This document shows, in pieces, positions 1-64,000 of a stretch of 64,000 bases of DNA; within the stretch, counting starts at the first letter, position 1, and every line of letters begins with the position of its first letter. The notes under the pieces were generated by a model. It saw only the letters and a program-made list of their open reading frames with translations. It had not been told where the DNA came from and searched no databases. The translations under genes and the position numbers were made by a program. The DNA lies in the NCBI RefSeq assembly GCF_003597675.1, contig NZ_CP030827.1, forward strand, positions 744,001 through 808,000, written 5' to 3'. Source of the DNA: Neorhizobium sp. NCHU2750. GTDB lineage: Bacteria; Pseudomonadota; Alphaproteobacteria; Rhizobiales; Rhizobiaceae.

Positions 1-55
1 GGATGAAAAAGATCTTGGCGATGAGCAGGTAGAGGATGATGGCCGCGGTGGTCAT
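1..55 (-). CDS. N-terminal fragment of a possible small membrane protein (runs off the window)
   Basis: An ATG at 53-55 on the minus strand opens 18 codons that continue past the window edge. The visible residues (MTTAAIILYLLIAKIFFI) are strongly hydrophobic, as in a signal anchor or first membrane segment. The purine-rich stretch upstream (GAAAG, about 15 bases away) is a poor ribosome site, so the start is uncertain. Nothing more can be said about function. Confidence 0.35.
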   Translation of the reverse strand, partial: MTTAAIILYLLIAKIFFI

Positions 56-226
56 TGGTCTTGCAATATTCTTTCCAGATGCTCTGATGGCTGGCTCTCT
101 CGTGGAGTGCCCTACAGGGGTATCAAGAAGACTACCCGAAGATTTGGCGAGAAGGCCAGCCATTCAGCAGTCATGGGGCTGACAGCTGCCCCGCATGCGT
201 TCAATCATGATGACGACGGTGCGTCT

Positions 227-982
227 TCACCCGTTTGAGGGAGGTGCGGAAATTGCCGCACTGGCAGCCCGTGGGGCGCCGCCGACGCCGTGCAGGGCCT
301 CGATCTCGTTGGCCACCAGCTCCTGCAGCCGCCACAGATTGCGGTCGCGGATACCGAATTCGGCCAGATGCACGACGGTATTGTAGAGATATTCGGCGCA
401 GGAGCCGCGATGCCCGCAGGCGCGTGCCAGGATCGGCGCCACCTGTTCGAGCGGCAAAAGCGGCCGGATGATCCGCGGGCTGCTGCCGCCGGCCCAGAAG
501 GTCAGCGCCGAAACCGTATCACCATCTTCGGTGCGCACCGGCAGGAAGCGGAACGTCGAAAGACTGTCCTGATTGCTGACCTCGCGCCGCAGCGCGCTTT
601 CGATCTGCTCGCGCTTGTCGTGGTCGGCCACCCGGTAGATCACCCCGTCGCAGCGCCCGCCGCGCGACAGCATCATCATCAGGCCCGGTTGATCCGGCGA
701 GCCGCGGCCGCGCTCGATATGCAGCGAAAACGAACGATGCCAGCCATAGGCGGTGGCCCGCTGGCAGGCGACGGACTGAAAGCCGGGCTTCCAGATCAGC
801 GAACCATAGGCGAAGATCCAAAGCGGCTCGTCGCCCACTTCTTCCGTCAGCCGGTCGGCGAGCAGCCTGTAATCCTCGTCCGTCAGCGGTTTCCATGCAG
901 GAGGCGGTCCCGGATCGGCCTCTTCACGAAAGCAGAGATCGACCATCTTCTGGGTCAGCGACATGGACGGGGATTTCGGCAT
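227..982 (-). CDS. chaC: ChaC-type glutathione-specific gamma-glutamylcyclotransferase
   Basis: 251 residues. The N-terminal half carries the family's FAYGSLIWKPGF phosphate-binding motif (about residues 58-69), followed by the conserved RGSPDQPGLMMML region and an FLPVRTEDG segment, as in ChaC proteins. The family cleaves glutathione to 5-oxoproline and Cys-Gly in the cytoplasm. GGAG lies only two bases before the first ATG, so the second ATG at 964 (MSLTQKM) is an alternative start. The gene stands alone, divergent from the small ORF at 1110. The family call is firm; the physiological role here (glutathione turnover) is inferred. Confidence 0.85.
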   Translation of the reverse strand: MPKSPSMSLTQKMVDLCFREEADPGPPPAWKPLTDEDYRLLADRLTEEVGDEPLWIFAYGSLIWKPGFQSVACQRATAYGWHRSFSLHIERGRGSPDQPGLMMMLSRGGRCDGVIYRVADHDKREQIESALRREVSNQDSLSTFRFLPVRTEDGDTVSALTFWAGGSSPRIIRPLLPLEQVAPILARACGHRGSCAEYLYNTVVHLAEFGIRDRNLWRLQELVANEIEALHGVGGAPRAASAAISAPPSNG

Positions 983-1109
983 GGCTCCGGCTGTTTCCGA
1001 CGATTTACACGTGTCTGGGATGCGATAAACACTGCCCCCGCCGCATCATCCTGTCAACGCTGTGCCACCTTGCCGCAGTGACGCCCGATTGTTTTGGTGA
1101 ATATCACGG

Positions 1110-1352
1110 ATGGTTTCGACCCGACATCATTCCGTGAACGAAAAGCGAGAGGAGCCCCCGTTGCGCTGGCTGTTTATCCTTGTCCTTGCCCTTCTGGTCG
1201 CCTGCGTGCTCAGCATCATCTGGATGAATGATGCAAGGCGCTTCCCGGCCGGTGGCCAGTTGCAGGGAGGCGGCCTCAGCGATGGCGCCGGGCAGGAGAA
1301 CCCGCTGACCGGCCAGCGGCCGACGCCCGAGAGGCCTGCCGGCACCCCCTGA
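1110..1352 (+). CDS. Small single-pass membrane protein, function unknown
   Basis: 80 residues with one clear membrane segment (LRWLFILVLALLVACVLSIIW, about residues 18-38) and a Gly/Pro/Gln-rich hydrophilic tail. A GTG at 1134 is an alternative start that would keep the membrane helix. No domain is recognised. Such short anchors are common in Rhizobiaceae between housekeeping genes. The reading frame is open and the topology plausible, but coding status rests on composition only. Confidence 0.45.
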   Translation: MVSTRHHSVNEKREEPPLRWLFILVLALLVACVLSIIWMNDARRFPAGGQLQGGGLSDGAGQENPLTGQRPTPERPAGTP

Positions 1353-1477
1353 TCGCACCCGGAGCGAGCAGATCCATCAATTCTTGTGATGATTTATTTG
1401 AACTTATCGCTTGACCTTGCGGCCTCGCAGTCCTTCATTCGCGCCACTTTTCATGCCCGATTTGAAGGAGATCAATC

Positions 1478-2365
1478 ATGGCCGTCGATACATCCCCCCG
1501 TTCCACCACCTGGACCTATGTGGATGGAGAATGGGTGGAGGGCAATCCGAAGCTGATCGGCCCCACCTCGCATGCGATGTGGCTTGCCTCCTCCGTGTTC
1601 GATGGCGCCCGCTGGTTCGATGGCATCGCGCCGGATCTCGACCTGCATTGCCAGCGCGTCAACCGCTCCGCCGTCAACATGGGCATGAAGCCGACGATGA
1701 AGGCCGAGGAAATCGAGGCGCTTGCCTGGGAGGGCATCAAGAAGTTCGACGGCAAGACGGCGATCTACATCAAGCCGATGTACTGGGCCGAGCATGGCGC
1801 CCCCTACAGCGTGGTCGCACCCGACGCGGACTCCACCCGTTTCGCGCTCTGCCTGTTCGAGGCACCGATGGGAACTGCCAAGCCATCCTCGCTCACGGTC
1901 TCGCCCTTCCGCCGTCCCAGCCCGGAAGTCGCCATGACCATGGCCAAGGCCGGCAGCCTCTATCCCAATAGCGGCCGCATGATCATCGAGGCCCATTCGC
2001 GCGGCTTCGACAATGCGCTCGCCCGCGACATGAACGGCAATGTCGCCGAAACCGCGTCCTCCAACATCTTCATGGTCAAGGACGGCGTGGTCATGACGCC
2101 GATCGCCAACGGCACCTTCCTTGCCGGCATCACCCGCGCGCGCATCATCGGCCTGCTCCGCGAGGCCGGTTTCGAGGTTCGCGAAGTCACCCTCACGGTC
2201 GAGGATTTCGACAATGCCGACGAGATCTTCACCTCCGGCAACTATTCCAAGATTGCGCCGGTGACGAAGTTCGAGGAACGCTCGCTGCAGGAAGGCCCGG
2301 TCGCCCGCAAGGCTCTGGAACTCTACATGGACTGGGCGCGTTCGGGCGGCCGCGGCGACGCCTGA
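1478..2365 (+). CDS. ilvE: Branched-chain amino acid aminotransferase (class IV, PLP-dependent)
   Basis: 295 residues, the usual length. Fold-type IV aminotransferase: PLP-binding lysine in MAKAGSLYPNSG (K157), the conserved ETASSNIFMV stretch (E191) and the TFLAGITRARII phosphate-binding region near residue 210. It reversibly transfers the amino group between Leu/Ile/Val and 2-oxoglutarate in the last step of branched-chain amino acid synthesis. GAAGGAG lies 8 bases before the ATG. It appears monocistronic, with a strong hairpin at 2378-2406 behind it. A D-amino acid aminotransferase is the main alternative, but the length and N-terminal WTYVDGEWV favour IlvE. Confidence 0.88.
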   Translation: MAVDTSPRSTTWTYVDGEWVEGNPKLIGPTSHAMWLASSVFDGARWFDGIAPDLDLHCQRVNRSAVNMGMKPTMKAEEIEALAWEGIKKFDGKTAIYIKPMYWAEHGAPYSVVAPDADSTRFALCLFEAPMGTAKPSSLTVSPFRRPSPEVAMTMAKAGSLYPNSGRMIIEAHSRGFDNALARDMNGNVAETASSNIFMVKDGVVMTPIANGTFLAGITRARIIGLLREAGFEVREVTLTVEDFDNADEIFTSGNYSKIAPVTKFEERSLQEGPVARKALELYMDWARSGGRGDA

Positions 2366-2377
2366 TTCTCGATGGCG

Positions 2378-2406
2378 AAGCGGCGCCGGGCAATCCGGCG
2401 CCGCTT
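2378..2406 (+). terminator. Strong hairpin after ilvE
   Basis: Perfect 12-bp stem (AAGCGGCGCCGG / CCGGCGCCGCTT) with a 5-base loop, 12 bases after the ilvE stop codon. There is no T-tract after it, so it may act as a weak or factor-assisted terminator, or as an mRNA 3' stabiliser. Confidence 0.55.
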
Positions 2407-2424
2407 GCCATCCGCTGATCGATG

Positions 2425-2442
2425 AGTGCGAATATTCGCACT
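2425..2442. repeat. Perfect 18-bp palindrome in the ilvE-phyH interval
   Basis: AGTGCGAATATTCGCACT is its own reverse complement with no loop, which fits a site bound by a symmetric protein dimer better than an RNA hairpin. It sits about 210 bases before the PhyH-like gene, in a locally AT-rich stretch. No known regulator consensus is claimed. The rest of 2443-2653 is non-coding and AT-rich. Confidence 0.5.
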
Positions 2443-2653
2443 GCCTTTGCCCTCAAAAGTGGAAATGAGAGCAAGTATTATAAATATAAAGGCGGATTTT
2501 GCATCGTCGGGGTGCATTTCTATTTAAATTCTGAAAGTCTAAATTGTCGGCATCTCATTTTTGCCGCAATGCAGCAAAATCATGCGAGGCACGGTCAACT
2601 TATCTCTGCAGTCTCACTCCCACCTCGGAACGAAACACCGGAAAGGAGCGGAA

Positions 2654-3637
2654 ATGCCAGTGAATGTGTCACCAACCGCCTCGCCATCAGGCAATGATCT
2701 AGAGGCAGTCGCGCGCAGCGGCAGCAGGTTCCGCCGCATGGCGGTCCGAATTCCCACCTATCTTGCGGATGTGAAGGAGAACCCGGCCTGGCTGCCGATG
2801 TTCATGCTCGCCCGCACCATGCCGGGGCGGCGCGCCCATTGGGCAATGTCGGCCAAGTACAAGCCGACGGCGGCATCCGCGCCATCCATTTTCGGAGATC
2901 TCGACGCGGCAAAAATCGCCGAGGATCTGCGCCGCGACGGCATATTCGCCAATCTGCAGCTGCCCGCCGAGATCCACACGGAAATCCGCGATTTCGCCGA
3001 CGCAACCCCCTGTTTCGGCAATTTCAACCGTGGCCTGGAATTCCTGGCCCCGCAGCATGACGAGGCGGAGGCAACCTTCGGACGCTCGCTTCTGAGCGGC
3101 CATTTCTTCGAGCGCTCGCTCGACAGTCCGGGCGTTCTCGCCGTCCAGAAAGACCCGTTGCTGATCGATGTCGCCCGCCACTATCTCGGCGCAACGGCAC
3201 AGTTGATCACCACCCGCATCTGGTGGAGCTTTCCGACGAAGGCCTCGTCCGAGGCCGACCGCAGCCTCGCCTCGCTCGACAAGTTCCATTTCGACCTCGA
3301 CGACTGGCGGATGCTGAAATTCTTCTTCAACCTCGTCGATGTCGACGAGGGCACCGGCCCGCATGTCTTCGTCAAGGGCAGCCACAGCCGCCGCAAGACC
3401 AAGCACCAGTATACCCTGCTCGTCGGTCACCCGGCAGACGAGGTGCTCGATTACTATGGTGCCGACAAGGCGGTGACGCTGACCGGCCCCGCAGGCTCCG
3501 GCTTCGTCGAGGACCCGTTCGGCTTCCACATGGGCACGGTACCGACGACAAGGCCGCGGCTGATGATGGAAGTCGGCTTCGGCGTCTCCAAACCCTCCCG
3601 CCGCCGCTTCCACGGCGAGCCGGTGATCAGGAGGTAG
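2654..3637 (+). CDS. Phytanoyl-CoA dioxygenase (PhyH)-like Fe(II)/2-oxoglutarate oxygenase
   Basis: 327 residues from the ATG that follows AAAGGAGCGG; an in-frame ATG at 2561 lacks a ribosome site. The double-stranded beta-helix core shows a candidate iron triad H212-x-D214 (KFHFDLDDW) and H292 (FGFHMGTVP), with R300/R302 (TTRPRLMMEV) placed to bind the 2-oxoglutarate carboxylate. The family hydroxylates lipids and small metabolites; the substrate cannot be read from sequence. The first 80 residues are basic and carry no recognised domain. It is convergent with the esterase at 3665. Confidence 0.7.
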   Translation: MPVNVSPTASPSGNDLEAVARSGSRFRRMAVRIPTYLADVKENPAWLPMFMLARTMPGRRAHWAMSAKYKPTAASAPSIFGDLDAAKIAEDLRRDGIFANLQLPAEIHTEIRDFADATPCFGNFNRGLEFLAPQHDEAEATFGRSLLSGHFFERSLDSPGVLAVQKDPLLIDVARHYLGATAQLITTRIWWSFPTKASSEADRSLASLDKFHFDLDDWRMLKFFFNLVDVDEGTGPHVFVKGSHSRRKTKHQYTLLVGHPADEVLDYYGADKAVTLTGPAGSGFVEDPFGFHMGTVPTTRPRLMMEVGFGVSKPSRRRFHGEPVIRR

Positions 3638-3664
3638 CGGCCTCGGAAGGCCAAACTCGCAAGC

Positions 3665-4282
3665 TCAATCGCGGGCAATGCCTTCGAGGAAATCGGCAGC
3701 GCGTTCGGCGCCGGCCATCGAGATCGTGTGGCCGAGGCCGGGCTCGATGACGGTTTCCACCGTAAGGCCGGCAGCCTTCAGCTCGGTTTCCGCCTTTTCC
3801 GTTTCCCAGGACGGGATGACCGGGTCGGAGGTGCCGTGCACCAGAAGCACCTTCGTCGCCGTGGCCGGCTTCAGCGGATGTTCGCTGGCAAGCCGCCCTG
3901 AAAAACCGATGATGGCGGCAACCGGCCAGCGGCCGCTGGCAATCGCATCGAGCGACATGATCGTGCCTTGAGAAAAGCCGACGAGAACCACACGGTCGAG
4001 CTGGCCTTCAAAACCGTTCGTCTCGATGATCTCGGAAATCACCGCGTCGAAGGCGGGCCTCGCCGCCGTGATGCGGGCAGCGCGGTTGTCTTCCGTCACG
4101 CCGGCCACGCTGAACCATTGATAGCCCGCGCCGAAGCTCGACCGGTCCGGTGCGTTCGGCGAGACGAATACGGCATTCGGCAGCCTGGCCTTCCAGCTCT
4201 CGCCAAGCGGCGCAAGGTCGGCACCATTCGAGCCGACACCATGGAGCAGGATGACGAGAAGGGATTTTGCAGCGACGGTCAT
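3665..4282 (-). CDS. Alpha/beta-hydrolase, phospholipase/carboxylesterase family
   Basis: 205 residues, normal for the lysophospholipase/carboxylesterase (YpfH-like) family. Oxyanion region LLHGVGSNG (about 12-20), nucleophile GFSQG (S104), acid D153 in HGTSDPVIP and H185 in GLGHTIS form a complete catalytic triad. AAAGGA lies just upstream of the ATG. A cytoplasmic esterase is expected because no signal peptide is seen. Substrate unknown. Confidence 0.85.
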   Translation of the reverse strand: MTVAAKSLLVILLHGVGSNGADLAPLGESWKARLPNAVFVSPNAPDRSSFGAGYQWFSVAGVTEDNRAARITAARPAFDAVISEIIETNGFEGQLDRVVLVGFSQGTIMSLDAIASGRWPVAAIIGFSGRLASEHPLKPATATKVLLVHGTSDPVIPSWETEKAETELKAAGLTVETVIEPGLGHTISMAGAERAADFLEGIARD

Positions 4283-4605
4283 GGCATTCCTTTAAGCGGC
4301 TATGTAGACGGCTATGGCTCGAAAGCGAGGTGGGGGCATGAGAATAGGGAGCAGGCAACCTCCGGCAAGAAGGCAGCCTACCTCTATGACAGGAAAAGCG
4401 CAGCGCATAGGCCATGGCCGGTGACCGCTCCGTTCACCGAAGCCGATACTGTCACCCGATAATGGCAGCCGGAACGATCGGCGGCTTGAACAATCCGGCT
4501 GGCTTTTCGACGAGGCCTGCCGGCTCATGCTGCCGCCGGTCGTGCCGCCGGCGCATCGCAGACTCGGAAGGTCGTATTGGTGGTCGGGCGAAACCTCTTG
4601 GAACC
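4283..4605. other. Gap between the esterase and a secreted-protein gene
   Basis: About 320 bases with no convincing gene. The long minus-strand frame crossing it is a shadow that continues out of frame over the next gene. No hairpin with a T-tract or known operator was recognised. Confidence 0.4.
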
Positions 4606-5466
4606 TCAGTCGTCGGCCTCGCAGCCTTCCGTCACCTGCTGGCGAAATGCCGGGCATTCGGCCATCAGCCTTCTGATCGCCTTCGTCGATCCGGAAAGCG
4701 GGATCACCCTGTTGCCGGGGATCTGCACCATGTCCGCCTCCGACTTGATCGCGACCATGCCATGCGCCGTCTTCAACGTCATCGCATAGCCGCCGTCCGG
4801 GGTCTGTTCTATTCCGTGACCCTCGGCATTGAAGAGCACATAGGAACCCGATGTCATCAGCTCCGGTATCCGCGTGGTGCAGATATCGCTGAATATCTCG
4901 TAATAGCCATAACCGGCCACCTTGCCCTTGCTCTTCACCGTCCAGGTTTGCACGGAGTCGATCTGGAACGGGCCGGTAAAGGCCGTGGCGAAGACCGATG
5001 TGTCGGTGAGGCCCGCAGGCTTGAGGAACTGCGACATCCGCACCGAGCTGACATAGCGCCCCTGCGGCGGCGGGCATGTCACGCCGAAGGCGCCTGCACC
5101 GATATTGACGAAGGCGCCCCGCCCCATCACCGGATGGGTGCCATAGGCCCATTGTCCTTCCGGCAGATCCGTCGAGTAATCCGCCTTGCCCGACATAGGG
5201 CCGGACATAGGGCCAGTGAGGGGGCCAGTAGGCGCTGCAACGGACGGCTTCTTGGACTGTTTTGGCTCCGGCTCGATATCGCAGCTGCGGGCAATGCACT
5301 GGTCATAGGCCGGCTGCCGCCCGCCGGTCGCCTCGTTGCATCGCCAGACGCAGCGCTGCGCCTCCATATAATCCTGGGCGGATGCTGGCGGTACGAGCGA
5401 TGATGCGATGAAAAATGCAAATAGAGATGCGGATGCGAATTTCGGAAGATGGCGATGCCCCGGCAT
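4606..5466 (-). CDS. Secreted protein of unknown function
   Basis: 286 residues. The N terminus is a typical Sec signal (SASLFAFFIASSLVPPASA, cleavage after about residue 30). A Cys-containing segment follows (CVWRCNEA, CIARSCDIE), then a PTGPLTGPMSGPMSG linker and a C-terminal domain with three further cysteines (CPPP, DICTTR, ECPAF) that may form disulphides in the periplasm. GGAG precedes the ATG by 9 bases. No domain is recognised. Confidence 0.65.
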   Translation of the reverse strand: MPGHRHLPKFASASLFAFFIASSLVPPASAQDYMEAQRCVWRCNEATGGRQPAYDQCIARSCDIEPEPKQSKKPSVAAPTGPLTGPMSGPMSGKADYSTDLPEGQWAYGTHPVMGRGAFVNIGAGAFGVTCPPPQGRYVSSVRMSQFLKPAGLTDTSVFATAFTGPFQIDSVQTWTVKSKGKVAGYGYYEIFSDICTTRIPELMTSGSYVLFNAEGHGIEQTPDGGYAMTLKTAHGMVAIKSEADMVQIPGNRVIPLSGSTKAIRRLMAECPAFRQQVTEGCEADD

Positions 5467-5643
5467 TTATTCGATCTCCGTCGGGAAGTCTGAATAATGT
5501 TCGCCCGCGCGAAAAGTATAGCCGGAAGTATGTACTTGTTTTCGATTTTAACAAGAGTGGCGATATCCATTCCCTCATCGCCTATGCTGCTAGTTGCGCA
5601 GCGCTGTCACGCTACATCGCCAGTCACAGGATGAAGCGGCAGA

Positions 5644-7380
5644 TCAGCTCCGCTGCGACCTTTGCCGCCGCTCATGTTCGCCATCGGTTTCCGGTGCGAC
5701 CCGGGCCCCCGTCAGGCCCGAATACTGGGCGATCGGCCCGGCCTTTCCGATCAGATGGCCCTGCAGGTTCTGGCATTGTGCCTCCTCCAGAAACGCCCGC
5801 TGCTCTTCGGTCTCCACGCCCTCGGCGACGATCGGGATGTTGAGCCCGCGGCCGAGCCCGATCACCGCCCGCACGATCTCGTCTGCGCTGGCATCCCTGA
5901 CCAGCTTGGAGGTGAACGACTTGTCGATCTTGATCGTGTCGAAGGGAAAGGCCTGCAGGTAGGAGAGCGAGGAATAACCGGTGCCGAAATCGTCCATGGC
6001 GATGCGGATTCCGAGTGTCTTCAGGCCGCGCAGGATCTGCAGCGCGCGGGCAAAATCCTGCACCAGCACCCCCTCCGTCACTTCGAGTTCCAGCCGGTCG
6101 GGCGAAAGGCCCGTCTGCAGCAGCATCGCATGCACGTCGGAAACGAGGCTGTCCTGGCGGAACTGGATCGGCGAAATGTTGATGGCGATGTTGAGCCGGT
6201 TTGGCCAGCCTGCCGCTTCCCGGCAGGCCTCGTGCAGCACCCAGCGGCCGATCTCGACAATCAGCCCGCTCTCTTCCGCCAGCGGCACGAATTCATCGGG
6301 CGTGATCAGCCCGCGAACCGGGTGATGCCAGCGCAGCAGCGCCTCGAAGCCGAAAATCTCACCGGTCACGGATGCCTGCGGCTGATAATGCAGCGCAAGC
6401 TCGCCGCGACGGATCGCATGGCGCAGATCCTGCTGCAGCACTCGCCGGTCATGCATGCGCCGGTCCATCCCGGCATTGAAGGCACAGAAGCGCCCACGCC
6501 CCTCCGCCTTCGCCCGGTAGAGCGCCGCATCGGAATTGGCCAGAAGCGAGGCCGCATCCTCGCCATCCTGGGGAAACATGGCGATGCCGATGCTCAGGCT
6601 CACCCTCAGCGCGCGGCCCTCCACCTCGATCTCCTCGTCCATCGCGCGTGTCAGCCGTTCGGCAAGCCGTGTCACCATTTCCGGCTGGTCGTCGCCGGCG
6701 CTGATGACGGTGAATTCGTCGCCGCCCAGACGCGCCGCGAGATCGCCGCCGTCGAGAACTTCCTTCAGCCGCCGCGCCAGTTCCGCCAGCACGGTATCGC
6801 CGGCCGCATGGCCGAACAGGTCGTTGATGTCCTTGAACCGGTCGACATCGAAACTCATCAGGCCGAACTGCCGGCGCAGCACCCGGCTTTCCGCGATCAG
6901 GTTGGAAAGCTCGCCTGCAAACCGCATCCGGTTGGGCAGGTCGGTGAGCGGATCGTGATGGGCGAGGTAGGAAACCCGCTGCTCCGCCTTCACCCGCGCG
7001 GTAATGTCCTGCTGGGTACTCAGCAGATATTTGCCGTCCAACAACACGTCCTGTACGTCGATGATCCTGTCGCCGATCTCGACCTGTGCTTCCGCGCGCC
7101 CGTCCTTGAGCAGCTTGCGCTTCAGCCGTTCGAAATAGGCGATCGGATCTTCCTTCCAGTCGGCCATCCGCCCGTCGGCCACGACATCGGCAAAGGTCTC
7201 ATCGTCATTTTGCCAGCGCCGGCCAAGATCATGCAGTTCGTGAAAACAGCGATTGGCATAGACCGGCCGCCCATCCAGCTCGAAAATTCCCACCGCCACT
7301 GGCAGATTGTCCATCGCAGTCATCAATGCCTGCAATTGGGTACCGCTGTCGGATCGCCTGCTTTTCTTCGCCGTGACCAT
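5644..7380 (-). CDS. PAS-GGDEF-EAL cyclic-di-GMP signalling protein
   Basis: 578 residues, soluble. An N-terminal PAS-like sensor (about 20-130) is followed by a diguanylate cyclase domain (about 140-300) with intact GGDEF (219-223) and an EAL phosphodiesterase domain (about 320-565) with EALLRW (E346) and DDFGTGYSSL. The usual inhibitory RxxD site five residues before GGDEF is absent (DGGD there), so product inhibition at that site is unlikely. Both catalytic signatures look intact; which activity dominates cannot be told. GGGAG precedes the ATG. Confidence 0.9.
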   Translation of the reverse strand: MVTAKKSRRSDSGTQLQALMTAMDNLPVAVGIFELDGRPVYANRCFHELHDLGRRWQNDDETFADVVADGRMADWKEDPIAYFERLKRKLLKDGRAEAQVEIGDRIIDVQDVLLDGKYLLSTQQDITARVKAEQRVSYLAHHDPLTDLPNRMRFAGELSNLIAESRVLRRQFGLMSFDVDRFKDINDLFGHAAGDTVLAELARRLKEVLDGGDLAARLGGDEFTVISAGDDQPEMVTRLAERLTRAMDEEIEVEGRALRVSLSIGIAMFPQDGEDAASLLANSDAALYRAKAEGRGRFCAFNAGMDRRMHDRRVLQQDLRHAIRRGELALHYQPQASVTGEIFGFEALLRWHHPVRGLITPDEFVPLAEESGLIVEIGRWVLHEACREAAGWPNRLNIAINISPIQFRQDSLVSDVHAMLLQTGLSPDRLELEVTEGVLVQDFARALQILRGLKTLGIRIAMDDFGTGYSSLSYLQAFPFDTIKIDKSFTSKLVRDASADEIVRAVIGLGRGLNIPIVAEGVETEEQRAFLEEAQCQNLQGHLIGKAGPIAQYSGLTGARVAPETDGEHERRQRSQRS

Positions 7381-7514
7381 GCCGTGCTCCCGTGATCGTG
7401 GGGATTGTTAGGCTCGGCGGCTTAAATATTAGCTAATGCATATATATCAAGATTTGGCATGCCGGTTCGAGCCGGCCACGGCGAGTGCTCGACGAAAACG
7501 TCGCGCGGCAATGT

Positions 7515-8339
7515 TCACTGGACGGAGAGGGCCGGGCCCGCCACGGCAGTTTCGGCAATCACGCCGGCAAGCATCGCATCGCTTGCCTCACTCTTCATCC
7601 GGAGGGTGATCGCTTCCAGGCGCTCGAAGGCGCTCACACCCCGCGGGCCGATCGTTGCGGCCGCGCGGCGGATCGATGGCAGTACCATCGCCAGATCGTC
7701 GATCGTTAGATGGCGCTCCGGCCCGGTGCGATTGCCCGATGTACCGGCCGGAGGACGCCCGGATGCGGGATGGCGATAGGCGGACAGCCCTCCGCGCCGC
7801 TGGCGGTCCGCGAGCCGGAAGGCCTCCTCGGCGAGGGTGGTAAACAGCCGATCGGCGATTGGCGTGCGTCGTCCCTCGATATCGACCGCCCTCCAGATTT
7901 CCCGTTGCATATCCAGCCGATATCCGGTCAGGGCGCTGAACAGGTTGAGATCGCTGAGAGAATAGCCACCCGTTGACGCGCCTGCGGACAGGTCTATCCG
8001 GCCGGGAGAGCGAGCAACGGCCGGCTCTGCGGCAATGGCAGGGGTGGGATCCACGCTGGCAGACGGCGGCGTGAACGCCACTTCACGTCCCTCGGCAAGC
8101 CCGGCTTCGCCCGGTGTTTCCGGTGGGGTCCGCGTCATGGTCAGCGCCTGGGCGATTGCGGCTGGATCGAGCGTTGTCAGGCCGGAAAGGGGGAGGGCCG
8201 GCGCGGCCGCATCCGGTTCGTCCCTGCCGGCATCTCCGGCAGAAGCTTGTTCACTTTCGGCGCGCTGCAGCAGGAAATGCGGTATCGTTGAAAAATCGTT
8301 GCGGGTCACAATGTTCTCGTCGGTCAAAAGCGGGATCAT
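7515..8339 (-). CDS. Hypothetical protein, Ala/Pro-rich N-terminal half
   Basis: 274 residues. The first 120 are low-complexity (Ala, Pro, Ser, Thr) and probably disordered; residues about 125-274 look folded (YSLSDLNLFSALTGYRLDMQREIW, then a helical end). No signal peptide, no membrane segment, no known domain. No clear ribosome site precedes the ATG. It lies behind the c-di-GMP gene on the same strand but is transcribed toward it, so the two could share a transcript. Confidence 0.5.
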   Translation of the reverse strand: MIPLLTDENIVTRNDFSTIPHFLLQRAESEQASAGDAGRDEPDAAAPALPLSGLTTLDPAAIAQALTMTRTPPETPGEAGLAEGREVAFTPPSASVDPTPAIAAEPAVARSPGRIDLSAGASTGGYSLSDLNLFSALTGYRLDMQREIWRAVDIEGRRTPIADRLFTTLAEEAFRLADRQRRGGLSAYRHPASGRPPAGTSGNRTGPERHLTIDDLAMVLPSIRRAAATIGPRGVSAFERLEAITLRMKSEASDAMLAGVIAETAVAGPALSVQ

Positions 8340-8435
8340 AAACGCAAACTGAGACTATGACCCGACCCTAGTGGATCAAGCCTGCGTCAAACTGATTATG
8401 TATCGGTTTTATGCTTCATCCCTTGGCGCGCGCCG

Positions 8436-8759
8436 TCACGGCTTCACGGCAAGCGTGTCGGAGGCGATCTCCCCGCCGATCTCGGCGGCCTTCTTCTGTT
8501 TGTCATAGACGCAGATCGTGCTGATCTTCGCCTTTGCCCCCACGGCCTTTCCGGTCACCACGGCAAGCCCGTAATGCGCGCTGCCGTAAGGATCGACGAC
8601 TGTTCGGCCGTTCTCGATCAGTCCTCTGGCCGCCTTGATACAGGCTTTCGACACATCCTTCTGGAACGCTCCCCAGGCGTCATCCGATGAGGCCCTTGCG
8701 GCACCTGCTGCAATCATCATGGCAGCGAGTGCCACGGCAAAAGTCTTGAACATCGTCAT
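8436..8759 (-). CDS. Small secreted protein of unknown function
   Basis: 107 residues from the ATG at 8757-8759, chosen because GGAGGAGG lies 9 bases upstream; longer in-frame starts have no ribosome site. The N terminus is a signal peptide (MFKTFAVALAAMMIAAGAARA). The mature part holds two cysteines (KACIKAAR, STICVYD), which could form a disulphide in the periplasm. No family recognised. Confidence 0.65.
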   Translation of the reverse strand: MTMFKTFAVALAAMMIAAGAARASSDDAWGAFQKDVSKACIKAARGLIENGRTVVDPYGSAHYGLAVVTGKAVGAKAKISTICVYDKQKKAAEIGGEIASDTLAVKP

Positions 8760-8864
8760 CGAATCAATCCTCCTCCGTGACCTTGCCTCTAGCGGAATTC
8801 TCTGTCGATCCTGTGGCAGCTGCTCTTTCACTCTGCAGTTTGAGGATTGTCCGAGGCATGTGTC

Positions 8865-8890
8865 GGAACGAAGTTTCGCAATGACGCGTT
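8865..8890 (+). promoter_or_regulatory. EcfG/RpoE2-type promoter ahead of sodB
   Basis: GGAAC (8865-8869), 17 bases, CGTT (8887-8890) matches the alphaproteobacterial general-stress sigma consensus GGAAC-N16/17-cGTT. It would start a transcript near 8897 with a leader of about 130 bases before sodB. Match seen in sequence; use of the promoter is inferred. Confidence 0.55.
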
Positions 8891-9025
8891 CTGACGCAAA
8901 TGCGCGCCGGCGCATCTTTGATTTTTGCCAGAATTTTGACCTCTGGGGCGTTGCCTCTTGTCCGGACGCCTCCTATGTTCCCGCTCAACGATTACCCAAG
9001 GTTTTTGCCGAAAAGGAGTAGACCA

Positions 9026-9628
9026 ATGGCCTTCGAACTTCCCGAACTTCCCTACGATTACGAAGCACTTTCGCCGTTCATGTCGAAAGAGACGCTCGAA
9101 TTCCACCACGACAAGCATCACAAGGCCTATGTCGACAACGGCAACAAGCTTGCAGCAGAAGCCGGAATGGCTGACCTGTCGGTCGAGGAAGTCGTCAAGA
9201 AATCCTTCGGCACCAACCAGGGCCTCTTCAACAATGCTGCCCAGCACTACAACCACATCCATTTCTGGAAGTGGATGAAGAAGTCGGGCGGCGGCACCAA
9301 GCTGCCGGGCAAGCTGGAAAGCGCCATTGCTTCCGACCTCGGTGGCTACGACAAGTTCAAGGCTGATTTCGTTGCTGCGGGCACCACCCAGTTCGGTTCC
9401 GGCTGGGCCTGGCTGTCGGTCAAGGACGGCAAGCTTGCCATCTCCAAGACCCCGAACGGCGAAAACCCGCTCGTTCACGGCGCATCCCCGATCCTCGGTG
9501 TCGACGTATGGGAACACTCCTACTACATCGACTACCGCAACGCGCGTCCGAAGTATCTCGAAGCCTTCGTCGACAGCCTGATCAACTGGGACTACGTGCT
9601 GGAAATGTACGAAGCCGCCACGAAGTAA
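9026..9628 (+). CDS. sodB: Superoxide dismutase (Fe/Mn family)
   Basis: 200 residues from the ATG behind AAAGGAG; an upstream in-frame start would add 42 residues with no homology. Metal ligands fit the family: H27 (LEFHHDKHH), H77 (AAQHYNHIHFW), D160 and H164 (DVWEHSYY). It converts superoxide to peroxide and oxygen in the cytoplasm. Iron, manganese or cambialistic use cannot be decided from sequence. An EcfG-type promoter precedes it and a strong terminator follows, so it is a single-gene unit. Confidence 0.95.
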   Translation: MAFELPELPYDYEALSPFMSKETLEFHHDKHHKAYVDNGNKLAAEAGMADLSVEEVVKKSFGTNQGLFNNAAQHYNHIHFWKWMKKSGGGTKLPGKLESAIASDLGGYDKFKADFVAAGTTQFGSGWAWLSVKDGKLAISKTPNGENPLVHGASPILGVDVWEHSYYIDYRNARPKYLEAFVDSLINWDYVLEMYEAATK

Positions 9629-9655
9629 TCTTCGGCGCCACGTCCCGATTTCAGG

Positions 9656-9693
9656 AAAACACCCGGTGCCGAACGCGCCGGGTGTTTTTGTTT
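9656..9693 (+). terminator. Rho-independent terminator of sodB
   Basis: Perfect 11-bp stem AAAACACCCGG / CCGGGTGTTTT with an 11-base loop, running into TTTTTGTTT, 28 bases after the sodB stop. Confidence 0.9.
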
Positions 9694-9760
9694 GCGGTCC
9701 CGCTTCAGCGCCGGCAAGATCTGTCACATCACTGTCATCTCTTGGCTCTAACTGCGCTCC

Positions 9761-10603
9761 ATGTCCTCAGAAAAACCGCTCCTCCGCCTCGGCGTCATTG
9801 CCGACCCCCAATATGCCGATGCCGAACCGAGACTGGAATACGATCGGTTCTATCGCAACAGCCCCAAAAAGCTTGCCGAAGCGGTCGAGACCCTGAACGG
9901 CGAGGATCTCTCTTTCGTCGTCACGCTGGGCGACCTGATCGATCGCGACTGGGGAAATTACGACCGCATCCTTTCCGTCTATGACGGGTTGCGCCACGAC
10001 AACATCCTTCTGCCCGGCAATCATGATTTCTCCGTCGCGCCGGGGCGGCTGAAGGATGTGCATGCCCGGCTCGGCATGCCGGCGCCCTGGCATGATTTTC
10101 TGCGCGGCGGCATTCGCTTCGTCATCATCGATGGCAACGAGGTGAGTGTCTTCTCGACGCCGGAAGGTGATCCGCGCCATGCCGAGGCGAAAAAGCGGCT
10201 CGCAGCACTCGAAGCTTCTGGCGCCATCAATGCCATGCCCTGGAATGGCGGTCTTGGCGAAGCCCAGTTCGCCTGGCTGGAAGAGACGCTTTCCGCTGCC
10301 GGGAAGCGCGGCGAAAAGGTCGTCGTCATGGGCCACTATCCGCTCTATCCGGCAAACGAGCACAATCTCTGGGATAGCGAGCGCGTCACCGATCTCTTCG
10401 CGCGCTCCGGCAATGTCATCGCCTATCTGAACGGCCATAACCATGCCGGCAATCTCGGTCGAACCGGCTCCACCTGGTATGTCAATTTCAAGGGCATGGT
10501 CGATACCGAGAGCGAAAACACCTTCGCGGTGGTGGAGTTCTATGCCGACCGCATCGAGATCATCGGCTTTGGTCGCGAGGAAAACCGCAGCCTGCCACTT
10601 TAG
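9761..10603 (+). CDS. Calcineurin-like metallophosphoesterase, ADPRM-like
   Basis: 280 residues with all metallophosphoesterase blocks in order: GVIADPQYAD (11-20), GDLIDRDW (57-64), GNHDF (86-90), MGHYPLYP and NGHNHAG. The first block closely resembles the ADIQYAD signature of manganese-dependent ADP-ribose/CDP-alcohol pyrophosphatases, which suggests hydrolysis of a nucleotide diphosphate such as ADP-ribose. That assignment is by motif only. The protein is cytoplasmic, in its own unit after the sodB terminator. Confidence 0.8.
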   Translation: MSSEKPLLRLGVIADPQYADAEPRLEYDRFYRNSPKKLAEAVETLNGEDLSFVVTLGDLIDRDWGNYDRILSVYDGLRHDNILLPGNHDFSVAPGRLKDVHARLGMPAPWHDFLRGGIRFVIIDGNEVSVFSTPEGDPRHAEAKKRLAALEASGAINAMPWNGGLGEAQFAWLEETLSAAGKRGEKVVVMGHYPLYPANEHNLWDSERVTDLFARSGNVIAYLNGHNHAGNLGRTGSTWYVNFKGMVDTESENTFAVVEFYADRIEIIGFGREENRSLPL

Positions 10604-10974
10604 CCGTCGACCGATGGCTCGCCGGCAGTGAGGCAAAGCGACGCTGCGTTGTAAACCCGGTATTGTTACGTTTCTTTCGCGCTTCGGGAAAAGCCTTTTT
10701 CCATCAGAGGTTTGTCCGCAATCTTCCGGTTGCGGGGCAGCGGGCGAAATCGCTGTCATGCAAAATGCCGCTTGCCCGCGACTTTCTGCGCGCTTTCCCA
10801 TCGTCGAGCGGCGCTGTTGTCTCGCATCCGCGAGTAGCGGCTTGGGCCATTTATGTAATTTGTCAATTTTGCTTGCGGCTGGATGCGCCTATCGCGCATC
10901 TGTCCCGGCATTTGGCGGAAATTTCTCAAGGCCGGCCCTCGCGGATTGGATCAATCGAGAGCGAGCGAAACGGC
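10604..10974. other. Gap upstream of the cytochrome b561 gene
   Basis: About 370 bases with no convincing gene. The frame of cytochrome b561 stays open upstream, but those residues do not resemble the family. AT-richer sequence at 10850-10880 may hold the promoter; no FNR/FixK box or other consensus was recognised. Confidence 0.4.
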
Positions 10975-11565
10975 ATGGCCAGCACCACACATACGGATCA
11001 CCTGACACGACCCGAAGCGCGCAATTTCAGCTCCACCGCCAAGGTTCTTCACTGGCTGATGGCGGTGATCATCCTCGTAGCGTGGGTCGTCGGCTACTAT
11101 AGCGGCTCGATGCTGCATTATGGTGTCAGCGATGGCGAGACGGCGCAGAAGATCTGGGCGATCAATCTGCACAAGTCGATTGCCACGACGACCCTGTTCC
11201 TCATCGTCGGACGGATCATCTGGCGCGCCTATCATCGCCCGCCCGAAGCCGCCGATACGCCGGCCATCATGAAGACGGCCACCCATATCGGTCATTCGAT
11301 CCTGTATGCCCTGATGGTGGCCGTGCCGCTGTCCGGCTGGTGGAACAGTTCCTCCGGCGGACACGACATTCCCGTTGCCGGCCTCTTCACCATTCCGCAA
11401 CTGGGCGGCAAGAACCCGGAACTGACGCCCTATCTCGTCACCGCCCACTGGTTCTTCGCCTGGGCACTGCTCATCGTCGTCGCCGGCCATGCCGCCTTTG
11501 CCGTGAAGCATCATCTCATCGACAAGGACGATACGATGACCTCCATGCTGCCGAAGAAGCACTGA
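10975..11565 (+). CDS. Cytochrome b561 (di-heme membrane electron carrier)
   Basis: 196 residues from the ATG at 10975. Four membrane helices carry the heme-ligand histidines of the prokaryotic b561 family: VLHWLMAVIILVAW, the second helix after NLHKSIATTT, HIGHSILYALMV and VTAHWFFAWALLIVVAGH. These proteins pass electrons between quinol and a periplasmic partner. The next two genes encode periplasmic c-type cytochromes on the same strand, suggesting one electron-transfer unit. A second b561 (48234-48794) is in this window. Confidence 0.85.
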   Translation: MASTTHTDHLTRPEARNFSSTAKVLHWLMAVIILVAWVVGYYSGSMLHYGVSDGETAQKIWAINLHKSIATTTLFLIVGRIIWRAYHRPPEAADTPAIMKTATHIGHSILYALMVAVPLSGWWNSSSGGHDIPVAGLFTIPQLGGKNPELTPYLVTAHWFFAWALLIVVAGHAAFAVKHHLIDKDDTMTSMLPKKH

Positions 11566-11819
11566 CCGGATTTTCATGATGCGGCACCGGATGGGTGGGG
11601 GCAGCAAGCGCTCCATCCATCCGGATATCAGGGCGGCCGGACATGTCGCGCCGGTTCCGGCAAGGCATGCCGGCCGCCTTGGCATTTTCGGGCGCACCGC
11701 CGCGCTGCACGGCATTCTCGCGCCTGACAAAAACGTGATTTCCTGCCAATTCGAGAGACTGGTCAATATCTTCCCGCATGGCTTGCGCAGATGCCGGCCA
11801 TCCAGCGAGGAGAGTTTGC

Positions 11820-12257
11820 ATGAAAACCAAAATCATTGTTTCCGCAGTGGCCCTCTGTCTTGGCTGGGCGGCCGTTGCCGTCGCGCAGGATAACCCCATC
11901 GCCAAGCGCGAGCAGATGATGAAAGAGATCGGTGGTTCCATGGCGTCGCTTGCGGGGATCGCCAAGGGCGACAAGCCCTTCGATGCGGACGTCGTCAGGA
12001 CGGCGTTGACGACGATCCACACCAATATCAAGGCCTTTCCCGATCAGTTCCCCGACGGGTCGGAGCTCAACTCCGCCGCCTCTCCTGCGATCTGGGACAA
12101 CAATGCCGATTTCCGCGCCAGGGCGGCAAAGCTCGAGGGTGAGGCCGGCAAGATCCTGGCCTCGATGCCGGCCGATCAGGCAGGCGTACAGAAGGCGGTC
12201 CAGACACTCGGCTCCAATTGCGGCGCCTGCCACCAGACCTATCGCCTGAAGCGCTGA
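11820..12257 (+). CDS. Cytochrome c' (periplasmic monoheme cytochrome)
   Basis: 145 residues from the ATG behind GAGGAGAG. A signal peptide (about residues 1-22) leads a four-helix protein with the heme-binding CGACH motif at the extreme C terminus (C134-H138), the hallmark of cytochrome c'/c556. Class c' proteins bind NO or act as electron carriers. It lies between a b561 and a diheme cytochrome, so electron transfer is likely. NO detoxification is the alternative. Confidence 0.85.
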   Translation: MKTKIIVSAVALCLGWAAVAVAQDNPIAKREQMMKEIGGSMASLAGIAKGDKPFDADVVRTALTTIHTNIKAFPDQFPDGSELNSAASPAIWDNNADFRARAAKLEGEAGKILASMPADQAGVQKAVQTLGSNCGACHQTYRLKR

Positions 12258-12350
12258 CCACGATCTGCGGGCGACCGTGCCCTCGGCACGGTTGCGCCCG
12301 GAGGTTGGTCAAGGCGGTGGTCAAGGGGCAGCGATTTGAGGAGAGAGGTC

Positions 12351-13262
12351 ATGGTGTCTCGCCGATCAAGGACAGCGGCCTTCGGCCTGGCGGCGATCGC
12401 CGTGGCCGCCATAGGCGCGTGGCAACTGACAAGCCCGGATCCGCGCCCGCAGGACTATTGGGCGGATGCCGGCAAGCCCGATATTGCAAATGGCGAACGG
12501 GTCTTCTGGGCCGGCGGCTGCGCCAGTTGCCATGCCGCACCGGGAGCGACGGGCGATGCGCTGAAGGTGTTGGCCGGCGGACGCGCGCTCACCAGCCCCT
12601 TCGGTACGTTCCACATCCCCAACATATCGGCCGACCCGCAGGCCGGCATCGGCAGCTGGACGCTGGCGGATTTCGGCAATGCCATGATCCGCGGCGTGGC
12701 GCCGGGCGGCACACATCTTTATCCCTCCTTCCCCTACGGCTCCTATGCAAGATTGTCGAAGAGGGACGTCAACGACCTCTTCTTCTATCTGAAGACCCTG
12801 CCGGCCAGTTCCTATCTCGCCCTGCCGCATGAGCTGCGCTTCCCCTTCAACATCCGCATGGCCGTGGGCTTCTGGAAATTCCTCTATTTCGACGATCGGC
12901 CCCGGGTCGAACTTACCTCCGCCGACGACAGGGTGAAGCGCGGCCAATATCTGGTCGAAGGCCCCGGCCATTGCGGCGAATGCCACACGCCGCGCAACGC
13001 GCTCGGAGGGTTCGAAAAGGACAAATGGCTCGCCGGCGGCCCGAGCCCGGAAGGCAAGGGCTCGATCCCCGACATCACGCCGGGTGGCGAGATCGGCTCC
13101 TGGAGCGAAGGCGATCTCGCCAACTATCTCGAAACCGGCTTCACCCCCGATTTCGACAGCGCCGGCGGCGCAATGGTCGAGGTACAGCAGAACATGGCGC
13201 ATCTGCCCAAGGCAGACCTCGAAGCCATAGCCGCTTACCTGAAGGCGGTGCCGGCGAGGTGA
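12351..13262 (+). CDS. Diheme c-type cytochrome, dehydrogenase-subunit type
   Basis: 303 residues from the ATG that follows GAGGAGAGAGGTC; the TTG at 12336 lies within that site and is rejected. An N-terminal hydrophobic segment (residues 9-25) acts as signal or anchor. Two heme sites, CASCH (57-61) and CGECH (208-212), head two cytochrome c domains of the type found in alcohol or gluconate dehydrogenase cytochrome subunits. No dehydrogenase gene adjoins it, so the electron donor is unknown. Confidence 0.85.
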   Translation: MVSRRSRTAAFGLAAIAVAAIGAWQLTSPDPRPQDYWADAGKPDIANGERVFWAGGCASCHAAPGATGDALKVLAGGRALTSPFGTFHIPNISADPQAGIGSWTLADFGNAMIRGVAPGGTHLYPSFPYGSYARLSKRDVNDLFFYLKTLPASSYLALPHELRFPFNIRMAVGFWKFLYFDDRPRVELTSADDRVKRGQYLVEGPGHCGECHTPRNALGGFEKDKWLAGGPSPEGKGSIPDITPGGEIGSWSEGDLANYLETGFTPDFDSAGGAMVEVQQNMAHLPKADLEAIAAYLKAVPAR

Positions 13263-13271
13263 GGGGCATTC

Positions 13272-13308
13272 TTGCGCAAGCAGGGGATTGTGCTATATTT
13301 GTAGCACA
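13272..13308 (+). promoter_or_regulatory. Promoter and palindromic operator of mazEF
   Basis: TTGCGC (13272-13277), 16 bases, TATATT (13294-13299) gives a sigma-70-like promoter. A palindrome with perfect 7-bp arms, TGTGCTA and TAGCACA (13289-13308), overlaps the -10 box, where the antitoxin dimer would block transcription. Confidence 0.6.
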
Positions 13309-13323
13309 TTGGAGATGCCGACG

Positions 13324-13590
13324 ATGACTGTTACGACCAAGATACGGCGGCAGGGCGGGGCTGCCGTGGTTACCATTCCTCCAGCCGTGCTGAAGATGAT
13401 GCAGCTCGATATCGGGGATCAACTGTCACTGGAGATTTCCGAGGGCGAGCTGGTGGTGAAGCCACTTCGAGCTGTGAAGAAGCGTTACAAGCTCAGCGAA
13501 TTGCTGGAAGGCCAGGATCTCATGTCCGGCCTGAATGCGGATCTGGCCTGGGCGACGGAAGGGGATCCTGTCGGTCACGAGATCTCCTGA
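13324..13590 (+). CDS. mazE: MazE/AbrB-type antitoxin
   Basis: 88 residues. The N-terminal half is an AbrB/SpoVT swapped-hairpin DNA-binding domain (VTTKIRRQGGAAVVTIPPAVLK); the C-terminal half is expected to wrap the toxin. GGAG lies 9 bases before the ATG at 13324, so upstream in-frame starts are rejected. The stop overlaps the toxin start (TGATG), and the promoter carries a palindromic operator, as expected for an autoregulated module. Confidence 0.85.
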   Translation: MTVTTKIRRQGGAAVVTIPPAVLKMMQLDIGDQLSLEISEGELVVKPLRAVKKRYKLSELLEGQDLMSGLNADLAWATEGDPVGHEIS

Positions 13591-13955
13591 TGATCCGCAG
13601 CAACATTCCCAACCGTGGCGATGTCTTCTGGATCGACCCTAATCCCGTGGCTGGCCGGGAGATGAAGGACCGGCATCGTTTTGTCGTAATCACGCCGCGT
13701 GAAATCAACGCACTGGGCGTCAGCATGACGGTGCCGATCACCACAGGCGGTGCTTTTACCCGTCAGGCAGGACTGGCCGTTCCGGTCTCCGGTCGTGACA
13801 CGAATGGCGTGGCGGTCTGCAATCAGGTCCGCAGCTTCGACATTCCGGCAAGAGTTCAAAACAGGACCGCCCGCTACATCGAGACGCTGGATCGCGATAC
13901 GATCGATGAGATCGTCGCCCGCGTGCTGAGCGCCATCGATCCCGCCGCCGAATAG
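13590..13955 (+). CDS. mazF: MazF/PemK-type toxin (mRNA endoribonuclease)
   Basis: 121 residues, full length. The MazF fold is recognisable from RGDVFWIDPNPVAGREMKD near the N terminus, the RHRFVVITP strand, MTVPITTG and NQVRSFDIPAR. The family cleaves RNA at short motifs when free of antitoxin. The ATG overlaps the antitoxin stop, giving translational coupling. Confidence 0.88.
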   Translation: MIRSNIPNRGDVFWIDPNPVAGREMKDRHRFVVITPREINALGVSMTVPITTGGAFTRQAGLAVPVSGRDTNGVAVCNQVRSFDIPARVQNRTARYIETLDRDTIDEIVARVLSAIDPAAE

Positions 13956-14062
13956 GCTATCTTAACCCCGCCGCTGTCCGGCCCAGAACGGCGCCAGTCA
14001 CGCTTGCGCTGTCGCATCCCATGGCCGGACTTTTCAGGATTTCTGCCGCGGATAAGCCATCG

Positions 14063-14563
14063 TCACGCGATCGCCTGGGTGTAGCGCATGCCGGTGACCG
14101 GACGCGGCTTGAAATCCATGTGTTCGTAGAAGCGGTGGGCAGCCGAATTGCCGGTCGTGGCGCTGACCGAGAGATAGCCGCAGCCGGCGCTCTTGGCGAT
14201 ATCGCGGGCGCGGGCGACGAGATGCTGGCCAATGCCATGGCCGCGCTGGCCGTCACGCACGAAGAGATGATGCAGGTCCATGCCGCGTGCGCCTTCCTGG
14301 GCGCGGTAGAGCGGCACGAGAATGGCGTAGCCGATCAGCCCGTCGCCGGTATCGGCAACCAGCGCGGTAATCCACGGCATATCGGAAAACAGGTCGCGCT
14401 CGAGAATATCCGGCGTCATCGCCGACGCATCGTGATGATGGGCGGCGAGTGCTGCGATCATCTCGTTAAGTTCGGGCAGGTCGTGGCGCTTGGCGTGGCG
14501 AATATTCACCACGGCAGGGCGGGGGAGCGAGATTTCGCTGTCTTCGGTGAGTGTCTGAGTCAT
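14063..14563 (-). CDS. GNAT-family N-acetyltransferase behind a leader-peptide attenuator
   Basis: 166 residues from the second ATG (14561-14563), chosen because AAAGGA lies about 8 bases upstream; the first ATG at 14572 abuts that site. The acetyl-CoA loop is GQRGHGIGQHL, preceded by LHHLFVRDG and followed by AAHRFYEHMDF, a complete GNAT fold. Substrate unknown. The upstream DNA holds a leader peptide and terminator arranged as a ribosome-controlled attenuator, unusual for a GNAT gene. It is convergent with mazF. Confidence 0.85.
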   Translation of the reverse strand: MTQTLTEDSEISLPRPAVVNIRHAKRHDLPELNEMIAALAAHHHDASAMTPDILERDLFSDMPWITALVADTGDGLIGYAILVPLYRAQEGARGMDLHHLFVRDGQRGHGIGQHLVARARDIAKSAGCGYLSVSATTGNSAAHRFYEHMDFKPRPVTGMRYTQAIA

Positions 14564-14606
14564 TTCCGGCATCCTTTGGTCTTGTGGTGCCGTCAGGTGC
14601 CGTCTG

Positions 14607-14637
14607 AAACAACAAAGCCGCCTGACGGCGGCTTGTT
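14607..14637 (-). terminator. Attenuator terminator upstream of the GNAT gene
   Basis: On the minus strand AAGCCGCC, loop GTCA, GGCGGCTT forms a perfect 8-bp stem followed by a T-rich tail (TTTGTTGTTT). AACAA before and TTGTT after allow the stem to lengthen with one bulge. It lies about 45 bases before the GNAT start codon, so it would end transcription before the gene. Confidence 0.75.
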
Positions 14638-14663
14638 GACATGATGATCTGTCGAGCCGCCCT

Positions 14664-14717
14664 TTACAGGTAGGCCCAAAAATACTTGGCGGCGGTGGTG
14701 AGGCGCGTATTGATCAT
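14664..14717 (-). CDS. Leader peptide rich in aromatic residues
   Basis: A 17-residue frame, MINTRLTTAAKYFWAYL, ends in TAA at 14664-14666. An in-frame ATG four codons earlier (14727-14729) would give 21 residues. Codons 12-14 are Tyr-Phe-Trp and codon 16 is Tyr, an arrangement like leader peptides of aromatic biosynthesis operons. No strong ribosome site is seen. The call rests on the matching of this frame to the downstream alternative hairpins. Confidence 0.6.
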   Translation of the reverse strand: MINTRLTTAAKYFWAYL

Positions 14718-14834
14718 GGCGGCTCTCATGCGCCTGTCTTGAAGGCTTGTCAAGCGCATGATGGCCAACGGATCGCTTCCGTCGTATGCTGTTTGCAAAG
14801 ACAGTCAGACAAATCGGGATGCGAGTATCCAGTC

Positions 14835-15101
14835 ATGGCACGGATTGCCTTCAGCGAGAACGAGGAACGCTTCATCCGAAGGCAGGTGGAAGCCGGCAAT
14901 TATGCGGATGAGGGCGACGTCGTATCCGCCGGACTGCGCATTCTGCAGGAACTGGAGGATGCACGGGAAAAATGGCTCCTGGAGGAAATTCCGGCCCGTT
15001 TTGAAGAACTGCGAGCCGACCCGCAGTCAGGCGTGTCGCTGGGGACGGCCTTCGCCGACCTGGATGCAAGGCACCACAGCGGGCTTGCTCAAAAGAAGTA
15101 G
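14835..15101 (+). CDS. parD: ParD-like antitoxin whose toxin partner is broken
   Basis: 88 residues from MARIAFSENEERF. The N-terminal ribbon-helix-helix (RIAFSENEERFIRRQVEAGNYADEGDVVSAGLRIL) binds DNA; the C-terminal helix (ELEDAREKWLLEEIPARFEEL) would bind the toxin. The ribosome site is weak. The ParE-like sequence right after it (15108-15416) contains frame disruptions, so this antitoxin may now be solitary. Confidence 0.75.
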   Translation: MARIAFSENEERFIRRQVEAGNYADEGDVVSAGLRILQELEDAREKWLLEEIPARFEELRADPQSGVSLGTAFADLDARHHSGLAQKK

Positions 15102-15107
15102 TTCTCC

Positions 15108-15416
15108 ATGCGCCATAAGCATCATTCTTCATGATCAGGCGCGTCAGGAACTCGAACATCTCTATGACTATACGGCCGGCCATGCCGGTTCGACCGTCGC
15201 CTGGGACTATGTTTTAGGCCTTCGCCAGTTCCTGCAGGATCTTGCCGATTTTCCGCAGCGCGGAACTGTCCGGGAAGGTTCCGTTCCGGGACTGCGTATT
15301 ATCGGCTATAGGCGCAGCACCAGCGTGGCCTTTTGGTCATGCCGCCCAACGTCCTCATTCTGGAAATATTTCACGGCGGCCGGTTGGTCGATGACAAACT
15401 GCTGGCGAAGAGGACG
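15108..15416 (+). pseudogene. parE: ParE-like toxin, frameshifted remnant
   Basis: The frame starting at 15109 encodes a ParE-like body (LHDQARQELEHLYDY ... GLRIIGYRRSTSVAF); the C-terminal strand (VMPPNVLILEIFHGGRLVDD) continues in another frame from 15333. One base is missing in a T run near 15331-15334. In addition the only well-placed ATG (15108) is one base out of phase with the body and meets a stop after 8 codons. So the toxin appears inactivated by one or two small deletions, unless these are sequencing errors. Confidence 0.65.
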
Positions 15417-15468
15417 TACGCAGCCCCGGATCTCACATCCAGGCTCTCACGTGCGGAGCAATTTCATT

Positions 15469-15885
15469 TCAATGCTCCCCGTCGCATAGCCCGTGGTCGG
15501 ACAGCGAGCGGATCACGTAGCAATCCTCGATCGCATGGCCGCCGTCGCAATGGGAGACGATGCGTTCCAGCTCCTGTTCGAGCTTCTTCAGCTTCTCGAT
15601 CTTGTCGCGCACATTCGCAAGATGGTCGGCGGCAATCCGGTCGGCATCGCCGCAGGGCTGCTTGGGGTGGTCGCCGAGCAGGATTAGTTCGCGGATCGCC
15701 GCGATGTCGAGTCCGAGATCGCGCGCATGGCGGATGAAGGCGAGCCGTTCGAGATCCTGCCGCTCATAGCGCCGCTGGTTGCCCTCGGAGCGCTCGGCAG
15801 CCGCAATCAGCCCCATCTGCTCGTAGTAGCGGATGGTCGGCACCTTCACCCCGGTCCGTTTCGAAAGATCGCCGATCGATAGCAT
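15469..15885 (-). CDS. MerR-family metal regulator, ZntR/CadR-like
   Basis: 138 residues. A MerR winged-helix N terminus (MLSIGDLSKRTGVKVPTIRYYEQMGLI) is followed by a dimerisation coil. Metal-site residues C78, C113, H117 and C122 line up with the zinc ligands of E. coli ZntR (C79, C114, H119, C124), with an extra C134 near the end. That suggests zinc, cadmium or lead sensing. It is divergent from dmeR; CTATAG-TCT-CTGGAG between them (about 15899-15913) is a weak dyad that may be its own operator. The target gene is not adjacent. Confidence 0.8.
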   Translation of the reverse strand: MLSIGDLSKRTGVKVPTIRYYEQMGLIAAAERSEGNQRRYERQDLERLAFIRHARDLGLDIAAIRELILLGDHPKQPCGDADRIAADHLANVRDKIEKLKKLEQELERIVSHCDGGHAIEDCYVIRSLSDHGLCDGEH

Positions 15886-16003
15886 GATGCCTCCAAACCT
15901 ATAGTCTCTGGAGCTTTATATGGGCTGTTTTGGCCCGACGGCAAGAGAAGTGGCATCTCCACAAGACCGTTCCCAGGCCCGACTTGCGCGATAGGACACG
16001 AAG

Positions 16004-16029
16004 ATATAGTATACCCCCCTATACTATAT
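16004..16029. promoter_or_regulatory. DmeR operator: perfect palindrome around six cytosines
   Basis: Two 10-bp arms, ATATAGTATA (16004-16013) and TATACTATAT (16020-16029), flank C6. AT-rich arms around a G/C tract are the operator type of the RcnR/CsoR family. It ends 11 bases before the dmeR start codon, so it likely overlaps the promoter of dmeRF. Confidence 0.85.
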
Positions 16030-16040
16030 TGGAGAATGCG

Positions 16041-16313
16041 ATGTCCCATACCGTTCGCGACAAGGCGAAGCTTCTGGCCCGTGTGCGCCGCATGAAGGGG
16101 CAGATGGAAGCTGTGGAGCGGGCGCTGGAGGCGGAGGCCCCCTGCGGCGACGTCCTGCAGCAGCTTGCCTCGATCCGCGGAGCGCTCGCCGGTCTCACCG
16201 GCGAGGTCGTCGAGGGGCATCTGCACGAGCATGTCGTTCATGCCGAAGGTGATGCCGAGCGCGCAGCCGCTGCCGACGAACTGGCGGCCGTGCTGCGGAC
16301 CTATATCCGGTGA
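16041..16313 (+). CDS. dmeR: DmeR, RcnR/CsoR-family nickel/cobalt-responsive repressor
   Basis: 90 residues, all-helical CsoR/RcnR fold. H3, C35, H60 and H64 match the four metal ligands of E. coli RcnR exactly, pointing to Ni(II)/Co(II) rather than copper (CsoR uses Cys-His-Cys). It is expected to leave its C-tract operator (16004-16029) when metal binds, releasing dmeF just downstream. GGAG precedes the ATG. The dmeRF pair is known from Rhizobium leguminosarum. Confidence 0.88.
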   Translation: MSHTVRDKAKLLARVRRMKGQMEAVERALEAEAPCGDVLQQLASIRGALAGLTGEVVEGHLHEHVVHAEGDAERAAAADELAAVLRTYIR

Positions 16314-16376
16314 GAGGGCAGGGCCGGGGGCCAATCCATGGTCTGCGGCACTTTTTGAGCTTTGAAGGAGCCAGTC

Positions 16377-17354
16377 ATGGCAAGCAGTATCGACGGTTTG
16401 ACCCATAGCCACGTCTTTCTCGGCGAGGATCACGAGCGCAACGAGAAGAAGGTCTGGCTGGTGATTGCGCTGACCACGGCGATGATGGTGGCGGAAATCG
16501 TTGCCGGCACGATCTTCGGGTCGATGGCGCTGACGGCGGATGGCTGGCACATGTCGACCCATGCCGGCGCCATGCTGATTGCAGCATTGGCCTACATGTA
16601 TGCGCGGCGCAACGCCGCCAATCCGCGCTACACCTTCGGCACCGGCAAGCTCGGTGATCTCGGCGGCTTTGCCAGCGCCATCGTGCTGGCGCTGGTGGCG
16701 CTGTTCATCGCCGCAGAAAGCCTTGCCCGGCTCGCCAATCCGGTGGCGATCGATTTCGACCAGGCCATCTTCGTCGCCGCGATCGGCCTTGCGGTCAATC
16801 TCTTGAGCGCCTGGCTGCTCAGGGATGACCATGATCATCATCATGGCCATGGCGGGCATCACGGTCATCACGGAAGCCACGCCCATCACGGTGACCATGC
16901 GCATGGCGGGCATCACGATCACGCTAGCGGAAGCGACAACAATCTGCGCGCCGCCTACATGCATGTCCTCGCCGATGCGCTGACCTCGGTGCTTGCCATC
17001 GCCGCGCTCATTCTCGGTCGCCTCTACGGGTGGAATGCGCTCGATCCGATCATGGGCATCGTCGGAGGCGTCGTCATCGCCCGCTGGTCGTGGACGCTGC
17101 TGCGCGATACTGCCCGCGTTCTGCTCGATGCCCAGCCGGATGGCGGAGATCTGTCGGCAAGGATCAGGAAGCTGATGGAGACGCCGGACGACACGGTGAT
17201 GGACCTGCATGTCTGGCAGGTGGGGCCGGGCCATAATGCGGCAATCGTCTCGGTCGCCACCACGGCCGCCCACGCGCCGGCCTTCTACAAGGAAAAGCTG
17301 CGGGCCATTGACGGCCTCTCGCATGTCACGGTCGAGGTCACGCCGCTCGGTTGA
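16377..17354 (+). CDS. dmeF: DmeF, cation diffusion facilitator for Co/Ni efflux
   Basis: 325 residues from the ATG after GAAGGAG; the TTG at 16362 is part of that site. Six membrane helices of the CDF family with the ALTADGWHMSTHAG metal-site helix and its partner YMHVLADALTSVLA. Between helices IV and V lies a His-rich cytoplasmic loop (about residues 151-185, dozens of His/Gly/Asp). Inner-membrane antiporter exporting divalent metal against protons. It follows dmeR by 63 bases and should be co-transcribed. Confidence 0.9.
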   Translation: MASSIDGLTHSHVFLGEDHERNEKKVWLVIALTTAMMVAEIVAGTIFGSMALTADGWHMSTHAGAMLIAALAYMYARRNAANPRYTFGTGKLGDLGGFASAIVLALVALFIAAESLARLANPVAIDFDQAIFVAAIGLAVNLLSAWLLRDDHDHHHGHGGHHGHHGSHAHHGDHAHGGHHDHASGSDNNLRAAYMHVLADALTSVLAIAALILGRLYGWNALDPIMGIVGGVVIARWSWTLLRDTARVLLDAQPDGGDLSARIRKLMETPDDTVMDLHVWQVGPGHNAAIVSVATTAAHAPAFYKEKLRAIDGLSHVTVEVTPLG

Positions 17355-17412
17355 GCCACTGGGTGCCCCGAGCCGACAGCGCAGGCGTCGAGAGGGTAGG
17401 TCGGAAACGATG

Positions 17413-17433
17413 TCGCGCCCGAAAGGGGCGCGA
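17413..17433. terminator. Hairpin after dmeF
   Basis: TCGCGCCC, loop GAAAG, GGGCGCGA forms a perfect 8-bp stem about 60 bases after the dmeF stop. No T-tract follows on either strand, so termination is only a suggestion. Confidence 0.35.
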
Positions 17434-17511
17434 ACATATCAAGTCAGAAGATGGTTCAGGCCTACCGGCAGGGACGCAAGTTGCAGCAGTCCACGGCTGC
17501 GCCCAAAAGCG

Positions 17512-17763
17512 TCAGGCGAACTCTTCGTAGAGCGATTGAACCCAGACCTGCGGCGCGGCCTCTGCCGGTGTGGCATCGCCGGCTGTCATGCCCCAGAGCG
17601 CACTGGCAAGCGAACCCGATAGCAGCGTGCTGCTGCCGGTGAGTGCCCCTTGCGAGCGGGAAACCGATGGCGTCACGATCTGGGGCGCTTCCTCCTGCTC
17701 ACGCTCCACGGTCGCGGTCCGGTTCGGATATTGATAGCCATTAAGGCCGCTATCGATCTTCAT
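17512..17763 (-). CDS. Small hypothetical protein with a CtrA-type box upstream
   Basis: 83 residues from MKIDSGLNGYQYPNRT. It has a central Gly/Ala/Ser-rich stretch (GALTGSSTLLSGSLASALWGM) and no cysteine or known domain. The start is chosen because 24 bases upstream lies an exact TTAA-N7-TTAA box (17787-17801), the target of the cell-cycle regulator CtrA. If real, it may be a cell-cycle or motility-linked product. Function unknown. Confidence 0.5.
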   Translation of the reverse strand: MKIDSGLNGYQYPNRTATVEREQEEAPQIVTPSVSRSQGALTGSSTLLSGSLASALWGMTAGDATPAEAAPQVWVQSLYEEFA

Positions 17764-17786
17764 CGCGTTGATCCAAGTCCGTTTGG

Positions 17787-17801
17787 TTAACAAATGGTTA
17801 A
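17787..17801. promoter_or_regulatory. CtrA-type box TTAA-N7-TTAA
   Basis: TTAACAAATGGTTAA fits the full CtrA consensus of Alphaproteobacteria without mismatch. It is intergenic, just before the small gene at 17512-17763 and in a 220-base interval from the DUF2254 gene. Binding is inferred. Confidence 0.5.
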
Positions 17802-17982
17802 CGCGGGAACCTTGCGCGAAGCTTGTGTCGCTACCTGTTCGCGACTCAGTAGGGCTTGACAGGCGCTGAAGTGCTTATTCGTTTTGACAAAAAAGGCGTG
17901 AGAAAGCGGAGACTTGGCGGAATGCGCACGACAGCATCGTGCGGCCCCCTGCATTTTATCAGTCTTCCTCTGCAATGGCCGC

Positions 17983-19347
17983 TCAGCCGCCGAATCGTGT
18001 CGCAAGCGAGGCCATTTCGGCCTGCAGCCGCTCCCGATCCGGTGCGAAGGTCAGCACTTCCATGCTCCTCTGTGCCGCCTGAGCCGACAACCGTCCGGCC
18101 GCAGCCGCAAGCGCCGGATTGCCGGCACCGGCCACGGCCGCAAGCGATTTCTGCAGCCGGATCGCCACCTCGATCATCCCCGCACCATCGCGCGATGTCG
18201 GCATGAAGGCCGCATCGATGAGATCGTCCTCGCTCAGCGCTGCCACATGCACGCGCGGATAATCCGGCTCTTCTTTTCCGCCATCCGCCTTGCCCATATC
18301 GGTTTGGCTCACATCAGGCCTTCCAGGTTGCGGCTTGCCGAGCACCCGCACCAGCGTGGCCAGAACGTCGATGGCTGTTCCCGGATCGTTGATCCCCGGC
18401 GAAAGTGCCCGCGAGGAAATCTCCGACAATGCGATCAGCCCGAACCGCGGATCCTGCTCATAGGAGCGCCGGTCGCCGAGCGTATAGGCGGCGCGGATGC
18501 GCGCTGCGAGATCTTCCATCTCTAGGCCTTGCTTGGCGGGAAGCATGATATGGGCGATCGGCGTTGCCGGATCGCAATAGCTGCCGGCAAGCCGGGTGAC
18601 GAAAATATCCGATCCTGCATTCTCTGCGACGGCGGAAAGCGTCGCCATATCGAGATGCTGCAGATAGCCGATCTGATCGTGATGGATGGCGATCGCGTTG
18701 TCCGGCACGCTTTCAAGCGTCACGCCGCCCATCAGCGGTGCACGCCTGTATTCGTCCATCGCCTCCTGTGCGGCGCGCTCCACCCGGCTGATCGTCTCGC
18801 CCATATTGCCGAGCCCGGCCAAGTGATCCATCCAGCGCAGAAGCGTGATGACGATCAGCGCCACGACGACAAGCGTGGCGATAAACAGCACGAACCGGCC
18901 GCCATCGCCATAGAGATTGGTATTGAGCGCGATCAGGCTGACCAGCGAAAACAGGAAGGCACCGAGAAAGGTCGATAGCGCCCGCTGTGCCGTCGGGTCT
19001 TCCAGAAGAAGCCGGGTGGCACGCGGCGTGGCGCTTCCCGCCGCCGTCGCGGTGGCGCCCACCAGCGTGCTCAGCGAAAACGTGGTGACGGCGAGCATGC
19101 TCGAGGCGATGATCTGCAAAATCGCATCGACCGCATTCGAGCCGACGCTGCGCGGCAGGCCGGCGGGCAGGTAAGGGCCGATGACGACGGCCGCAAGCGC
19201 GGTCGAAATGCCGATCACGCCATAGAGCGACGCCCTGACCCAAAGCCGGCGCGACAGCCGGCTGGCCTTCCAGAGATAGGTAGAAATCACGAAGTCACGA
19301 TCCTGATATGCAAGAGACGGCAGGTAGTTAGGACCATATGCCGGCAT
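17983..19347 (-). CDS. DUF2254 integral membrane protein
   Basis: 454 residues. Four hydrophobic helices fill the first 190 residues (ASLYGVIGISTALAAVVIGPYL; ASSMLAVTTFSLSTLVGA; AFLFSLVSLIALNTNLYG; FVLFIATLVVVALIVITLL), followed by a large soluble part with the family signature ALSPGINDPGTAIDVL. The role of DUF2254 proteins is unknown. The GTG of VISTYLW (19290) is an alternative start, since no good ribosome site precedes the ATG. It is followed 57 bases upstream by ptrB on the same strand. Confidence 0.8.
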   Translation of the reverse strand: MPAYGPNYLPSLAYQDRDFVISTYLWKASRLSRRLWVRASLYGVIGISTALAAVVIGPYLPAGLPRSVGSNAVDAILQIIASSMLAVTTFSLSTLVGATATAAGSATPRATRLLLEDPTAQRALSTFLGAFLFSLVSLIALNTNLYGDGGRFVLFIATLVVVALIVITLLRWMDHLAGLGNMGETISRVERAAQEAMDEYRRAPLMGGVTLESVPDNAIAIHHDQIGYLQHLDMATLSAVAENAGSDIFVTRLAGSYCDPATPIAHIMLPAKQGLEMEDLAARIRAAYTLGDRRSYEQDPRFGLIALSEISSRALSPGINDPGTAIDVLATLVRVLGKPQPGRPDVSQTDMGKADGGKEEPDYPRVHVAALSEDDLIDAAFMPTSRDGAGMIEVAIRLQKSLAAVAGAGNPALAAAAGRLSAQAAQRSMEVLTFAPDRERLQAEMASLATRFGG

Positions 19348-19404
19348 GGCAAGGGATCGCGGCAGGTGAGGCGGGCGCGATGACGCAACCCGCCTGTTTC
19401 ACCC

Positions 19405-21513
19405 TTACATCTTCCCCGCAACCTTGATCGCGAACGCATATTCGAACGCGATCTCTTCCAGCCGCTGGAAGCGGCCCGACTTGCCGCCATGGCCGGCGGC
19501 CATGTTGGTCTTGAGCAGGATCGGTGCCGTGCCGGTCGTCATATCACGCAGCTTCGCCACCCACTTGGTCGGTTCCCAATAGGTCACCCGCGGGTCGGTG
19601 AGGCCGGAAATGGCGAGGACCGGCGGATAGGGACGCCCCGTCACATTGTCGTAAGGGCTATAGGCGGCAATCCAGCGATATTCCTCTTCCGAATCTATTG
19701 GGTTGCCCCATTCGGGCCATTCCGGCGGGGTGAGCGGCAGCGTGTCGTCGAGCATGGTGTTGAGCACGTCGACGAAGGGAACGGCCGCGATGATCCCGGC
19801 GAATTTCTCCGGCGCCATATTGGCAATCGCCCCCATCAGCATACCACCGGCGGAACCGCCCTCGGCGATAATCCGGTCGTAGGATGTAAAGCCCGTCGAA
19901 ACGAGGTGATCGGCCGCCGCGATGAAGTCCTTGAAGGTGTTCTGCTTGTTCTCCATCTTGCCGTTTTCGTACCAGGCAAAGCCCTTGTCCTTGCCGCCGC
20001 GGATATGGGCGATGGCATAGACGATGCCGCGATCGGCAAGTGACAGCGCATTGGTGGAAAACGAGGCGGGAATGGTGATGCCATAAGCGCCATAGCCGTA
20101 GAGCAGGCAGGGCGAGGAACCGTCGAGCGGCGTGTCGCGGCGGTAGAGCAGCGACACCGGCACCAGTTCGCCGTCATGCGCCGGCGCCATCACCCGGCGG
20201 GTGACGTAATCGTCCGGATTGTGGCCGGACGGCACTTCCTGGGTCTTCAACAGAACCCGCTCGCGCGTCACCATATCATAGTCGAAAAGCTGCGACGGCG
20301 TCGTCATCGACGAATAGGAGAAGCGGATCATGTCCGTATCGTATTCGGCTGCACCCGACAGGCCGAGCGAATAGGCCTCCTCGTCGAAGGCGATCGCATG
20401 TTCCTCGCCGGATCTGCGATCGCGGATGACGATCTGCGGCAGACCGTCCTTGCGCTGCAGCCAGATCAGATGGCGGGCATAGGCCATGTGGCTGATGATC
20501 AGCCGGCCCGGCTCATGCGGCACGATCTCCTTCCAGTTCTCCTTGCCCGGAGCGGAAACAGGCGCCTCGACGATCTTGAAGTCCTTGGCGTCGCCATCGT
20601 TGGTGAGGATGTAGAAGACGTCGCCGCCCTCGGTCATCGAATATTCGATGCCTTCCTCGCGCTCCGCCACCAGCCTCGGCTCAGCCATCAGATCCGAGGT
20701 CGGGATCAGGCGATATTCCGAGGTCTCGTGATCGTGTATGTCGATATAGATGAAATCGTCGAGCAGCGAGCCGCCGACGCCCATGAAGAAGCCGGGATCC
20801 TGCTCTTCGAACACCAGCCGGTCTTCCGACTGCTTCTGGCCGACGATGTGATGAAACACCTTGGACGGGCGGTGGTTCTCGTCCTGCAGCGTATAGAAGA
20901 AGCTCTTGCCGTCCGGCGCCCACACGCCGCCGCCGGCGGTGTTCTCGATCACGTCATCGAGGTCTTCGCCGGTCGCAAGATCACGAATGCGGAGGGTAAA
21001 ATATTCAGAGCCCTTGTCGTCATAGCCCCATATGCCGCGGGCATGGTCGGTCGAGTGGTCGATGCCTGCGAGGCGGAAATAGTCCTTGCCCGCCGCTTCC
21101 TTGTCGCCGTCAAGCAGCGTCAGTTTTTCGCCGCCATCGCGCGGCGTGCGAAAATAATGCGGCTGCTCGCCGCCGGTGACGAACAACGAGCCATACGCGT
21201 AAGGCCCGTCCTTCACCGGAACCGAGCTGTCGTCTTCCTTGATGCGGCCACGCATCTCGGCAAACAACGCTTTCTGAAGCTCGGCCGTGTCGCCGAGCGC
21301 CGCCTCCATATAGGCATTCTCGGCTTCCAGATGGCTGCGGATTGCCGGATCGAGGATCGACGGATCCTTGAACATCGCCTGCCAGTTATCCGCCCTCAGC
21401 CAGGCGTAGTCGTCGGTGCGGGTGATGCCGTGGCGCGTATCGGAGACCGGCTTCTTGGGCGCGACGGGGGCTGCAGGAAGATTGGCGAAAAGGGATTTGG
21501 GGGAGGGGGCCAA
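19405..21513 (-). CDS. ptrB: Oligopeptidase B / prolyl oligopeptidase (S9 serine peptidase)
   Basis: 702 residues. An N-terminal seven-bladed beta-propeller (about 75-420) gates a C-terminal alpha/beta-hydrolase domain with GGSAGG (S554), D640 (SGLTDPRV) and H675 (AAGHGGKSGR). Oligopeptidase B cleaves short peptides after Lys/Arg; the family assignment is strong, the exact specificity less so. The start is TTG, supported by GGAG 7 bases upstream. It is cytoplasmic, transcribed ahead of the DUF2254 gene. Confidence 0.9.
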   Translation of the reverse strand: MAPSPKSLFANLPAAPVAPKKPVSDTRHGITRTDDYAWLRADNWQAMFKDPSILDPAIRSHLEAENAYMEAALGDTAELQKALFAEMRGRIKEDDSSVPVKDGPYAYGSLFVTGGEQPHYFRTPRDGGEKLTLLDGDKEAAGKDYFRLAGIDHSTDHARGIWGYDDKGSEYFTLRIRDLATGEDLDDVIENTAGGGVWAPDGKSFFYTLQDENHRPSKVFHHIVGQKQSEDRLVFEEQDPGFFMGVGGSLLDDFIYIDIHDHETSEYRLIPTSDLMAEPRLVAEREEGIEYSMTEGGDVFYILTNDGDAKDFKIVEAPVSAPGKENWKEIVPHEPGRLIISHMAYARHLIWLQRKDGLPQIVIRDRRSGEEHAIAFDEEAYSLGLSGAAEYDTDMIRFSYSSMTTPSQLFDYDMVTRERVLLKTQEVPSGHNPDDYVTRRVMAPAHDGELVPVSLLYRRDTPLDGSSPCLLYGYGAYGITIPASFSTNALSLADRGIVYAIAHIRGGKDKGFAWYENGKMENKQNTFKDFIAAADHLVSTGFTSYDRIIAEGGSAGGMLMGAIANMAPEKFAGIIAAVPFVDVLNTMLDDTLPLTPPEWPEWGNPIDSEEEYRWIAAYSPYDNVTGRPYPPVLAISGLTDPRVTYWEPTKWVAKLRDMTTGTAPILLKTNMAAGHGGKSGRFQRLEEIAFEYAFAIKVAGKM

Positions 21514-21606
21514 GGAAGCACTCCGGTATGAAAGGAAGGAGTGCCAGAAATAGGTTGCCGCGCGGCAGGTGGCAAGCGGCGAAGGATGGTCGGAAAGATG
21601 GGAGAA

Positions 21607-21735
21607 CTATTTCTTGTCGCGTGGCTTTTGGTTCGGCAACACGCCATCGCGCCAACTCTGCCAGTAAACCACGCCAACAGCGATGCTGGCCCCTATGACA
21701 GGCATGACAAGTGCGATGATCTGCTCTGTCGTCAT
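21607..21735 (-). CDS. 42-residue membrane miniprotein, coupled to the gene before it
   Basis: MTTEQIIALVMPVIGA begins a frame of 42 codons with one membrane helix (residues 5-25) and a basic tail (NQKPRDKK). Its ATG overlaps the stop of the 81-residue gene upstream (ATGA), so it is probably translated by coupling. No domain is known. Shared orientation, overlap and hydrophobic character argue that it is real. Confidence 0.5.
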   Translation of the reverse strand: MTTEQIIALVMPVIGASIAVGVVYWQSWRDGVLPNQKPRDKK

Positions 21736-21977
21736 TTGCTCAGTCCTCTGAGGATCCAGCCTCCTGCCAAATGTAATGCAGTGCCCAATAGAAAACAACC
21801 AGTGGGCGCTGCAACGAGCCAGAACGGGCCGATCTGCAGGTTCATGTCACCGTAAACGACGCGGATGATGGGTGTAAATACGCCAATCAGCATGACCCCG
21901 ATGCCGATATTGTTCAGAAACGTCGCGCGAAGCTTGATCCGTTCCCTCTTCGCATCCGAAAGCACCAGTTCTTCCAT
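21732..21977 (-). CDS. Small two-helix membrane protein, unknown function
   Basis: 81 residues with a charged N terminus (MEELVLSDAKRERIKLR), then two hydrophobic helices (NNIGIGVMLIGVFTPIIRVVYG and PFWLVAAPTGCFLLGTALHLAG). The stop overlaps the start of the 42-residue protein that follows. The two may form a small membrane complex. The family is not recognised. Confidence 0.55.
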   Translation of the reverse strand: MEELVLSDAKRERIKLRATFLNNIGIGVMLIGVFTPIIRVVYGDMNLQIGPFWLVAAPTGCFLLGTALHLAGGWILRGLSK

Positions 21978-22097
21978 CTCCCGCTCCGCTCACGACCTCG
22001 TATGTTCACATCATGGTATTTCCCGCGTTGGTTGGTGGTCAATCGAGTGCACGTCTCCTAGTTTCCGCGCCGTCTGACATCTACGAATAGGGTTCAC

Positions 22098-22484
22098 ATG
22101 CAGAAATTGCTGCCGGTGCTGGCTATTGCCTTGTTTTCCGCTTCCGCCACTCATGCGCTCGATGCGCGCGCCACCAAGCAGCTGCAGGCGCTTGCTCCGG
22201 AAGAACGGCGCGAACAGCGTTGCGACGTGGAGGCGATGGATCAGATCCGCAAGACCGGCAACTACCGCCCCGACAAGGTGATCGCCTACACATTCGGCGA
22301 TACGACGGAAAAGGGTGACTCGATCAAGGCGCCAGGCGCCGTCTTCCGCAGCAGGGGCGAATGGTACCGGCTCAAATACAAGTGCCTGACCGGCGACAAG
22401 GGGCTGAGCATCGTCAATTTCGACTTCAAGATCGGCACCAAGGTCGAACGCAATCTGTGGAAGAAGTACTACCTCTACGACTGA
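22098..22484 (+). CDS. DUF930-family secreted protein
   Basis: 128 residues with a signal peptide (MQKLLPVLAIALFSASATHA). The mature protein begins LDARATKQLQALAPEERREQRCDVEAMDQIRK, typical of DUF930, a rhizobial periplasmic family of unknown function, and has a second Cys in YKCLTGDKG that could pair with RCDVEAM. It is convergent with the permease gene at 22530. Confidence 0.75.
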   Translation: MQKLLPVLAIALFSASATHALDARATKQLQALAPEERREQRCDVEAMDQIRKTGNYRPDKVIAYTFGDTTEKGDSIKAPGAVFRSRGEWYRLKYKCLTGDKGLSIVNFDFKIGTKVERNLWKKYYLYD

Positions 22485-22508
22485 TCCGCCGCTTCTGCGG
22501 CCGAAAGG

Positions 22509-22535
22509 GGCTGAGGCGTGCGTCGCGCCTCAGCC
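22509..22535. terminator. Hairpin between convergent genes
   Basis: GGCTGAGGCG and CGCCTCAGCC form a perfect 10-bp stem with a 7-base loop between the DUF930 gene and the permease, overlapping the permease stop codon. No T-tract, so efficiency is doubtful. Confidence 0.45.
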
Positions 22536-23696
22536 GGGAAGGTTCGGCGAGGCCTTGCGCTCGGGAAAGAGTTCCGAAAGCACCGTCATCAGGATCAGCG
22601 ACAAAGGCAGCGCCAGCATGGCGCCGACCGCGCCCCACATCCAGGTCCAGAACAGGATGGCGAGGAAGACGACGAATGGGTTGATCTCCCATTGGCGCCC
22701 CATCACCGCCGGAAAGATCAGGTTTTCCATGACGAGATGCACCGAGAAGAACAGGAATGCCGGCAGCAATGCCAGCAGGATGGCATCGTGGGTCAGCGTC
22801 CCGGCAATCGCCACCGAGATCGTCATCAGCGTGATGCCGAGAAACGGCACGAAGCTCGAGAGAAACGCGAACATGCCCCACAGCACCGGCATGCTCAGTC
22901 CGCAGGCCCAGGCGATCAGCGTCATCACGATGCCGAGGCAGAAATAGACGACGCTCGCGGTGGCGAAATAATAGCCCAGAACCTGGTCGATCGCGTTCAG
23001 CACGCGGATCGCCATCAGTCGTTGCCGCCGACGCGGAAAGGCCAGGATGATCGTCCGCCTCAGCCTCAGCCGCCCGTAGAGGAATAAAAGCAGCGCCGCG
23101 AAGAAGATCAGTCCCTGCACGATCGCCGGCGTCAGGCTGGAGGTGACGACGCCGAGAATATTGGTCGAGTTCTCCAGAAGCTTGTCCATCGACATCGGAC
23201 CGTTCTGGAAGGTTGCGGGCGAAATGTTCAGCCAGTGCTGCCTCTCCAGAAACGGCATCAGCCGGTCATAGGAGCGTTCGACGAAATTCGGCCCCTCCTG
23301 GATCAGTGTCGCCACTGGCTCGGCCAGCGCATTGGCGATCAGAAAGACGACGAGAAACACGAGCGACGAAAGAATGATGGCAATGCCGAAGCGCGGCACG
23401 CCGAGCCGCCCCAGCCGGTCCGCCACGAGGCCGAGGATCAGCCCGACGACGACGGCGAGCGTCACCGGGATCAGGATCAGCGCCATGTAATGGACGAGCG
23501 CGAAAAAGACGATGGTGAACAACCCGATCACCGCCCAGGCCATAGCCACTTCAAGCGCCTCGCGACCCAGCACGAGCGGTGCTTCCGGCTCGTCCAGGCC
23601 GTCATCGGCAGCGGAAAGCAGTTCCCGCCGCCTTAGGGCGAAATCGGCTGTATGCTTCCTGGCTCTTGATCCGCTGCGTGCGCTGATTGTCGTCAT
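22530..23696 (-). CDS. AI-2E (PerM/YdgG) family transporter
   Basis: 388 residues from the ATG following AGGGGA. About eight membrane helices in the family arrangement: a pair near residues 55-100, another at 105-130, a long periplasmic-type segment, and a dense C-terminal block (PVLWGMFAFLSSFVPFLGITLMTI, EINPFVVFLAILFWTWMWG). Members export AI-2 or act as Na+(Li+)/H+ antiporters; the substrate cannot be deduced. The 50-residue basic N-terminal tail is cytoplasmic. Confidence 0.85.
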   Translation of the reverse strand: MTTISARSGSRARKHTADFALRRRELLSAADDGLDEPEAPLVLGREALEVAMAWAVIGLFTIVFFALVHYMALILIPVTLAVVVGLILGLVADRLGRLGVPRFGIAIILSSLVFLVVFLIANALAEPVATLIQEGPNFVERSYDRLMPFLERQHWLNISPATFQNGPMSMDKLLENSTNILGVVTSSLTPAIVQGLIFFAALLLFLYGRLRLRRTIILAFPRRRQRLMAIRVLNAIDQVLGYYFATASVVYFCLGIVMTLIAWACGLSMPVLWGMFAFLSSFVPFLGITLMTISVAIAGTLTHDAILLALLPAFLFFSVHLVMENLIFPAVMGRQWEINPFVVFLAILFWTWMWGAVGAMLALPLSLILMTVLSELFPERKASPNLPG

Positions 23697-23733
23697 GTTT
23701 TCCCCTGCTGCCCTGCAACCTGCCGGAGAACGC

Positions 23734-23762
23734 AAAAACGGCGCTCCGGTTCCGGAACGCCG
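23734..23762 (-). terminator. Rho-independent terminator of the VOC dioxygenase gene
   Basis: Read on the minus strand, CGGCGTTCCGG pairs with CCGGAGCGCCG (one mismatch) and runs into TTTTT. It lies about 65 bases past the stop of the 23827-24693 gene, insulating it from the permease gene. Confidence 0.7.
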
Positions 23763-23826
23763 AGTGTCTGTTAGCTTTTTGGTAAGGGTTGTCGCCCGGC
23801 CGGATCGAAGGTGCCGGGTCTTGCTA

Positions 23827-24693
23827 TCAGGCCGACAGCGTCAGGCCGATGCCCCACGGGTCCTTCAGCTTGTGGCCTTCGGCTGTCTTCGTGGTGGCGA
23901 TCTCCTGCTTTTCCAGCGCCGCGAGCGCATCGGTCAGCGCCTGCGGGTCGTTGAAGACAACCGAATAGTCGGAAAGCCCTGTCATGTTGTCCTGCCGGGC
24001 CGAGGCGCCGCGGCTGTTCCAGATATTGGCGGCGATGTGGTGGTGATAGCCGCCGGTGGCAAAGAAGCTGGCGCCCGGATAGCGCGCCATGATCTTCAGC
24101 CCCAGCACGTCGCGATAAAATGCGTCGGCCTGCGGAATATTGCCGACCTGCAGGTGGATATGGCCGACCGAAGTTCCCGGCGCCATGCCGTTCCATCCTG
24201 TCTTGGGGGCGCTATCATAGAGCGCCTGCAGGTTCAGCCGGTCGGTCGCCATCTGCACCGTGCCGTCGGGGAAATAGGTCCATTCTTCCGGCGTGCGGTC
24301 GCGGTAGATTTCGATGCCGTTGCCTTCCGGGTCCGAGAGATAGAGCGCTTCGGAAACCAGATGGTCCGAGGCGCCATCGAGCTGCACGCCGGCATGGGCG
24401 GCATGCGCCAGCCAGTGGGCAAGCTCGTTTCGGTTCGGCATCAGGAAGGCGGTGTGGAACAGGCCGGCCGCCTGGCGCGGGGCGCGGTTGATGCCCTTTC
24501 CGGTGGTGAGCTGCAAAAGCGGCAGTCCATTGACGCCCATCAGCACGCCGCTCTCGCTCTTGTCCATCACCGACAGGCCGATAATGTCGCGGTAGAAGGC
24601 GGAAACGGTGTCGAGGTCGGTCACGACGAGATGGGCGTGTCCCACATGGGCCGGACGGGTCAGCGCGAATGCAGCTTCGGAAGAATTGGTCAT
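23827..24693 (-). CDS. Two-domain VOC (glyoxalase/extradiol-type) protein, CatE-like
   Basis: 288 residues from the ATG behind GGAG. Two tandem VOC modules, starting VGHAHLVVTDLD (about residue 16) and VGHIHLQVGNI (about 160), with candidate metal ligands in those histidines and in LSDPEGNGIEIYRD. The order resembles catechol 2,3-dioxygenases of the CatE type, which open aromatic rings with Fe(II) or Mn(II). No aromatic-degradation genes adjoin it, so a substrate cannot be given. Confidence 0.75.
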   Translation of the reverse strand: MTNSSEAAFALTRPAHVGHAHLVVTDLDTVSAFYRDIIGLSVMDKSESGVLMGVNGLPLLQLTTGKGINRAPRQAAGLFHTAFLMPNRNELAHWLAHAAHAGVQLDGASDHLVSEALYLSDPEGNGIEIYRDRTPEEWTYFPDGTVQMATDRLNLQALYDSAPKTGWNGMAPGTSVGHIHLQVGNIPQADAFYRDVLGLKIMARYPGASFFATGGYHHHIAANIWNSRGASARQDNMTGLSDYSVVFNDPQALTDALAALEKQEIATTKTAEGHKLKDPWGIGLTLSA

Positions 24694-24808
24694 CTGTGTT
24701 CTCCAGGGCGGCGGCAAAGCCGCGTTGACCGGACTATCGTCGATTGCGATCGTTCAAGAAAGTCGAAAAATGAGAGAAGCTTCGTTCAGAAAAAGTTGAC
24801 AGTGAACT

Positions 24809-24853
24809 TTGATGCGAATCAAGGCGGCGGGTGTAAGCTGCGGAAAATATAAC
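24809..24853 (+). promoter_or_regulatory. FNR/FixK box and -10 element of the stress-protein gene
   Basis: TTGAT-GCGA-ATCAA (24809-24822) is an exact anaerobox. TATAAC at 24848-24853 gives a start near 24858-24860, about 43 bases from the box centre, the usual activator position. AGGAGA follows at once. Low-oxygen induction by FnrN or FixK is inferred. Confidence 0.75.
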
Positions 24854-24872
24854 GGGATAGGAGACACTCTAT

Positions 24873-25289
24873 ATGTACAAGACGATCCTCGTTGCGGTCG
24901 ATACCGCGCAGATGGAAAAGGCCGAGCGGATCTTTCTGCAGGCCGGGCAGCTTGCCGCCGCGGGAGGCCGCGTGCTGATGGTCAACGTGGTCGAGGAACT
25001 GCCCGCCTATGTCGTTTCCGACCTGTCCGTCGACATGCTGGTCGATGCACGCAACAAGGCTGAAGGGCAGCTTCTCGAGCTGCAGAAGAAGACTGGCGTG
25101 AAGGCTGATATCGAGATCCGCCAGGGCTCGCCGGCAAAGGAAATTCTGGCGGCAGCCGAAACGGCCGAAGCCGATCTCATCATCATCGCCTCGCATGTGC
25201 CCGATCTCACCAACTACATCATCGGTGCCACCGCCGACCGCATCGTGCGCCATGCCAAATGCTCGGTTCTGATCGACCGGCGCGGGTGA
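24873..25289 (+). CDS. Universal stress protein (UspA family)
   Basis: 138 residues, single USP domain. Opening strand MYKTILVAVDTAQ and closing GATADRIVRHAKCSVLIDRR fit the family, but the ATP-binding loop G-x2-G-x9-G(S/T) is degenerate (ASHVPDLTNYIIGATADR has only the last Gly), so it may be a non-nucleotide-binding USP. The perfect FNR/FixK box upstream ties it to microaerobic life, as is common for rhizobial USPs. Confidence 0.88.
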   Translation: MYKTILVAVDTAQMEKAERIFLQAGQLAAAGGRVLMVNVVEELPAYVVSDLSVDMLVDARNKAEGQLLELQKKTGVKADIEIRQGSPAKEILAAAETAEADLIIIASHVPDLTNYIIGATADRIVRHAKCSVLIDRRG

Positions 25290-25301
25290 GGGGTCCTGCC
25301 G

Positions 25302-25358
25302 AACGGCCACCCTCTATCTGAACGGCCACCTTTTATCTAAACCGCCACCTTTTATCTA
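25302..25358. repeat. Three tandem copies of a 19-bp unit
   Basis: Unit AACGGCCACCTTTTATCTA: copies at 25302-25320 (two to three changes), 25321-25339 and 25340-25358 (one change), with a partial fourth start at 25359. It lies between the stress protein and the hemolysin III gene. Function unknown; iteron-like binding or replication slippage are possible. Confidence 0.8.
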
Positions 25359-25447
25359 AACCGAATGTGAGGCGGGTTTGCCCCGGCAAGCCTTGCCTTC
25401 CCGGCCGCTGACGAGCATTCTGCCATCGGACGGAGACGATCTGGGTC

Positions 25448-26119
25448 ATGAGCGAGCTCTTCAATTTCGGGCGCCACTACGATTTTCACGAAATCCTCGC
25501 GGACGGCATCGTCCACGGGATCGGTATCGTGTTTGCCCTGATCGGCGCCACGGCGCTGATCTTTTATGCTACGGTCTGGTCGAGCCATGGCGAGCTTGCC
25601 GCCGCCTGGATCTATGGTCTCGGCCTCGTTCTCTGCCTGTCGATCTCGTTCACCTACAATATCTGGCCGCATTCGCGCACCAAATGGATACTGCGGCGCT
25701 TCGACCATTCGGCGATCTTCATCCTGATCGCCGCCACCTACACGCCCTTCCTGCAGCGCGGCGCCGCCGATGATCCATGGATTGCCGCCATGCTGGTGGC
25801 GATCTGGGCCACCGCCATCGTCGGCGTGTCGCTGAAATGCCTGTTTCCCGGCCGTTACGACAGGCTCGCCATCCTCCTCTATCTGGCCATGGGCTGGAGC
25901 GGCGTGGTGGTGATGGAGGAGGTTTCGCAATATCTGCCGCCGGTCACCACCTGGCTGATCGTCATCGGCGGCCTGATCTATTCGCTCGGCGTCATCTTCC
26001 ACATCTGGGAGAAATTGCGCTTCCAGAATGCCATCTGGCACGCCTTCGTCGTGGCCGCCGCCGCCGTCCATTATGGTGCGGTGATGACCTGCTTCAGCTT
26101 CACCGGCAACGGTATCTGA
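25448..26119 (+). CDS. Hemolysin III / TrhA-type membrane protein (PAQR family)
   Basis: 223 residues with seven predicted membrane helices and the family's residues: HGIGIVFALIG (helix 1), FDHSAIFILIAATYTPF (helix 3), IYSLGVIFHIWE and IWHAFVVAAAAVHY (last helices), whose His/Asp residues form the metal site of PAQR proteins. Bacterial members are linked to membrane-lipid balance rather than haemolysis. It stands alone after a tandem repeat. Confidence 0.85.
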   Translation: MSELFNFGRHYDFHEILADGIVHGIGIVFALIGATALIFYATVWSSHGELAAAWIYGLGLVLCLSISFTYNIWPHSRTKWILRRFDHSAIFILIAATYTPFLQRGAADDPWIAAMLVAIWATAIVGVSLKCLFPGRYDRLAILLYLAMGWSGVVVMEEVSQYLPPVTTWLIVIGGLIYSLGVIFHIWEKLRFQNAIWHAFVVAAAAVHYGAVMTCFSFTGNGI

Positions 26120-26125
26120 CCTTGC

Positions 26126-26161
26126 GCCAATCGCTCGGCCAATCGCTCGGCCGATCCCTCT
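26126..26161. repeat. 12-bp tandem repeat upstream of the GNAT gene
   Basis: GCCAATCGCTCG occurs twice in tandem (26126-26137, 26138-26149) with a third imperfect copy. Just beyond, TATAGTGGAC (26183-26192) and TATAATGGAC (26203-26212) form a direct repeat at 20-bp spacing; the second contains a consensus -10 box only 12 bases before the next start codon. Confidence 0.6.
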
Positions 26162-26219
26162 CGACAGCGATGCATCGTCTGCTATAGTGGACGCATAGAG
26201 ACTATAATGGACACCCCCG

Positions 26220-26729
26220 ATGACCTCGACCCCTCTCATTCGCGATGCAGCCCAGGCAGATCTCCATGGGATCATGGAGATCTACAACGATGCCGTGGTC
26301 AACACGACGGCGATCTGGAACGATACGCTGGTCGATATCGACAACCGCCGCCAATGGTTCGAGGCCCGCAAGGCCAAGGGCTATCCGGTTCTGGTGGCGC
26401 AGCTTGAGGGCAGGGTGGCCGGCTATGCCTCCTATGGCGATTGGCGTGCCTTTGACGGCTATCGCTTCACCGTCGAGCATTCCGTCTATGTCCATCGCGA
26501 TTTCCGCGGCCATGGCCTCGGCCGCAAGCTGATGCAGGAACTGATCGCAAAGGCCGCTTCGAACGGCGTGCATGTGATGATCGCCGCCATAGAATCCGGC
26601 AACGAGGCCTCGATCGCGCTCCACACCGCGCTCGACTTCCGCATGGTCGGAAAATTCTCCGAAGTCGGTACCAAGTTCGGCCGCTGGCTCGACCTCACCT
26701 GCATGGAACTGAAGATTTCCAGCGTCTGA
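26220..26729 (+). CDS. Phosphinothricin/methionine-sulfoximine-type N-acetyltransferase
   Basis: 169 residues. IRDAAQADLHGIMEIYNDAVVNTTAIWND, EHSVYVHRDFRGHGLGRKLMQELI (acetyl-CoA loop) and AAIESGNEASIALHTALDFRMVGKFSEVGTKFGRW match the Pat/MddA branch of GNAT enzymes, which N-acetylate methionine sulfone, sulfoximine or phosphinothricin. No ribosome site precedes the ATG and a TATAAT box sits 12 bases before it, so the transcript may be nearly leaderless. Confidence 0.85.
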   Translation: MTSTPLIRDAAQADLHGIMEIYNDAVVNTTAIWNDTLVDIDNRRQWFEARKAKGYPVLVAQLEGRVAGYASYGDWRAFDGYRFTVEHSVYVHRDFRGHGLGRKLMQELIAKAASNGVHVMIAAIESGNEASIALHTALDFRMVGKFSEVGTKFGRWLDLTCMELKISSV

Positions 26730-26747
26730 GCCGCGCCCGCGCATGTG

Positions 26748-26776
26748 TTGATAACAAACCCCGCCATTGCTATCCT
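26748..26776 (+). promoter_or_regulatory. Promoter of the parDE module
   Basis: TTGATA (26748-26753), 17 bases, TATCCT (26771-26776), placing the start near 26783, 15 bases before the antitoxin ATG with GGAGAG between. Confidence 0.5.
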
Positions 26777-26797
26777 TCCGCCATCCGGAGAGACGTC

Positions 26798-27061
26798 ATG
26801 GCCGACAGCACAAATCTTGGAAAACATCTCGATGACTTCGTCGACGGGTTGGTGAAGACCGGCCGCTACGAAAGCCGCGAAGCCGTGGTGAAAGAGGCGG
26901 TTCAACTCCTCGAACGGCGCGAGCTTCAAAAGCGCGACCTCGATGCAGCCCTGGCACGTGGCCTTGCCGAGGCCAAGGCTGGTCTCGGAAGGCCCCTGGA
27001 AGACGTCGTTGCCGAATACGAGGCGCGCTATGCCGCAAAAATAAAGCAGAGATCCGCGTGA
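26798..27061 (+). CDS. parD: ParD-type antitoxin (ribbon-helix-helix)
   Basis: 87 residues. LGKHLDDFVDGLVKTGRYESREAVVKEAVQLLERRE is the ParD DNA-binding and dimerisation domain; the charged C-terminal helix (LDAALARGLAEAKAGLGRPLEDV) should cover the toxin. GGAGAG precedes the ATG. It is followed 20 bases later by its toxin. Confidence 0.85.
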   Translation: MADSTNLGKHLDDFVDGLVKTGRYESREAVVKEAVQLLERRELQKRDLDAALARGLAEAKAGLGRPLEDVVAEYEARYAAKIKQRSA

Positions 27062-27081
27062 CGAGCAGGTGAAGCGTTAAG

Positions 27082-27381
27082 GTGGTGATCACACCGCAGG
27101 CGCGACGAGAGATGGATCGAATCTGGTCCTATATCGATCAGGACAATCCCGATCGTGCCATCACCTTCATCCGCGAAATCGGCAAGCGTTGTCAGCAGTT
27201 GAAGGACATGCCGCTGCGTTACCAGCTTCTGGCGGGTCACGAAGAAACTGGCATTCGCCGCATTCCGCACGGCAAATATGTGATCTGCTACATCGCCACC
27301 GAAACCGCAGTCTTCATCCTCCACATTCTCAGCGCGGCGCAGGATCACGGGCCGATCCTCTTTCCCGACGATCCCGCCTGA
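27082..27381 (+). CDS. parE: ParE-type toxin (RelE/ParE superfamily)
   Basis: 99 residues, full length: ITPQARREMDRIWSYIDQDNPDRAITFIREIGKRCQQL, then RRIPHGKYVICYIATETAVFILHILSAAQD, the canonical ParE strands. ParE toxins poison gyrase; some relatives cut mRNA. Translation starts at GTG (two adjacent GTG codons at 27082 and 27085). This copy is intact, unlike the remnant at 15108. Confidence 0.85.
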   Translation: MVITPQARREMDRIWSYIDQDNPDRAITFIREIGKRCQQLKDMPLRYQLLAGHEETGIRRIPHGKYVICYIATETAVFILHILSAAQDHGPILFPDDPA

Positions 27382-27408
27382 CGGGCCGATGATCGAGGCC
27401 GGGGCATC

Positions 27409-27434
27409 GGAACCTTGTGGGAGGCGCACCCGTT
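27409..27434 (+). promoter_or_regulatory. EcfG/RpoE2-type promoter of a small membrane protein
   Basis: GGAAC (27409-27413), 17 bases, CGTT (27431-27434): exact match to the general-stress sigma consensus, about 34 bases before the start codon at 27468. Confidence 0.65.
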
Positions 27435-27467
27435 AGGTCCGATGTAACCGGCTCTCAGGAGGATCCA

Positions 27468-27659
27468 ATGACTAACGTAACCTACCTGCCGATGATTGCT
27501 CTTGCAGCGGTACTGATCGCCGCTCTCGCGACGGCCGCGTTCCTGATCCTGCGCAGGTGGCGGACAAGCCGCGCGCCGTCCAGCCAACGGCCGCCTGAGC
27601 AGCCGACCCGCGAATGGCTGGCCCGGGAGGGCGATCAGTCTCGCCACCCGAGCAAGTAG
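27468..27659 (+). CDS. Small single-pass membrane protein, predicted general-stress gene
   Basis: 63 residues from the ATG behind a strong CAGGAGG site. One membrane helix (YLPMIALAAVLIAALATAAFLIL, residues 6-28) followed by a basic, Pro/Arg-rich tail. No domain recognised. An EcfG-type promoter lies immediately upstream, so induction by general stress is expected. Confidence 0.65.
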   Translation: MTNVTYLPMIALAAVLIAALATAAFLILRRWRTSRAPSSQRPPEQPTREWLAREGDQSRHPSK

Positions 27660-27679
27660 CTTCCGGCGCCGACGCTGAG

Positions 27680-27704
27680 GGAACTTCCTCGCACCCACTA
27701 TGTT
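27680..27704 (+). promoter_or_regulatory. Near-consensus EcfG-type promoter
   Basis: GGAAC (27680-27684), 16 bases, TGTT (27701-27704); one mismatch from cGTT. It lies 33 bases before the start of the Gly/Ser-rich secreted protein and repeats the layout of the gene before it. Confidence 0.45.
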
Positions 27705-27737
27705 CGAGATGGGTAGGGTAACCTGGAGGAAACACCA

Positions 27738-28064
27738 ATGATAAAACTAGTTGCAGTCGCGGCTCTTTCTTTTGGCCTTGCTGCGTCTGCCTTTGCTCAA
27801 AGCTCCGGCGGCTCGTCCGGATCCGGTGGTGACGCCAGTTCCGGCTCAGGCAATGCGGGAAGTTCGTCAGGCAGCACATCTGGAAATTCTGGTAGTTCCG
27901 GCACATCCAATAATCCCGGTTCCACGGAAACGACCGGCCAAAATGGTGGAAACACGGGCAATGCCAATCACCCGTGCAGCCAGACCTCCACTGGCGCAGA
28001 GAACTCTGCAGCAGGATCAACCGGCACGGGAACCACAACGGGCACAAGCACAGGTAACTGCTAG
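27738..28064 (+). CDS. Secreted low-complexity Gly/Ser/Thr/Asn-rich protein
   Basis: 108 residues. Signal peptide MIKLVAVAALSFGLAASAFA, then about 88 residues made almost only of Gly, Ser, Thr and Asn (SSGGSSGSGG, SGSTSGNSGSSGTSNN) with two cysteines, one in NHPCSQT and one as the last residue. Predicted to be disordered in the periplasm or outside. TGGAGGAA precedes the ATG. No known family; it may be a stress-induced envelope protein. Confidence 0.6.
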   Translation: MIKLVAVAALSFGLAASAFAQSSGGSSGSGGDASSGSGNAGSSSGSTSGNSGSSGTSNNPGSTETTGQNGGNTGNANHPCSQTSTGAENSAAGSTGTGTTTGTSTGNC

Positions 28065-28317
28065 CTTTCAGCGCTTTGGTCGCTGCATGCCGCCTTGACC
28101 ATGCCACTTGCCTGCCGTCGGATTGTCGTCAGCACGGCATTTGATGTCAGGACGGGGGCGATGTGCCGACCTCGAAGTTTACAAGGCGATCACGATTGCG
28201 ATGGACGTCGACGACTGAGCGCAAAGGCGCCCGATCGTCCCCGATCGTCATTGAACCTCAACGCATGTCGGGCAAATATGTCGCATCGATTCCCCACCTG
28301 TCCGGAGGAAATGCCGC

Positions 28318-29187
28318 ATGCCCGATATCGTTCGCATCACCAGTGACGAGCTTGTCGTCGAAGTCTCTTCGCTCGGCTCCGAGATGCAGTCCCTGCAGAC
28401 GAGCGACGGGCGGGACTTTCTCTGGAATGGCGACGCGGCCTTCTGGACCGGCCGCTCGCCGGTCCTTTTCCCCATCGTCGGCAAGGCGCCGGACAACCGC
28501 ATCGCAGTTGATGGCACGTTCTACGACATGGGGCAGCACGGCTTTGCCCGCCGCAGCGAGTTCACCCTTGCCGAGGCAAGCTCGTCCGCCTGCCGTTTCG
28601 AACTGTCCTCGTCGGATGCGACGCGCAAGGTATTTCCCTTCGAATTTTCCCTCTCGCTCACCCACTCGCTCGATGGCCGCCGCCTGACGGTGACGGCAGA
28701 GGTGGAAAACCGGGATCAGCGCCCGATGCCCTTCGGCCTCGGCTTTCACCCGGCCTTCCTCTGGCCGCTGCCGGGTGCCGGCGACCTGGCCCACACCGTG
28801 GTGCTCGACAACGGCGGCGAACCGCTGCTCACCCGCCTGGAAGACGGTCTCGTCACCGAGGAAAAAATGCCATCCCCCTTCAAGAAGGGCAGCCTCACGC
28901 TGGCGCATGAACTCTTCGAGGCGGATGCGATGATCTTTGCCGAAGGCGCGGGGACAGGCCTCACCTATGCCGCCGAGCGCGGCCCGAGCCTGAAATTCTC
29001 CTTCGACAGCCTGCCGAATGTGGCCCTGTGGCAGAAGGTTGGCGCCCCCTTCATCTGCATCGAACCCTGGCACGGCACGGCAGCAAAATCCGGCGGCTCG
29101 GCCGAACTGTCGGAACGGCCTTACGCCACCGTGCTTGCCGCGGGAGAAAAGGCGAAGTTTTCGTTTTCGGTGGAGATCGTCGGGTAA
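28318..29187 (+). CDS. Aldose 1-epimerase family protein (LacX-like)
   Basis: 289 residues. A galactose-mutarotase-type beta-sandwich: FWTGRSPVLFPIVGKAPDN, MGQHGFARRSEF, GLGFHPAFLWPL (catalytic-type His) and FICIEPWHGTA match the LacX/YeaD-like branch that interconverts sugar anomers. The substrate sugar is unknown. GGAGG precedes the ATG. Convergent with msrB. Confidence 0.85.
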   Translation: MPDIVRITSDELVVEVSSLGSEMQSLQTSDGRDFLWNGDAAFWTGRSPVLFPIVGKAPDNRIAVDGTFYDMGQHGFARRSEFTLAEASSSACRFELSSSDATRKVFPFEFSLSLTHSLDGRRLTVTAEVENRDQRPMPFGLGFHPAFLWPLPGAGDLAHTVVLDNGGEPLLTRLEDGLVTEEKMPSPFKKGSLTLAHELFEADAMIFAEGAGTGLTYAAERGPSLKFSFDSLPNVALWQKVGAPFICIEPWHGTAAKSGGSAELSERPYATVLAAGEKAKFSFSVEIVG

Positions 29188-29201
29188 CCGACCTTGGACA
29201 T

Positions 29202-29225
29202 CGAGCGGCCACTATGTGCCGCTCG
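29202..29225. terminator. Hairpin between convergent epimerase and msrB genes
   Basis: CGAGCGGC and GCCGCTCG pair perfectly with an 8-base loop. No T-tract; possible bidirectional stop. Confidence 0.4.
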
Positions 29226-29281
29226 AACAGCCTTCGGAATTCATCCGTTTGCTGAATGAATTCGTCATGACCTGCGACTAG

Positions 29282-29692
29282 TTACTCTGCCGCCCTGAAA
29301 TTCATCGCATGGCCGTTGATGCAGTAGCGCAGGCCGGTCGGCGGTGGGCCGTCGGGGAAGACGTGGCCGAGATGGCCGCCGCAATGGGCGCAGCGCACTT
29401 CGGTGCGCACCATGCCATGCGACGTGTCGCGGATCTCGGTGACGACATCCGGCTTCACCGGTTCGAAATAGCTCGGCCAGCCGCAGCCGGAATCGAACTT
29501 GGTATCGGAGACGAACAGGTCTTCGCCGCAACCGGCGCAGCTATAGATGCCCTTCTCCTTGGCGTTCCAGAACGGGCCGGTAAAGGCGCGTTCTGTGCCC
29601 GCCTGGCGCAGGATGTAATATTGTTCGGGCGAAAGTTCCTCGCGCCACTCGGCATCGCTCTTGGAGACTTTGGGCATGGTCGGGGACGACAT
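29282..29692 (-). CDS. msrB: Peptide-methionine (R)-S-oxide reductase
   Basis: 136 residues from the ATG after AAAGGA; a longer in-frame start is rejected. Zinc-binding CxxC pairs C52/C55 and C101/C104, catalytic cysteine C124 in [11 protein letters not shown] and a likely resolving cysteine C70 in [10 protein letters not shown]. It reduces methionine-R-sulfoxide in proteins using thioredoxin, repairing oxidative damage. Cytoplasmic; single gene divergent from the antiporter operon. Confidence 0.95.
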
Positions 29693-29872
29693 GGTGCATC
29701 CTTTCCTGTTCTTTGCTTTTGCCAATAGATAGTTGGTCGAAGCCTGTGAAAAAAGGCCCTTACCACAGGATGCCCGTCCGGTTATGCTTGAGCCCTGCTG
29801 TTCTTTCCCCTAGAAAAAACCGGGAGTTGCCACCGGCCGGTTCGCCGGGTCGAAGTCACGAGGGGAGAACAT

Positions 29873-32215
29873 ATGGCCGCCAGCGCGCCGGCATGGACGT
29901 TTATTGCGCTCTTTCTTCCCTTTTTCGCAGCCCTTGTGGCACCGTTTCTCGCCGCCCGTTTCGGCGACAGGGCGGTATGGATCGTGGCCGTCGCCCCGGC
30001 TCTGTCCTTCCTGCATTTCTGCAGCTTCCTTGGCGAGATCTCCAGGGGTGAAGTCGTCACCGGCGGCTATGTCTGGGTGCCGAGCTTCAACCTGTCCTTC
30101 TCCTGGTTCATCGATGGCCTGTCGCTCACCTTCGCGCTGCTGATCACCGGCATCGGCACGCTGATCGTCATCTATACGGGCGGCTACATGAAGGGGCATC
30201 CGCAGCTCGGCCGCTTTCTCTCCTTCATACTGATGTTCATGGGCGCGATGCTGGGCCTCGTCGTGTCCGACAGTTTCCTCATGCTGTTCGTCTATTGGGA
30301 ACTGACATCGATCACCTCCTTCCTGCTGATCGGCTTTCACCACAGGCGCGAGGAGGCGCGGCGTGCGGCCCTGCAGGCGCTGATGATTACCGGGGCAGGG
30401 GGGCTTTCACTTCTGGCCGGCCTCGTGTTCCTCTGGAACATCACCGGCGTCACCCAGATGTCGCTGCTGGTCCATACCGATGATCTCCTGCGCATCAGCC
30501 CCTTCTACCTGCCGACATTGATCCTCGTTCTCGGTGGCGCCTTCACCAAGTCGGCGCAGTTTCCCTTCCATGCCTGGCTGCCGAATGCCATGGAAGCGCC
30601 GACGCCGGTCTCCGCCTATCTGCATTCCGCCACCATGGTGAAGGCCGGCGTCTACCTGCTGATGCGGCTCAACCCCGTGCTGGGCGGCACGCCTGCCTGG
30701 GAAATCCTGCTGCCCTTCTTCGGCGGCATCACGCTGATCGCCGGCACGCTGATCGGCCTGCGCCAGACCGACCTCAAACGCATGCTGGCCTATACGACCA
30801 TGGCCTCGCTTGGCCTTCTCGTCATGCTCACCGGCTTCGGCACGCCCTATTCGATCGAGGCGGCGGTGCTTTATCTCGTTGCCCATTCGCTGTTCAAGGC
30901 GGTGCTCTTCATGGTCGCCGGCATCGTCGACCACGAGACCGGCACGCGCGAACTGCCGCTGCTCGGCGGCCTGCGTAAGGCCTTGCCGGTCACCTTTGCC
31001 GCAGCCGTTCTCGCCGCCTGCTCCATGGGCGGCCTGCCTCTGTTTACCGGCTTCCTCGCCAAGGAAGAGATCTATGCCGCGCTTGCCGCAGGCAATCCGC
31101 GTGCCGTCTTCTTCACGCTTGTCGCGATCACCGGCAACGCGCTGATGCTGGCGCTCGGCTTCGGCGTCGGTCTGAAACCCTTTGTCGGGGAGCGGAAGGA
31201 AACGCCCGCCACACCGCATGAAGCAACGATCGCGCTGCTTCTCGGGCCGGTGGTGCTTGCCTTGACCGGTCTCGGCTTCGGGCTCTTTTCGACCGTGCTG
31301 CATGCCTATCTCTCGTCGCCCATGGCAAGTGCCGTGTCCGGCGAACCGACTGAAGTAACGATCAGCACCGTGCCGCATTTCGGCCTGCCGCTGCTTCTCT
31401 CGGTCGTGACGATCGCGCTCGGCATCGTCGTCTATCTGAAGCTCGACCGTGCCCGGCAGATCATGGCCGACATGCTGGAAAGTCTCGGCCCCGGCCCTGA
31501 CCGCTGGTTCGACTGGCTGCTCGCGGCCCTCATCCGTTTTGCCGCGGCAGTCACCAAAATAGTCCAGCCCGGCCGGCTGGAAATCTATATCACCGCCACC
31601 TTCGTCATGGTGGCGCTGGCGCTTGTCGTGCCCCCCGTCGTCTTCGGCGAATTGCCGGACATGCCGGCCTGGCCGGGTGACGTGCTGATCCAGGAAGGCG
31701 CCTTCTTCATTCTCGCTGCACTCGGCGTCGTCGCCGTTTTGCGTGCCGCCGAGCGATTGACGGCGGTGGTGGCGCTCGGCATCCAGGGCTTTGCGATCGC
31801 GGTGATCTTCCTGTTGTTCGGCGCCCCCGATCTGTCCTTCACCCAATTCATGGTCGAGACACTGTCCGTCGTCATCCTGACTTTGGTGATGACGCGGCTC
31901 AGGCTGAAAGTCTCCGATCACCGCCCGGCAAGCCAGATCGTCCTGGACGGGGTAATCGCCATTGCCTGCGGCCTCGGCTTTGCGCTGCTGCTTTTGAAAT
32001 CGGTTTCCCGTCCCTTCGATCCGGTGCTGACCGAATTCTTCAACACCTATTCCAAGGCGATCGCCCACGGCGCCAATGTCGTCAATGTCATCATCGTCGA
32101 TTTCCGCGGCACCGACACGCTGGGCGAAATCTCGGTCGTCATGATCACCGGCCTCGCGGTCCTGGCGCTGATCAAGGTCAGGATCGCGAAGAAGACGCCG
32201 GATGGAGGGCAATAA
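29873..32215 (+). CDS. mnhA: Mrp/Pha Na+(K+)/H+ antiporter subunit A
   Basis: 780 residues, some 20 membrane helices. The N-terminal two-thirds is a NuoL-like proton channel (ELTSITSFLLIGFHHRREEARRAAL, KSAQFPFHAWLPNAMEAPTPVSAYLHSATMVKAG). The C-terminal third holds the MrpA-specific DUF4040/MbhE-type domains (FLLFGAPDLSFTQFMVETLSVVIL, NVVNVIIVDFRGTDTLGEISVV). First gene of a seven-gene operon encoding a cation/proton antiporter for alkaline pH, sodium or potassium tolerance. GGGGAG precedes the ATG. Confidence 0.93.
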   Translation: MAASAPAWTFIALFLPFFAALVAPFLAARFGDRAVWIVAVAPALSFLHFCSFLGEISRGEVVTGGYVWVPSFNLSFSWFIDGLSLTFALLITGIGTLIVIYTGGYMKGHPQLGRFLSFILMFMGAMLGLVVSDSFLMLFVYWELTSITSFLLIGFHHRREEARRAALQALMITGAGGLSLLAGLVFLWNITGVTQMSLLVHTDDLLRISPFYLPTLILVLGGAFTKSAQFPFHAWLPNAMEAPTPVSAYLHSATMVKAGVYLLMRLNPVLGGTPAWEILLPFFGGITLIAGTLIGLRQTDLKRMLAYTTMASLGLLVMLTGFGTPYSIEAAVLYLVAHSLFKAVLFMVAGIVDHETGTRELPLLGGLRKALPVTFAAAVLAACSMGGLPLFTGFLAKEEIYAALAAGNPRAVFFTLVAITGNALMLALGFGVGLKPFVGERKETPATPHEATIALLLGPVVLALTGLGFGLFSTVLHAYLSSPMASAVSGEPTEVTISTVPHFGLPLLLSVVTIALGIVVYLKLDRARQIMADMLESLGPGPDRWFDWLLAALIRFAAAVTKIVQPGRLEIYITATFVMVALALVVPPVVFGELPDMPAWPGDVLIQEGAFFILAALGVVAVLRAAERLTAVVALGIQGFAIAVIFLLFGAPDLSFTQFMVETLSVVILTLVMTRLRLKVSDHRPASQIVLDGVIAIACGLGFALLLLKSVSRPFDPVLTEFFNTYSKAIAHGANVVNVIIVDFRGTDTLGEISVVMITGLAVLALIKVRIAKKTPDGGQ

Positions 32216-32221
32216 AACGCC

Positions 32222-32707
32222 ATGAACACCCTGATCTTGCGCACCGTCGCTCCGGTCCTCACCGCGCTGATGCTCCTGTTTTCCGTCTTCGTGCTGCTGC
32301 GCGGCCATAACGAACCGGGCGGCGGCTTCATCGGCGGGCTGATTGCGGCCTCGGCCCTTGCCATCTTCGGCATCGCCCACGGTCCGGGCGCCGTGCAGCG
32401 GGCAATCCAGTTCCATCCGATGGCGATTGCCGGCGCCGGCCTGTTCCTGTCGACGATGTCGGGCCTCGTCTCGCTTTTCGCCGGTGTGCCCTTCATGAGC
32501 GGCTTATGGATCTATCCGGATATTTTCGGCGCCGTGGTGCCGATGTCGACCGTCATGTCCTTCGATATCGGTGTCTATCTGGTCGTCGTCGGATCGATCA
32601 CCTCGATCGCGCTGGCGCTGGAAGTGGAACCCCACGAGGCCGCCGATGACGGCAGGCCGGTGAAGGATGCTCCCGTCAGCAAACCGGCTAGGGGGAAGAA
32701 GCGCTGA
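32222..32707 (+). CDS. mnhB: Mrp antiporter subunit B
   Basis: 161 residues, four helices: [37 protein letters not shown] carries the strictly conserved GHNxPGGGFxGGL of MnhB. The tail ([23 protein letters not shown]) is hydrophilic. It starts 6 bases after mnhA and its stop overlaps the start of mnhC. Confidence 0.92.
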
Positions 32708-33084
32708 TGGAAGCCCTTTTCGTTGCTCTGATCGGCCTGTTCTTCGCTGCTGCCATCTACCTCATGCTGTCGAAATTCACCATCCGCATCCTGATCGGCA
32801 TCGTGCTGCTCGGCAATGCGGTCAACCTTCTGCTCTTCACCACCGGCCGCGTCACGCGCGAGGTTCCGCCGATCATCCCCGACGGGGCGACGAGCCTTTC
32901 CGCCGTCGCCGCCAATCCGCTGCCGCAGGCGCTGATCCTGACGGCGATCGTCATTTCGTTTTCCTTCTTCGCCTTCCTGCTGGTGCTCACCTACCGCGCT
33001 TTCGAGGAACTCGGCACCGATTCGACCGACGAGATGCGGCTTGCCGAACCCCGCGACGAAAAACTGCCGCCGATGGGGTATTGA
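32707..33084 (+). CDS. mnhC: Mrp antiporter subunit C (NuoK-like)
   Basis: 125 residues, three helices: AIYLMLSKFTIRILIGIVLLGNAVNLLLFTTG and NPLPQALILTAIVISFSFFAFLLVLTYR match NuoK/MnhC. Overlaps mnhB by one base. A mosaic repeat separates it from mnhD, the only gap in the operon. Confidence 0.92.
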   Translation: MEALFVALIGLFFAAAIYLMLSKFTIRILIGIVLLGNAVNLLLFTTGRVTREVPPIIPDGATSLSAVAANPLPQALILTAIVISFSFFAFLLVLTYRAFEELGTDSTDEMRLAEPRDEKLPPMGY

Positions 33085-33105
33085 TGATGATGTTCTCCCA
33101 GATTC

Positions 33106-33246
33106 AGACCCCTCCCAACCCTCCCCACAAGGGGGAGGGCTTAACCCAGCCGATCTGCTGGCGTCCAATTGAGGCCGGCGATCACCGCGAATTTTCTCCC
33201 CCCTTGTGGGGGAGATGGCCGGCAGGCCAGAGGGGGTGTTGGCCCG
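33106..33246 (-). repeat. Mosaic palindromic repeat (copy 1) between mnhC and mnhD
   Basis: Outer arms CCCTCCCC-ACAAGGGGGAGGG and TCCCCCCTTGTGGGGGAGA can each fold, and the element ends in GGCCGGCAGGCCAGAGGGGGTGTT. Its reverse complement matches 59025-59198 closely, including a near-identical 45-base stretch. Sequences of this build are abundant between genes in Rhizobiaceae (RIME-type elements). Confidence 0.85.
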
Positions 33247-33307
33247 GTTTGACGGTTGGCTTCTTCGATCAGTTTTATGAGGAAACAAAAGAGGGGCAAT
33301 TCATCTA

Positions 33308-34885
33308 ATGGCCGCTCCGTCCTCCGTTCCCGTCGATCTCGCTGCCGCCATGGTGATCGCCCGGCCGGCGCTTGCCGACTGGCTGGTCATCCTGCCACCG
33401 GTCACCATGATTGCCGGCGGCGCGCTTCTGATGATGATCCGCAAGTCGGTGAGGCTGCATGCCATGCTGGCGATCGCGGCGCTCGTGCTGCTCGTCGTTC
33501 TCGATGCCCTGCTTCTATGGCAGGTCTGCGAGCGCGGCCCGATCACCATGACCATGGGTCGCTGGCTGCCGCCCTTCGGCATATCCTTCACCGCCGATCT
33601 GTTCGGCTCCGTCATGGCGCTGACCTCGGCCGTCGTGGCGCTTGCTGCGGCCGTCTTCTCGCTGCAGGATATCGGCGCAAGCGGCCTGCGCCACGGCTTT
33701 TTCGCCTTCCTGCTGCTGCTGATGGCCGGCGTTTCGGGCGCCTTCCTCACCGGCGACATCTTCAACCTCTATGTCTGGTTCGAGGTCCTGCTGATCTCGT
33801 CCTTCGGCCTGCTGATCCTCGGCTCAGAGCCCCGCCAGATCGAGGGCGCGCTGAAATATGCCATCCTCAATCTCGTCGCCACGACGCTGTTCCTGATCTC
33901 GGTCGGCTATCTCTATGCGATCTTCGGCACGCTCAACATGGCCGATATCGCCGAGAAGGAGCCGGCCATCCGCGACGGCGCGCCGCTCATCACGCTGACC
34001 GCGCTGTTCGTGCTGGCCTTTGCCATGAAATCGGCGGCCTTTCCGGTCAATTTCTGGCTGCCGGCCTCCTATCACACGCCGCGCATCACCGTCTCGGCGC
34101 TGTTCGGCGGCCTGCTCACCAAGGTCGGCATCTATGCGATGATCCGCGTGACGATCATGCTCCTGCCGGTCGAGCGGGAAGCGCTGAGCCTCGTCATCGC
34201 CGCTTCTGCGGTCCTGACCATGATCGTCGGCGCGCTCGGCGCGCTCGCCCAGAACGATCTTCGCCGGCTGATCGGCTATGTCGTCATCGTCGGCATAGGC
34301 AACATGCTGGCGGGCGTCGCGATCGGCACGCCCGCCGCCGTCTCCGGCGCGATCCTCTATGCGCTGCATTCCATGGTGGCGATGACCGCGCTTTATCTCA
34401 TGGCGGGCGAGGCGGCCCGGCTTGCCGGCTCCTGGCAATTGTCGACGCTCGGCGGCATCTGGATCCGCTCTCCCTGGTTTGCCGCAGCATCCTTCGCGTT
34501 GATCCTGGCGGCGGCCGGCCTGCCGCCGCTCTCCGGCCTCTGGCCCAAGGTGGCGCTGCTGAAAGCCTCGCTCGATATCGGCGCCTGGTGGCTGGCAGCG
34601 GCGATCCTCGTCTCTGCCTTTCTCGTCACGATCGCGCTCGCCCGCGTCTTCCTGCTCGCCTATTGGCGGCCTCTCTCCGACGCCGCCATTGCAGCCGTCG
34701 AGGCGGAGGTAGAGCCGGTGCGCGACTGGCTGACGGCCATCCCGATCGCGCTTCTCGTGGCACTTCTGCTCGGCTTCGGCATCTATCCCGAGCCGCTGAT
34801 GAAGCTCAGCCAGTCAGCTGCCGAAAGCATCGCCGATCCCACCGCTTATATCGGCTCGGTCTTCATCCGGGGAGGGGTGCAATGA
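33308..34885 (+). CDS. mnhD: Mrp antiporter subunit D (NuoN/NuoM-like)
   Basis: 525 residues, about 14 helices, proton-channel fold: [62 protein letters not shown] (conserved Lys and Pro of the antiporter module) and [19 protein letters not shown]. Part of the Mrp complex with subunits A-C and E-G. The stop overlaps the start of mnhE (ATGA). Confidence 0.93.
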
Positions 34886-35355
34886 TCATCTATGTTCTGT
34901 CACTGATGTTCGCCATCATTTGGGTGGCGATCACCGGCAGCACCTCCATCCACAACCTCATCTTCGGTTTCGCGCTCTCCACCGCCTCGCTGTGGATCGT
35001 CCGCCACGAGATCAATGCAAGGGGCTATCTGCGCCGTCTCGGCCTCATCTTCTCGCTCACCGTCCTGTTCTTCAAGGAACTCGCCATGTCTGCCTGGAAG
35101 GTGGCGGTCATGGTGGCAAGCCCGAAGATGGATCTGAAGCCCGGCATCTTCGCCTTTCCGCTGACCGTCGACCGCGATTTCGAGATCACCCTGCTGGCCA
35201 ACCTGATCACCCTGACGCCCGGCACGCTGTCGGTCGATGTCTCGCAAGACCGCAGGATCCTCTACGTCCACGCCATCGATTGCTCCGATATCGAGGCCAC
35301 CAAACGCGACATCGCCAACGGTTTCGAGAAAAAGATCCTGGAGGCGTTCCGATGA
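34882..35355 (+). CDS. mnhE: Mrp antiporter subunit E
   Basis: 157 residues: two N-terminal helices ([33 protein letters not shown]), a third near 50, and the soluble end with [18 protein letters not shown], the MnhE signature. Overlaps mnhD by four bases and mnhF by four bases. Confidence 0.9.
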
Positions 35356-35885
35356 GTGCCGCCGACACCATCCTGCAGGCCTCGATCTGGATCGGGCTCT
35401 TTCTTCTTGCCGCAGCCTTCCTGCTCACGGTCTGGCGCGTCGTGCAGGGCCCCACCTTGCCGGATCGCGTCGTGGCGCTCGACATGCTGGTCGGCATCGT
35501 CATCGGCTTCATCGCGCTGATCGCCATCCGCACCGGCTTTACCCTCTACGTCGATATCGCCATCGCGCTCGGCCTGGTCGGCTTCCTGGCGACCGTCGCC
35601 TTCGCCCGCTTCATCCTCTCGAGTGCCGGTGATGAGGCCGCCGCCGCGCCGGTCGGAACGGCCGCAGCGGAGACTGCGCCGCAACCACGATCGAAGCCGC
35701 AGGCGAAGTCGCGTTCGGGGCCAAAGGCGAAAGGCATGAGCGCGCCGGAAAAGAAAAGCGCCGATGCCGGACGGAAGGCAGCCAAATCAAAGGAGGGCAA
35801 AGCCGGCCGGCCTTCCACAGGCAAAGCGAGCAAGCCTTCTACAAGCAAGGCCGGCAAGTCCGCCAAGCCGGAAAGGGACGCGTGA
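35352..35885 (+). CDS. mnhF: Mrp antiporter subunit F with a long basic C-terminal tail
   Basis: 177 residues. The first 90 are a normal MnhF: three helices with [18 protein letters not shown] and [25 protein letters not shown]. The remaining 87 residues are Lys/Ala/Ser/Pro-rich ([36 protein letters not shown] is part of it, given here as positions 108-143), absent from typical MnhF of about 90 residues. The tail ends in repeated GKAS/GKAGKSAK segments and must lie in the cytoplasm or periplasm. Confidence 0.88.
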
Positions 35886-36223
35886 TGGAACTCGTTCTCG
35901 CTCTTGTCACAGCCTTCATCGTGCTTTCCGGCAGCGCCTTTGCGCTTGTTGCGGCAATTGGCCTCAATCGCTTCCCGGATGTCTATTCGCGTATGCATGC
36001 GGCATCGAAGGCCGGTACCGTCGGCTCGGGTCTGCTGCTTCTGGCGCTTGGACTGCATTCGGGTGATCCGGCCGTCTTTGCCCGCGCTCTCGCCGGCTTC
36101 TTCTTCTTCGTGCTGACCGCGCCGGTATCTGCGCACCTGCTCGCGGTGGCAGCGCTGAAGGCCGGATATCCGATGACGAATCGCTCCGTTATCAACCAAA
36201 TTATGGACGTCAACGATGAATAG
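35885..36223 (+). CDS. mnhG: Mrp antiporter subunit G
   Basis: 112 residues from the ATG overlapping the mnhF stop (TGATG); a GTG one codon earlier is possible. Three helices with the MnhG hallmark [21 protein letters not shown], then [23 protein letters not shown]. Last gene of the antiporter operon. Confidence 0.92.
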
Positions 36224-36660
36224 ACGTTTTCCTACGGTATTTATGGCCCGCGAAGATTGTAAAATTGTCTCTCTGCCAGCAATAAATGTCTAGAACAGTC
36301 GTTAGACGATCAGAAATCGTTCTTCATTACTAGATTTCGCAATTGGACTTTCGAGAATGTAGTGATACTTGAATAGAAGTAGAGCAGTGATGTTGTAGTA
36401 GACTAAGTTTTTCCCGCATATTCATCTCATTTAGCTCAGCCTTTTGAACAGGTCTGCTGGATGAACTTGATGAATATGAAGGCATGCGGAGGCCTGATGC
36501 AACATCTGGTGATGGTTCCGTTCTCGCGCGGGTGGCTTAGGGGTAGGCCTCTGTCTTCGGACACTGCGAGAGGTGATGGTTGGTGTCGCCACGGCTCGAT
36601 ACGGACGCTGCCGCGGAGGTCGTGGCAGGCGCCGTACTGCACATGGACAGGAGACAGGAA
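36224..36660. other. AT-rich intergenic region upstream of mucR
   Basis: About 440 bases, clearly richer in A+T than its surroundings up to about 36440, with no believable gene. MucR-type regulators bind AT-rich DNA and repress their own genes, so this is the likely autoregulatory region. A small RNA here cannot be excluded, but no terminator was recognised. Confidence 0.55.
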
Positions 36661-37092
36661 ATGACAGACATGGCACTGGGCAAGGGACCCGAGCTGCTGG
36701 TGGAACTCACCGCAGACATCGTGGCCGCCTATGTGAGTAACCACGTAGTTCCCGTCGGAGATCTTTCGAACCTTATTTCCGACGTTCACAGCGCATTGAG
36801 CAGCACATCCTCGCCGACGCCGGTCGCCGCTGCGGTTGAAAAGCCGAAGCCGCCGGTTCCGATCAAGAAGTCGATCGAGGACGATTACCTGATCTGCCTC
36901 GAAGATGGCCAGAAGTTCAAGTCGCTGAAGCGCCACCTGATGACCCATTACAACATGACGCCTGACGAATACCGCGAGAAGTGGGGCCTGCCGGCCGACT
37001 ATCCGATGGTGGCACCGGCTTATGCCGAAGCCCGTTCGCGTCTCGCCAAGGAAATGGGCCTCGGCCAGCGTCGCAAGCGCGGCCGCAACTGA
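36661..37092 (+). CDS. mucR: MucR/Ros-family zinc-finger transcriptional regulator
   Basis: 143 residues from the ATG behind CAGGAGACAGGAA. The zinc-finger region ([21 protein letters not shown]79, H92, H96) and the following [30 protein letters not shown] are near-invariant in rhizobial MucR. As in other MucR proteins the expected first Cys of the finger is missing, so an Asp or another residue probably serves as ligand. It silences AT-rich promoters controlling exopolysaccharide, motility and symbiosis genes. Confidence 0.95.
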
Positions 37093-37440
37093 TCTGGTCT
37101 TCGGCGGGACGTAACGGTCTCGCCGGACATTGCCGGCCGCGCCGCTCAACCGGTGTCAGGGCCGCAAGATGTCGCAAGGCGGCATGCATAGACTTTGCGC
37201 CTATCGCCGCGGCCCCTTCCGGCCTGCTGCAGATGCGCCAATCAGCCGGGCCCGTGCCCGGCTTTTTCATACGCGCAATTCCTGTCGTGGGGATAGGGAT
37301 AGGAAAAAAATCCCATTACTCGTAGGGGCGAGCAGAAAAATACTAGCCATATCAATGGAAATTGAAAATGTGACTTCGCGTAACATTCCCGTCTGTCCTC
37401 GAAGGTGTATGAATTAATTCCTATTCACGAGGGAGTTGTC
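37093..37440. other. mucR downstream region and leader of the DnaA-like gene
   Basis: Contains the mucR terminator (37244-37267), then an AT-rich stretch (37300-37430) that probably holds the promoter of the next gene. No gene is seen. Confidence 0.5.
37244..37267 (+). terminator. Rho-independent terminator of mucR
   Basis: AGCCGGGC, loop CCGT, GCCCGGCT forms a perfect 8-bp stem directly followed by TTTT, 150 bases after the mucR stop. Confidence 0.8.
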
Positions 37441-38106
37441 ATGCCTTTTGAGAATCCAGTCCCTACCAGGGCGACGCCCGCGGCACCGGCCGCCCTTCTC
37501 GCCGATCCGGCACGCCCGTCCTATCCGGCAAGCCTGCCCGCCCGCACGGTCTGCCGCATCGTCAGCCAGATCACCGCCGAAATGCTCGGCCTTCTGAACG
37601 ATCGCGTCTTGGTGCGTCGGGACAGGCGGCGGCCCGCCTGCCATGTGCGTCAGATCTCCATGTATGTCTGCCATGTGGCGCTGCAGATGTCATTCAGTGA
37701 TATCGGCGCCGCCTTCGGGCGCGACCGCACCACGGTCGGCCATGCCTGCCATGTGGTCGAGGACCGCCGCGACGATGCGGCCTTCGACGAGTTCGTCTCG
37801 CTGATCGAGCGCCTGTCGACCGCCGTCTTCCGCCCGACCGGTCTGATCCTGCCGGAATTTGCCATGCCCGAATTTTCGCGGAGCCCCTTCACCAGGGCCG
37901 AATTCGCCCAGCAGATCGCCCGGCTCGATATTGCCCCGACCCGGTCGGCCGCAATGCAGGCGCCCCGTAAGGGCGATGCCGCTAGCCATGCCAGGGGCAG
38001 GCGGGGGGCAGGCCGGGATGGCGTTCCAGAGATAAACCCGGAGAGCGGTCCGGAAATCAGCCCGCAAAGCGATGCGGATCACGATGGAGCGCTCGGTCAT
38101 GAATGA
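37441..38106 (+). CDS. DnaA C-terminal-domain-like DNA-binding protein
   Basis: 221 residues from the ATG after GAGGGAG. Residues about 40-125 resemble DnaA domain IV: QISMYVCHVALQMSFSDIGAAFGRDRTTVGHACHVVED has the helix-turn-helix and the DRTTVxHA signature that reads DnaA boxes. There is no AAA+ ATPase domain, so it cannot be an initiator by itself. The C-terminal 60 residues are low-complexity. It overlaps the DUF6456 gene by 8 bases, so the two act together or are co-expressed. Confidence 0.75.
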   Translation: MPFENPVPTRATPAAPAALLADPARPSYPASLPARTVCRIVSQITAEMLGLLNDRVLVRRDRRRPACHVRQISMYVCHVALQMSFSDIGAAFGRDRTTVGHACHVVEDRRDDAAFDEFVSLIERLSTAVFRPTGLILPEFAMPEFSRSPFTRAEFAQQIARLDIAPTRSAAMQAPRKGDAASHARGRRGAGRDGVPEINPESGPEISPQSDADHDGALGHE

Positions 38107-38977
38107 TCACTCATTGCCGGACAGACCGTCGAAACCGCTCTTGCGCCTTGCGCGGACACTGCTCGGAAAACCCGGCATCCGGCCGGAATGGCTTTCTGAT
38201 GGCCGCGTCAGGCTCGGTGACGTCGTCGTGGCCGAGGAGGTTCTGCGTCAGGCCCTGTCGCTCGGCCTTGTGCGGGAGATGGCGGGCCTCCTGTCTGCCG
38301 CGCCCGAGGCGAAGGCCTTCTTCAAGCGGGCCATGCTGCTTGAGGCGGGAACGGCAGCAGGCGCAGATCTGCGGCCGCAGGCCACCGGTGAGGAGAGGGA
38401 ACCGGCCGACGCCTATGCCGGCCAGCACCGCGATATCGTGGCCGCCACGGTCGAGCTCGAAGGCCGGCGCCACAAGGTCAGCCGCAATCTCGATGAATCG
38501 CCGCTTTCCACCCTGTCACGCCTGAAGGACAAGGCCGGCGAGCCGTACTTTCCGCCGGACGCTCTGGAAGCGGGCGAGCGCCTGCTCGCCGATTTCACCC
38601 GCGGCCAGTTGCAGCCGCGCATCACCGCCTCCTGGGAACCGCGCCTCTCATCCCGCTCGAAGGGCGAGGCGGGCGGCATGTCGGAGATTGCCGCAAGCGC
38701 CATCGAGGCCCGCCGTCGCTTCGGCCGCGCCATGGAGGCGATGGGGCCGGAACTGTCGGGCGTCGCCGCCGATATCTGCTGTTTCGGCAAAGGGCTGGAA
38801 CTGGTGGAGCGCGAGCGCCAGTGGCCGGTCCGTTCCGCCAAGCTGATGCTGCGCACCGCGCTGATGGCGCTCGCCCGCCACTATGCGCCGCCGCCGGCCA
38901 GAACACGCCGCGACCATCACTGGGGCGCCGAGGATTTCAGGCCGGCTGTTGCCGATTATGGCCGCTCGGCCGGTTGA
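38099..38977 (+). CDS. DUF6456-domain protein
   Basis: 292 residues from the ATG preceded by GGAG at 9 bases; an ATG at 38084 is possible. The C-terminal part (SPLSTLSRLKDKAGEPYFPPDALEAGERLLADFTRGQLQPRITASWEP ... VAADICCFGKGLELVERERQWPVRSAKLMLRTALMALARHY) is the rhizobial DUF6456 region; helix-turn-helix-like features suggest DNA binding. Function unknown. Overlaps the DnaA-like gene. Confidence 0.75.
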   Translation: MNDHSLPDRPSKPLLRLARTLLGKPGIRPEWLSDGRVRLGDVVVAEEVLRQALSLGLVREMAGLLSAAPEAKAFFKRAMLLEAGTAAGADLRPQATGEEREPADAYAGQHRDIVAATVELEGRRHKVSRNLDESPLSTLSRLKDKAGEPYFPPDALEAGERLLADFTRGQLQPRITASWEPRLSSRSKGEAGGMSEIAASAIEARRRFGRAMEAMGPELSGVAADICCFGKGLELVERERQWPVRSAKLMLRTALMALARHYAPPPARTRRDHHWGAEDFRPAVADYGRSAG

Positions 38978-38984
38978 CCGGCGC

Positions 38985-39407
38985 TCAGGCGGCCGCCTTC
39001 AGCCTTGCTTCCTCGCGGATGCGCTTGACCATCGAGCGCAAACCGTTGGCGCGCTGCGAGGAAAGATGTTCGACGAGGCCTATTTTATCGAAAATGTCGA
39101 GCGCGTCCGTTGCGACGATGTCCGACGCATGCTTGCCGGAATAGGTGGCCAGCACGATGGCAACGAGGCCACGCACGATATGCGCATCCGAATCGCCGTC
39201 GAAAGTCATCACCGGATCGGCGCTGTCGTCCGCCACATGGCTCACCAGCCACACCTGGCTCGCACAGCCCTGAACCTTGTTTTCCGAGGTCTTTTGCTCT
39301 TCGGGAAGATCGGGAAGCGCCTTTCCGAGTTCGATCACATAGCGGTAGCGGTCTTCCCAGTCGTCGAGAAAGGCGAAGTCGTCGATGATCTGCTGAAGCT
39401 GTGCCAT
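38985..39407 (-). CDS. sufE: SufE-family cysteine desulfuration protein
   Basis: 140 residues from MAQLQQIIDDF. The sulfur-accepting cysteine is C48 in KVQGCASQVWL. SufE takes persulfide sulfur from SufS and passes it to the SufBCD scaffold for Fe-S assembly. The suf operon is not nearby, so this is a stand-alone copy. Tail-to-tail with the DUF6456 gene. Confidence 0.9.
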   Translation of the reverse strand: MAQLQQIIDDFAFLDDWEDRYRYVIELGKALPDLPEEQKTSENKVQGCASQVWLVSHVADDSADPVMTFDGDSDAHIVRGLVAIVLATYSGKHASDIVATDALDIFDKIGLVEHLSSQRANGLRSMVKRIREEARLKAAA

Positions 39408-39496
39408 TATCTGCCCGGTCTTGGTTCTATCGCTTTTCCATATAGGTATTTTGCCCGCCGATGACAGGGAAAATCTCGATCGCTGCGTGAGGCCGC

Positions 39497-39535
39497 AAAA
39501 GAAAAATCGCCGCAAGGGGTTTAATCCTTGCGGCG
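39497..39535 (-). terminator. Rho-independent terminator of the DUF5330 gene
   Basis: On the minus strand CGCCGCAAGG / CCTTGCGGCG gives a perfect 10-bp stem with an 8-base loop, followed by ATTTTTCTTTT. It separates the DUF5330 gene from sufE. Confidence 0.85.
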
Positions 39536-39657
39536 TCAGCAATCGCCGATGTGAGTATGGGCAGTCAGGCGCCGGGTACCGTGGCATGGGAGCCCGGCGC
39601 AAGGTCGTCGAAATCCGTCCTGGCTTAACCGAATGTGGGCGTTTCAGGATGCGGGCT

Positions 39658-40125
39658 TCAGGGATGCGGTCGTTTCAGCGGCAGCGGCACGGTGCCGGTA
39701 TAGATCGGGTCGGATGCCGGGATCGACTGTGTCACAGGGCCGGCGGCGACCGGAAAGGGCGTCGGATTGGGATCGTGCTTCATCGCAGGCACCTGGGCCA
39801 CATCCCGGCTCTGGATGGTGGCAGCGCTGGCAGTCTTGTCCTTCTTGTCGCCGAACTGGCTGTCGAGCAGTTCGAAAGCCACATGCGCGCCTTCCGCAGC
39901 ACGGGCGCCGAGAACCGACAGCGTTTCCGCGCCCTTCTGGCAGACATCCGGCTTTTCGGCACACAGTCCGGCAATATAGCTATAGGCACCCGTCGCAGCC
40001 GAGATCGCGTCGCCGACCTGAACGGTCTGGGCGCCTTCGCTCTGATTGACCGGTCGGTTGCTGAAGTACGAAAGCACCACCAGCACCGCCGCAAAGAAGA
40101 TACTTCCCTTGATCAGAAACCACAT
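39658..40125 (-). CDS. DUF5330-type membrane-anchored protein
   Basis: 155 residues from MWFLIKGSIFFAAVLVVLSYF, an N-terminal membrane anchor. The rest is periplasmic-type sequence with two cysteines (GLCAEKPDVCQKG) that could bridge, and a Pro-rich end. The pattern fits DUF5330 of Rhizobiaceae, function unknown. AGGGTAACGAG precedes the start. Confidence 0.65.
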   Translation of the reverse strand: MWFLIKGSIFFAAVLVVLSYFSNRPVNQSEGAQTVQVGDAISAATGAYSYIAGLCAEKPDVCQKGAETLSVLGARAAEGAHVAFELLDSQFGDKKDKTASAATIQSRDVAQVPAMKHDPNPTPFPVAAGPVTQSIPASDPIYTGTVPLPLKRPHP

Positions 40126-40593
40126 CGTCTCGTTACCCTGACCTTGCCCGCCTGCTTTTCCACAGCAGGCCTCCAATGGAGTGTCCCACCATGCGACCGG
40201 TCTGTGCCGCTCTTGAACACAACCCTAGCCAGAGGAAGCGAACACGCCTTTGACGGCGCTGCTCGGATTTGACTAAAATTTGAATCAATGCCGTTCTGCA
40301 GGCGCAATTGGCGGCCTTCGAACGGCATTTTCCGCAAACTTTATCGACTGCCGTTAAGCATAAATGGGGCAATCGGCCGGAAGGCAAGGCGTTTTGCATG
40401 CCAGGCCCTGCCACAAGTCTTAACGTACTGGAAAAAATCAAACCAATTCCATCGCTTACGCCCCGTTAACCACAAGCGGAGATGGGTGCCCGATTATGGG
40501 CCAAACGCCGATCTGCAGCCTTCTGGCAGGGTAGCGAATCACGCATTCTTATCCTTTCTTTAAGTCGCGGACGCCTAATGTGGCCGCGTAAAA
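40126..40593. other. Divergent control region between DUF5330 and histidine kinase genes
   Basis: About 470 bases without a believable gene. AT-richer blocks at 40255-40285 and 40420-40450 may hold the two promoters. No exact CtrA or FNR box was found. Confidence 0.4.
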
Positions 40594-42219
40594 GTGACCG
40601 TGTCAGGGTATTGCGTGCGCGTATTGGGTAACATTGCCGGGAAGGCCGTTCGGGTCGTCGATGAGACTGCCGAACGCTGGCTTGCCAGCATCTGCGGTGA
40701 AACCGCTGGTGGTGACGCCATGCGCGCCGCCGAGATCCTGCGCCTGCGCCGCCTGTCGATCGCAGCTGCCGTCGCACTGCCTCTCGCGCCGCTGGCACTC
40801 ACCACCGTCTTAAGCCCGGTTCTGGCGCTGCCCGTCGGCGTCGGCCTCGTGCTCTCCGGCTTCCTCGGCCTTGCCGCAGTGGCACTTGCCCGCTCGCGTC
40901 AGGTCCAGCCTCTTGCCGCTGCTGCCGATGATCTCGCCTTCGATGCCTGCCCGGGTCTCGCCCTGTCGCTCGACGCGCAGGGCATGGTGGTCCGTCTCGG
41001 CGGCCGCGACCGTGATCTCTTTCCGGCATCGCTGAAGGATTGCGCAGGCGATGCGCTTGCCGAACGCGTTCATGTCTCCGACCGCATCGCGCTGATGCAG
41101 GCCTTCGACATGCTGCGTCAGGGCGCCTCGAGCGCTGAGGCAGATGTCCGGGTGCGCAAGGCGCTGTCTGCCGAAGACAGCCGCCAGTTCGTCCTCATCC
41201 GTTTCGATTTCACCGCCATCCGCAATGCCGAGGGCAGCCTCGTGCAGGTGTTTGCCCAGGCTCGCGACATTTCCGAATATGACGCCCTGCGCCGCGAGGC
41301 GGAGCATCGGCAGGAAGAGGCCCGTTCGGCGCATGAGACGAAGTCGCGCTTCCTCGCCGCCGTCAGCCACGAGATGCGCACGCCGCTCAATGCCATTCTC
41401 GGCTTTTCCGATGTTCTGGCCGGCGAATATTTCGGCAAGCTCGAAAACGATCGCCAGCGCGAATATGTCGGGCTGATCCGGCAGTCTGGCGGCCACCTGC
41501 TTTCGGTCGTCAACACCATGCTCGACATGTCGAGGATCGAGGCCGGCCGCTACGAGCTGATGGTCGAGCCGTTCGCTGCCGCCGATGCGGTGGAAACCTG
41601 CCGCGCCATGCTCGACCTGCAGGCGCGCGACAAGGGCGTGCTGCTCACCACCCGCGTCTCGCGCGGCCTGCCGGAGGTCACAGCCGACCGCCGCGCCGTG
41701 CAGCAGATCCTCATCAATCTCGCCGGCAATGCCATCAAGTTCACCGATCGCGGCGGCGTCGTGTCGATGGACGCCGCATTGTCGGGGTCCGATCTCGTCA
41801 TCACCGTCAGCGATACCGGCATCGGCATCGCGCCGGAAAAGCTCGGGCTCCTCGGCCAGCCTTTCACCCAGGTGGAAAACGGCTATACCCGCCATTACGA
41901 AGGCACCGGCCTCGGCCTGGCGCTCGTCAAGGGACTGGTTTCGCTTCACCGAGGCACGTTTGCGATATCGAGCCGACCGGGCGAGGGCACCCTTGTGACG
42001 ATCACCCTGCCGCTGGCCGGCCCCGATGCCGAAGGCGGCGATGACAGGGCGGAAACGGTGGAGTTCCCGCCGCGTCTTTGCCCCGTGCAGTTGAAGACAG
42101 TCAATGAAAAGGTCATGATGGAAGAGCCCGCGATGGAGCGGGGCGCAAGAGAGCTGGCAAACGAGCCGGCCAACGGGCTGGGATGTGTGAATGACAACGC
42201 GGAAGCGAAAATCGCCTAA
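40594..42219 (+). CDS. Membrane-bound PAS sensor histidine kinase
   Basis: 541 residues from a GTG; an ATG at 40720 is an alternative start. Two adjacent membrane helices (about 54-73 and 76-98) with almost no periplasmic loop, a PAS-like domain (about 115-225), a HisKA domain with SHEMRTPLNAILGF (H259) and a complete ATPase domain (INLAGNAIKFT, DTGIGI, GTGLGLALVKGL). The lack of an outer sensor domain suggests sensing from within the cell or through a partner. It overlaps the peptidoglycan-binding gene by 29 bases. Confidence 0.88.
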   Translation: MTVSGYCVRVLGNIAGKAVRVVDETAERWLASICGETAGGDAMRAAEILRLRRLSIAAAVALPLAPLALTTVLSPVLALPVGVGLVLSGFLGLAAVALARSRQVQPLAAAADDLAFDACPGLALSLDAQGMVVRLGGRDRDLFPASLKDCAGDALAERVHVSDRIALMQAFDMLRQGASSAEADVRVRKALSAEDSRQFVLIRFDFTAIRNAEGSLVQVFAQARDISEYDALRREAEHRQEEARSAHETKSRFLAAVSHEMRTPLNAILGFSDVLAGEYFGKLENDRQREYVGLIRQSGGHLLSVVNTMLDMSRIEAGRYELMVEPFAAADAVETCRAMLDLQARDKGVLLTTRVSRGLPEVTADRRAVQQILINLAGNAIKFTDRGGVVSMDAALSGSDLVITVSDTGIGIAPEKLGLLGQPFTQVENGYTRHYEGTGLGLALVKGLVSLHRGTFAISSRPGEGTLVTITLPLAGPDAEGGDDRAETVEFPPRLCPVQLKTVNEKVMMEEPAMERGARELANEPANGLGCVNDNAEAKIA

Positions 42220-43486
42220 AGGGCGACGGACAGCGAAGGAGAGAAGCCTTCCGTCCCGCATCCTTGCGGGCGCGGGCGGCGCTATGGTGTCCGGCGCCGG
42301 CGGTGCCGCATCCGGTATCGGCCGCACCATCATCCGCAATCCGAAGCCGAGCTTCTACGCCTCCGTCTTCATCGTCGCCTTCTCCTTCGTCGCCGCCAAC
42401 GCGCTGTGGTACCAGCCGCAGGGCGGCCACCTGTCGCCCTTCCTTGCGACGCGCGATCCGGGCGATCCGAACGCCATTGCCGGCTACCGGCCCTTCAAGC
42501 CTGCCGATCCGGCCGACGTCACGACGTTCCGCATCGAACGCGCGCCGGTGGGCGGCAAGGCTGCCCAGAACCAGCAGGGCCAGAACCAGCAGGGCCAGCA
42601 GGCCCAAAACCAGCAAGCTCAGAACCAGCAGGCCCAAAGCCAGCCGGCCCAGAACCAGCCCTATACCGGCCTGCCGGCTGCCGTCCCCGCAAACCAGACC
42701 GCGAGCACGGCCGCGCCGACCGACGATGTCCGCGCGCTCATCGCGGGGCAATCCGGCGCCGGGCAGACGGCCTCCGGCTCGACACCTGCGGTCGACCCGA
42801 TACTCGTCTCCAGCATCCAGAAGGCACTCGCTGGCCGCGGCCTTTATGATGGCGCCGCAGATGGCTTGATGGGCCCGCGCACCCAGGCCGCGATCCTGTT
42901 CTTCGAGGAAGCCTCAGGCCTGCCGCAGGATGGCTCCCCGACGCCCGCCGTCCTCGCCGCCCTGCAATCTCAAGCGGGACAATCCCAGCAGAACCAGGTG
43001 CAGACCGCTAACCTGCAGTCGTATCCGCAGGCGCCGACGCCGATCCCGCGCCAGGCACCGCGCCCGGTTGTTGCCGCAAGCCGCCCGCAGGCAATGCAGC
43101 CGGTCAGCCAGCCCATGGGACAATCCTCGGGCCAGCACGCCGCCCAGCCGGTCAAGGTTGCGGCCCGCGGAATGGACCCGATCACGGCGGCGATCCGCTC
43201 CGCCGAACACCAGCCCATGCTGCCGCCTGCCTCCATACCGGGCAGCGGCGGAGCAGCCGTCGTGCCGGTCGCAAAGCGCAGCGATACGCCGCTACCGAGC
43301 AATATGGTGCTGCAGATCCAGAAGGGCCTGTCGAACATCGCTTATACCGATGTCGAACTCGACGGCGTTGCCGGCACCCAGACCAAGGCCGCCATCCGCC
43401 GCTTCCAGAAACACTACCGCCTGCCCGAAACCGGCGAACCGGACCAGATGGTCCTGAACAAGCTGAAGGCGATTGGGGCGCTCTGA
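42191..43486 (+). CDS. Membrane-anchored peptidoglycan-binding protein with Gln-rich repeat
   Basis: 431 residues. A very basic cytoplasmic N terminus, one membrane helix (about 55-73), a Gln/Asn-rich repeat made of QNQQAQ and QNQQGQ units (about 126-158), then two PG_binding_1 domains: DPILVSSIQKALAGRGLYDGAADGLMGPRTQAAI (about 206-262) and NMVLQIQKGLSNIAYTDVELDGVAGTQTKAAIRRFQ (about 367-428), joined by a Pro/Gln linker. It should span the periplasm and touch the cell wall. Its start lies inside the kinase gene. Confidence 0.85.
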   Translation: MTTRKRKSPKGRRTAKERSLPSRILAGAGGAMVSGAGGAASGIGRTIIRNPKPSFYASVFIVAFSFVAANALWYQPQGGHLSPFLATRDPGDPNAIAGYRPFKPADPADVTTFRIERAPVGGKAAQNQQGQNQQGQQAQNQQAQNQQAQSQPAQNQPYTGLPAAVPANQTASTAAPTDDVRALIAGQSGAGQTASGSTPAVDPILVSSIQKALAGRGLYDGAADGLMGPRTQAAILFFEEASGLPQDGSPTPAVLAALQSQAGQSQQNQVQTANLQSYPQAPTPIPRQAPRPVVAASRPQAMQPVSQPMGQSSGQHAAQPVKVAARGMDPITAAIRSAEHQPMLPPASIPGSGGAAVVPVAKRSDTPLPSNMVLQIQKGLSNIAYTDVELDGVAGTQTKAAIRRFQKHYRLPETGEPDQMVLNKLKAIGAL

Positions 43487-43528
43487 GGCGCTCTGTTGTT
43501 CGAAAATTCGTCACCCGCGCGGAACGCC

Positions 43529-44329
43529 TTAGGGCATCGCCGCCTCTATCCCCGCATCGTTGATCCTCAGCACCGGCAGGGTAAGCTTTGCCGTCTTGTC
43601 GTCCTTACGGAGCGCGATCTCCTCGAGAAAATGCGGAATGTTGTTGAACCCGATCCCGGATAAAATCTTCGGGTGATAGGTCCACCATTCGCTTGCGAGC
43701 AGGCGTGATATCGTCTCCTCGTCGAAGCGGTAGCGGATGATCCTTGCCGGATTGCCGCCGACGATGGCGAAGGGCGGCACATCCTTGGTGACCAAGCTGT
43801 TGGCGGCAATCACCGCGCCGGTGCCGATCGTGATGCCCATCTGCAAGGTGCAGTCGCGGCCGATCCACACATCGTGCCCGAGCGTCGGAAACGGCCTGTT
43901 GCCATAGACGTCCCAGTTATATCGGGAGACCTCATCCTCGCTGGTGAAATCGCGGCAGAGCACGTTCTTATCCCGAAAGGTGATGATCGAGGTCGTCACC
44001 AGATCGAGCGGGTGATAGCTGTCCAGAATGGTCAGCCCCGATGAGATCGAACAGTAGCGCCCGATCGTCATCGGCTCGGGCAGGGGCGAATAGGCGTATG
44101 ACAGGAGCCCGATCGAGCTAAAGCCGGAATAGGCAAGCCCGCCGATGCTGGGAACATAGGGGCCGCCATAGAGACCGGTATAGGGTTCCATGGTCACCTC
44201 GGTCTTCACCTCCAGCCGCCGCTCGGAACGCAGCCATCCATAGCTGTTTGCCTGCGGCGGCGGCGCATTGGGCTGAAACAGGACGCGAAATTCCCACATC
44301 AGGCTGAGGTCCGACGCCGTTAAGATCAT
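43529..44329 (-). CDS. Left-handed beta-helix (hexapeptide) acyltransferase
   Basis: 266 residues. Repeated hexapeptide turns from about residue 85 on (IGRYCSISSGLTILDSYHPLD, GHDVWIGRDCTLQMGITIGTGAVIAANSLVTKDVPPFAIVGGNPARIIRYRF) match the CatB/xenobiotic acyltransferase branch of acetyl-CoA trimers. The first 80 residues are a separate, unrecognised domain. Likely an O-acetyltransferase for a sugar or antibiotic. Neighbour to an IS630 insertion. Confidence 0.8.
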   Translation of the reverse strand: MILTASDLSLMWEFRVLFQPNAPPPQANSYGWLRSERRLEVKTEVTMEPYTGLYGGPYVPSIGGLAYSGFSSIGLLSYAYSPLPEPMTIGRYCSISSGLTILDSYHPLDLVTTSIITFRDKNVLCRDFTSEDEVSRYNWDVYGNRPFPTLGHDVWIGRDCTLQMGITIGTGAVIAANSLVTKDVPPFAIVGGNPARIIRYRFDEETISRLLASEWWTYHPKILSGIGFNNIPHFLEEIALRKDDKTAKLTLPVLRINDAGIEAAMP

Positions 44330-44552
44330 GTCCCGTGCTACGCCTCTGAACGATTTGCAAATCCAGTCGATCCCGGTCTCATTTTCGGGGTCTTGCTTGC
44401 AATTTATCAGGTGAGTCTACCGGGGGTGGAAGTCGCGCAATGTGCCGCCGCACTGTTTCCCCCAGAAATAATCAACCGGGGGTGGATCGCTCCGGCAGGC
44501 CGAGAAACCCATGCGCAGGCGTGCGCCCAGGTGCGACTAAAGCGTGTCGCAT

Positions 44553-45170
44553 TTATTCAGCCTCGTATCCTGCTGCCTTGAAGAAGTTTATGCATTCTGT
44601 GACGGAGAAGAGGCTGATGATGTCACCGAGAGCATTGGCAATTGCATCGAAGCTTCGTGCCGCTCGCTTTCGCAGGAGTGCCTTGAGTTTTGAGAATGCC
44701 ATTTCGATGGGGTTCAGGTCTGGCGAATAAGGCGGCAGGAATAGAAGCCATGCGCCTTCCGCCTTGATCAACTGTTCCGCTCGTTCGCTTTTGTGGAAGC
44801 CGACATTATCGAGGATGACGACGTCGCCGGGCGACAGTGTCGGCACAAGCTGTGTCTCAATCCATGTTTCGAAGATGCGGCTGTTCATCGGAGCGTCGAC
44901 GATCCACGGTGCGGTCAGGCCATGGCAGCGCAGTCCGGCAATGAAGGTCTGCGTCCTCCATTTCCCGAACGGAGCATAGGCGGCAAAGCGACTGCCTTTG
45001 GCAGACCATCCGGTGCGTTTTGTCAGGCGCGTATTCGTGGATGTCTCGTCGATAAAAATGAGCCGTGACAAGGCTTTGTTGAAGAACCGCCTTCGACGGT
45101 TGATCCACAGGTCACGCGCCTTGGCGATCTCCGGCCTGCGCTGCTCGCTTGCCTTGAGGCTTTTTTTTAT
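44553..45170 (-). CDS. IS630 transposase, catalytic part (OrfB, made by frameshift)
   Basis: Begins in the A8 run (45161-45168) and continues in the +1 frame relative to OrfA. The three acidic catalytic residues are present: IFIDETSTNTR, VILDNVGFHKS and PYSPDLNPIEMAFSKLK, a DDE transposase core of about 200 residues. No start codon of its own is well placed, so it is expected as an OrfAB fusion. Confidence 0.85.
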   Translation of the reverse strand: MKKSLKASEQRRPEIAKARDLWINRRRRFFNKALSRLIFIDETSTNTRLTKRTGWSAKGSRFAAYAPFGKWRTQTFIAGLRCHGLTAPWIVDAPMNSRIFETWIETQLVPTLSPGDVVILDNVGFHKSERAEQLIKAEGAWLLFLPPYSPDLNPIEMAFSKLKALLRKRAARSFDAIANALGDIISLFSVTECINFFKAAGYEAE

Positions 45171-45507
45171 TGCTGAGCCCGAGCCGGTGCAAAAACCGCC
45201 CGACCGTGGCGCGGTGAACCTCGATGCCGCGCTCGGCAAGCGCAACGCACAGTTCATCCAACGTCGTTTCGCCGTGGGCCGACATCCGCTCGCGGACCCA
45301 ATCACCATGCGCCAAGAGCTTCGCACCACCAGGCGGGTGCCCCTGCTTGGCGGCGATCAGAGAGCCGGATAACCGATGCAGGATCACCATGTTGTTGACG
45401 AACCGAGGCGAAACCCGGAAATGCCGAGCGGCTTCACGGTTACTATGACCCTCATTCACAAACGCAACAACACGCTCACGCAACTCGATCGGATGCGGCT
45501 TGCCCAT
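45112..45507 (-). CDS. IS630 transposase, DNA-binding part (OrfA)
   Basis: 131 residues from MGKPHPIELRERVV, behind GAAGGAG. Two helix-turn-helix motifs (EGHSNREAARHFRVSPRFVNNM; GETTLDELCVALAERGIEVHRATVGRFLHRLG) bind the IS ends. A run of eight A's (NKKKP codons) is the slippage point into OrfB. Confidence 0.88.
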   Translation of the reverse strand: MGKPHPIELRERVVAFVNEGHSNREAARHFRVSPRFVNNMVILHRLSGSLIAAKQGHPPGGAKLLAHGDWVRERMSAHGETTLDELCVALAERGIEVHRATVGRFLHRLGLSNKKKPQGKRAAQAGDRQGA

Positions 45508-45709
45508 GGTGCTTCTCCTTCCGTGGGCAAAGTGAATCATACTTCAAGCCAAACTGGAATCCTGAATCCGGTTAACGGCGACACGCTTTAGTCCCGTTGC
45601 CGGGCCGTCGCTGACGCATTCCACACGGGCTATGGTAACAACCTATGGTGACATGGGGATGACACAATCCAGGCGGTGTATCGGCCCGTCGGCGAGGATC
45701 GCCTGCGCT

Positions 45710-46252
45710 CTACGCCTCGGACACGATCGCGCTCGTCTCGACCATCTCGGCGAAATCGGATTTCAGATGAGCCATCGTCACGTCGAAGATCGTCCGCGCC
45801 GACAGGTGTTCGTCGGGCAGGTCGAAGCCCATCACCGCGTCACGCACGACGATCATCGTGAAGCCGAGATCCGAGCCGGCCCTGACCGTCGTGTTGACGC
45901 AGAATCCGGCAACCGCGCCGGTGACGACGAGCGTGTCGATACCGGCGTCGCGCAGGTGCCTTTCCATGTCCGTCGAGGCAAAGGGAGACGAAGTGGACTT
46001 GACGAACACCGCTTCGCCTTCGCAAGCCTCCGCACCCGGCATGATCTCCTGGGCAGGGGCGCCCGCATGCATGGGGGACGTCGGGTCGGGCTCGGCATGG
46101 CGAACATGGATGACGCTCTCGCCGGCCTTGCGAAATGCCGAAAGAAGCGCTGCGATCCTGTCCATCGCATCGCCATTCACGCAGTCACGCCCGGCATCGA
46201 GCCGCTGCTGCATCAGCATCTGCATATCGATAATGACAAGTGCCCGTTTCAA
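45710..46252 (-). CDS. Isochorismatase-family cysteine hydrolase
   Basis: 180 residues from a TTG start supported by AAGGGGA 8 bases upstream. Catalytic triad D9 (VIIDMQ), K85 (VFVKSTSSPF) and C118 (GAVAGFCVNTTVR), with a cis-peptide-type GAVAGFC. Family members hydrolyse isochorismate, nicotinamide, N-carbamoyl compounds and similar amides; the substrate cannot be fixed. It sits next to the IS630 element. Confidence 0.87.
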   Translation of the reverse strand: MKRALVIIDMQMLMQQRLDAGRDCVNGDAMDRIAALLSAFRKAGESVIHVRHAEPDPTSPMHAGAPAQEIMPGAEACEGEAVFVKSTSSPFASTDMERHLRDAGIDTLVVTGAVAGFCVNTTVRAGSDLGFTMIVVRDAVMGFDLPDEHLSARTIFDVTMAHLKSDFAEMVETSAIVSEA

Positions 46253-46380
46253 TGTCTCGATCCCCTTATGCCCGAAGATGCCATGAGGCGGGCCTAGCAC
46301 GGGAAGGTGTGGGCGGATAGGGGCGGGAATTGGGGGGCTCCCCACTTCCCCGGACCCGCAAACCGCTCTAAACCCTCACC

Positions 46381-46725
46381 ATGCGCCTTCGCTCCGAAAT
46401 CTATGTCTCCGCCCTTGTCCGCCGCGTCTTCTCGCAGGGGGGCTTTGCGGCTGTGGAGCACAAGGGGGCGGAGCAGGCAGGGGCGATCTTCATTCGCCAG
46501 CGGTTCCGTGACGGACTGGAGAGCCTGTTCGCGCCGGCGCCGCAGAATTTCTTCGATGCGGAGGATGACGGCCAGCGCAAGTTCGAGACGCGGCTGGTCC
46601 GGGCGGAGGCGGATGACGTCCGCAAGGCACTGGAAAGCGAGCTGCGCTTCGATCCGGACCTGTGGCTCGTCGAACTTGAAATCGACGAGATCGGCGATCT
46701 TTTTCCGGTGGTGACGTCCGGGTGA
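46381..46725 (+). CDS. DUF1491-family protein
   Basis: 114 residues, soluble. MRLRSEIYVSALVRRVFSQGGFAAVEHKGAEQAGAIFI followed by FETRLVRAEADDVRKALESELRFDPDLWLVELEID is the alphaproteobacterial DUF1491 family. Role unknown. Tail-to-tail with DUF2336. Confidence 0.85.
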   Translation: MRLRSEIYVSALVRRVFSQGGFAAVEHKGAEQAGAIFIRQRFRDGLESLFAPAPQNFFDAEDDGQRKFETRLVRAEADDVRKALESELRFDPDLWLVELEIDEIGDLFPVVTSG

Positions 46726-46790
46726 GGCCTTGCCGCGTCAAGCGGTCTCGATCCGGCAATGCCCAGCCTTGCCTGCGTATCCGCGCCGGG

Positions 46791-47885
46791 TCAGCGCATG
46801 CGTGAGCCGGAAACGCGCCGGCGGATGGTCGCCGACGTCCTGTGCGGCCGATCGTGGAGTTCTATACCCTCAAGATCCTGCCAATAGTCCTGATCCCTGT
46901 AGAGATCGTCCCCCGAGGCCTGTTCCTCAGCCACGGATGCGGCGGGAGAGGGGGCCAGAGAGGAGGCAAGGGAAGAGGTAAGGGAGGGGTAAGCCTCGGG
47001 TGAGGTGGTGGCGAAGGCGGGTTGCGGATGCGTCTGCCGGTCTGCCCGGCGCCAGCCTTCCACCCGCTCGCCGCAGGCATTCTCGTCGAGCGACTGCCAC
47101 AGGGCTTCCGCCTCGCTGATGCCGTCTTCCGTCTCCGCCAGATGGCCGTAGAGCCGCGTCAGCACATAGACGGCGTCGGAAAGGTTGAGCCCGAGGCCCT
47201 TCAGCACGGTGGCAAGCTGGCGGCCGGAAAGGTCGAGCAGGATGCGTTCGGCAAGCCAGCGGCTCGCGGTCAATATGTCGGAAAGCAGCGAGACGATGAA
47301 ATCCGCCTCGCGGTTGCGGGCAAAGCGGATGAGCAGCGCTTCCTGCACCGGCGTCAGGCTTCTCAAGCCCAGCCGGTCACCGGGCATGCGCTCCATATGG
47401 CCGGCGAGAAGCTTGATGCGGCGGCGCAGGTCTTCTTCGCGCGCAAGCCTTTCGGGATCCTGCGGGCCGACGTCGATGGCCGCTTCCTCTGCTGCGACCG
47501 GCGTTTCGGCCGCGCCATTGCGGGCCTGCCGCGCGGCTTCCGGGCGGATACCGACCAGCGCATCGATGACGGCAGGCGACAGCGCCTCGCGCCGCACGAT
47601 CGCGCGCGCATGCTCTGTTCCCTGGCAGCGGGCGATCGCCACCAGCGCCTCGTCGCTCAGGCAGGTCGAGGTCATCAGGAAAGGGGCTGCAATCGCGATC
47701 GGCTGGCTGCCGATGAAGAAGGCGACGGGGCCGGGCACCGTCTTCGACTGCGACAGCGCGGCCACCGCCTGGCGGCGCGCCTCGTCGGAGGAGGCGGAAA
47801 ACAGCGGCATGAAAAGTTCGGCAAACTGCCGCAGTTCCGAACGGGTCGGATGGGGCAAACCCTCGAAGCTCGTCACAGTGGCCAT
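46791..47885 (-). CDS. DUF2336-domain protein
   Basis: 364 residues from MATVTSFEGLPHPTRSELRQF, with AAGGA 10 bases upstream; longer in-frame starts lack a site. The N-terminal 290 residues are a HEAT-like helical array typical of DUF2336 (SDEARRQAVAALSQSKTVPGPVAFFIGSQPIAIAAPFL; CQGTEHARAIVRREALSPAVIDALV). The C-terminal 75 residues are Ser/Pro/Ala-rich and disordered. Function unknown; some relatives occur in signalling clusters. Confidence 0.75.
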   Translation of the reverse strand: MATVTSFEGLPHPTRSELRQFAELFMPLFSASSDEARRQAVAALSQSKTVPGPVAFFIGSQPIAIAAPFLMTSTCLSDEALVAIARCQGTEHARAIVRREALSPAVIDALVGIRPEAARQARNGAAETPVAAEEAAIDVGPQDPERLAREEDLRRRIKLLAGHMERMPGDRLGLRSLTPVQEALLIRFARNREADFIVSLLSDILTASRWLAERILLDLSGRQLATVLKGLGLNLSDAVYVLTRLYGHLAETEDGISEAEALWQSLDENACGERVEGWRRADRQTHPQPAFATTSPEAYPSLTSSLASSLAPSPAASVAEEQASGDDLYRDQDYWQDLEGIELHDRPHRTSATIRRRVSGSRMR

Positions 47886-48233
47886 CAGCACGACGTCCTT
47901 CCTGCGCATCGCCTGCGGTCTTTCAAGATCTCGAAACTCACCGGTCACGGGCCAACTCTTCGAACGCAATACAAAACAAAGTCGCCGGAAATACATCACC
48001 CGCCGGACGGAACCGGCAGTCGATCGCATCCTACCTTGCCTGGGGAACTCCCGGTGAAGGGTTCAAACGAGCGGGCGCCACATGCCCGCACACCTCGCCC
48101 CTCTAGGTGAAAATCATGCTAGGGCGGCAGGGTTAACGCTTGGTGAAGACGCCCCGTTTCGGCACAGCTCCGCTGTGGAAAAACTGCGGCGATCCATGGG
48201 ATTTGTGACGCGATGCCGGATGGCAGCCTGCGT

Positions 48234-48794
48234 TTAAAGCATCCGCGACAAAACTTCGTCCCGCTTGACGAACCGGTGCCAGATGACGGCCAGCAGATGC
48301 AGGCCGAGTATGGTGAAGAAGGCATAGGCGCCGTATTTGTGGACGGTGCCGACCATTCGGCCGAAAGGCTTGTCCTCGGCAAGAAGGTCGGGCCAGGTGA
48401 ACAGGCCGAACCACGGCACGGTACGGCCTTCCGACGTTGACGTGATATAGCCCGACAGCGGCATCAACAGCATCAGCAGATAGAGGATGCCGTGTGCCGC
48501 ATGCGAGGCGATCCGCGTTGCCCGGCCGGGAGTAGCCTTCCATCCGGGCTCGCCGCTCGTCACGCGGATGGGAATGCGCAGCACGATCAGCACCAGCGCG
48601 GTCATGCCGAGCGACTTGTGGATGGTCATCAGCAATTCCCGTTGCGGCGAACCGTGTCCAAGATAGGCACAATAGAGCCCGAGCCCGAGTGCGGCGATGA
48701 TCACCAATGCCATGGCCCAGTGCAGCAGGCGCTGGGCGCCGGTATAGCGCAGCCGTGGCCGCGATGAAGCCGCATCGTGATAAGTGGTCGTCAT
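48234..48794 (-). CDS. Cytochrome b561 (CybB-like)
   Basis: 186 residues from MTTTYHDAASS. Four helices with heme-ligand histidines: RLLHWAMALVIIAALGLGLY, MTIHKSLGMTALVLIVLRI, HAAHGILYLLMLLMPLSGYI and TVHKYGAYAFFTILGLHLLAVIWH. A quinol-linked b-type cytochrome in the inner membrane, possibly moving electrons to superoxide or periplasmic acceptors. It stands alone, unlike the b561 at 10975 which heads a cytochrome cluster. Confidence 0.85.
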   Translation of the reverse strand: MTTTYHDAASSRPRLRYTGAQRLLHWAMALVIIAALGLGLYCAYLGHGSPQRELLMTIHKSLGMTALVLIVLRIPIRVTSGEPGWKATPGRATRIASHAAHGILYLLMLLMPLSGYITSTSEGRTVPWFGLFTWPDLLAEDKPFGRMVGTVHKYGAYAFFTILGLHLLAVIWHRFVKRDEVLSRML

Positions 48795-48959
48795 CGAAGT
48801 CTCTCGGGTCTGGCAACAGGGGCGAATCTTGTGCCTCCAGCATGGCATGAAGCCGCTGCGGTTGCGCATTAATTCCCGGCAATGTTGTGTTGCCGTCCCC
48901 TGTGCCATCTCTTTCGCCATCGCTCGCCGTCGGCAGAGCGTCCGGCCGGCCGGGATAGA

Positions 48960-49823
48960 TCAGCCGAGGGCAGCTTGCTTCGGAGAGATCACCCGGTTGT
49001 CGAGGAGCCGCGTCGTGCCGATCCGCACGAACAGCGCCAGCACCACCGGCGCCGTAATACGGGAAATCCGCTCGAGCGTTTCGGCATCGCGCAGGGCAAC
49101 GATCTCCGCATCGGCAAGCGGCTCGGTCGCGATCAGTGTCCTTGCCCGCGCTTCCACTTCGTCCGGGTCGGTGATGCCCTCGGCGACCAGTCGCTCGGCC
49201 TCGTCGAGCACGCGCGGCAGGATGATTGCCGCCCGCCGCTCTGCGGCGTCGAGATAGACATTGCGCGACGACAGCGCCAGTCCGTCGTGATCGCGCACGG
49301 TGGCGACCGGGCAGATCGTCACCGGCATGGCCAGATCCTCCACCATCTGCCGGATGACGATCACCTGCTGGTAGTCCTTCTCGCCGAAATAGGCATTGTC
49401 CGGCTGGACGATGTTGAACAGTTTCGAGACGACGGTGGCGACCCCGGCAAAATGTCCCGGCCTGACCTCGCCCTCGAGCTGCCTTCCGATCGCCGGCACG
49501 TCGACCACCGCCCGCATCGGGCGAGGATACATGTCCTTCACGCCGGGCGCGAAGAGAATGTCGACGCCCGCTTGCCGCAGAAGCGCTGCATCCCCGTCAA
49601 GATTGCGCGGATATGTGTCGAGATCCTCGTTTGCCGAAAACTGCAGCGGATTGACGAAGATCGACACGACCGTCACCGCGTTTTCGGCTCGCGAGCGGGA
49701 GACGAGGCCGAGATGGCCGTCATGCAGATACCCCATGGTCGGCACGAAGCCGACGCTCTGCCCCGGCTGCCTGAGGGCGGCGATTGCGCTGCGCAATTCG
49801 GTGATGGTGGAAATGATCTGCAT
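48960..49823 (-). CDS. panC: Pantothenate synthetase (pantoate-beta-alanine ligase)
   Basis: 287 residues from the ATG after GGAG (the frame stays open 57 codons further upstream). [18 protein letters not shown] holds the HxGH-type nucleotide motif, and [16 protein letters not shown] the KMSKS-like loop. It condenses pantoate with beta-alanine using ATP, in coenzyme A synthesis. panB, often beside panC, is not seen within the neighbouring DNA. Confidence 0.93.
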
Positions 49824-50332
49824 GGTGTCTCCAGCCCCTTTGACGTGCCGCACCTCTACAGGAGAGGGGGGCCGACCGGTACCGGCTTTGCTGCAATTCT
49901 CGTCTGCCAATGCCGGGAAGGTGGCCGGGATGAGGGCCTTGTTTGCGACAACCCCACAGATTTTTGCCGTTCCCGCATCTATCCGGTGAACCAAATCTGC
50001 AACACCGCGTTTCTATGGCGGATCGGACCGATGGAATGCTACCGGGCGTTACATTAGCGTTAACCTCTTGTTTACCGCGTTGTGGCTCACTCGAAGACAC
50101 AACCGGTCGAATGGCCGGAAACGGGCAGTCGGACGAAATGTCCGTTGCCACCTGCCGGCCGAGGCGGAACCGGTGGATGAACTGTCGCTGCGCCCGGAAA
50201 GCGGGCGCTTTGACGAGAAAGGCGCGGATGTCCGGGAACTCCCTAATGAGGAAACGGGTGCGTCAGCCCCTTGAGGGCAGGATGAAATAAAACCGTCTTT
50301 CATCCGTCTCGATCCCTTGAATGGAGACGAGC
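49824..50332. other. panC upstream region and leader of a small gene
   Basis: About 510 bases without a convincing gene on either strand; several short frames of 60-130 codons have no ribosome site or family. TTAACCTCTTGTTTA (50060-50074) is one mismatch from a CtrA box. GTTGATAA-like AT-rich DNA around 50050-50085 probably holds promoters. Confidence 0.4.
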
Positions 50333-50539
50333 ATGGCAGAGATAGTGGTAATGAATGCATGGCGGGACCGACAGGGGAAGAAGGCATCTCCCTCCGGCCA
50401 GCGTCGTGACAAGGCAACATCCTCCGATCTCGCACTTGCGGGCGAAGTGGTGATGTTCACCGGCATCCGCTACGAACGCTTCGACGACCGCATGGACCGC
50501 AAGGCGGAGAACCACGGCGGCCGCGTCGAGCTGATATAA
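50333..50539 (+). CDS. Small conserved-looking rhizobial protein
   Basis: 68 residues from MAEIVVMNAWRDRQGKK, with GGAG 6 bases before the ATG. Basic middle, then LALAGEVVMFTGIRYERFDDR near the C terminus, which looks like a short folded motif. No domain name is claimed. It precedes, convergently, the DUF1254 gene. Confidence 0.6.
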   Translation: MAEIVVMNAWRDRQGKKASPSGQRRDKATSSDLALAGEVVMFTGIRYERFDDRMDRKAENHGGRVELI

Positions 50540-50559
50540 GAGAAGAGATCGACCGGTCT

Positions 50560-51207
50560 CTAGGGCTGGCCCCGCGTGCGCCACTGGAAGGGTGCGCAGG
50601 TTGCCTGATCGAAAAACTGCGACACGGCCGGCGCGACGCTCTGATGCGTGACGAGCCCCCGTAACACCGCATAGCCTTCCGTCTGCTGGCTCTCGACCAG
50701 CACAGTCTGTGAAAATCCGCGCGGCAGGCTCTTGCGCAACACCGCAAGCTGCGCCGGTGTCCCGATCACCACATCCAGAACATGGTCTGCCGATGTCCGG
50801 TCGTTGATCGAAAACACCTCGTCCGAAGAGGCATCGAACACGCCGAGCGACCAGAACGGTACGCCGCCATTCGGTGCCGCAAGCCTCACCGGTGCATCGC
50901 TGATATCGAACGAGCAGACCGCCGTCTCCATCATCGGATCCTCCTTGGCAAGCCCCGCCCGGTCGGGCTTTTCGCCAAGCCGGTAGAAACGATGGCTCTC
51001 ACCCTCGGCGATGATCCGCGTATAGGCGTCGTGCTGCGAAAACTGCGGCAGCGAGAAGATGATGATCAGATGCAGAAGTGCCGCGCCGACAAGCCCGGTG
51101 ACGATGGCAAACAGGATCTTCAGCCAGAGAAAATCACGCCGCAACGAGCCGATCCCCAGAAAGCCAAGAAAGCCACGCAAGCCACGAAAACCGGAAAAAT
51201 CAGGCAT
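50560..51207 (-). CDS. DUF1254-type membrane-anchored protein
   Basis: 215 residues. N-terminal basic stretch and one membrane helix (FLWLKILFAIVTGLVGAALLHLIIIF, about 26-51), then a periplasmic domain (RFYRLGEKPDRAGLAKEDPMMETAVCSFDISDAPVRLAAPNGGVPFWSLGVFDA) characteristic of rhizobial DUF1254 proteins. The start overlaps the end of the DUF1214 gene by 8 bases, so the two form one unit. In other bacteria the two domains occur in a single protein. Confidence 0.75.
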   Translation of the reverse strand: MPDFSGFRGLRGFLGFLGIGSLRRDFLWLKILFAIVTGLVGAALLHLIIIFSLPQFSQHDAYTRIIAEGESHRFYRLGEKPDRAGLAKEDPMMETAVCSFDISDAPVRLAAPNGGVPFWSLGVFDASSDEVFSINDRTSADHVLDVVIGTPAQLAVLRKSLPRGFSQTVLVESQQTEGYAVLRGLVTHQSVAPAVSQFFDQATCAPFQWRTRGQP

Positions 51208-51787
51208 GGCCGCATCCGATCTTGCGGATCGACGGCATGGAAAGGTCGATCAGGCCGGAACTGCCGGCCGCCGGGGTGTCGAGCAGCGTCAGCGTCAGCC
51301 GGAACGGCGCCTGTGGCGACACCGCAAGCCAGTTTCCGGCGCGCGCCGTGGCGGCGATGGTAATGTCGGCGGAACCATCGGCTTCGCGCAGCACCATACG
51401 GGAATTGAGCGCCGTCGGCCGGTCGGCGCCGAAAGAAGGCGGACGCCCGTCCGGCCCGGTGGCAAACAGCGTCCAGTAGCGCGCCGAAGGCGTATCGCCG
51501 GAAAGCGCGTAGCTACAGCTGCCGACCAGCCGCGCGCCGCTGTCATCCGTCGAGGCGATGAAGCTTAAGCCCTCCGCCGTCGCATAGAGCAGCTTTCCCG
51601 CATTGGCCCGGTGCGATTTGGCATAAGGGTCTGCATCGGCCGTCTGCGCCTGAGGGAATGCTTCCCACGCGCCGAGCTTGATCGCGCCGAAACCGATCGT
51701 GGCATTGAGCGCCAGCCGGGTCGACCAGATCCCGCCCGAAAAGGCGATGGCGAGCGCGATTGCGACGAGAAGGGGAACACGCAACAC
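51200..51787 (-). CDS. DUF1214-type membrane-anchored protein
   Basis: 195 residues from a GTG preceded by GAGGA; the ATG at 51829 is an alternative that would add 14 basic residues and has no ribosome site. A signal-anchor helix (VPLLVAIALAIAFSGGIWSTRLAL) leads a beta-rich domain (GFGAIKLGAWEAFPQAQTADADPYAKSHRA; YWTLFATGPDGRPPSFGADRPTALNSRMVLR; LTLLDTPAAG) matching DUF1214. Translationally coupled to the DUF1254 gene. Confidence 0.75.
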   Translation of the reverse strand: MLRVPLLVAIALAIAFSGGIWSTRLALNATIGFGAIKLGAWEAFPQAQTADADPYAKSHRANAGKLLYATAEGLSFIASTDDSGARLVGSCSYALSGDTPSARYWTLFATGPDGRPPSFGADRPTALNSRMVLREADGSADITIAATARAGNWLAVSPQAPFRLTLTLLDTPAAGSSGLIDLSMPSIRKIGCGHA

Positions 51788-51869
51788 GACTGATTTTCGT
51801 CCTCGAATCCTTTGGCCAAGGGGTAGCATTGATTTGGCCGGGACGAAACCGTGTGCAGCAGGCCACCGA

Positions 51870-51898
51870 TTGTCAGCCATAACGCGATGCGTTATGAT
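51870..51898 (+). promoter_or_regulatory. Consensus promoter and palindromic operator of higBA
   Basis: TTGTCA (51870-51875), 17 bases, TATGAT (51893-51898). A palindrome with perfect 8-bp arms, CATAACGC-GAT-GCGTTATG (51878-51896), covers the spacer and -10 box. The predicted start is near 51905, the first base of the higB ATG. Confidence 0.7.
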
Positions 51899-51904
51899 TG
51901 CCTC

Positions 51905-52189
51905 ATGATCCAGGGGTTTACCGATCGCGAGACCGAGAAAATCTGGTCGGGCATCCGCAGTCGCAAACTGCCTGCCGACATGCAGGCCGTTGCTTTGAGA
52001 AAGCTGCGTCTTCTTCATCAGTCACGCAGCCTTTCGGATCTGCGCATCCCGCCCGGCAACCGTCTGGAGGCGCTCAAGGGTGATCTCGCCGGGCGTTTTT
52101 CGATCCGCATCAATGACCAATGGCGTATCTGTTTCATCTGGACCGAAGGAGGGCCCACCAATGTCGAAATCGTCGATTACCACGGCTGA
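51905..52189 (+). CDS. higB: HigB-type toxin (RelE superfamily)
   Basis: 94 residues: MIQGFTDRETEKIWSGIRSRKLP, LRKLRLLHQSRSLSDLRIPPGNRLEALKGDLAGRFSIRINDQWRICFIW, VEIVDYHG, a complete HigB. These toxins cut mRNA on the ribosome. The toxin precedes the antitoxin, as usual for higBA, and overlaps it by 29 bases. No ribosome site precedes the ATG; with the promoter just upstream the mRNA may be leaderless. Confidence 0.88.
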   Translation: MIQGFTDRETEKIWSGIRSRKLPADMQAVALRKLRLLHQSRSLSDLRIPPGNRLEALKGDLAGRFSIRINDQWRICFIWTEGGPTNVEIVDYHG

Positions 52190-52481
52190 AGTCGAATGGT
52201 TGCCCAATCCGCATCCGGGCATCATCCTCTTGGAGGACTTCCTCAAACCCATGGAATTGAGCCAGAGCGGGCTTGCCCATGCAATCGGTGTTCCGCCGCG
52301 CCGCATCAACGAGATCGTGCTCGGCAAGCGCGCGGTGACCGCCGATACCGATCTCAGGCTTGCCCGTTATTTCGGCCTGTCGGAAGGCTTTTTCCTTGGC
52401 CTGCAGGCCGATTACGACCTGATGCAGCGCCGCCGGGAACTGGGAAGCGCGCTTGAACGGATTAGTCCGCGAGCTGCCTGA
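52161..52481 (+). CDS. higA: HigA-type antitoxin (HTH-XRE)
   Basis: 106 residues: LPNPHPGIILLEDFLKPMELSQSGLAHAIGVPPRRINEIVLGKRAVTADTDLRLARYFGLSEGFFLGLQADYDL is the HigA/VapI helix-turn-helix antitoxin. It should bind the palindrome at 51878-51896 and neutralise HigB. GGAGG-like sequence (AAGGAGGGC) precedes the start within the toxin gene. Confidence 0.9.
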   Translation: MSKSSITTAEVEWLPNPHPGIILLEDFLKPMELSQSGLAHAIGVPPRRINEIVLGKRAVTADTDLRLARYFGLSEGFFLGLQADYDLMQRRRELGSALERISPRAA

Positions 52482-52503
52482 CAGGTCGCTTTCAAGTCAG
52501 CCC

Positions 52504-54792
52504 TCACGGTATCGTATTCGTCCGGATCGGGCTTACCACCGCCTTGCCCTTGCGTACATCGCCGGTGCGGAGGCTGTCCGTGCCAGGCCCCAGCAGGGAA
52601 GCGGGCACGGCCGCGGGCTTTGCAGCATCGGCGAATTTTTCCGGGTCGGCGGTGATCGGCGGGGCGGTCTTCAGCATCTGGGCGATCTGCTTCAAGACGC
52701 GGGTCGTCTCCGAAGACAGGGAGCGCGGCCGCGTCAGCGCCAGGATTGCCGGGTCGGTATCCTTGCGCTCGGCCACCGTGTCGCCCTTGCGGTGGGTGCC
52801 GGTCGGCAGCGGATTGTCGATGCCGGGAATGGCGCGAAGCTCGACGCCCTGATGCGCATAGTCCATCAGCTTCTTGAACGCCATTGCCGGCAGCGTGCCG
52901 CCGGTCATGTTGTTCATCGGCGAATAGTCGTCGTTACCAAACCATACGGCGGTCGTGTAATTGCCGGTAAAGCCGATGAACCAGGCGTCGCGATAGTTCT
53001 GCGACGTGCCGGTCTTGCCGCCGGTGACGATGCCGCCGTCGAGCGCTGCCCGCCTTGCCGTGCCGATCACCGGGATCTGGGTGAGGATGCGGTTCATCGA
53101 CGAGACCGCCTGTTCAGACAGCACGCGCTTGGCCGCCGGTTCGTCGCGGTTGAAATCGTAGAGAACCTCGCCGCCATAGCCCTGCACCTGCTCGATCCCG
53201 TGGCGGCGTGACTGCATGCCGCCGGCCGGCATCACCGCATAACCGGTCGCCTGGTCGAGAACCGTCACTTCCGAGGTGCCGAGCGGCACCGTCTTGTCTT
53301 TCCGAAGCGGCGTCTCGACGCCGAAGGCCTTCGCCGTCTTCACGATCGCATCGATGCCGAGATATTCTTTCGCAAGCCGCACCGGCACCGTGTTGAGCGA
53401 TGCCGCCATGGCCGCAAGCAGCGTCACCTTGCCCTTGTAGGACCGTTCGTAATTCTGCGGCGACCAGCCGTTCCAGGTGATCGGCGCATCCGAGATCGTC
53501 GTCTCCGGCGTGAACCCGTGCTCCATCGCCGTCGAATAGGTATAGAGCTTGAAGGAGGAACCGGGCTGCCGCAGCGCCTTGGTGGCGCGGTTGAACTGGC
53601 TTTCGCCATAGTCGCGGCCGCCGACCATGGCGCGAACCGCCCCGCCATTCTCGATCATCACAAGCGCGCCCTGCTTGACCTTGTAGTTCTCGCCATATTC
53701 GCGAAGGCTCGATTCCATCGCCGCATCCGCCGCCTGCTGCAGGCCGGTATCGATCGTGGTGCGCACCACGAGCGAATGTTCCTTGATCTTGCCTTCCGCC
53801 GCCAGCCGCTGCACCTCGTCGAAGGCCCAGTCGAGGAAATAGTCCGGTGCCTTCACCTCGGCCCGGTCGATCGCGGTCGCCGGGTTGCGCCGTGCCCCGA
53901 TCACCTGGCCCTCGGACATGAAGCCGCTCTGCACCAGGTTGGACAAGACGTCATTGGCACGCGCGCGCGCCGCCGGCAGGTTGACATGCGGCGCGTATTT
54001 CGCCGGTGCCTTGAACAGGCCGGCCAGCATGGCGCTTTCGGCAAGATTGATATCGGTGACGTTCTTGCCGAAATAAAACTGTGCCGCCGCCGCCACACCG
54101 AATGTGCCGCCGCCCATATAGGCGCGGTCGAGATAGAGCGACAGGATCTCCTTCTTCGACAGGTTGGCCTCGAGCCACACCGACAGGAAGGCTTCCTTGA
54201 CCTTGCGCTCGATCGACCGCTCGTTGGTCAAAAACAGGTTCTTGGCGAGCTGCTGGGTCAGCGTCGAGCCGCCCTGCACGACACCGCCCGCCTTGGCGTT
54301 TTCGGTGAGTGCGCGGGCGAGCCCGATGAAATCGATGCCGTAATGGTCGAAGAAGCGTCGGTCCTCGGTCGCCAGCACCGCCTTGATCAGCGTATCCGGC
54401 AATTGGTCGATCGGCACGGAATCCTCGTGAATGATGCCGCGATGGCCGATCACGTTGCCGTAGCGATCGAGGAAGGTGACGGCAAAGTCGCCGCGATTGC
54501 GCCAGTCTTCCTTGGTCTCCTCGAAGGCGGGCATGGCAAGCGCCAGCAGCACCAGGGCGCCGGCGGTGCCGAGCGTCATCGCCTCTCCGGCAAGTTCGAA
54601 AACGAGCTTTTTCCAGCCGCGCACCCGGAAACGGCGGAAGAAGATGGTGATCTCCTCCCACAGTTCGGCAAGCTTGAAGCCGAGGTTCCAGACGGTCGAA
54701 TCGATCCAGCTGTCGATACGCAGCAGCAGGTGGCGCTTCTTGCGCGGCCGTTCCTCAGGTGACGTCGATCGGTCCTTGGGTTCGTCCTGCAA
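52504..54792 (-). CDS. Bifunctional class A penicillin-binding protein (PBP1a family)
   Basis: 762 residues from a TTG preceded by GGGGGAAAG. Membrane helix about 70-88; glycosyltransferase GT51 domain with catalytic E143 (ATEDRRFFDHYG) and GGSTLTQQLAKNLF; transpeptidase domain with S412-xx-K415 (PGSSFK), S465-L-N467 and K593-T-G (GGKTGTSQN). It polymerises and cross-links peptidoglycan at the outer face of the inner membrane. Convergent with higBA. Confidence 0.92.
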   Translation of the reverse strand: MQDEPKDRSTSPEERPRKKRHLLLRIDSWIDSTVWNLGFKLAELWEEITIFFRRFRVRGWKKLVFELAGEAMTLGTAGALVLLALAMPAFEETKEDWRNRGDFAVTFLDRYGNVIGHRGIIHEDSVPIDQLPDTLIKAVLATEDRRFFDHYGIDFIGLARALTENAKAGGVVQGGSTLTQQLAKNLFLTNERSIERKVKEAFLSVWLEANLSKKEILSLYLDRAYMGGGTFGVAAAAQFYFGKNVTDINLAESAMLAGLFKAPAKYAPHVNLPAARARANDVLSNLVQSGFMSEGQVIGARRNPATAIDRAEVKAPDYFLDWAFDEVQRLAAEGKIKEHSLVVRTTIDTGLQQAADAAMESSLREYGENYKVKQGALVMIENGGAVRAMVGGRDYGESQFNRATKALRQPGSSFKLYTYSTAMEHGFTPETTISDAPITWNGWSPQNYERSYKGKVTLLAAMAASLNTVPVRLAKEYLGIDAIVKTAKAFGVETPLRKDKTVPLGTSEVTVLDQATGYAVMPAGGMQSRRHGIEQVQGYGGEVLYDFNRDEPAAKRVLSEQAVSSMNRILTQIPVIGTARRAALDGGIVTGGKTGTSQNYRDAWFIGFTGNYTTAVWFGNDDYSPMNNMTGGTLPAMAFKKLMDYAHQGVELRAIPGIDNPLPTGTHRKGDTVAERKDTDPAILALTRPRSLSSETTRVLKQIAQMLKTAPPITADPEKFADAAKPAAVPASLLGPGTDSLRTGDVRKGKAVVSPIRTNTIP

Positions 54793-55000
54793 CTTCTTTC
54801 CCCCGTCCGCAAAAGCCCTTGGAACCCCATGAGACCCAGGGAAACATTGCGTTTGGCTTGACGTAGCGCCTGACAACGATCAAGAGCATAAGTTGGCCAC
54901 GGTTAATCAGCATTAGCTGACAATTGGTTGATGCGCGATCCTAAAATCGCAACATGCAAGGGGCGGCCGACACGATTTGTATCGTCCTGCCGCAAAAGTG

Positions 55001-55480
55001 ATGATGAACGATCTGCCTTTCTGGAAACTGAAGACGCTCGACGAAATGAGCCAGAGCGAATGGGAAAGCCTGTGCGACGGCTGTGGCCTCTGTTGTCTCA
55101 ACAAGCTCGAGGACTGGGACACCGGCGATGTCGTGTTCACCTCGGTCGCCTGTCGCCTGCTCGATGGTAAGAGCTGTCGCTGCAGCGATTATCCCAATCG
55201 CCAGAAGACTGTGCCGGACTGTATCCAGCTCACCCCGCAGGAAGTGCGCGAGATCCACTGGCTGCCGCCGACCTGCGGCTATCGGCTGGTGCGCGATGGC
55301 GAGGATCTCTACTGGTGGCATCCGCTCGTATCCGGCGATCCGGACACCGTCCACGTGGCCGGCATCTCCGCCCGCGGCCGCACCGTCAGTGAACTGCAAG
55401 TCGATGTCGACGATTTCGAAGACTATGTCGTCGACTGGCCGTTGCATGTCGGAGAGACTGAGCGCGCCGAAAAGGCTTAA
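55001..55480 (+). CDS. YcgN-family cysteine-cluster protein (UPF0260)
   Basis: 159 residues from [25 protein letters not shown]; the start may be one codon later. [44 protein letters not shown] carries the eight cysteines of the family, proposed to bind a metal or an iron-sulfur centre, followed by a [15 protein letters not shown] segment. Function unknown. Cytoplasmic. Confidence 0.85.
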
Positions 55481-55628
55481 GAGTCAATGGCAAGAGATGG
55501 TTCGCTCCGCAACGTACGGTAGCGTACCAAAGAAATAAATTTCTCTCGCCATGACGTTTTTCTATGTCATTTAACGCATATATTGTTGATGGGGTGGGCA
55601 ATACACTCTGCCCGAACGGACAATAGGC

Positions 55629-56750
55629 GTGAATGTCGTGGTGAATGCTCAAGGCAGTATGGCAGATCGGCTGTATGAGGCAGCTCTTGTTCCGGAATTG
55701 TGGACGGAGACTTGCGAGCGGCTGGCCATGGAAGCCGGATCGTCGACCGCCTCGATCTTCACTGTCGATGCCAATGGCAGGCATCGCTATGTGACGACGC
55801 CCAATATTGCCGATCTGTTCGCCAAATTCGTCTCAAGCGACCTGAGGTTTCAGAACCCGCGCCCGGCGCGCGCCATGCAGGTCTCGCCCTTCTCCTTCGT
55901 GCGCACCTCCGATATCCTGACGGAGGAGGAGATGCAGGGTGACGTGATCGCCCGCGAATTCCTGAAACCCCACGGCATCGATTGGGAAGCCGGCTGGGCC
56001 TTTCAGGAGCCGACCGGCCACGTCATCGTCATCACCCTGATGCGCAAGGCCGGCCTCGACAATTTCACCCATGAGCAGATCGCCAGACTGAACGACCTGA
56101 AGCCGGATCTCGCCCGTGCCGCCTACATGGCCTCGCGTCTTGCCTTCAACGAGGCGCGCTCGATGACGGAGACGCTTTCCATGCTCGGCCTTCCGGCCGC
56201 CGTCATCGGCGATACCGGCCAGATGATCGCCTCCAATCCCGAAATGGAGGCGTTGTCGCCGCGTATCCGCACCGGTGCCGGCGACAGGATCGTGCTGGAA
56301 AGTTCGGGCGCCCGCGCGCTGCTCGACGAGGCGATCGAACGCTACAAGGCGCAGGCCGCGCCGACCGTGCAATCGGTGCCGATGGTGTCGCTTCGGGACG
56401 GAACGCCGCCGCTGATCCTGCATCTGATGCCGGTGCGTCGTGCGGCGCGCGATATCTTTTCCCGTTCCATGGCGGTTCTCGCCGTCACCCAGGTCGGCCA
56501 GGTCGGGCCGCCGGACATGCGGGTTCTCTGCGGCCTCTTCGACCTGACGCCGGCCGAAGCACGTGTCGCCCGCGGGATCGCCATGGCCCAGACGCCCGAA
56601 ATGGTGGCAGCAGCCCTCGGCATCTCGCTGGAAACCGCCCGCTCGCATCTGAAGCGCATCATGCAGAAGACCGGCACGACGCGCCAGGCCGAACTCGTCC
56701 TGCTCCTGTCGGGCCTCAACACGCCGGGCACAGGGCAGGGCGGACGCTGA
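55629..56750 (+). CDS. LuxR-family transcriptional regulator
   Basis: 373 residues from a GTG. The C-terminal 65 residues are a LuxR/GerE helix-turn-helix (FDLTPAEARVARGIAMAQTPEMVAAALGISLETARSHLKRIMQKTGTTRQAELVLLL). The N-terminal 300 residues contain two PAS/GAF-like lobes (about 12-150 and 180-290) and no receiver or autoinducer domain, so the signal is unknown. It is followed 140 bases later by the Sel1 protein. Confidence 0.8.
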   Translation: MNVVVNAQGSMADRLYEAALVPELWTETCERLAMEAGSSTASIFTVDANGRHRYVTTPNIADLFAKFVSSDLRFQNPRPARAMQVSPFSFVRTSDILTEEEMQGDVIAREFLKPHGIDWEAGWAFQEPTGHVIVITLMRKAGLDNFTHEQIARLNDLKPDLARAAYMASRLAFNEARSMTETLSMLGLPAAVIGDTGQMIASNPEMEALSPRIRTGAGDRIVLESSGARALLDEAIERYKAQAAPTVQSVPMVSLRDGTPPLILHLMPVRRAARDIFSRSMAVLAVTQVGQVGPPDMRVLCGLFDLTPAEARVARGIAMAQTPEMVAAALGISLETARSHLKRIMQKTGTTRQAELVLLLSGLNTPGTGQGGR

Positions 56751-56890
56751 ACCCGAGCCGCAGTCACACTTTCCACCCTTAAGAGGTGGACGCTCCGTTT
56801 TCGCCCCCTATCTTCCCCTCCGTCTCCATGGCCTGTCGTCCGGCGGGCCTTCTCACGACCGAGGACTGTGATCGAGGGGGAATACCCGAC

Positions 56891-58564
56891 ATGCTGATCA
56901 AGTATGCCGCAACGCTTGCCGACCGGATGTTCGAAAAGCGCCTGGCCGGACCGGGCCAGAAGAAGCGCTGGGACGGGCTTTATCAGGTTCCCGTCAAGGA
57001 ACTGGAGGCTCGGGCCAAGGCAGGCGAAGCCGATGCCGCCTTCGTGCTGGGTGACATGTTCGATCAGGGCAGCAACGGCGTCACGCGCGATCTCGTGATT
57101 GCGCTCGACTGGTATCATCATGCCGCCAAGCTCGGCCATGGCGATGCGATGAACAATATCGGCAGCATGTACGAGCATGGCGACGGCCCGCTGAAAATCG
57201 ATCTCGACAAGGCGCGCGACTATTACGAGAAGGGTACCAAAGCCGGCTGCGGCACGGCAGCCAACAATCTCGGCCATTTCTATGCCAAAGGCGTGGCGGG
57301 CCTGAAACAGAACCAGCGCAAGGCGTTCAAGCTGTTTCGCAAGGGTGCCGGATGGGGAGATGGCAATGCCATGATCGGCCTCGGCCTGCGCTACGAAGAA
57401 GGGCGCGGCACCCGCCGCCATCCCATCAGGGCGGTCTACTGGTATCGCCGCGCCATGCAGGAGGGCAAGTCCGGCGGTGCGCAGAATCTCGGTGTTGCCT
57501 ATCACCGTGGCAGCTTCGTCCGTGCCAATCCGAAAAAGGCCGTGGCGCTTTTCCGCGAGGCTCTGCCCGGCGGCATGGGCAACACGCCCTTCATGCTGGC
57601 GCTGGCTTATGAGCGGGGCAGCGGCGTCGAGCGCGATCTTTCCGAGGCGCTCTATTATTTTCGCATGGCCGACGACCGGGGTTACAAGGCTGCCGCCGAA
57701 GGCATCGACCGTGTGCTTGCTGCAATGGGCGAGGAGTTTTCAACCGCCCTTGCGCCGGAAGATCGTCTGGAAGACCTTCGCCAGATGATCCGCGATCCGA
57801 ACCGCACCTTCAGCGTTCAGGCGCTGCTGCTCGAACTCGCGCGTGTGTGCGAGCAGCTGGTGGACGACAAGGGAAATCCGGCGGCCGACACGCCCTATGT
57901 GCTCGGCAAGTCCACGATGATCCGCGGTTTCGTCCTGTGGAAACAGGGCAATCCCGAGCATGAGGGCCCGGTCGAGACGGCGCTTGCCATTGACGAGAAA
58001 CATCCGTTCATGACGCCGGGCGAGCGCGTCTCGCTCCTGACCTCGAGGGCCGTCACCCTCGGCCGTCATGGCAAGTGGGACGAGGCGATCGCCCTCCACC
58101 GCCGCGTCCTTGCCATACTGGAAAAGGACCCGCCGCCGGAAGAGGTCGTCACCCTCGGCGCCATGGTCGATCTCGCCTATTGTCTGCATGAGAATGATGA
58201 GTTCGACGAGGCGCAAAGGGTGAATGCGGAAGTTCTGTCGCGCGCCGAACGGGCCTTCGGCATGGAGGATACCCGTCTGCTGCGGGTGCTTTCCAATCTT
58301 GCCCAGAACGAGTTTGCCCTCGACCGGCCCGAGCGCTCGGTGGCCCTTCTGAAACAGCGACTGGCGATCGCCGAAAAGGAGGGACTGCTGGAGGTGATCG
58401 ATGAGACGCTGCGCGATCTGGCCATTGCGAGCTTCCATATCGGCGAGCGCGACGAGGCCGAACAGCTGTTTCGCCGCCGCATCGCGCTGGTGGAAAAGAA
58501 CGGTGACAGCCGCGATATCGAACAGGCCCGCCGCGATCTGGAGGAACTCTTCTCGCGGGAATGA
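56891..58564 (+). CDS. Sel1-like repeat and TPR protein
   Basis: 557 residues from MLIKYAATLADRMFEKRLAG. Residues about 35-300 form at least six Sel1-like repeats (AAFVLGDMFDQGSNGVTRDLVIALDWYHHAAKLGHGDAMNNIGSMYEHGDG and similar), and residues 370-550 form TPR-like repeats (LLTSRAVTLGRHGKWDEAIALHRRVLAI; RVLSNLAQNEFALDRPERSVALLKQ). No signal peptide. A scaffold for protein contacts; partners unknown. Confidence 0.8.
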   Translation: MLIKYAATLADRMFEKRLAGPGQKKRWDGLYQVPVKELEARAKAGEADAAFVLGDMFDQGSNGVTRDLVIALDWYHHAAKLGHGDAMNNIGSMYEHGDGPLKIDLDKARDYYEKGTKAGCGTAANNLGHFYAKGVAGLKQNQRKAFKLFRKGAGWGDGNAMIGLGLRYEEGRGTRRHPIRAVYWYRRAMQEGKSGGAQNLGVAYHRGSFVRANPKKAVALFREALPGGMGNTPFMLALAYERGSGVERDLSEALYYFRMADDRGYKAAAEGIDRVLAAMGEEFSTALAPEDRLEDLRQMIRDPNRTFSVQALLLELARVCEQLVDDKGNPAADTPYVLGKSTMIRGFVLWKQGNPEHEGPVETALAIDEKHPFMTPGERVSLLTSRAVTLGRHGKWDEAIALHRRVLAILEKDPPPEEVVTLGAMVDLAYCLHENDEFDEAQRVNAEVLSRAERAFGMEDTRLLRVLSNLAQNEFALDRPERSVALLKQRLAIAEKEGLLEVIDETLRDLAIASFHIGERDEAEQLFRRRIALVEKNGDSRDIEQARRDLEELFSRE

Positions 58565-58607
58565 AGCCTTGGCGGCAATTTGTCCGCGATCGGCAGGTGC
58601 GTGCCCC

Positions 58608-58638
58608 TTGACCTTCCCATGATGGGAAGCCTTACATG
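58608..58638 (+). promoter_or_regulatory. CueR/HmrR-type copper promoter of copA
   Basis: TTGACC (58608-58613), 19 bases, TACATG (58633-58638): the over-long spacer of MerR-activated promoters. The spacer holds the dyad CTTCCCA-TGA-TGGGAAG (58613-58629), the CueR operator class. Confidence 0.88.
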
Positions 58639-58661
58639 GGAATGCGAAAGGATCGCATCCC

Positions 58662-61280
58662 ATGACCCAGCTCGTTTCAAATCAGGTTCCAGACCATGTC
58701 TCAGGCCATCTGCCAGACGATGTATCGGACAAGGCATCGCTCCGTTTCGAGCCGCTGACCATTCCCGTCGAAGGCATGCATTGCGCCTCCTGCGTGCGCC
58801 GGGTGGAGACGGGCGCGGCCAAGCTCCCCGGCATCACCTCGAGCGCCGTCAATTTTGCGACGAAGAAGCTGACGGTGGAGACGGGCGAGGGGTTCGATCC
58901 AGAGGTTCTGGAAAAGACCATCCGCAAGCTCGGCTACGAAGTCCCCGCCGGCGCCATGGACCATGCGCTGCGCGAAGCGGGGATGGTGGTGGATGGCCTT
59001 GGGCCGGAAAGCCATACCGATGGAAACACCCCCTCTGGCCTGCCGGCCATCTCCCCCACAAGGGGGGAGAAGACTCGCGGCTACCGCCCGCTTCATTTGG
59101 GGCACGGCGGCTCGGCTGGGTTAAGCCCTCCCCCTTGTGGGGGTCCGAAGGACGGGTTGAGACCGGTGACTCAACCCCGGCATGGTGGGGAGGGGTATTC
59201 CTCTCTATCCGCGCCGTCGGCCCACAACCACGCAGCCGCCCACGACCACGCCCACATGCATCACGGCGAGCAGACAGCGCTGAAGCGTGATCTCGCCATC
59301 GCCTTCATTCTCACCCTGCCGCTTTTCGTGCTGGAGATGACCGGCCATGTCTACGCGCCCTTCCATCACTGGCTGATGGGCGTCATCGACACGCAGAACC
59401 TTTATTATCTCTATTTTGTCCTGGCCACGGCGGTCATCTTCTGGCCCGGCTTGCGCTTCATCCGCATCGGCCTGCCAGCGCTCTTTCGGGGTTATCCCGA
59501 GATGAATTCGCTGGTCGCCGTCGGCGTGCTGGCGGCCTATCTCTATTCGCTGGTCACGACCTTCGCGCCCGGCCTCCTGCCGGAGGAGGCCCGCTACGTT
59601 TATTATGAAGCCGCCACCGTCATCGTCACGCTGATCCTCTTCGGCCGGTTGATGGAAGCGCGTGCCACCGGCCGCACCGGGGCGGCGATCGAAAAACTCG
59701 CCGGCCTGCAGGCAAAGACCGCCCGCGTCGAGCGTGACGGTCGCGAGATCGATGTGCCAGTGGCAGAGGTCGTCCCCGGAGATATCCTCGTCATCCGTCC
59801 GGGCGAGCGCATCCCCGTCGACGGCACGGTGATCGACGGTCAGTCCAATATCGACGAATCGATGATATCCGGCGAGCCGATCCCGGTGTCGAAATCCGCC
59901 GGCGCCACCGTCATCGGCGGCACGGTCAACACCACCGGCTCGCTGCGCTTCACGGCCGAGAAGGTCGGCCGCGACACGATGCTTTCCGGCATCATCCGCA
60001 TGGTCGAGCAGGCGCAGGGGGCAAAGCTGCCGATCCAGACGATGATCGACCGAGTGACCGCATGGTTCGTGCCGGCGGTGATCGGGCTCGCCGTCGCAAC
60101 CTTCGTCATCTGGTATATCGCAGGCCCCGAGCCGAAAATCACCCATGCGCTGATCTCGGCCGTCGCCGTCCTCATCATCGCCTGCCCCTGCGCCATGGGG
60201 CTTGCCGTTCCCGTCTCGATCGTCGGCGGCGGCGGGCGTGCGGCCGAGCTCGGCGTGCTGTTCCGCAGGGGTGACGCGCTGCAGGGGCTGCAGGATGTCT
60301 CGACCGTCGTCGTCGACAAGACCGGCACCATCACCAGGGGCCGGCCGGAACTGACCGATTTCATCCTGGCCGACGGCCTTGACGAGGCCGAAACGCTGGC
60401 GCTTATTGCCGCCGTCGAGGCGCGCTCGGAACATCCGATCGCCGCCGCCATCGTCAAGGCCGCCACGCAGAAAGGCTTGGCCGTTCCGCAGACCGAGGAC
60501 TTCTCCTCCGTCACCGGCTACGGCATCCGCGCAAATGTCTCCGGCCACGAGATCGCCGTCGGCGCCGACCGCTACATGGAAAAGCTCGGCGTTTCGGTCC
60601 AACCTTTCGCCGAGGCCGCAGGCCGGCTGGGCGGCGAGGGCAAGACCCCGCTCTATGCCGCGATCGACGGCAGGCTTGCCGCCATCATCGCCGTCGCCGA
60701 CCCGTTGAAGCCATCGAGCATCGCAGCGATCCGCGCGCTGAAGGAGATGGGCGTCGAGGTCGCCATGGTCACCGGCGACAACCGCCGCACGGCAGAAGCG
60801 ATCGCCCGACAGGTCGGCATCGACAAGGTGGTCGCCGAAGTCCTGCCCGAGGGCAAGGTCGAGGCGGTGCATGCCCTGCGCGGCAAGGACTTCAAGAAAC
60901 TCGCTTTCGTCGGCGACGGCATCAATGATGCGCCGGCACTCGCCGAGGCCGATATCGGCATTGCCATCGGCACCGGCACGGATGTGGCGATCGAAAGCGC
61001 CGATGTGGTTCTGGTCGGTGGCGAACTGACCGGCGTCGCCGCCGCCATCGCCGTCTCCCGCGCGACGATGAAGAACATCCGCCAGAACCTGTTCTGGGCC
61101 TTCGGCTACAATGTCGCACTGATCCCGCTTGCTGCCGGTGCGCTCTATCCGGCCTTCGGCATCACGCTCTCGCCGATGATCGGCGCCGCCGCCATGGCCA
61201 TGTCGAGCGTCTTCGTGCTTGGCAATGCGCTGCGGCTGAAGACTTTCAGGCCGGCGGCCACACTGGAGACAAAGGCATGA
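58662..61280 (+). CDS. copA: Copper-exporting P1B-type ATPase carrying an in-frame repeat insertion
   Basis: 872 residues. One HMA domain (about 32-98) with GMHCASC (C41, C44), a His-rich linker ([18 protein letters not shown], about 187-203), eight helices including the CPC motif (C508, C510), phosphorylated D552 (DKTGT), SEHP and [11 protein letters not shown]. It pumps Cu(I) out of the cytoplasm. Between the HMA domain and the His-rich linker, residues about 122-180 are encoded by a rhizobial mosaic repeat. AAAGGA precedes the ATG; the stop overlaps cueR. Confidence 0.93.
59025..59198 (+). repeat. Mosaic palindromic repeat (copy 2) translated inside copA
   Basis: About 174 bases (58 codons). 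It starts AACACCCCCTCTGGCCTGCC and matches the reverse complement of 33106-33246 over its first 45 bases and again at CGGCTGGGTTAAGCCCTCCC; it carries an extra palindromic piece (GGGTTGAGACCGGTGACTCAACCC). The reading frame is open throughout, so the host protein gains a Pro/Gly-rich insert. Confidence 0.88.
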
Positions 61281-61699
61281 ATATCGGCGAAGCATCCGGC
61301 GCATCCGGCGTCTCGGCCAAGATGATCCGCTATTACGAGCAGATCGGCCTGATTTCGCCGAAGGGACGGACCGAGAGCAATTACCGGCTCTATGGCGAGG
61401 ACGAGGTGCATGTGCTGCGTTTCATCAAGCGCGCCCGCTCGCTCGGCTTCTCGCTGGAAGAGACCGAGACGCTGCTGAAACTCTGGCAGGACAAGAGCCG
61501 CGAAAGTTCGGCCGTCAAGGAAGTGGCCACCACCCATATCGAGGATCTCGAACGCCGCATCGCCGAGATGCAGGCCATGGTCGAGACACTGAAACATCTC
61601 GCCCATTGCTGCGGCGGCGACCACCGCCCCGATTGCCCGATCCTGGACGATCTGGCCGGCGCAAAACCCGGAAGCCCGAAACATGACCATCACGCATAA
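61277..61699 (+). CDS. cueR: CueR/HmrR copper-responsive MerR regulator
   Basis: 140 residues. MerR helix-turn-helix ([26 protein letters not shown]) and the metal loop [11 protein letters not shown], whose C112 and C120 match E. coli CueR exactly (C112-x7-C120). It activates the copA promoter at 58608-58638 when it binds Cu(I). ATG overlaps the copA stop. The C-terminal KHDHHA may add metal ligands. Confidence 0.93.
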
Positions 61700-61726
61700 C
61701 CATCTCATCAATCAGGAGTTTCTGAC

Positions 61727-61921
61727 ATGACCAGTATTTTCACCGTATCCGACATGACCTGTGGCCATTGCGAAAAGACCGTGCGCGCCGCCCTTGAGGA
61801 AGCGCTTCCGGGTGCGGCCGTCACCATCGATCTTTCCGCCCGCAAGGTCACCGTCGAGGGCGACCGCGAAAAGGCCGAGGAAGCCATCCGCGAGGCAGGC
61901 TACACGCCGCAAGCCGCTTGA
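61727..61921 (+). CDS. copZ: Copper chaperone CopZ (heavy-metal-associated domain)
   Basis: 64 residues, one ferredoxin-like HMA domain with MTCGHC (C12, C15). It carries Cu(I) to CopA in the cytoplasm. Last gene of copA-cueR-copZ, 27 bases after cueR with AATCAGGAG-like sequence before the ATG. Confidence 0.92.
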   Translation: MTSIFTVSDMTCGHCEKTVRAALEEALPGAAVTIDLSARKVTVEGDREKAEEAIREAGYTPQAA

Positions 61922-61936
61922 ACGGAGACTTGAAAA

Positions 61937-61964
61937 GTAATACCTCTGTTCAATCGGGTATTAC
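61937..61964. promoter_or_regulatory. Palindromic operator of vapBC
   Basis: GTAATACC (61937-61944) and GGTATTAC (61957-61964) are perfect 8-bp arms with a 12-base spacer, 12 bases before the antitoxin start. The antitoxin dimer is the expected ligand. No clear promoter hexamers were assigned. Confidence 0.6.
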
Positions 61965-61976
61965 GAGGCTTTCGAC

Positions 61977-62276
61977 ATGGCGACGACCGTGACGGCCAAG
62001 GGGCAGGTGACGATCCCGAAGGCAGTGCGCGACCTGCTCGGCATAAAGCCGGGCAGTCAGGTGGATTTTCATCGCACTGCCGATGGCAGCATCGTGCTGT
62101 CCAAGGCCGGCGGCAAAAAGCCCGAAAGCCGCTTTACCCGCCTCAGGGGCCATGCCGGCGGTGCCGGTAAGGGCCTCGATACGGACGCGATCATGGCGCT
62201 TACCCGTGGCGAAAGCCAGGATGACGGCCAGACGCAGGACTACGCCGGCGAGCGCTACGACAGGCGCGGCCAGTGA
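61977..62276 (+). CDS. vapB: VapB-type antitoxin (AbrB domain)
   Basis: 99 residues. TTVTAKGQVTIPKAVRDLLGIKPGSQVDF is a swapped-hairpin AbrB domain; the charged C terminus (GESQDDGQTQDYAGERYDRRGQ) should block the toxin. GAGG precedes the ATG. The stop overlaps the vapC start (GTGA). Confidence 0.88.
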   Translation: MATTVTAKGQVTIPKAVRDLLGIKPGSQVDFHRTADGSIVLSKAGGKKPESRFTRLRGHAGGAGKGLDTDAIMALTRGESQDDGQTQDYAGERYDRRGQ

Positions 62277-62680
62277 CGCTGGTCGACACCAATGTCCTGC
62301 TCGATCTCGTGACCGACGATCCGGTCTGGGCCGGCTGGTCAGTCGAACAGCTCGAGGCGGCAAGCCTTGCCGGCCCGCTCTTCATCAACGATATCGTCTA
62401 TGCCGAACTTGCCGTTCGCTATCCGCGCATCGAAGATCTCGATGCCTTCGTGGCCGAGGCGGGGCTGGTGATGCTGCCTCTGTCCCGCGCCGCCCTTTTT
62501 CTCGCCGGCAAGGCCTTTACCCGCTATCGCCGCTCCGGCGGCCTGCGCACCGGCGTGCTGCCGGATTTTCTCATCGGCGCCCAGGCGGCGGTCGAAGATC
62601 TGGCCCTCCTCACGCGCGATACCGGCCGCTACAAGAGTTATTTCCCGACCATCCGCCTGATCGCACCGCAAGCCGCCTGA
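62273..62680 (+). CDS. vapC: VapC-type toxin (PIN-domain RNase)
   Basis: 135 residues from a GTG overlapping the antitoxin stop. PIN acidic residues D5 (LVDTNVLLD), E45 (VYAELAVR), D98 (LPDFLIGA) and a C-terminal Asp in LLTRDTGRY are all present. It cleaves RNA with Mg2+/Mn2+; several VapC cut initiator tRNA. Confidence 0.9.
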   Translation: MTLVDTNVLLDLVTDDPVWAGWSVEQLEAASLAGPLFINDIVYAELAVRYPRIEDLDAFVAEAGLVMLPLSRAALFLAGKAFTRYRRSGGLRTGVLPDFLIGAQAAVEDLALLTRDTGRYKSYFPTIRLIAPQAA

Positions 62681-62770
62681 ATGGCAGATACGTTTATCGC
62701 CGCTTGCCGGGCGGCGATAAAGCGATAATCATGCCGACGGGCACAGGATCGGGCGAAGAGGGGGACGGTG

Positions 62771-63358
62771 ATGCAATCCCTGCCAAGTCATGCGGAATAT
62801 TTCGGCCATGTGCGAACCATTATCGGCATGGTTCTGGCGCTGAGCCTCGCCCGGCTGGTCAATGGCCTCACCCGCTTCGTCCAGCATCCGGGCACGATCA
62901 AGGTCTATCCCGTTCATCTGGGCTGGGTCGTCTTCCTGCTGATCTCCATCGTGCATTTCTGGTGGTACGAGTTCCATCTGGTACTCGTGCCGGTCTGGAC
63001 CTTCCCGCTCTACGGCTTCCTGATCTTCTATGCCATGGTATTCGCAGCGCTCACCGCCTTGCTGTTTCCCGACCAGATGACCGAATATGACGGTTTCGAG
63101 GATTATTTTACCAGGCGCAAACGCTGGTTCTTCGGCCTTCTCGCCTTCGCCGCACTGCTCGATGTCGGCGATACGCTGGTCAAGGGGCAGGACTATTTCC
63201 GATCCCTCGGCATGGAATATCCGATCCGCCAGGCAGCCTTTGTCGGCCTCTCCATCACCGCCATGTTCATCAGTTCGAAACGAGCCCAGCTCGCACTCGT
63301 GCTTGCGGCCATCGTCTATCAGGTCAGCTGGATCGTCAGGCTTTACGATATCCTGTGA
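62771..63358 (+). CDS. Multi-pass membrane protein of unknown function
   Basis: 195 residues from the ATG after GGGGGA (a GTG precedes it by one codon). Five or six hydrophobic helices, e.g. TIIGMVLALSLARLVNGLTRFV, LGWVVFLLISIVHFWWYEFHLVLV and FPLYGFLIFYAMVFAALTALLF, with a charged FEDYFTRRKRWF loop. No family is recognised. Confidence 0.7.
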   Translation: MQSLPSHAEYFGHVRTIIGMVLALSLARLVNGLTRFVQHPGTIKVYPVHLGWVVFLLISIVHFWWYEFHLVLVPVWTFPLYGFLIFYAMVFAALTALLFPDQMTEYDGFEDYFTRRKRWFFGLLAFAALLDVGDTLVKGQDYFRSLGMEYPIRQAAFVGLSITAMFISSKRAQLALVLAAIVYQVSWIVRLYDIL

Positions 63359-63523
63359 GGCAGGGGGAGCATGTCGACGCAGGGCGGCCGATGCAATTCA
63401 TCCCATTCGTCAAAACCGCCCCGCGGCACTGGCCAAAGCCCGTTCCTCCCTTATCTCCCCCAATGCCGAAGGGTGAAGCGCGCCCGCGGCAGCAAACGAT
63501 ATCGGCCGGGGGAGGGCTGAGCC

Positions 63524-63997
63524 ATGCACAAGAACACCATCTGTCTCTGGTATGACGGCGAGGCCGAGGCCGCCGCCCGCTTCTATGCCAAAACCTTTCC
63601 GGACAGCGCGATGGGCGCCGTCATCCGCGCGCCGGGCGATTATCCGGATGGTCGTGAGGGCGATGTGCTGGTGGTCGAGTTCACCCTCTGCGGCATTCCC
63701 TGCATCGGCTTGAACGGCGGCCCGATCTTCAAGCATAACGAGGCCTTCTCCTTCCAGATCTCAACCGAAGACCAGGAGGAAACCGACCGCTACTGGAATG
63801 CCGTCGTCGGCAATGGCGGTGAGGAGAGCGAATGCGGCTGGTGCAAGGACCGCTGGGGCATATCCTTCCAGATCACCCCGCGCACCCTGATGGAGGCGAT
63901 GAAGGCCGGCGGACCGGAGGCCAAGCGCGCCTTCGATGTGATGATGACGATGAAGAAGATCGACGTCGCCGCCATCGATGCTGCCCGCAAGGGCTGA
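63524..63997 (+). CDS. PhnB-like VOC-family protein
   Basis: 157 residues. ICLWYDGEAEAAARFYAKTFPDSAMGAVIRAP, VVEFTLCGIPCIGLNGGPIFKHNEAFSFQIS and EECGWCKD-type sequence (SECGWCKDRWGISFQITPRTL) match the PhnB/3-demethylubiquinone-methyltransferase-like VOC subgroup. Function is not established for this subgroup. GGGGGAGG precedes the ATG; the gene ends three bases before the window edge. Confidence 0.85.
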   Translation: MHKNTICLWYDGEAEAAARFYAKTFPDSAMGAVIRAPGDYPDGREGDVLVVEFTLCGIPCIGLNGGPIFKHNEAFSFQISTEDQEETDRYWNAVVGNGGEESECGWCKDRWGISFQITPRTLMEAMKAGGPEAKRAFDVMMTMKKIDVAAIDAARKG

Positions 63998-64000
63998 GCG

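Follow-up and report, generated by a model that had tools for sequence, protein, structure and literature searches.

The described systems closest to the locus analyzed here are leader-peptide attenuators with aromatic control codons. In excerpts of PMC7298713 and PMC10117765, trpL of S. meliloti is described as leaderless, and its attenuator RNA, rnTrpL, is described in part of the former paper as trans-acting. In C. glutamicum, the AroR leader in front of aroF contains Phe-Tyr-Phe and is subject to ribosome-mediated attenuation, in which Phe limitation acts and Tyr availability does not (passages of PMC11802643, citing Neshat et al. 2014). The same passages present the E. coli pheST attenuator, which makes a tRNA-synthetase operon a possible target.

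The window is a 64,000-nucleotide stretch of the Neorhizobium sp. NCHU2750 genome (contig NZ_CP030827.1, positions 744,001 to 808,000). It contains, at 14717–14607 of the minus strand, an attenuator comprising a leader ORF, an antiterminator (pairing 2:3) and a terminator (pairing 3:4), upstream of a gene for a GNAT acetyltransferase. Comparative analysis makes it highly probable that this is a ribosome-mediated transcription attenuator, which would turn the GNAT gene on when charged tRNA-Tyr, tRNA-Phe or tRNA-Trp is short.

Organization of the locus and conservation of the leader

The elements of the locus, all on the minus strand, are the following.

14748..14753, minus strand: TTGACA, predicted −35 element, read in the sequence, 17 nt before CATGAG
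14730–14725, minus strand: CATGAG, 17 nt past TTGACA, read in the sequence
14664..14717, minus strand: leader ORF MINTRLTTAAKYFWAYL and its stop, 17 codons, read in the sequence and kept in 80/80 and 41/41 loci
14688..14693, minus strand: segment 1 of the original prediction (GCCGCC), not conserved
14684–14676, minus strand: control codons TAT TTT TGG, inside the leader ORF
14672–14670, minus strand: control codon TAC, inside the leader ORF
14655..14662, minus strand: segment 2 (GGGCGGCT), 5' arm of the antiterminator, read in the sequence, pairing counted
14627..14634, minus strand: segment 3 (AAGCCGCC), common to terminator and antiterminator, pairing counted
14629–14621, minus strand: GCCGTCAGG, the end of segment 3, the loop and the start of segment 4, partner of segment 5
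14615..14622, minus strand: segment 4 (GGCGGCTT), 3' arm of the terminator, read in the sequence, pairing counted
14614–14607, minus strand: interrupted T tract (TTTGTTGTTT), directly 3' of segment 4
14589..14597, minus strand: segment 5 (CCTGACGGC), complement of GCCGTCAGG, from pairing and co-variation
14063..14572, minus strand: GNAT acetyltransferase gene (Pfam PF00583), 169 amino acids from the ATG at 14572, alternative start ATG at 14563

The leader ORF reads ATG ATC AAT ACG CGC CTC ACC ACC GCC GCC AAG TAT TTT TGG GCC TAC CTG TAA. It is followed by segment 2, a small GACA/TGTC stem, segment 3, the loop GTCA, segment 4, the T tract and the GNAT gene. Because TTGACA stands 36 bases before the leader AUG, the predicted promoter suggests a transcript that starts at or beside this AUG (14717) and is leaderless, as for S. 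meliloti trpL. The predicted start lies near 14717 and not downstream of 14660, the placement that the original prediction had named as refuting it. A TTGAC was read 34–39 nt upstream of the leader ATG at 121/121 GNAT orthologue loci, and 34–37 nt upstream at 32/32 loci from two other families. Neither the promoter nor the fifth segment (14597–14589) appeared in the four-segment drawing of the original prediction, and both were found in the sequence. Rfam gave no match in the window at gathering scores.

The genes around the attenuator include a MerR-family regulator near CadR/CueR (15472–15885, minus strand; below the equivalog cut-offs) as the upstream neighbor. A ParD-like antitoxin with a weak, below cut-off match to TIGR02606 (14790–15490, plus strand) is divergent from the attenuator promoter, and the ParE-like reading that follows it appears by eye to be split over two frames. 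Directly downstream of the GNAT gene, on the opposite strand, lies a MazEF toxin-antitoxin pair of the Agrobacterium type (13339–13955, plus strand; NCBIfam NF052488 and NF052489). With crude ORF calling, no aromatic-metabolism gene was recognised beside the GNAT gene, although there are neighbor families that recur.

Two orthologue sets were compared. For the first, contigs of named genomes were scanned and the best 80 of 219 GNAT relatives, with 75–92% identity, were kept. The second came from 199 genomes of the window's family, 42 of which, the window's own included, have a GNAT orthologue (E 4e-33 or better); the 41 further loci were read, down to 43% identity, and two of them share identical upstream DNA with loci of the 80-locus set. 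A short ORF ending in YFW[AL][YF][LR] precedes the GNAT gene at every one of the best 80 of the 219 relatives. ORFs whose core is Tyr-Phe or Phe-Tyr stand at the matching distance before segment 2 in 80/80 and 41/41 loci, the first aromatic codon being 23–28 nt from segment 2 in 121/121. As judged by this comparison, such an occurrence is far beyond chance, and the leader frame with aromatic codons that had been claimed in front of the GNAT gene is borne out. The attenuator was found in all 42 family genomes (of 199) that have the GNAT orthologue.

Codons for Y, F and W are present in 40 of the 41 family loci, the exception (L120) having Y and F without Trp. The order of the codons changes: W-Y-F replaces Y-F-W in six of the 41 loci and W-F-Y-Y does so in one. 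In the leaders the C-terminal six residues are conserved and the N-terminal part is variable; the last residue may be L, R, P or S. The frame and the stop position are kept while other leader bases change. The Phe place is TTT in 87/88 distinct leader ORFs and the Tyr place is TAT in 84/88; in the GNAT genes, counted over redundant loci, TTT makes up 28 of 585 Phe codons and TAT 144 of 576 Tyr codons. A slow codon at these places may sharpen the response, or the bias may reflect a constraint at the RNA level; TATTTT is near-invariant as DNA, and part of the constraint may therefore be on the RNA. Frameshifting at the TATTTTTGG run was considered and dropped on reading, as single-base indels between the leader and the gene disrupt the downstream frame.

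Alternative pairings and the fifth segment

Pairing was counted in an alignment of 53 sequences, thinned to at most 93% identity and made up of the window plus 52 of the 121 loci. The 2:3 pairing is kept in 89.1% of cells, above slid controls; 5 of its pairs co-vary and 18 cells are doubly changed. Its paired percentage and its doubly changed cells were reached by 0/500 shuffles and its pair count by 6/500. The co-variation sits at the edges of the helix because the core hardly varies. In a smaller alignment of 47 sequences (without L019, L025, L092, L120, L121 and L127), 2:3 pairs in 91.0% of cells and segment 5 in 97.4%. The terminator stem GCCGCC/GGCGG is present in 122/122 sequences; its pairs are nearly invariant in the 53, and little co-variation is therefore seen there. 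The T tract after the hairpin is interrupted in the window, and two loci (L101, L102) have no T there. The antiterminator, mutually exclusive with 3:4, and the terminator between leader and GNAT gene thus agree with the original prediction, and an alignment across orthologues, which it had proposed as a check, finds both the leader frame and 2:3 conserved.

The 1:2 pairing of the original prediction did not hold. As drawn, it pairs in 59.6% and 59.7% of cells in two counts, the latter on the 53 sequences, compared with up to 58.7% for slid controls; 9/500 shuffles pair as highly and its co-variation is within the shuffle range, and it was rejected as a conserved hairpin. It can form in the window itself, at −15.1 kcal/mol. 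As judged from the alignment, the 1:2 pause hairpin is lineage-specific in the window; it is part of the classic layout and is not essential to this kind of attenuator. Of the predicted four-segment attenuator, then, the attenuator stands upon deep comparison, whereas the drawing does not, since segment 1 is not conserved and a fifth segment exists.

A plain fold of 14590–14740 is moderately better than shuffles (z −2.0; 5/200 shuffles equally good). The effect of a ribosome was modeled by folding only the RNA ahead of it, on the assumption that the ribosome covers 13 nt counted from the A-site codon. When the codon for Tyr12, Phe13 or Trp14 is in the A site and segment 3 has just been made, the RNA ahead folds into 2:3 at −15.8 to −16.4 kcal/mol; with Tyr16 there, 2:3 forms partly (−9.5 kcal/mol), and a ribosome at the stop codon covers segment 2. 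Once segment 4 is present, the window's 3:4 pairing is more stable than its 2:3 pairing; since 3:4 wins at equilibrium, antitermination would have to be kinetic. A fold with a masked ribosome gave 3:4 at every position and was set aside, pairing across the ribosome having been permitted.

Segment 5 stands about 19 nt past the terminator stem. A perfect complement of at least 8 nt between segment 5 and the terminator loop with its flanks occurs in 102/122 sequences. In the 53 sequences this pairing is kept in 96.2% of cells, with 4 co-varying pairs and 19 doubly changed cells, compared with 19–51% of cells for slid controls. The paired percentage, the doubly changed cells and the co-variation score were each reached by 0/500 shuffles and the pair count by 12/500. 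Loop variants are matched by segment 5: GCCATCAGG occurs with CCTGATGGC, GCCGCAAGG with CCTTGCGGC, and GCCTTCGG with CCGAAGGC. In a swap control, the own downstream region beats the mean of the other hairpins in 12/16 hairpin types; under the stricter demand that it beat every other hairpin, it does so in 6/16, partly owing to G-U pairs. Elements like segment 5 were also detected, at p 0.05 or less, at 8/16 tyr and trp loci and at 21/32 loci of two other families. Segment 5, present likewise at certain trpE and tyrS loci and in one further family, is a conserved feature of these attenuators. Because RNA polymerase makes it after passing the terminator, it can have no direct say in whether transcription ends; its role may be to stabilize the read-through form, to act close to the start of the GNAT gene, or to serve as target for the leader RNA once released.

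Related attenuators in Alphaproteobacteria

A covariance model (R1) gave 44 matches of at least 50 bits in the 199 family genomes, the next best scoring 31.9 bits. Of the 44, 42 are the GNAT loci, and the other two are second matches within genomes of that set. Both extra matches carry a Tyr-Tyr leader; one (L158) precedes tyrS (NCBIfam TIGR00234). The other (L159, near position 2001) is an orphan Tyr-Tyr attenuator with no tyrS ORF behind it in the 4.1 kb examined, and it adjoins, by reading, an IS66-like transposase ORF. Among 15 lower-scoring matches examined, seven, at 22.7–28.7 bits, are WWW leaders of trpE (identified by reading), and in the other 8 (L160–L163, L169–L172) no leader was recognised. 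The one trpE locus of the seven that was tested (L164) matches Rfam RcsR1, which we take to be rnTrpL of S. meliloti, at 61.1 bits. Three attenuators tested against Rfam at E 0.1 (L001, L158 and L185) had no match.

In the order, 12 of 297 genomes have a match at E 1e-5. The seven order matches outside the family precede tyrS (L175, L176, L180, L181) or prephenate dehydrogenase (L177–L179) and have YY or YFYY codons; the genes of L175 and L177 were confirmed by family models and the other five identified by reading. In the class, a second model (R2) matched 13 of 385 genomes at E 1e-5, window included, so that most genomes of order and class are without a match at this threshold. These class loci include tyrS (L183, by reading), trpS with WW codons (L190), prephenate dehydrogenase (L194, and L189 by reading) and, behind WYF leaders, GNAT genes (L184–L187, L191). 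The leader of L189 has a GTG start and runs through the expected stop. At L190, trpS stands behind the leader MVNRPHLPAFIWWRSF, an attenuator for tryptophanyl-tRNA synthetase. Two loci precede S4 genes, one encoding an S4-domain protein (L192) and one S4-like by reading only (L188), whose product has no family match; these small proteins resemble the end of tyrosyl-tRNA synthetase, and their leaders have YF and WYF codons, respectively. One further R2 match (L193) is a plain terminator in which no leader was recognised.

In a second family (f118), 70/75 genomes match at E 1e-4, with 73 matches. Of 31 loci read, 30 have WYF with an in-frame ATG and one is tyrS with FYY. A GNAT gene follows in 29 of the 30 WYF loci; the remaining one, a short locus (L210), shows no downstream ORF. 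The GNATs borne by these leaders are about 30% identical to that of the window. Orthology is not claimed, since the two search directions disagree: it is supported in 4/6 genomes by the forward search and in none by the reverse one, the leader-borne GNAT being the best match in 0/5 genomes having one, while the sixth (G856) has its leader before an S4-like gene.

Across the related attenuators the control codons match the downstream gene, with Tyr codons (some with Phe) before tyrS or prephenate dehydrogenase and Trp codons before trpE or trpS. The match is not strict, because Phe codons also occur in part of the leaders of tyrS, prephenate dehydrogenase and trpS. The attenuators found at tyrS, prephenate dehydrogenase, trpS and small S4-domain genes suggest that a broader regulon under aromatic attenuation exists in Alphaproteobacteria.

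Proposed mechanism and comparison with known systems

That the attenuator reads the charging of tRNA-Tyr, tRNA-Phe and tRNA-Trp is well supported by these comparisons. The transcript, probably starting at the leader AUG, would be translated at once. A ribosome that passes Tyr-Phe-Trp and reaches the stop codon would cover segment 2, allowing the 3:4 hairpin to form and transcription to end near 14607. A ribosome waiting at Tyr12, Phe13 or Trp14 would leave segment 2 free, 2:3 would form before segment 4 is made, and RNA polymerase would then read through into the GNAT gene.

The original prediction had offered, as one reading, an enzyme that may act on an aromatic metabolite and, as the other, a leader that senses a ribosome-stalling drug. 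In a switch of the latter sort, in the style of TnaC or ErmL, the nascent chain ending in YFWxYL would, within the exit tunnel, halt the ribosome on meeting a small molecule that the GNAT then modifies. The conserved C-terminal residues of the leader, next to its variable N-terminal part, would suit an arrest peptide; drugs are often GNAT substrates, and NCBIfam gives weak matches to resistance acetyltransferases, far under their cut-offs. However, the order of W, Y and F is not fixed (YFW, WYF, WFYY and YF only) and the last residue varies, and in the related attenuators the codons are chiefly for the amino acid that belongs to the downstream gene, with Phe present too in some. A changing order with a constant aromatic composition fits codon sensing and not an arrest peptide, and an arrest peptide is accordingly unlikely. 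A response to aromatic charging is favored because the codons match the genes in related attenuators and their order can change; a drug that lowers the charging of aromatic tRNAs is a possible signal.

It is somewhat less probable still that the codons of a translated leader are irrelevant, with TATTTT and the hairpins forming a binding element for a protein or sRNA or the terminated RNA acting mainly in trans. The near invariance of TAT TTT as DNA, the further conserved pairing of segment 5 with the terminator hairpin and the precedent of rnTrpL would agree with this, while the codon-to-gene match and the retention of frame and stop position among varying leader bases argue for translation of the codons as signal. 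A constitutive 5' terminator with a decayed attenuator, left from an ancestral tyr or trp attenuator and without regulatory role, is very improbable: the related attenuators in front of tyrS, prephenate dehydrogenase and trpE make co-option plausible and one orphan copy exists, but every GNAT orthologue read has the leader and a terminator stem, most cells of the 53 sequences retain 2:3 and 3:5 pairing, and W, Y and F codons also precede GNATs of another family.

Beyond its Pfam assignment, the GNAT protein matched 14 NCBIfam families and reached the cut-off of none. The structures most like its AlphaFold model (pLDDT 82.9) are acetyltransferases of the SSAT, thialysine and plant NATA kinds, with 18–27% identity. 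The closest solved folds are the SSAT/thialysine N-acetyltransferases 2fe7, 2bei and 3bj7 (Foldseek E 3e-10 to 1e-9, TM 0.70–0.75), and 2bei is also the nearest solved structure by sequence (E 2e-7). The identity to these three is just 23–27%. By predicted fold and weak sequence similarity, the protein resembles diamine/thialysine acetyltransferases. It would most likely acetylate a small amine. That the effect of this amine is to lower the supply or charging of aromatic amino acids is a guess, and a doubtful one.

The probable joint control by Tyr, Phe and Trp of a lone acetyltransferase is a strong clue to the job of an uncharacterised GNAT, and the similar switches before tyrosine and tryptophan genes elsewhere hint that the enzyme serves cells short of these amino acids. 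Tentatively, a joint Tyr/Phe/Trp shortage would be a dedicated GNAT induction signal in at least two orders of Alphaproteobacteria. The enzyme would counter a threat to the common aromatic pathway or to the charging of aromatic tRNAs; acetylation of an amine inhibitor or an amino-acid analogue would be an example. Segment 5 would be a second layer, binding the terminator hairpin of the read-through mRNA itself (in cis) or acting in trans from the released leader RNA.

Titles and abstract openings of the open-access papers searched yielded no GNAT or acetyltransferase leader-peptide or attenuation system like this one, nothing on these peptide strings or on aromatic or Tyr-codon attenuation of this kind, and no such attenuation of tyrosyl-tRNA synthetase in proteobacteria. 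Some of the tyr or trp leaders may be described in the survey of Vitreschak et al. 2004, which the papers on these systems cite. Term searches of PMC2573895, PMC1273637, PMC4833913 and PMC10117765 gave no mention of an acetyltransferase. Most likely, the mechanism is classical and the combination of target (a lone GNAT) and signal (Tyr, Phe and Trp) is new, together with the conserved fifth segment.

As far as the sources go, the E. coli pheL-pheA and pheST attenuators resemble the GNAT attenuator in being ribosome-mediated and in having Phe codons; unlike it, they respond to one amino acid and control a gene of its own metabolism or charging. C. glutamicum aroR is the one precedent found in these partial sources for multi-aromatic control. 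Its leader, like that of the GNAT gene, involves more than one aromatic amino acid, and differs in its DAHP synthase target, in having no Trp among the codons named and in belonging to another phylum. The S. meliloti trpL-trpE(G) attenuator likewise has a leaderless leader ORF, control codons before segment 2, GC-rich 2:3 and 3:4 stems and a single downstream gene. Compared with it, the GNAT attenuator has no Rfam match at E 0.1, has Y, F and W codons in place of WWW, controls a GNAT, and carries a fifth segment whose partner is the loop together with both flanks and not mainly segment 4.
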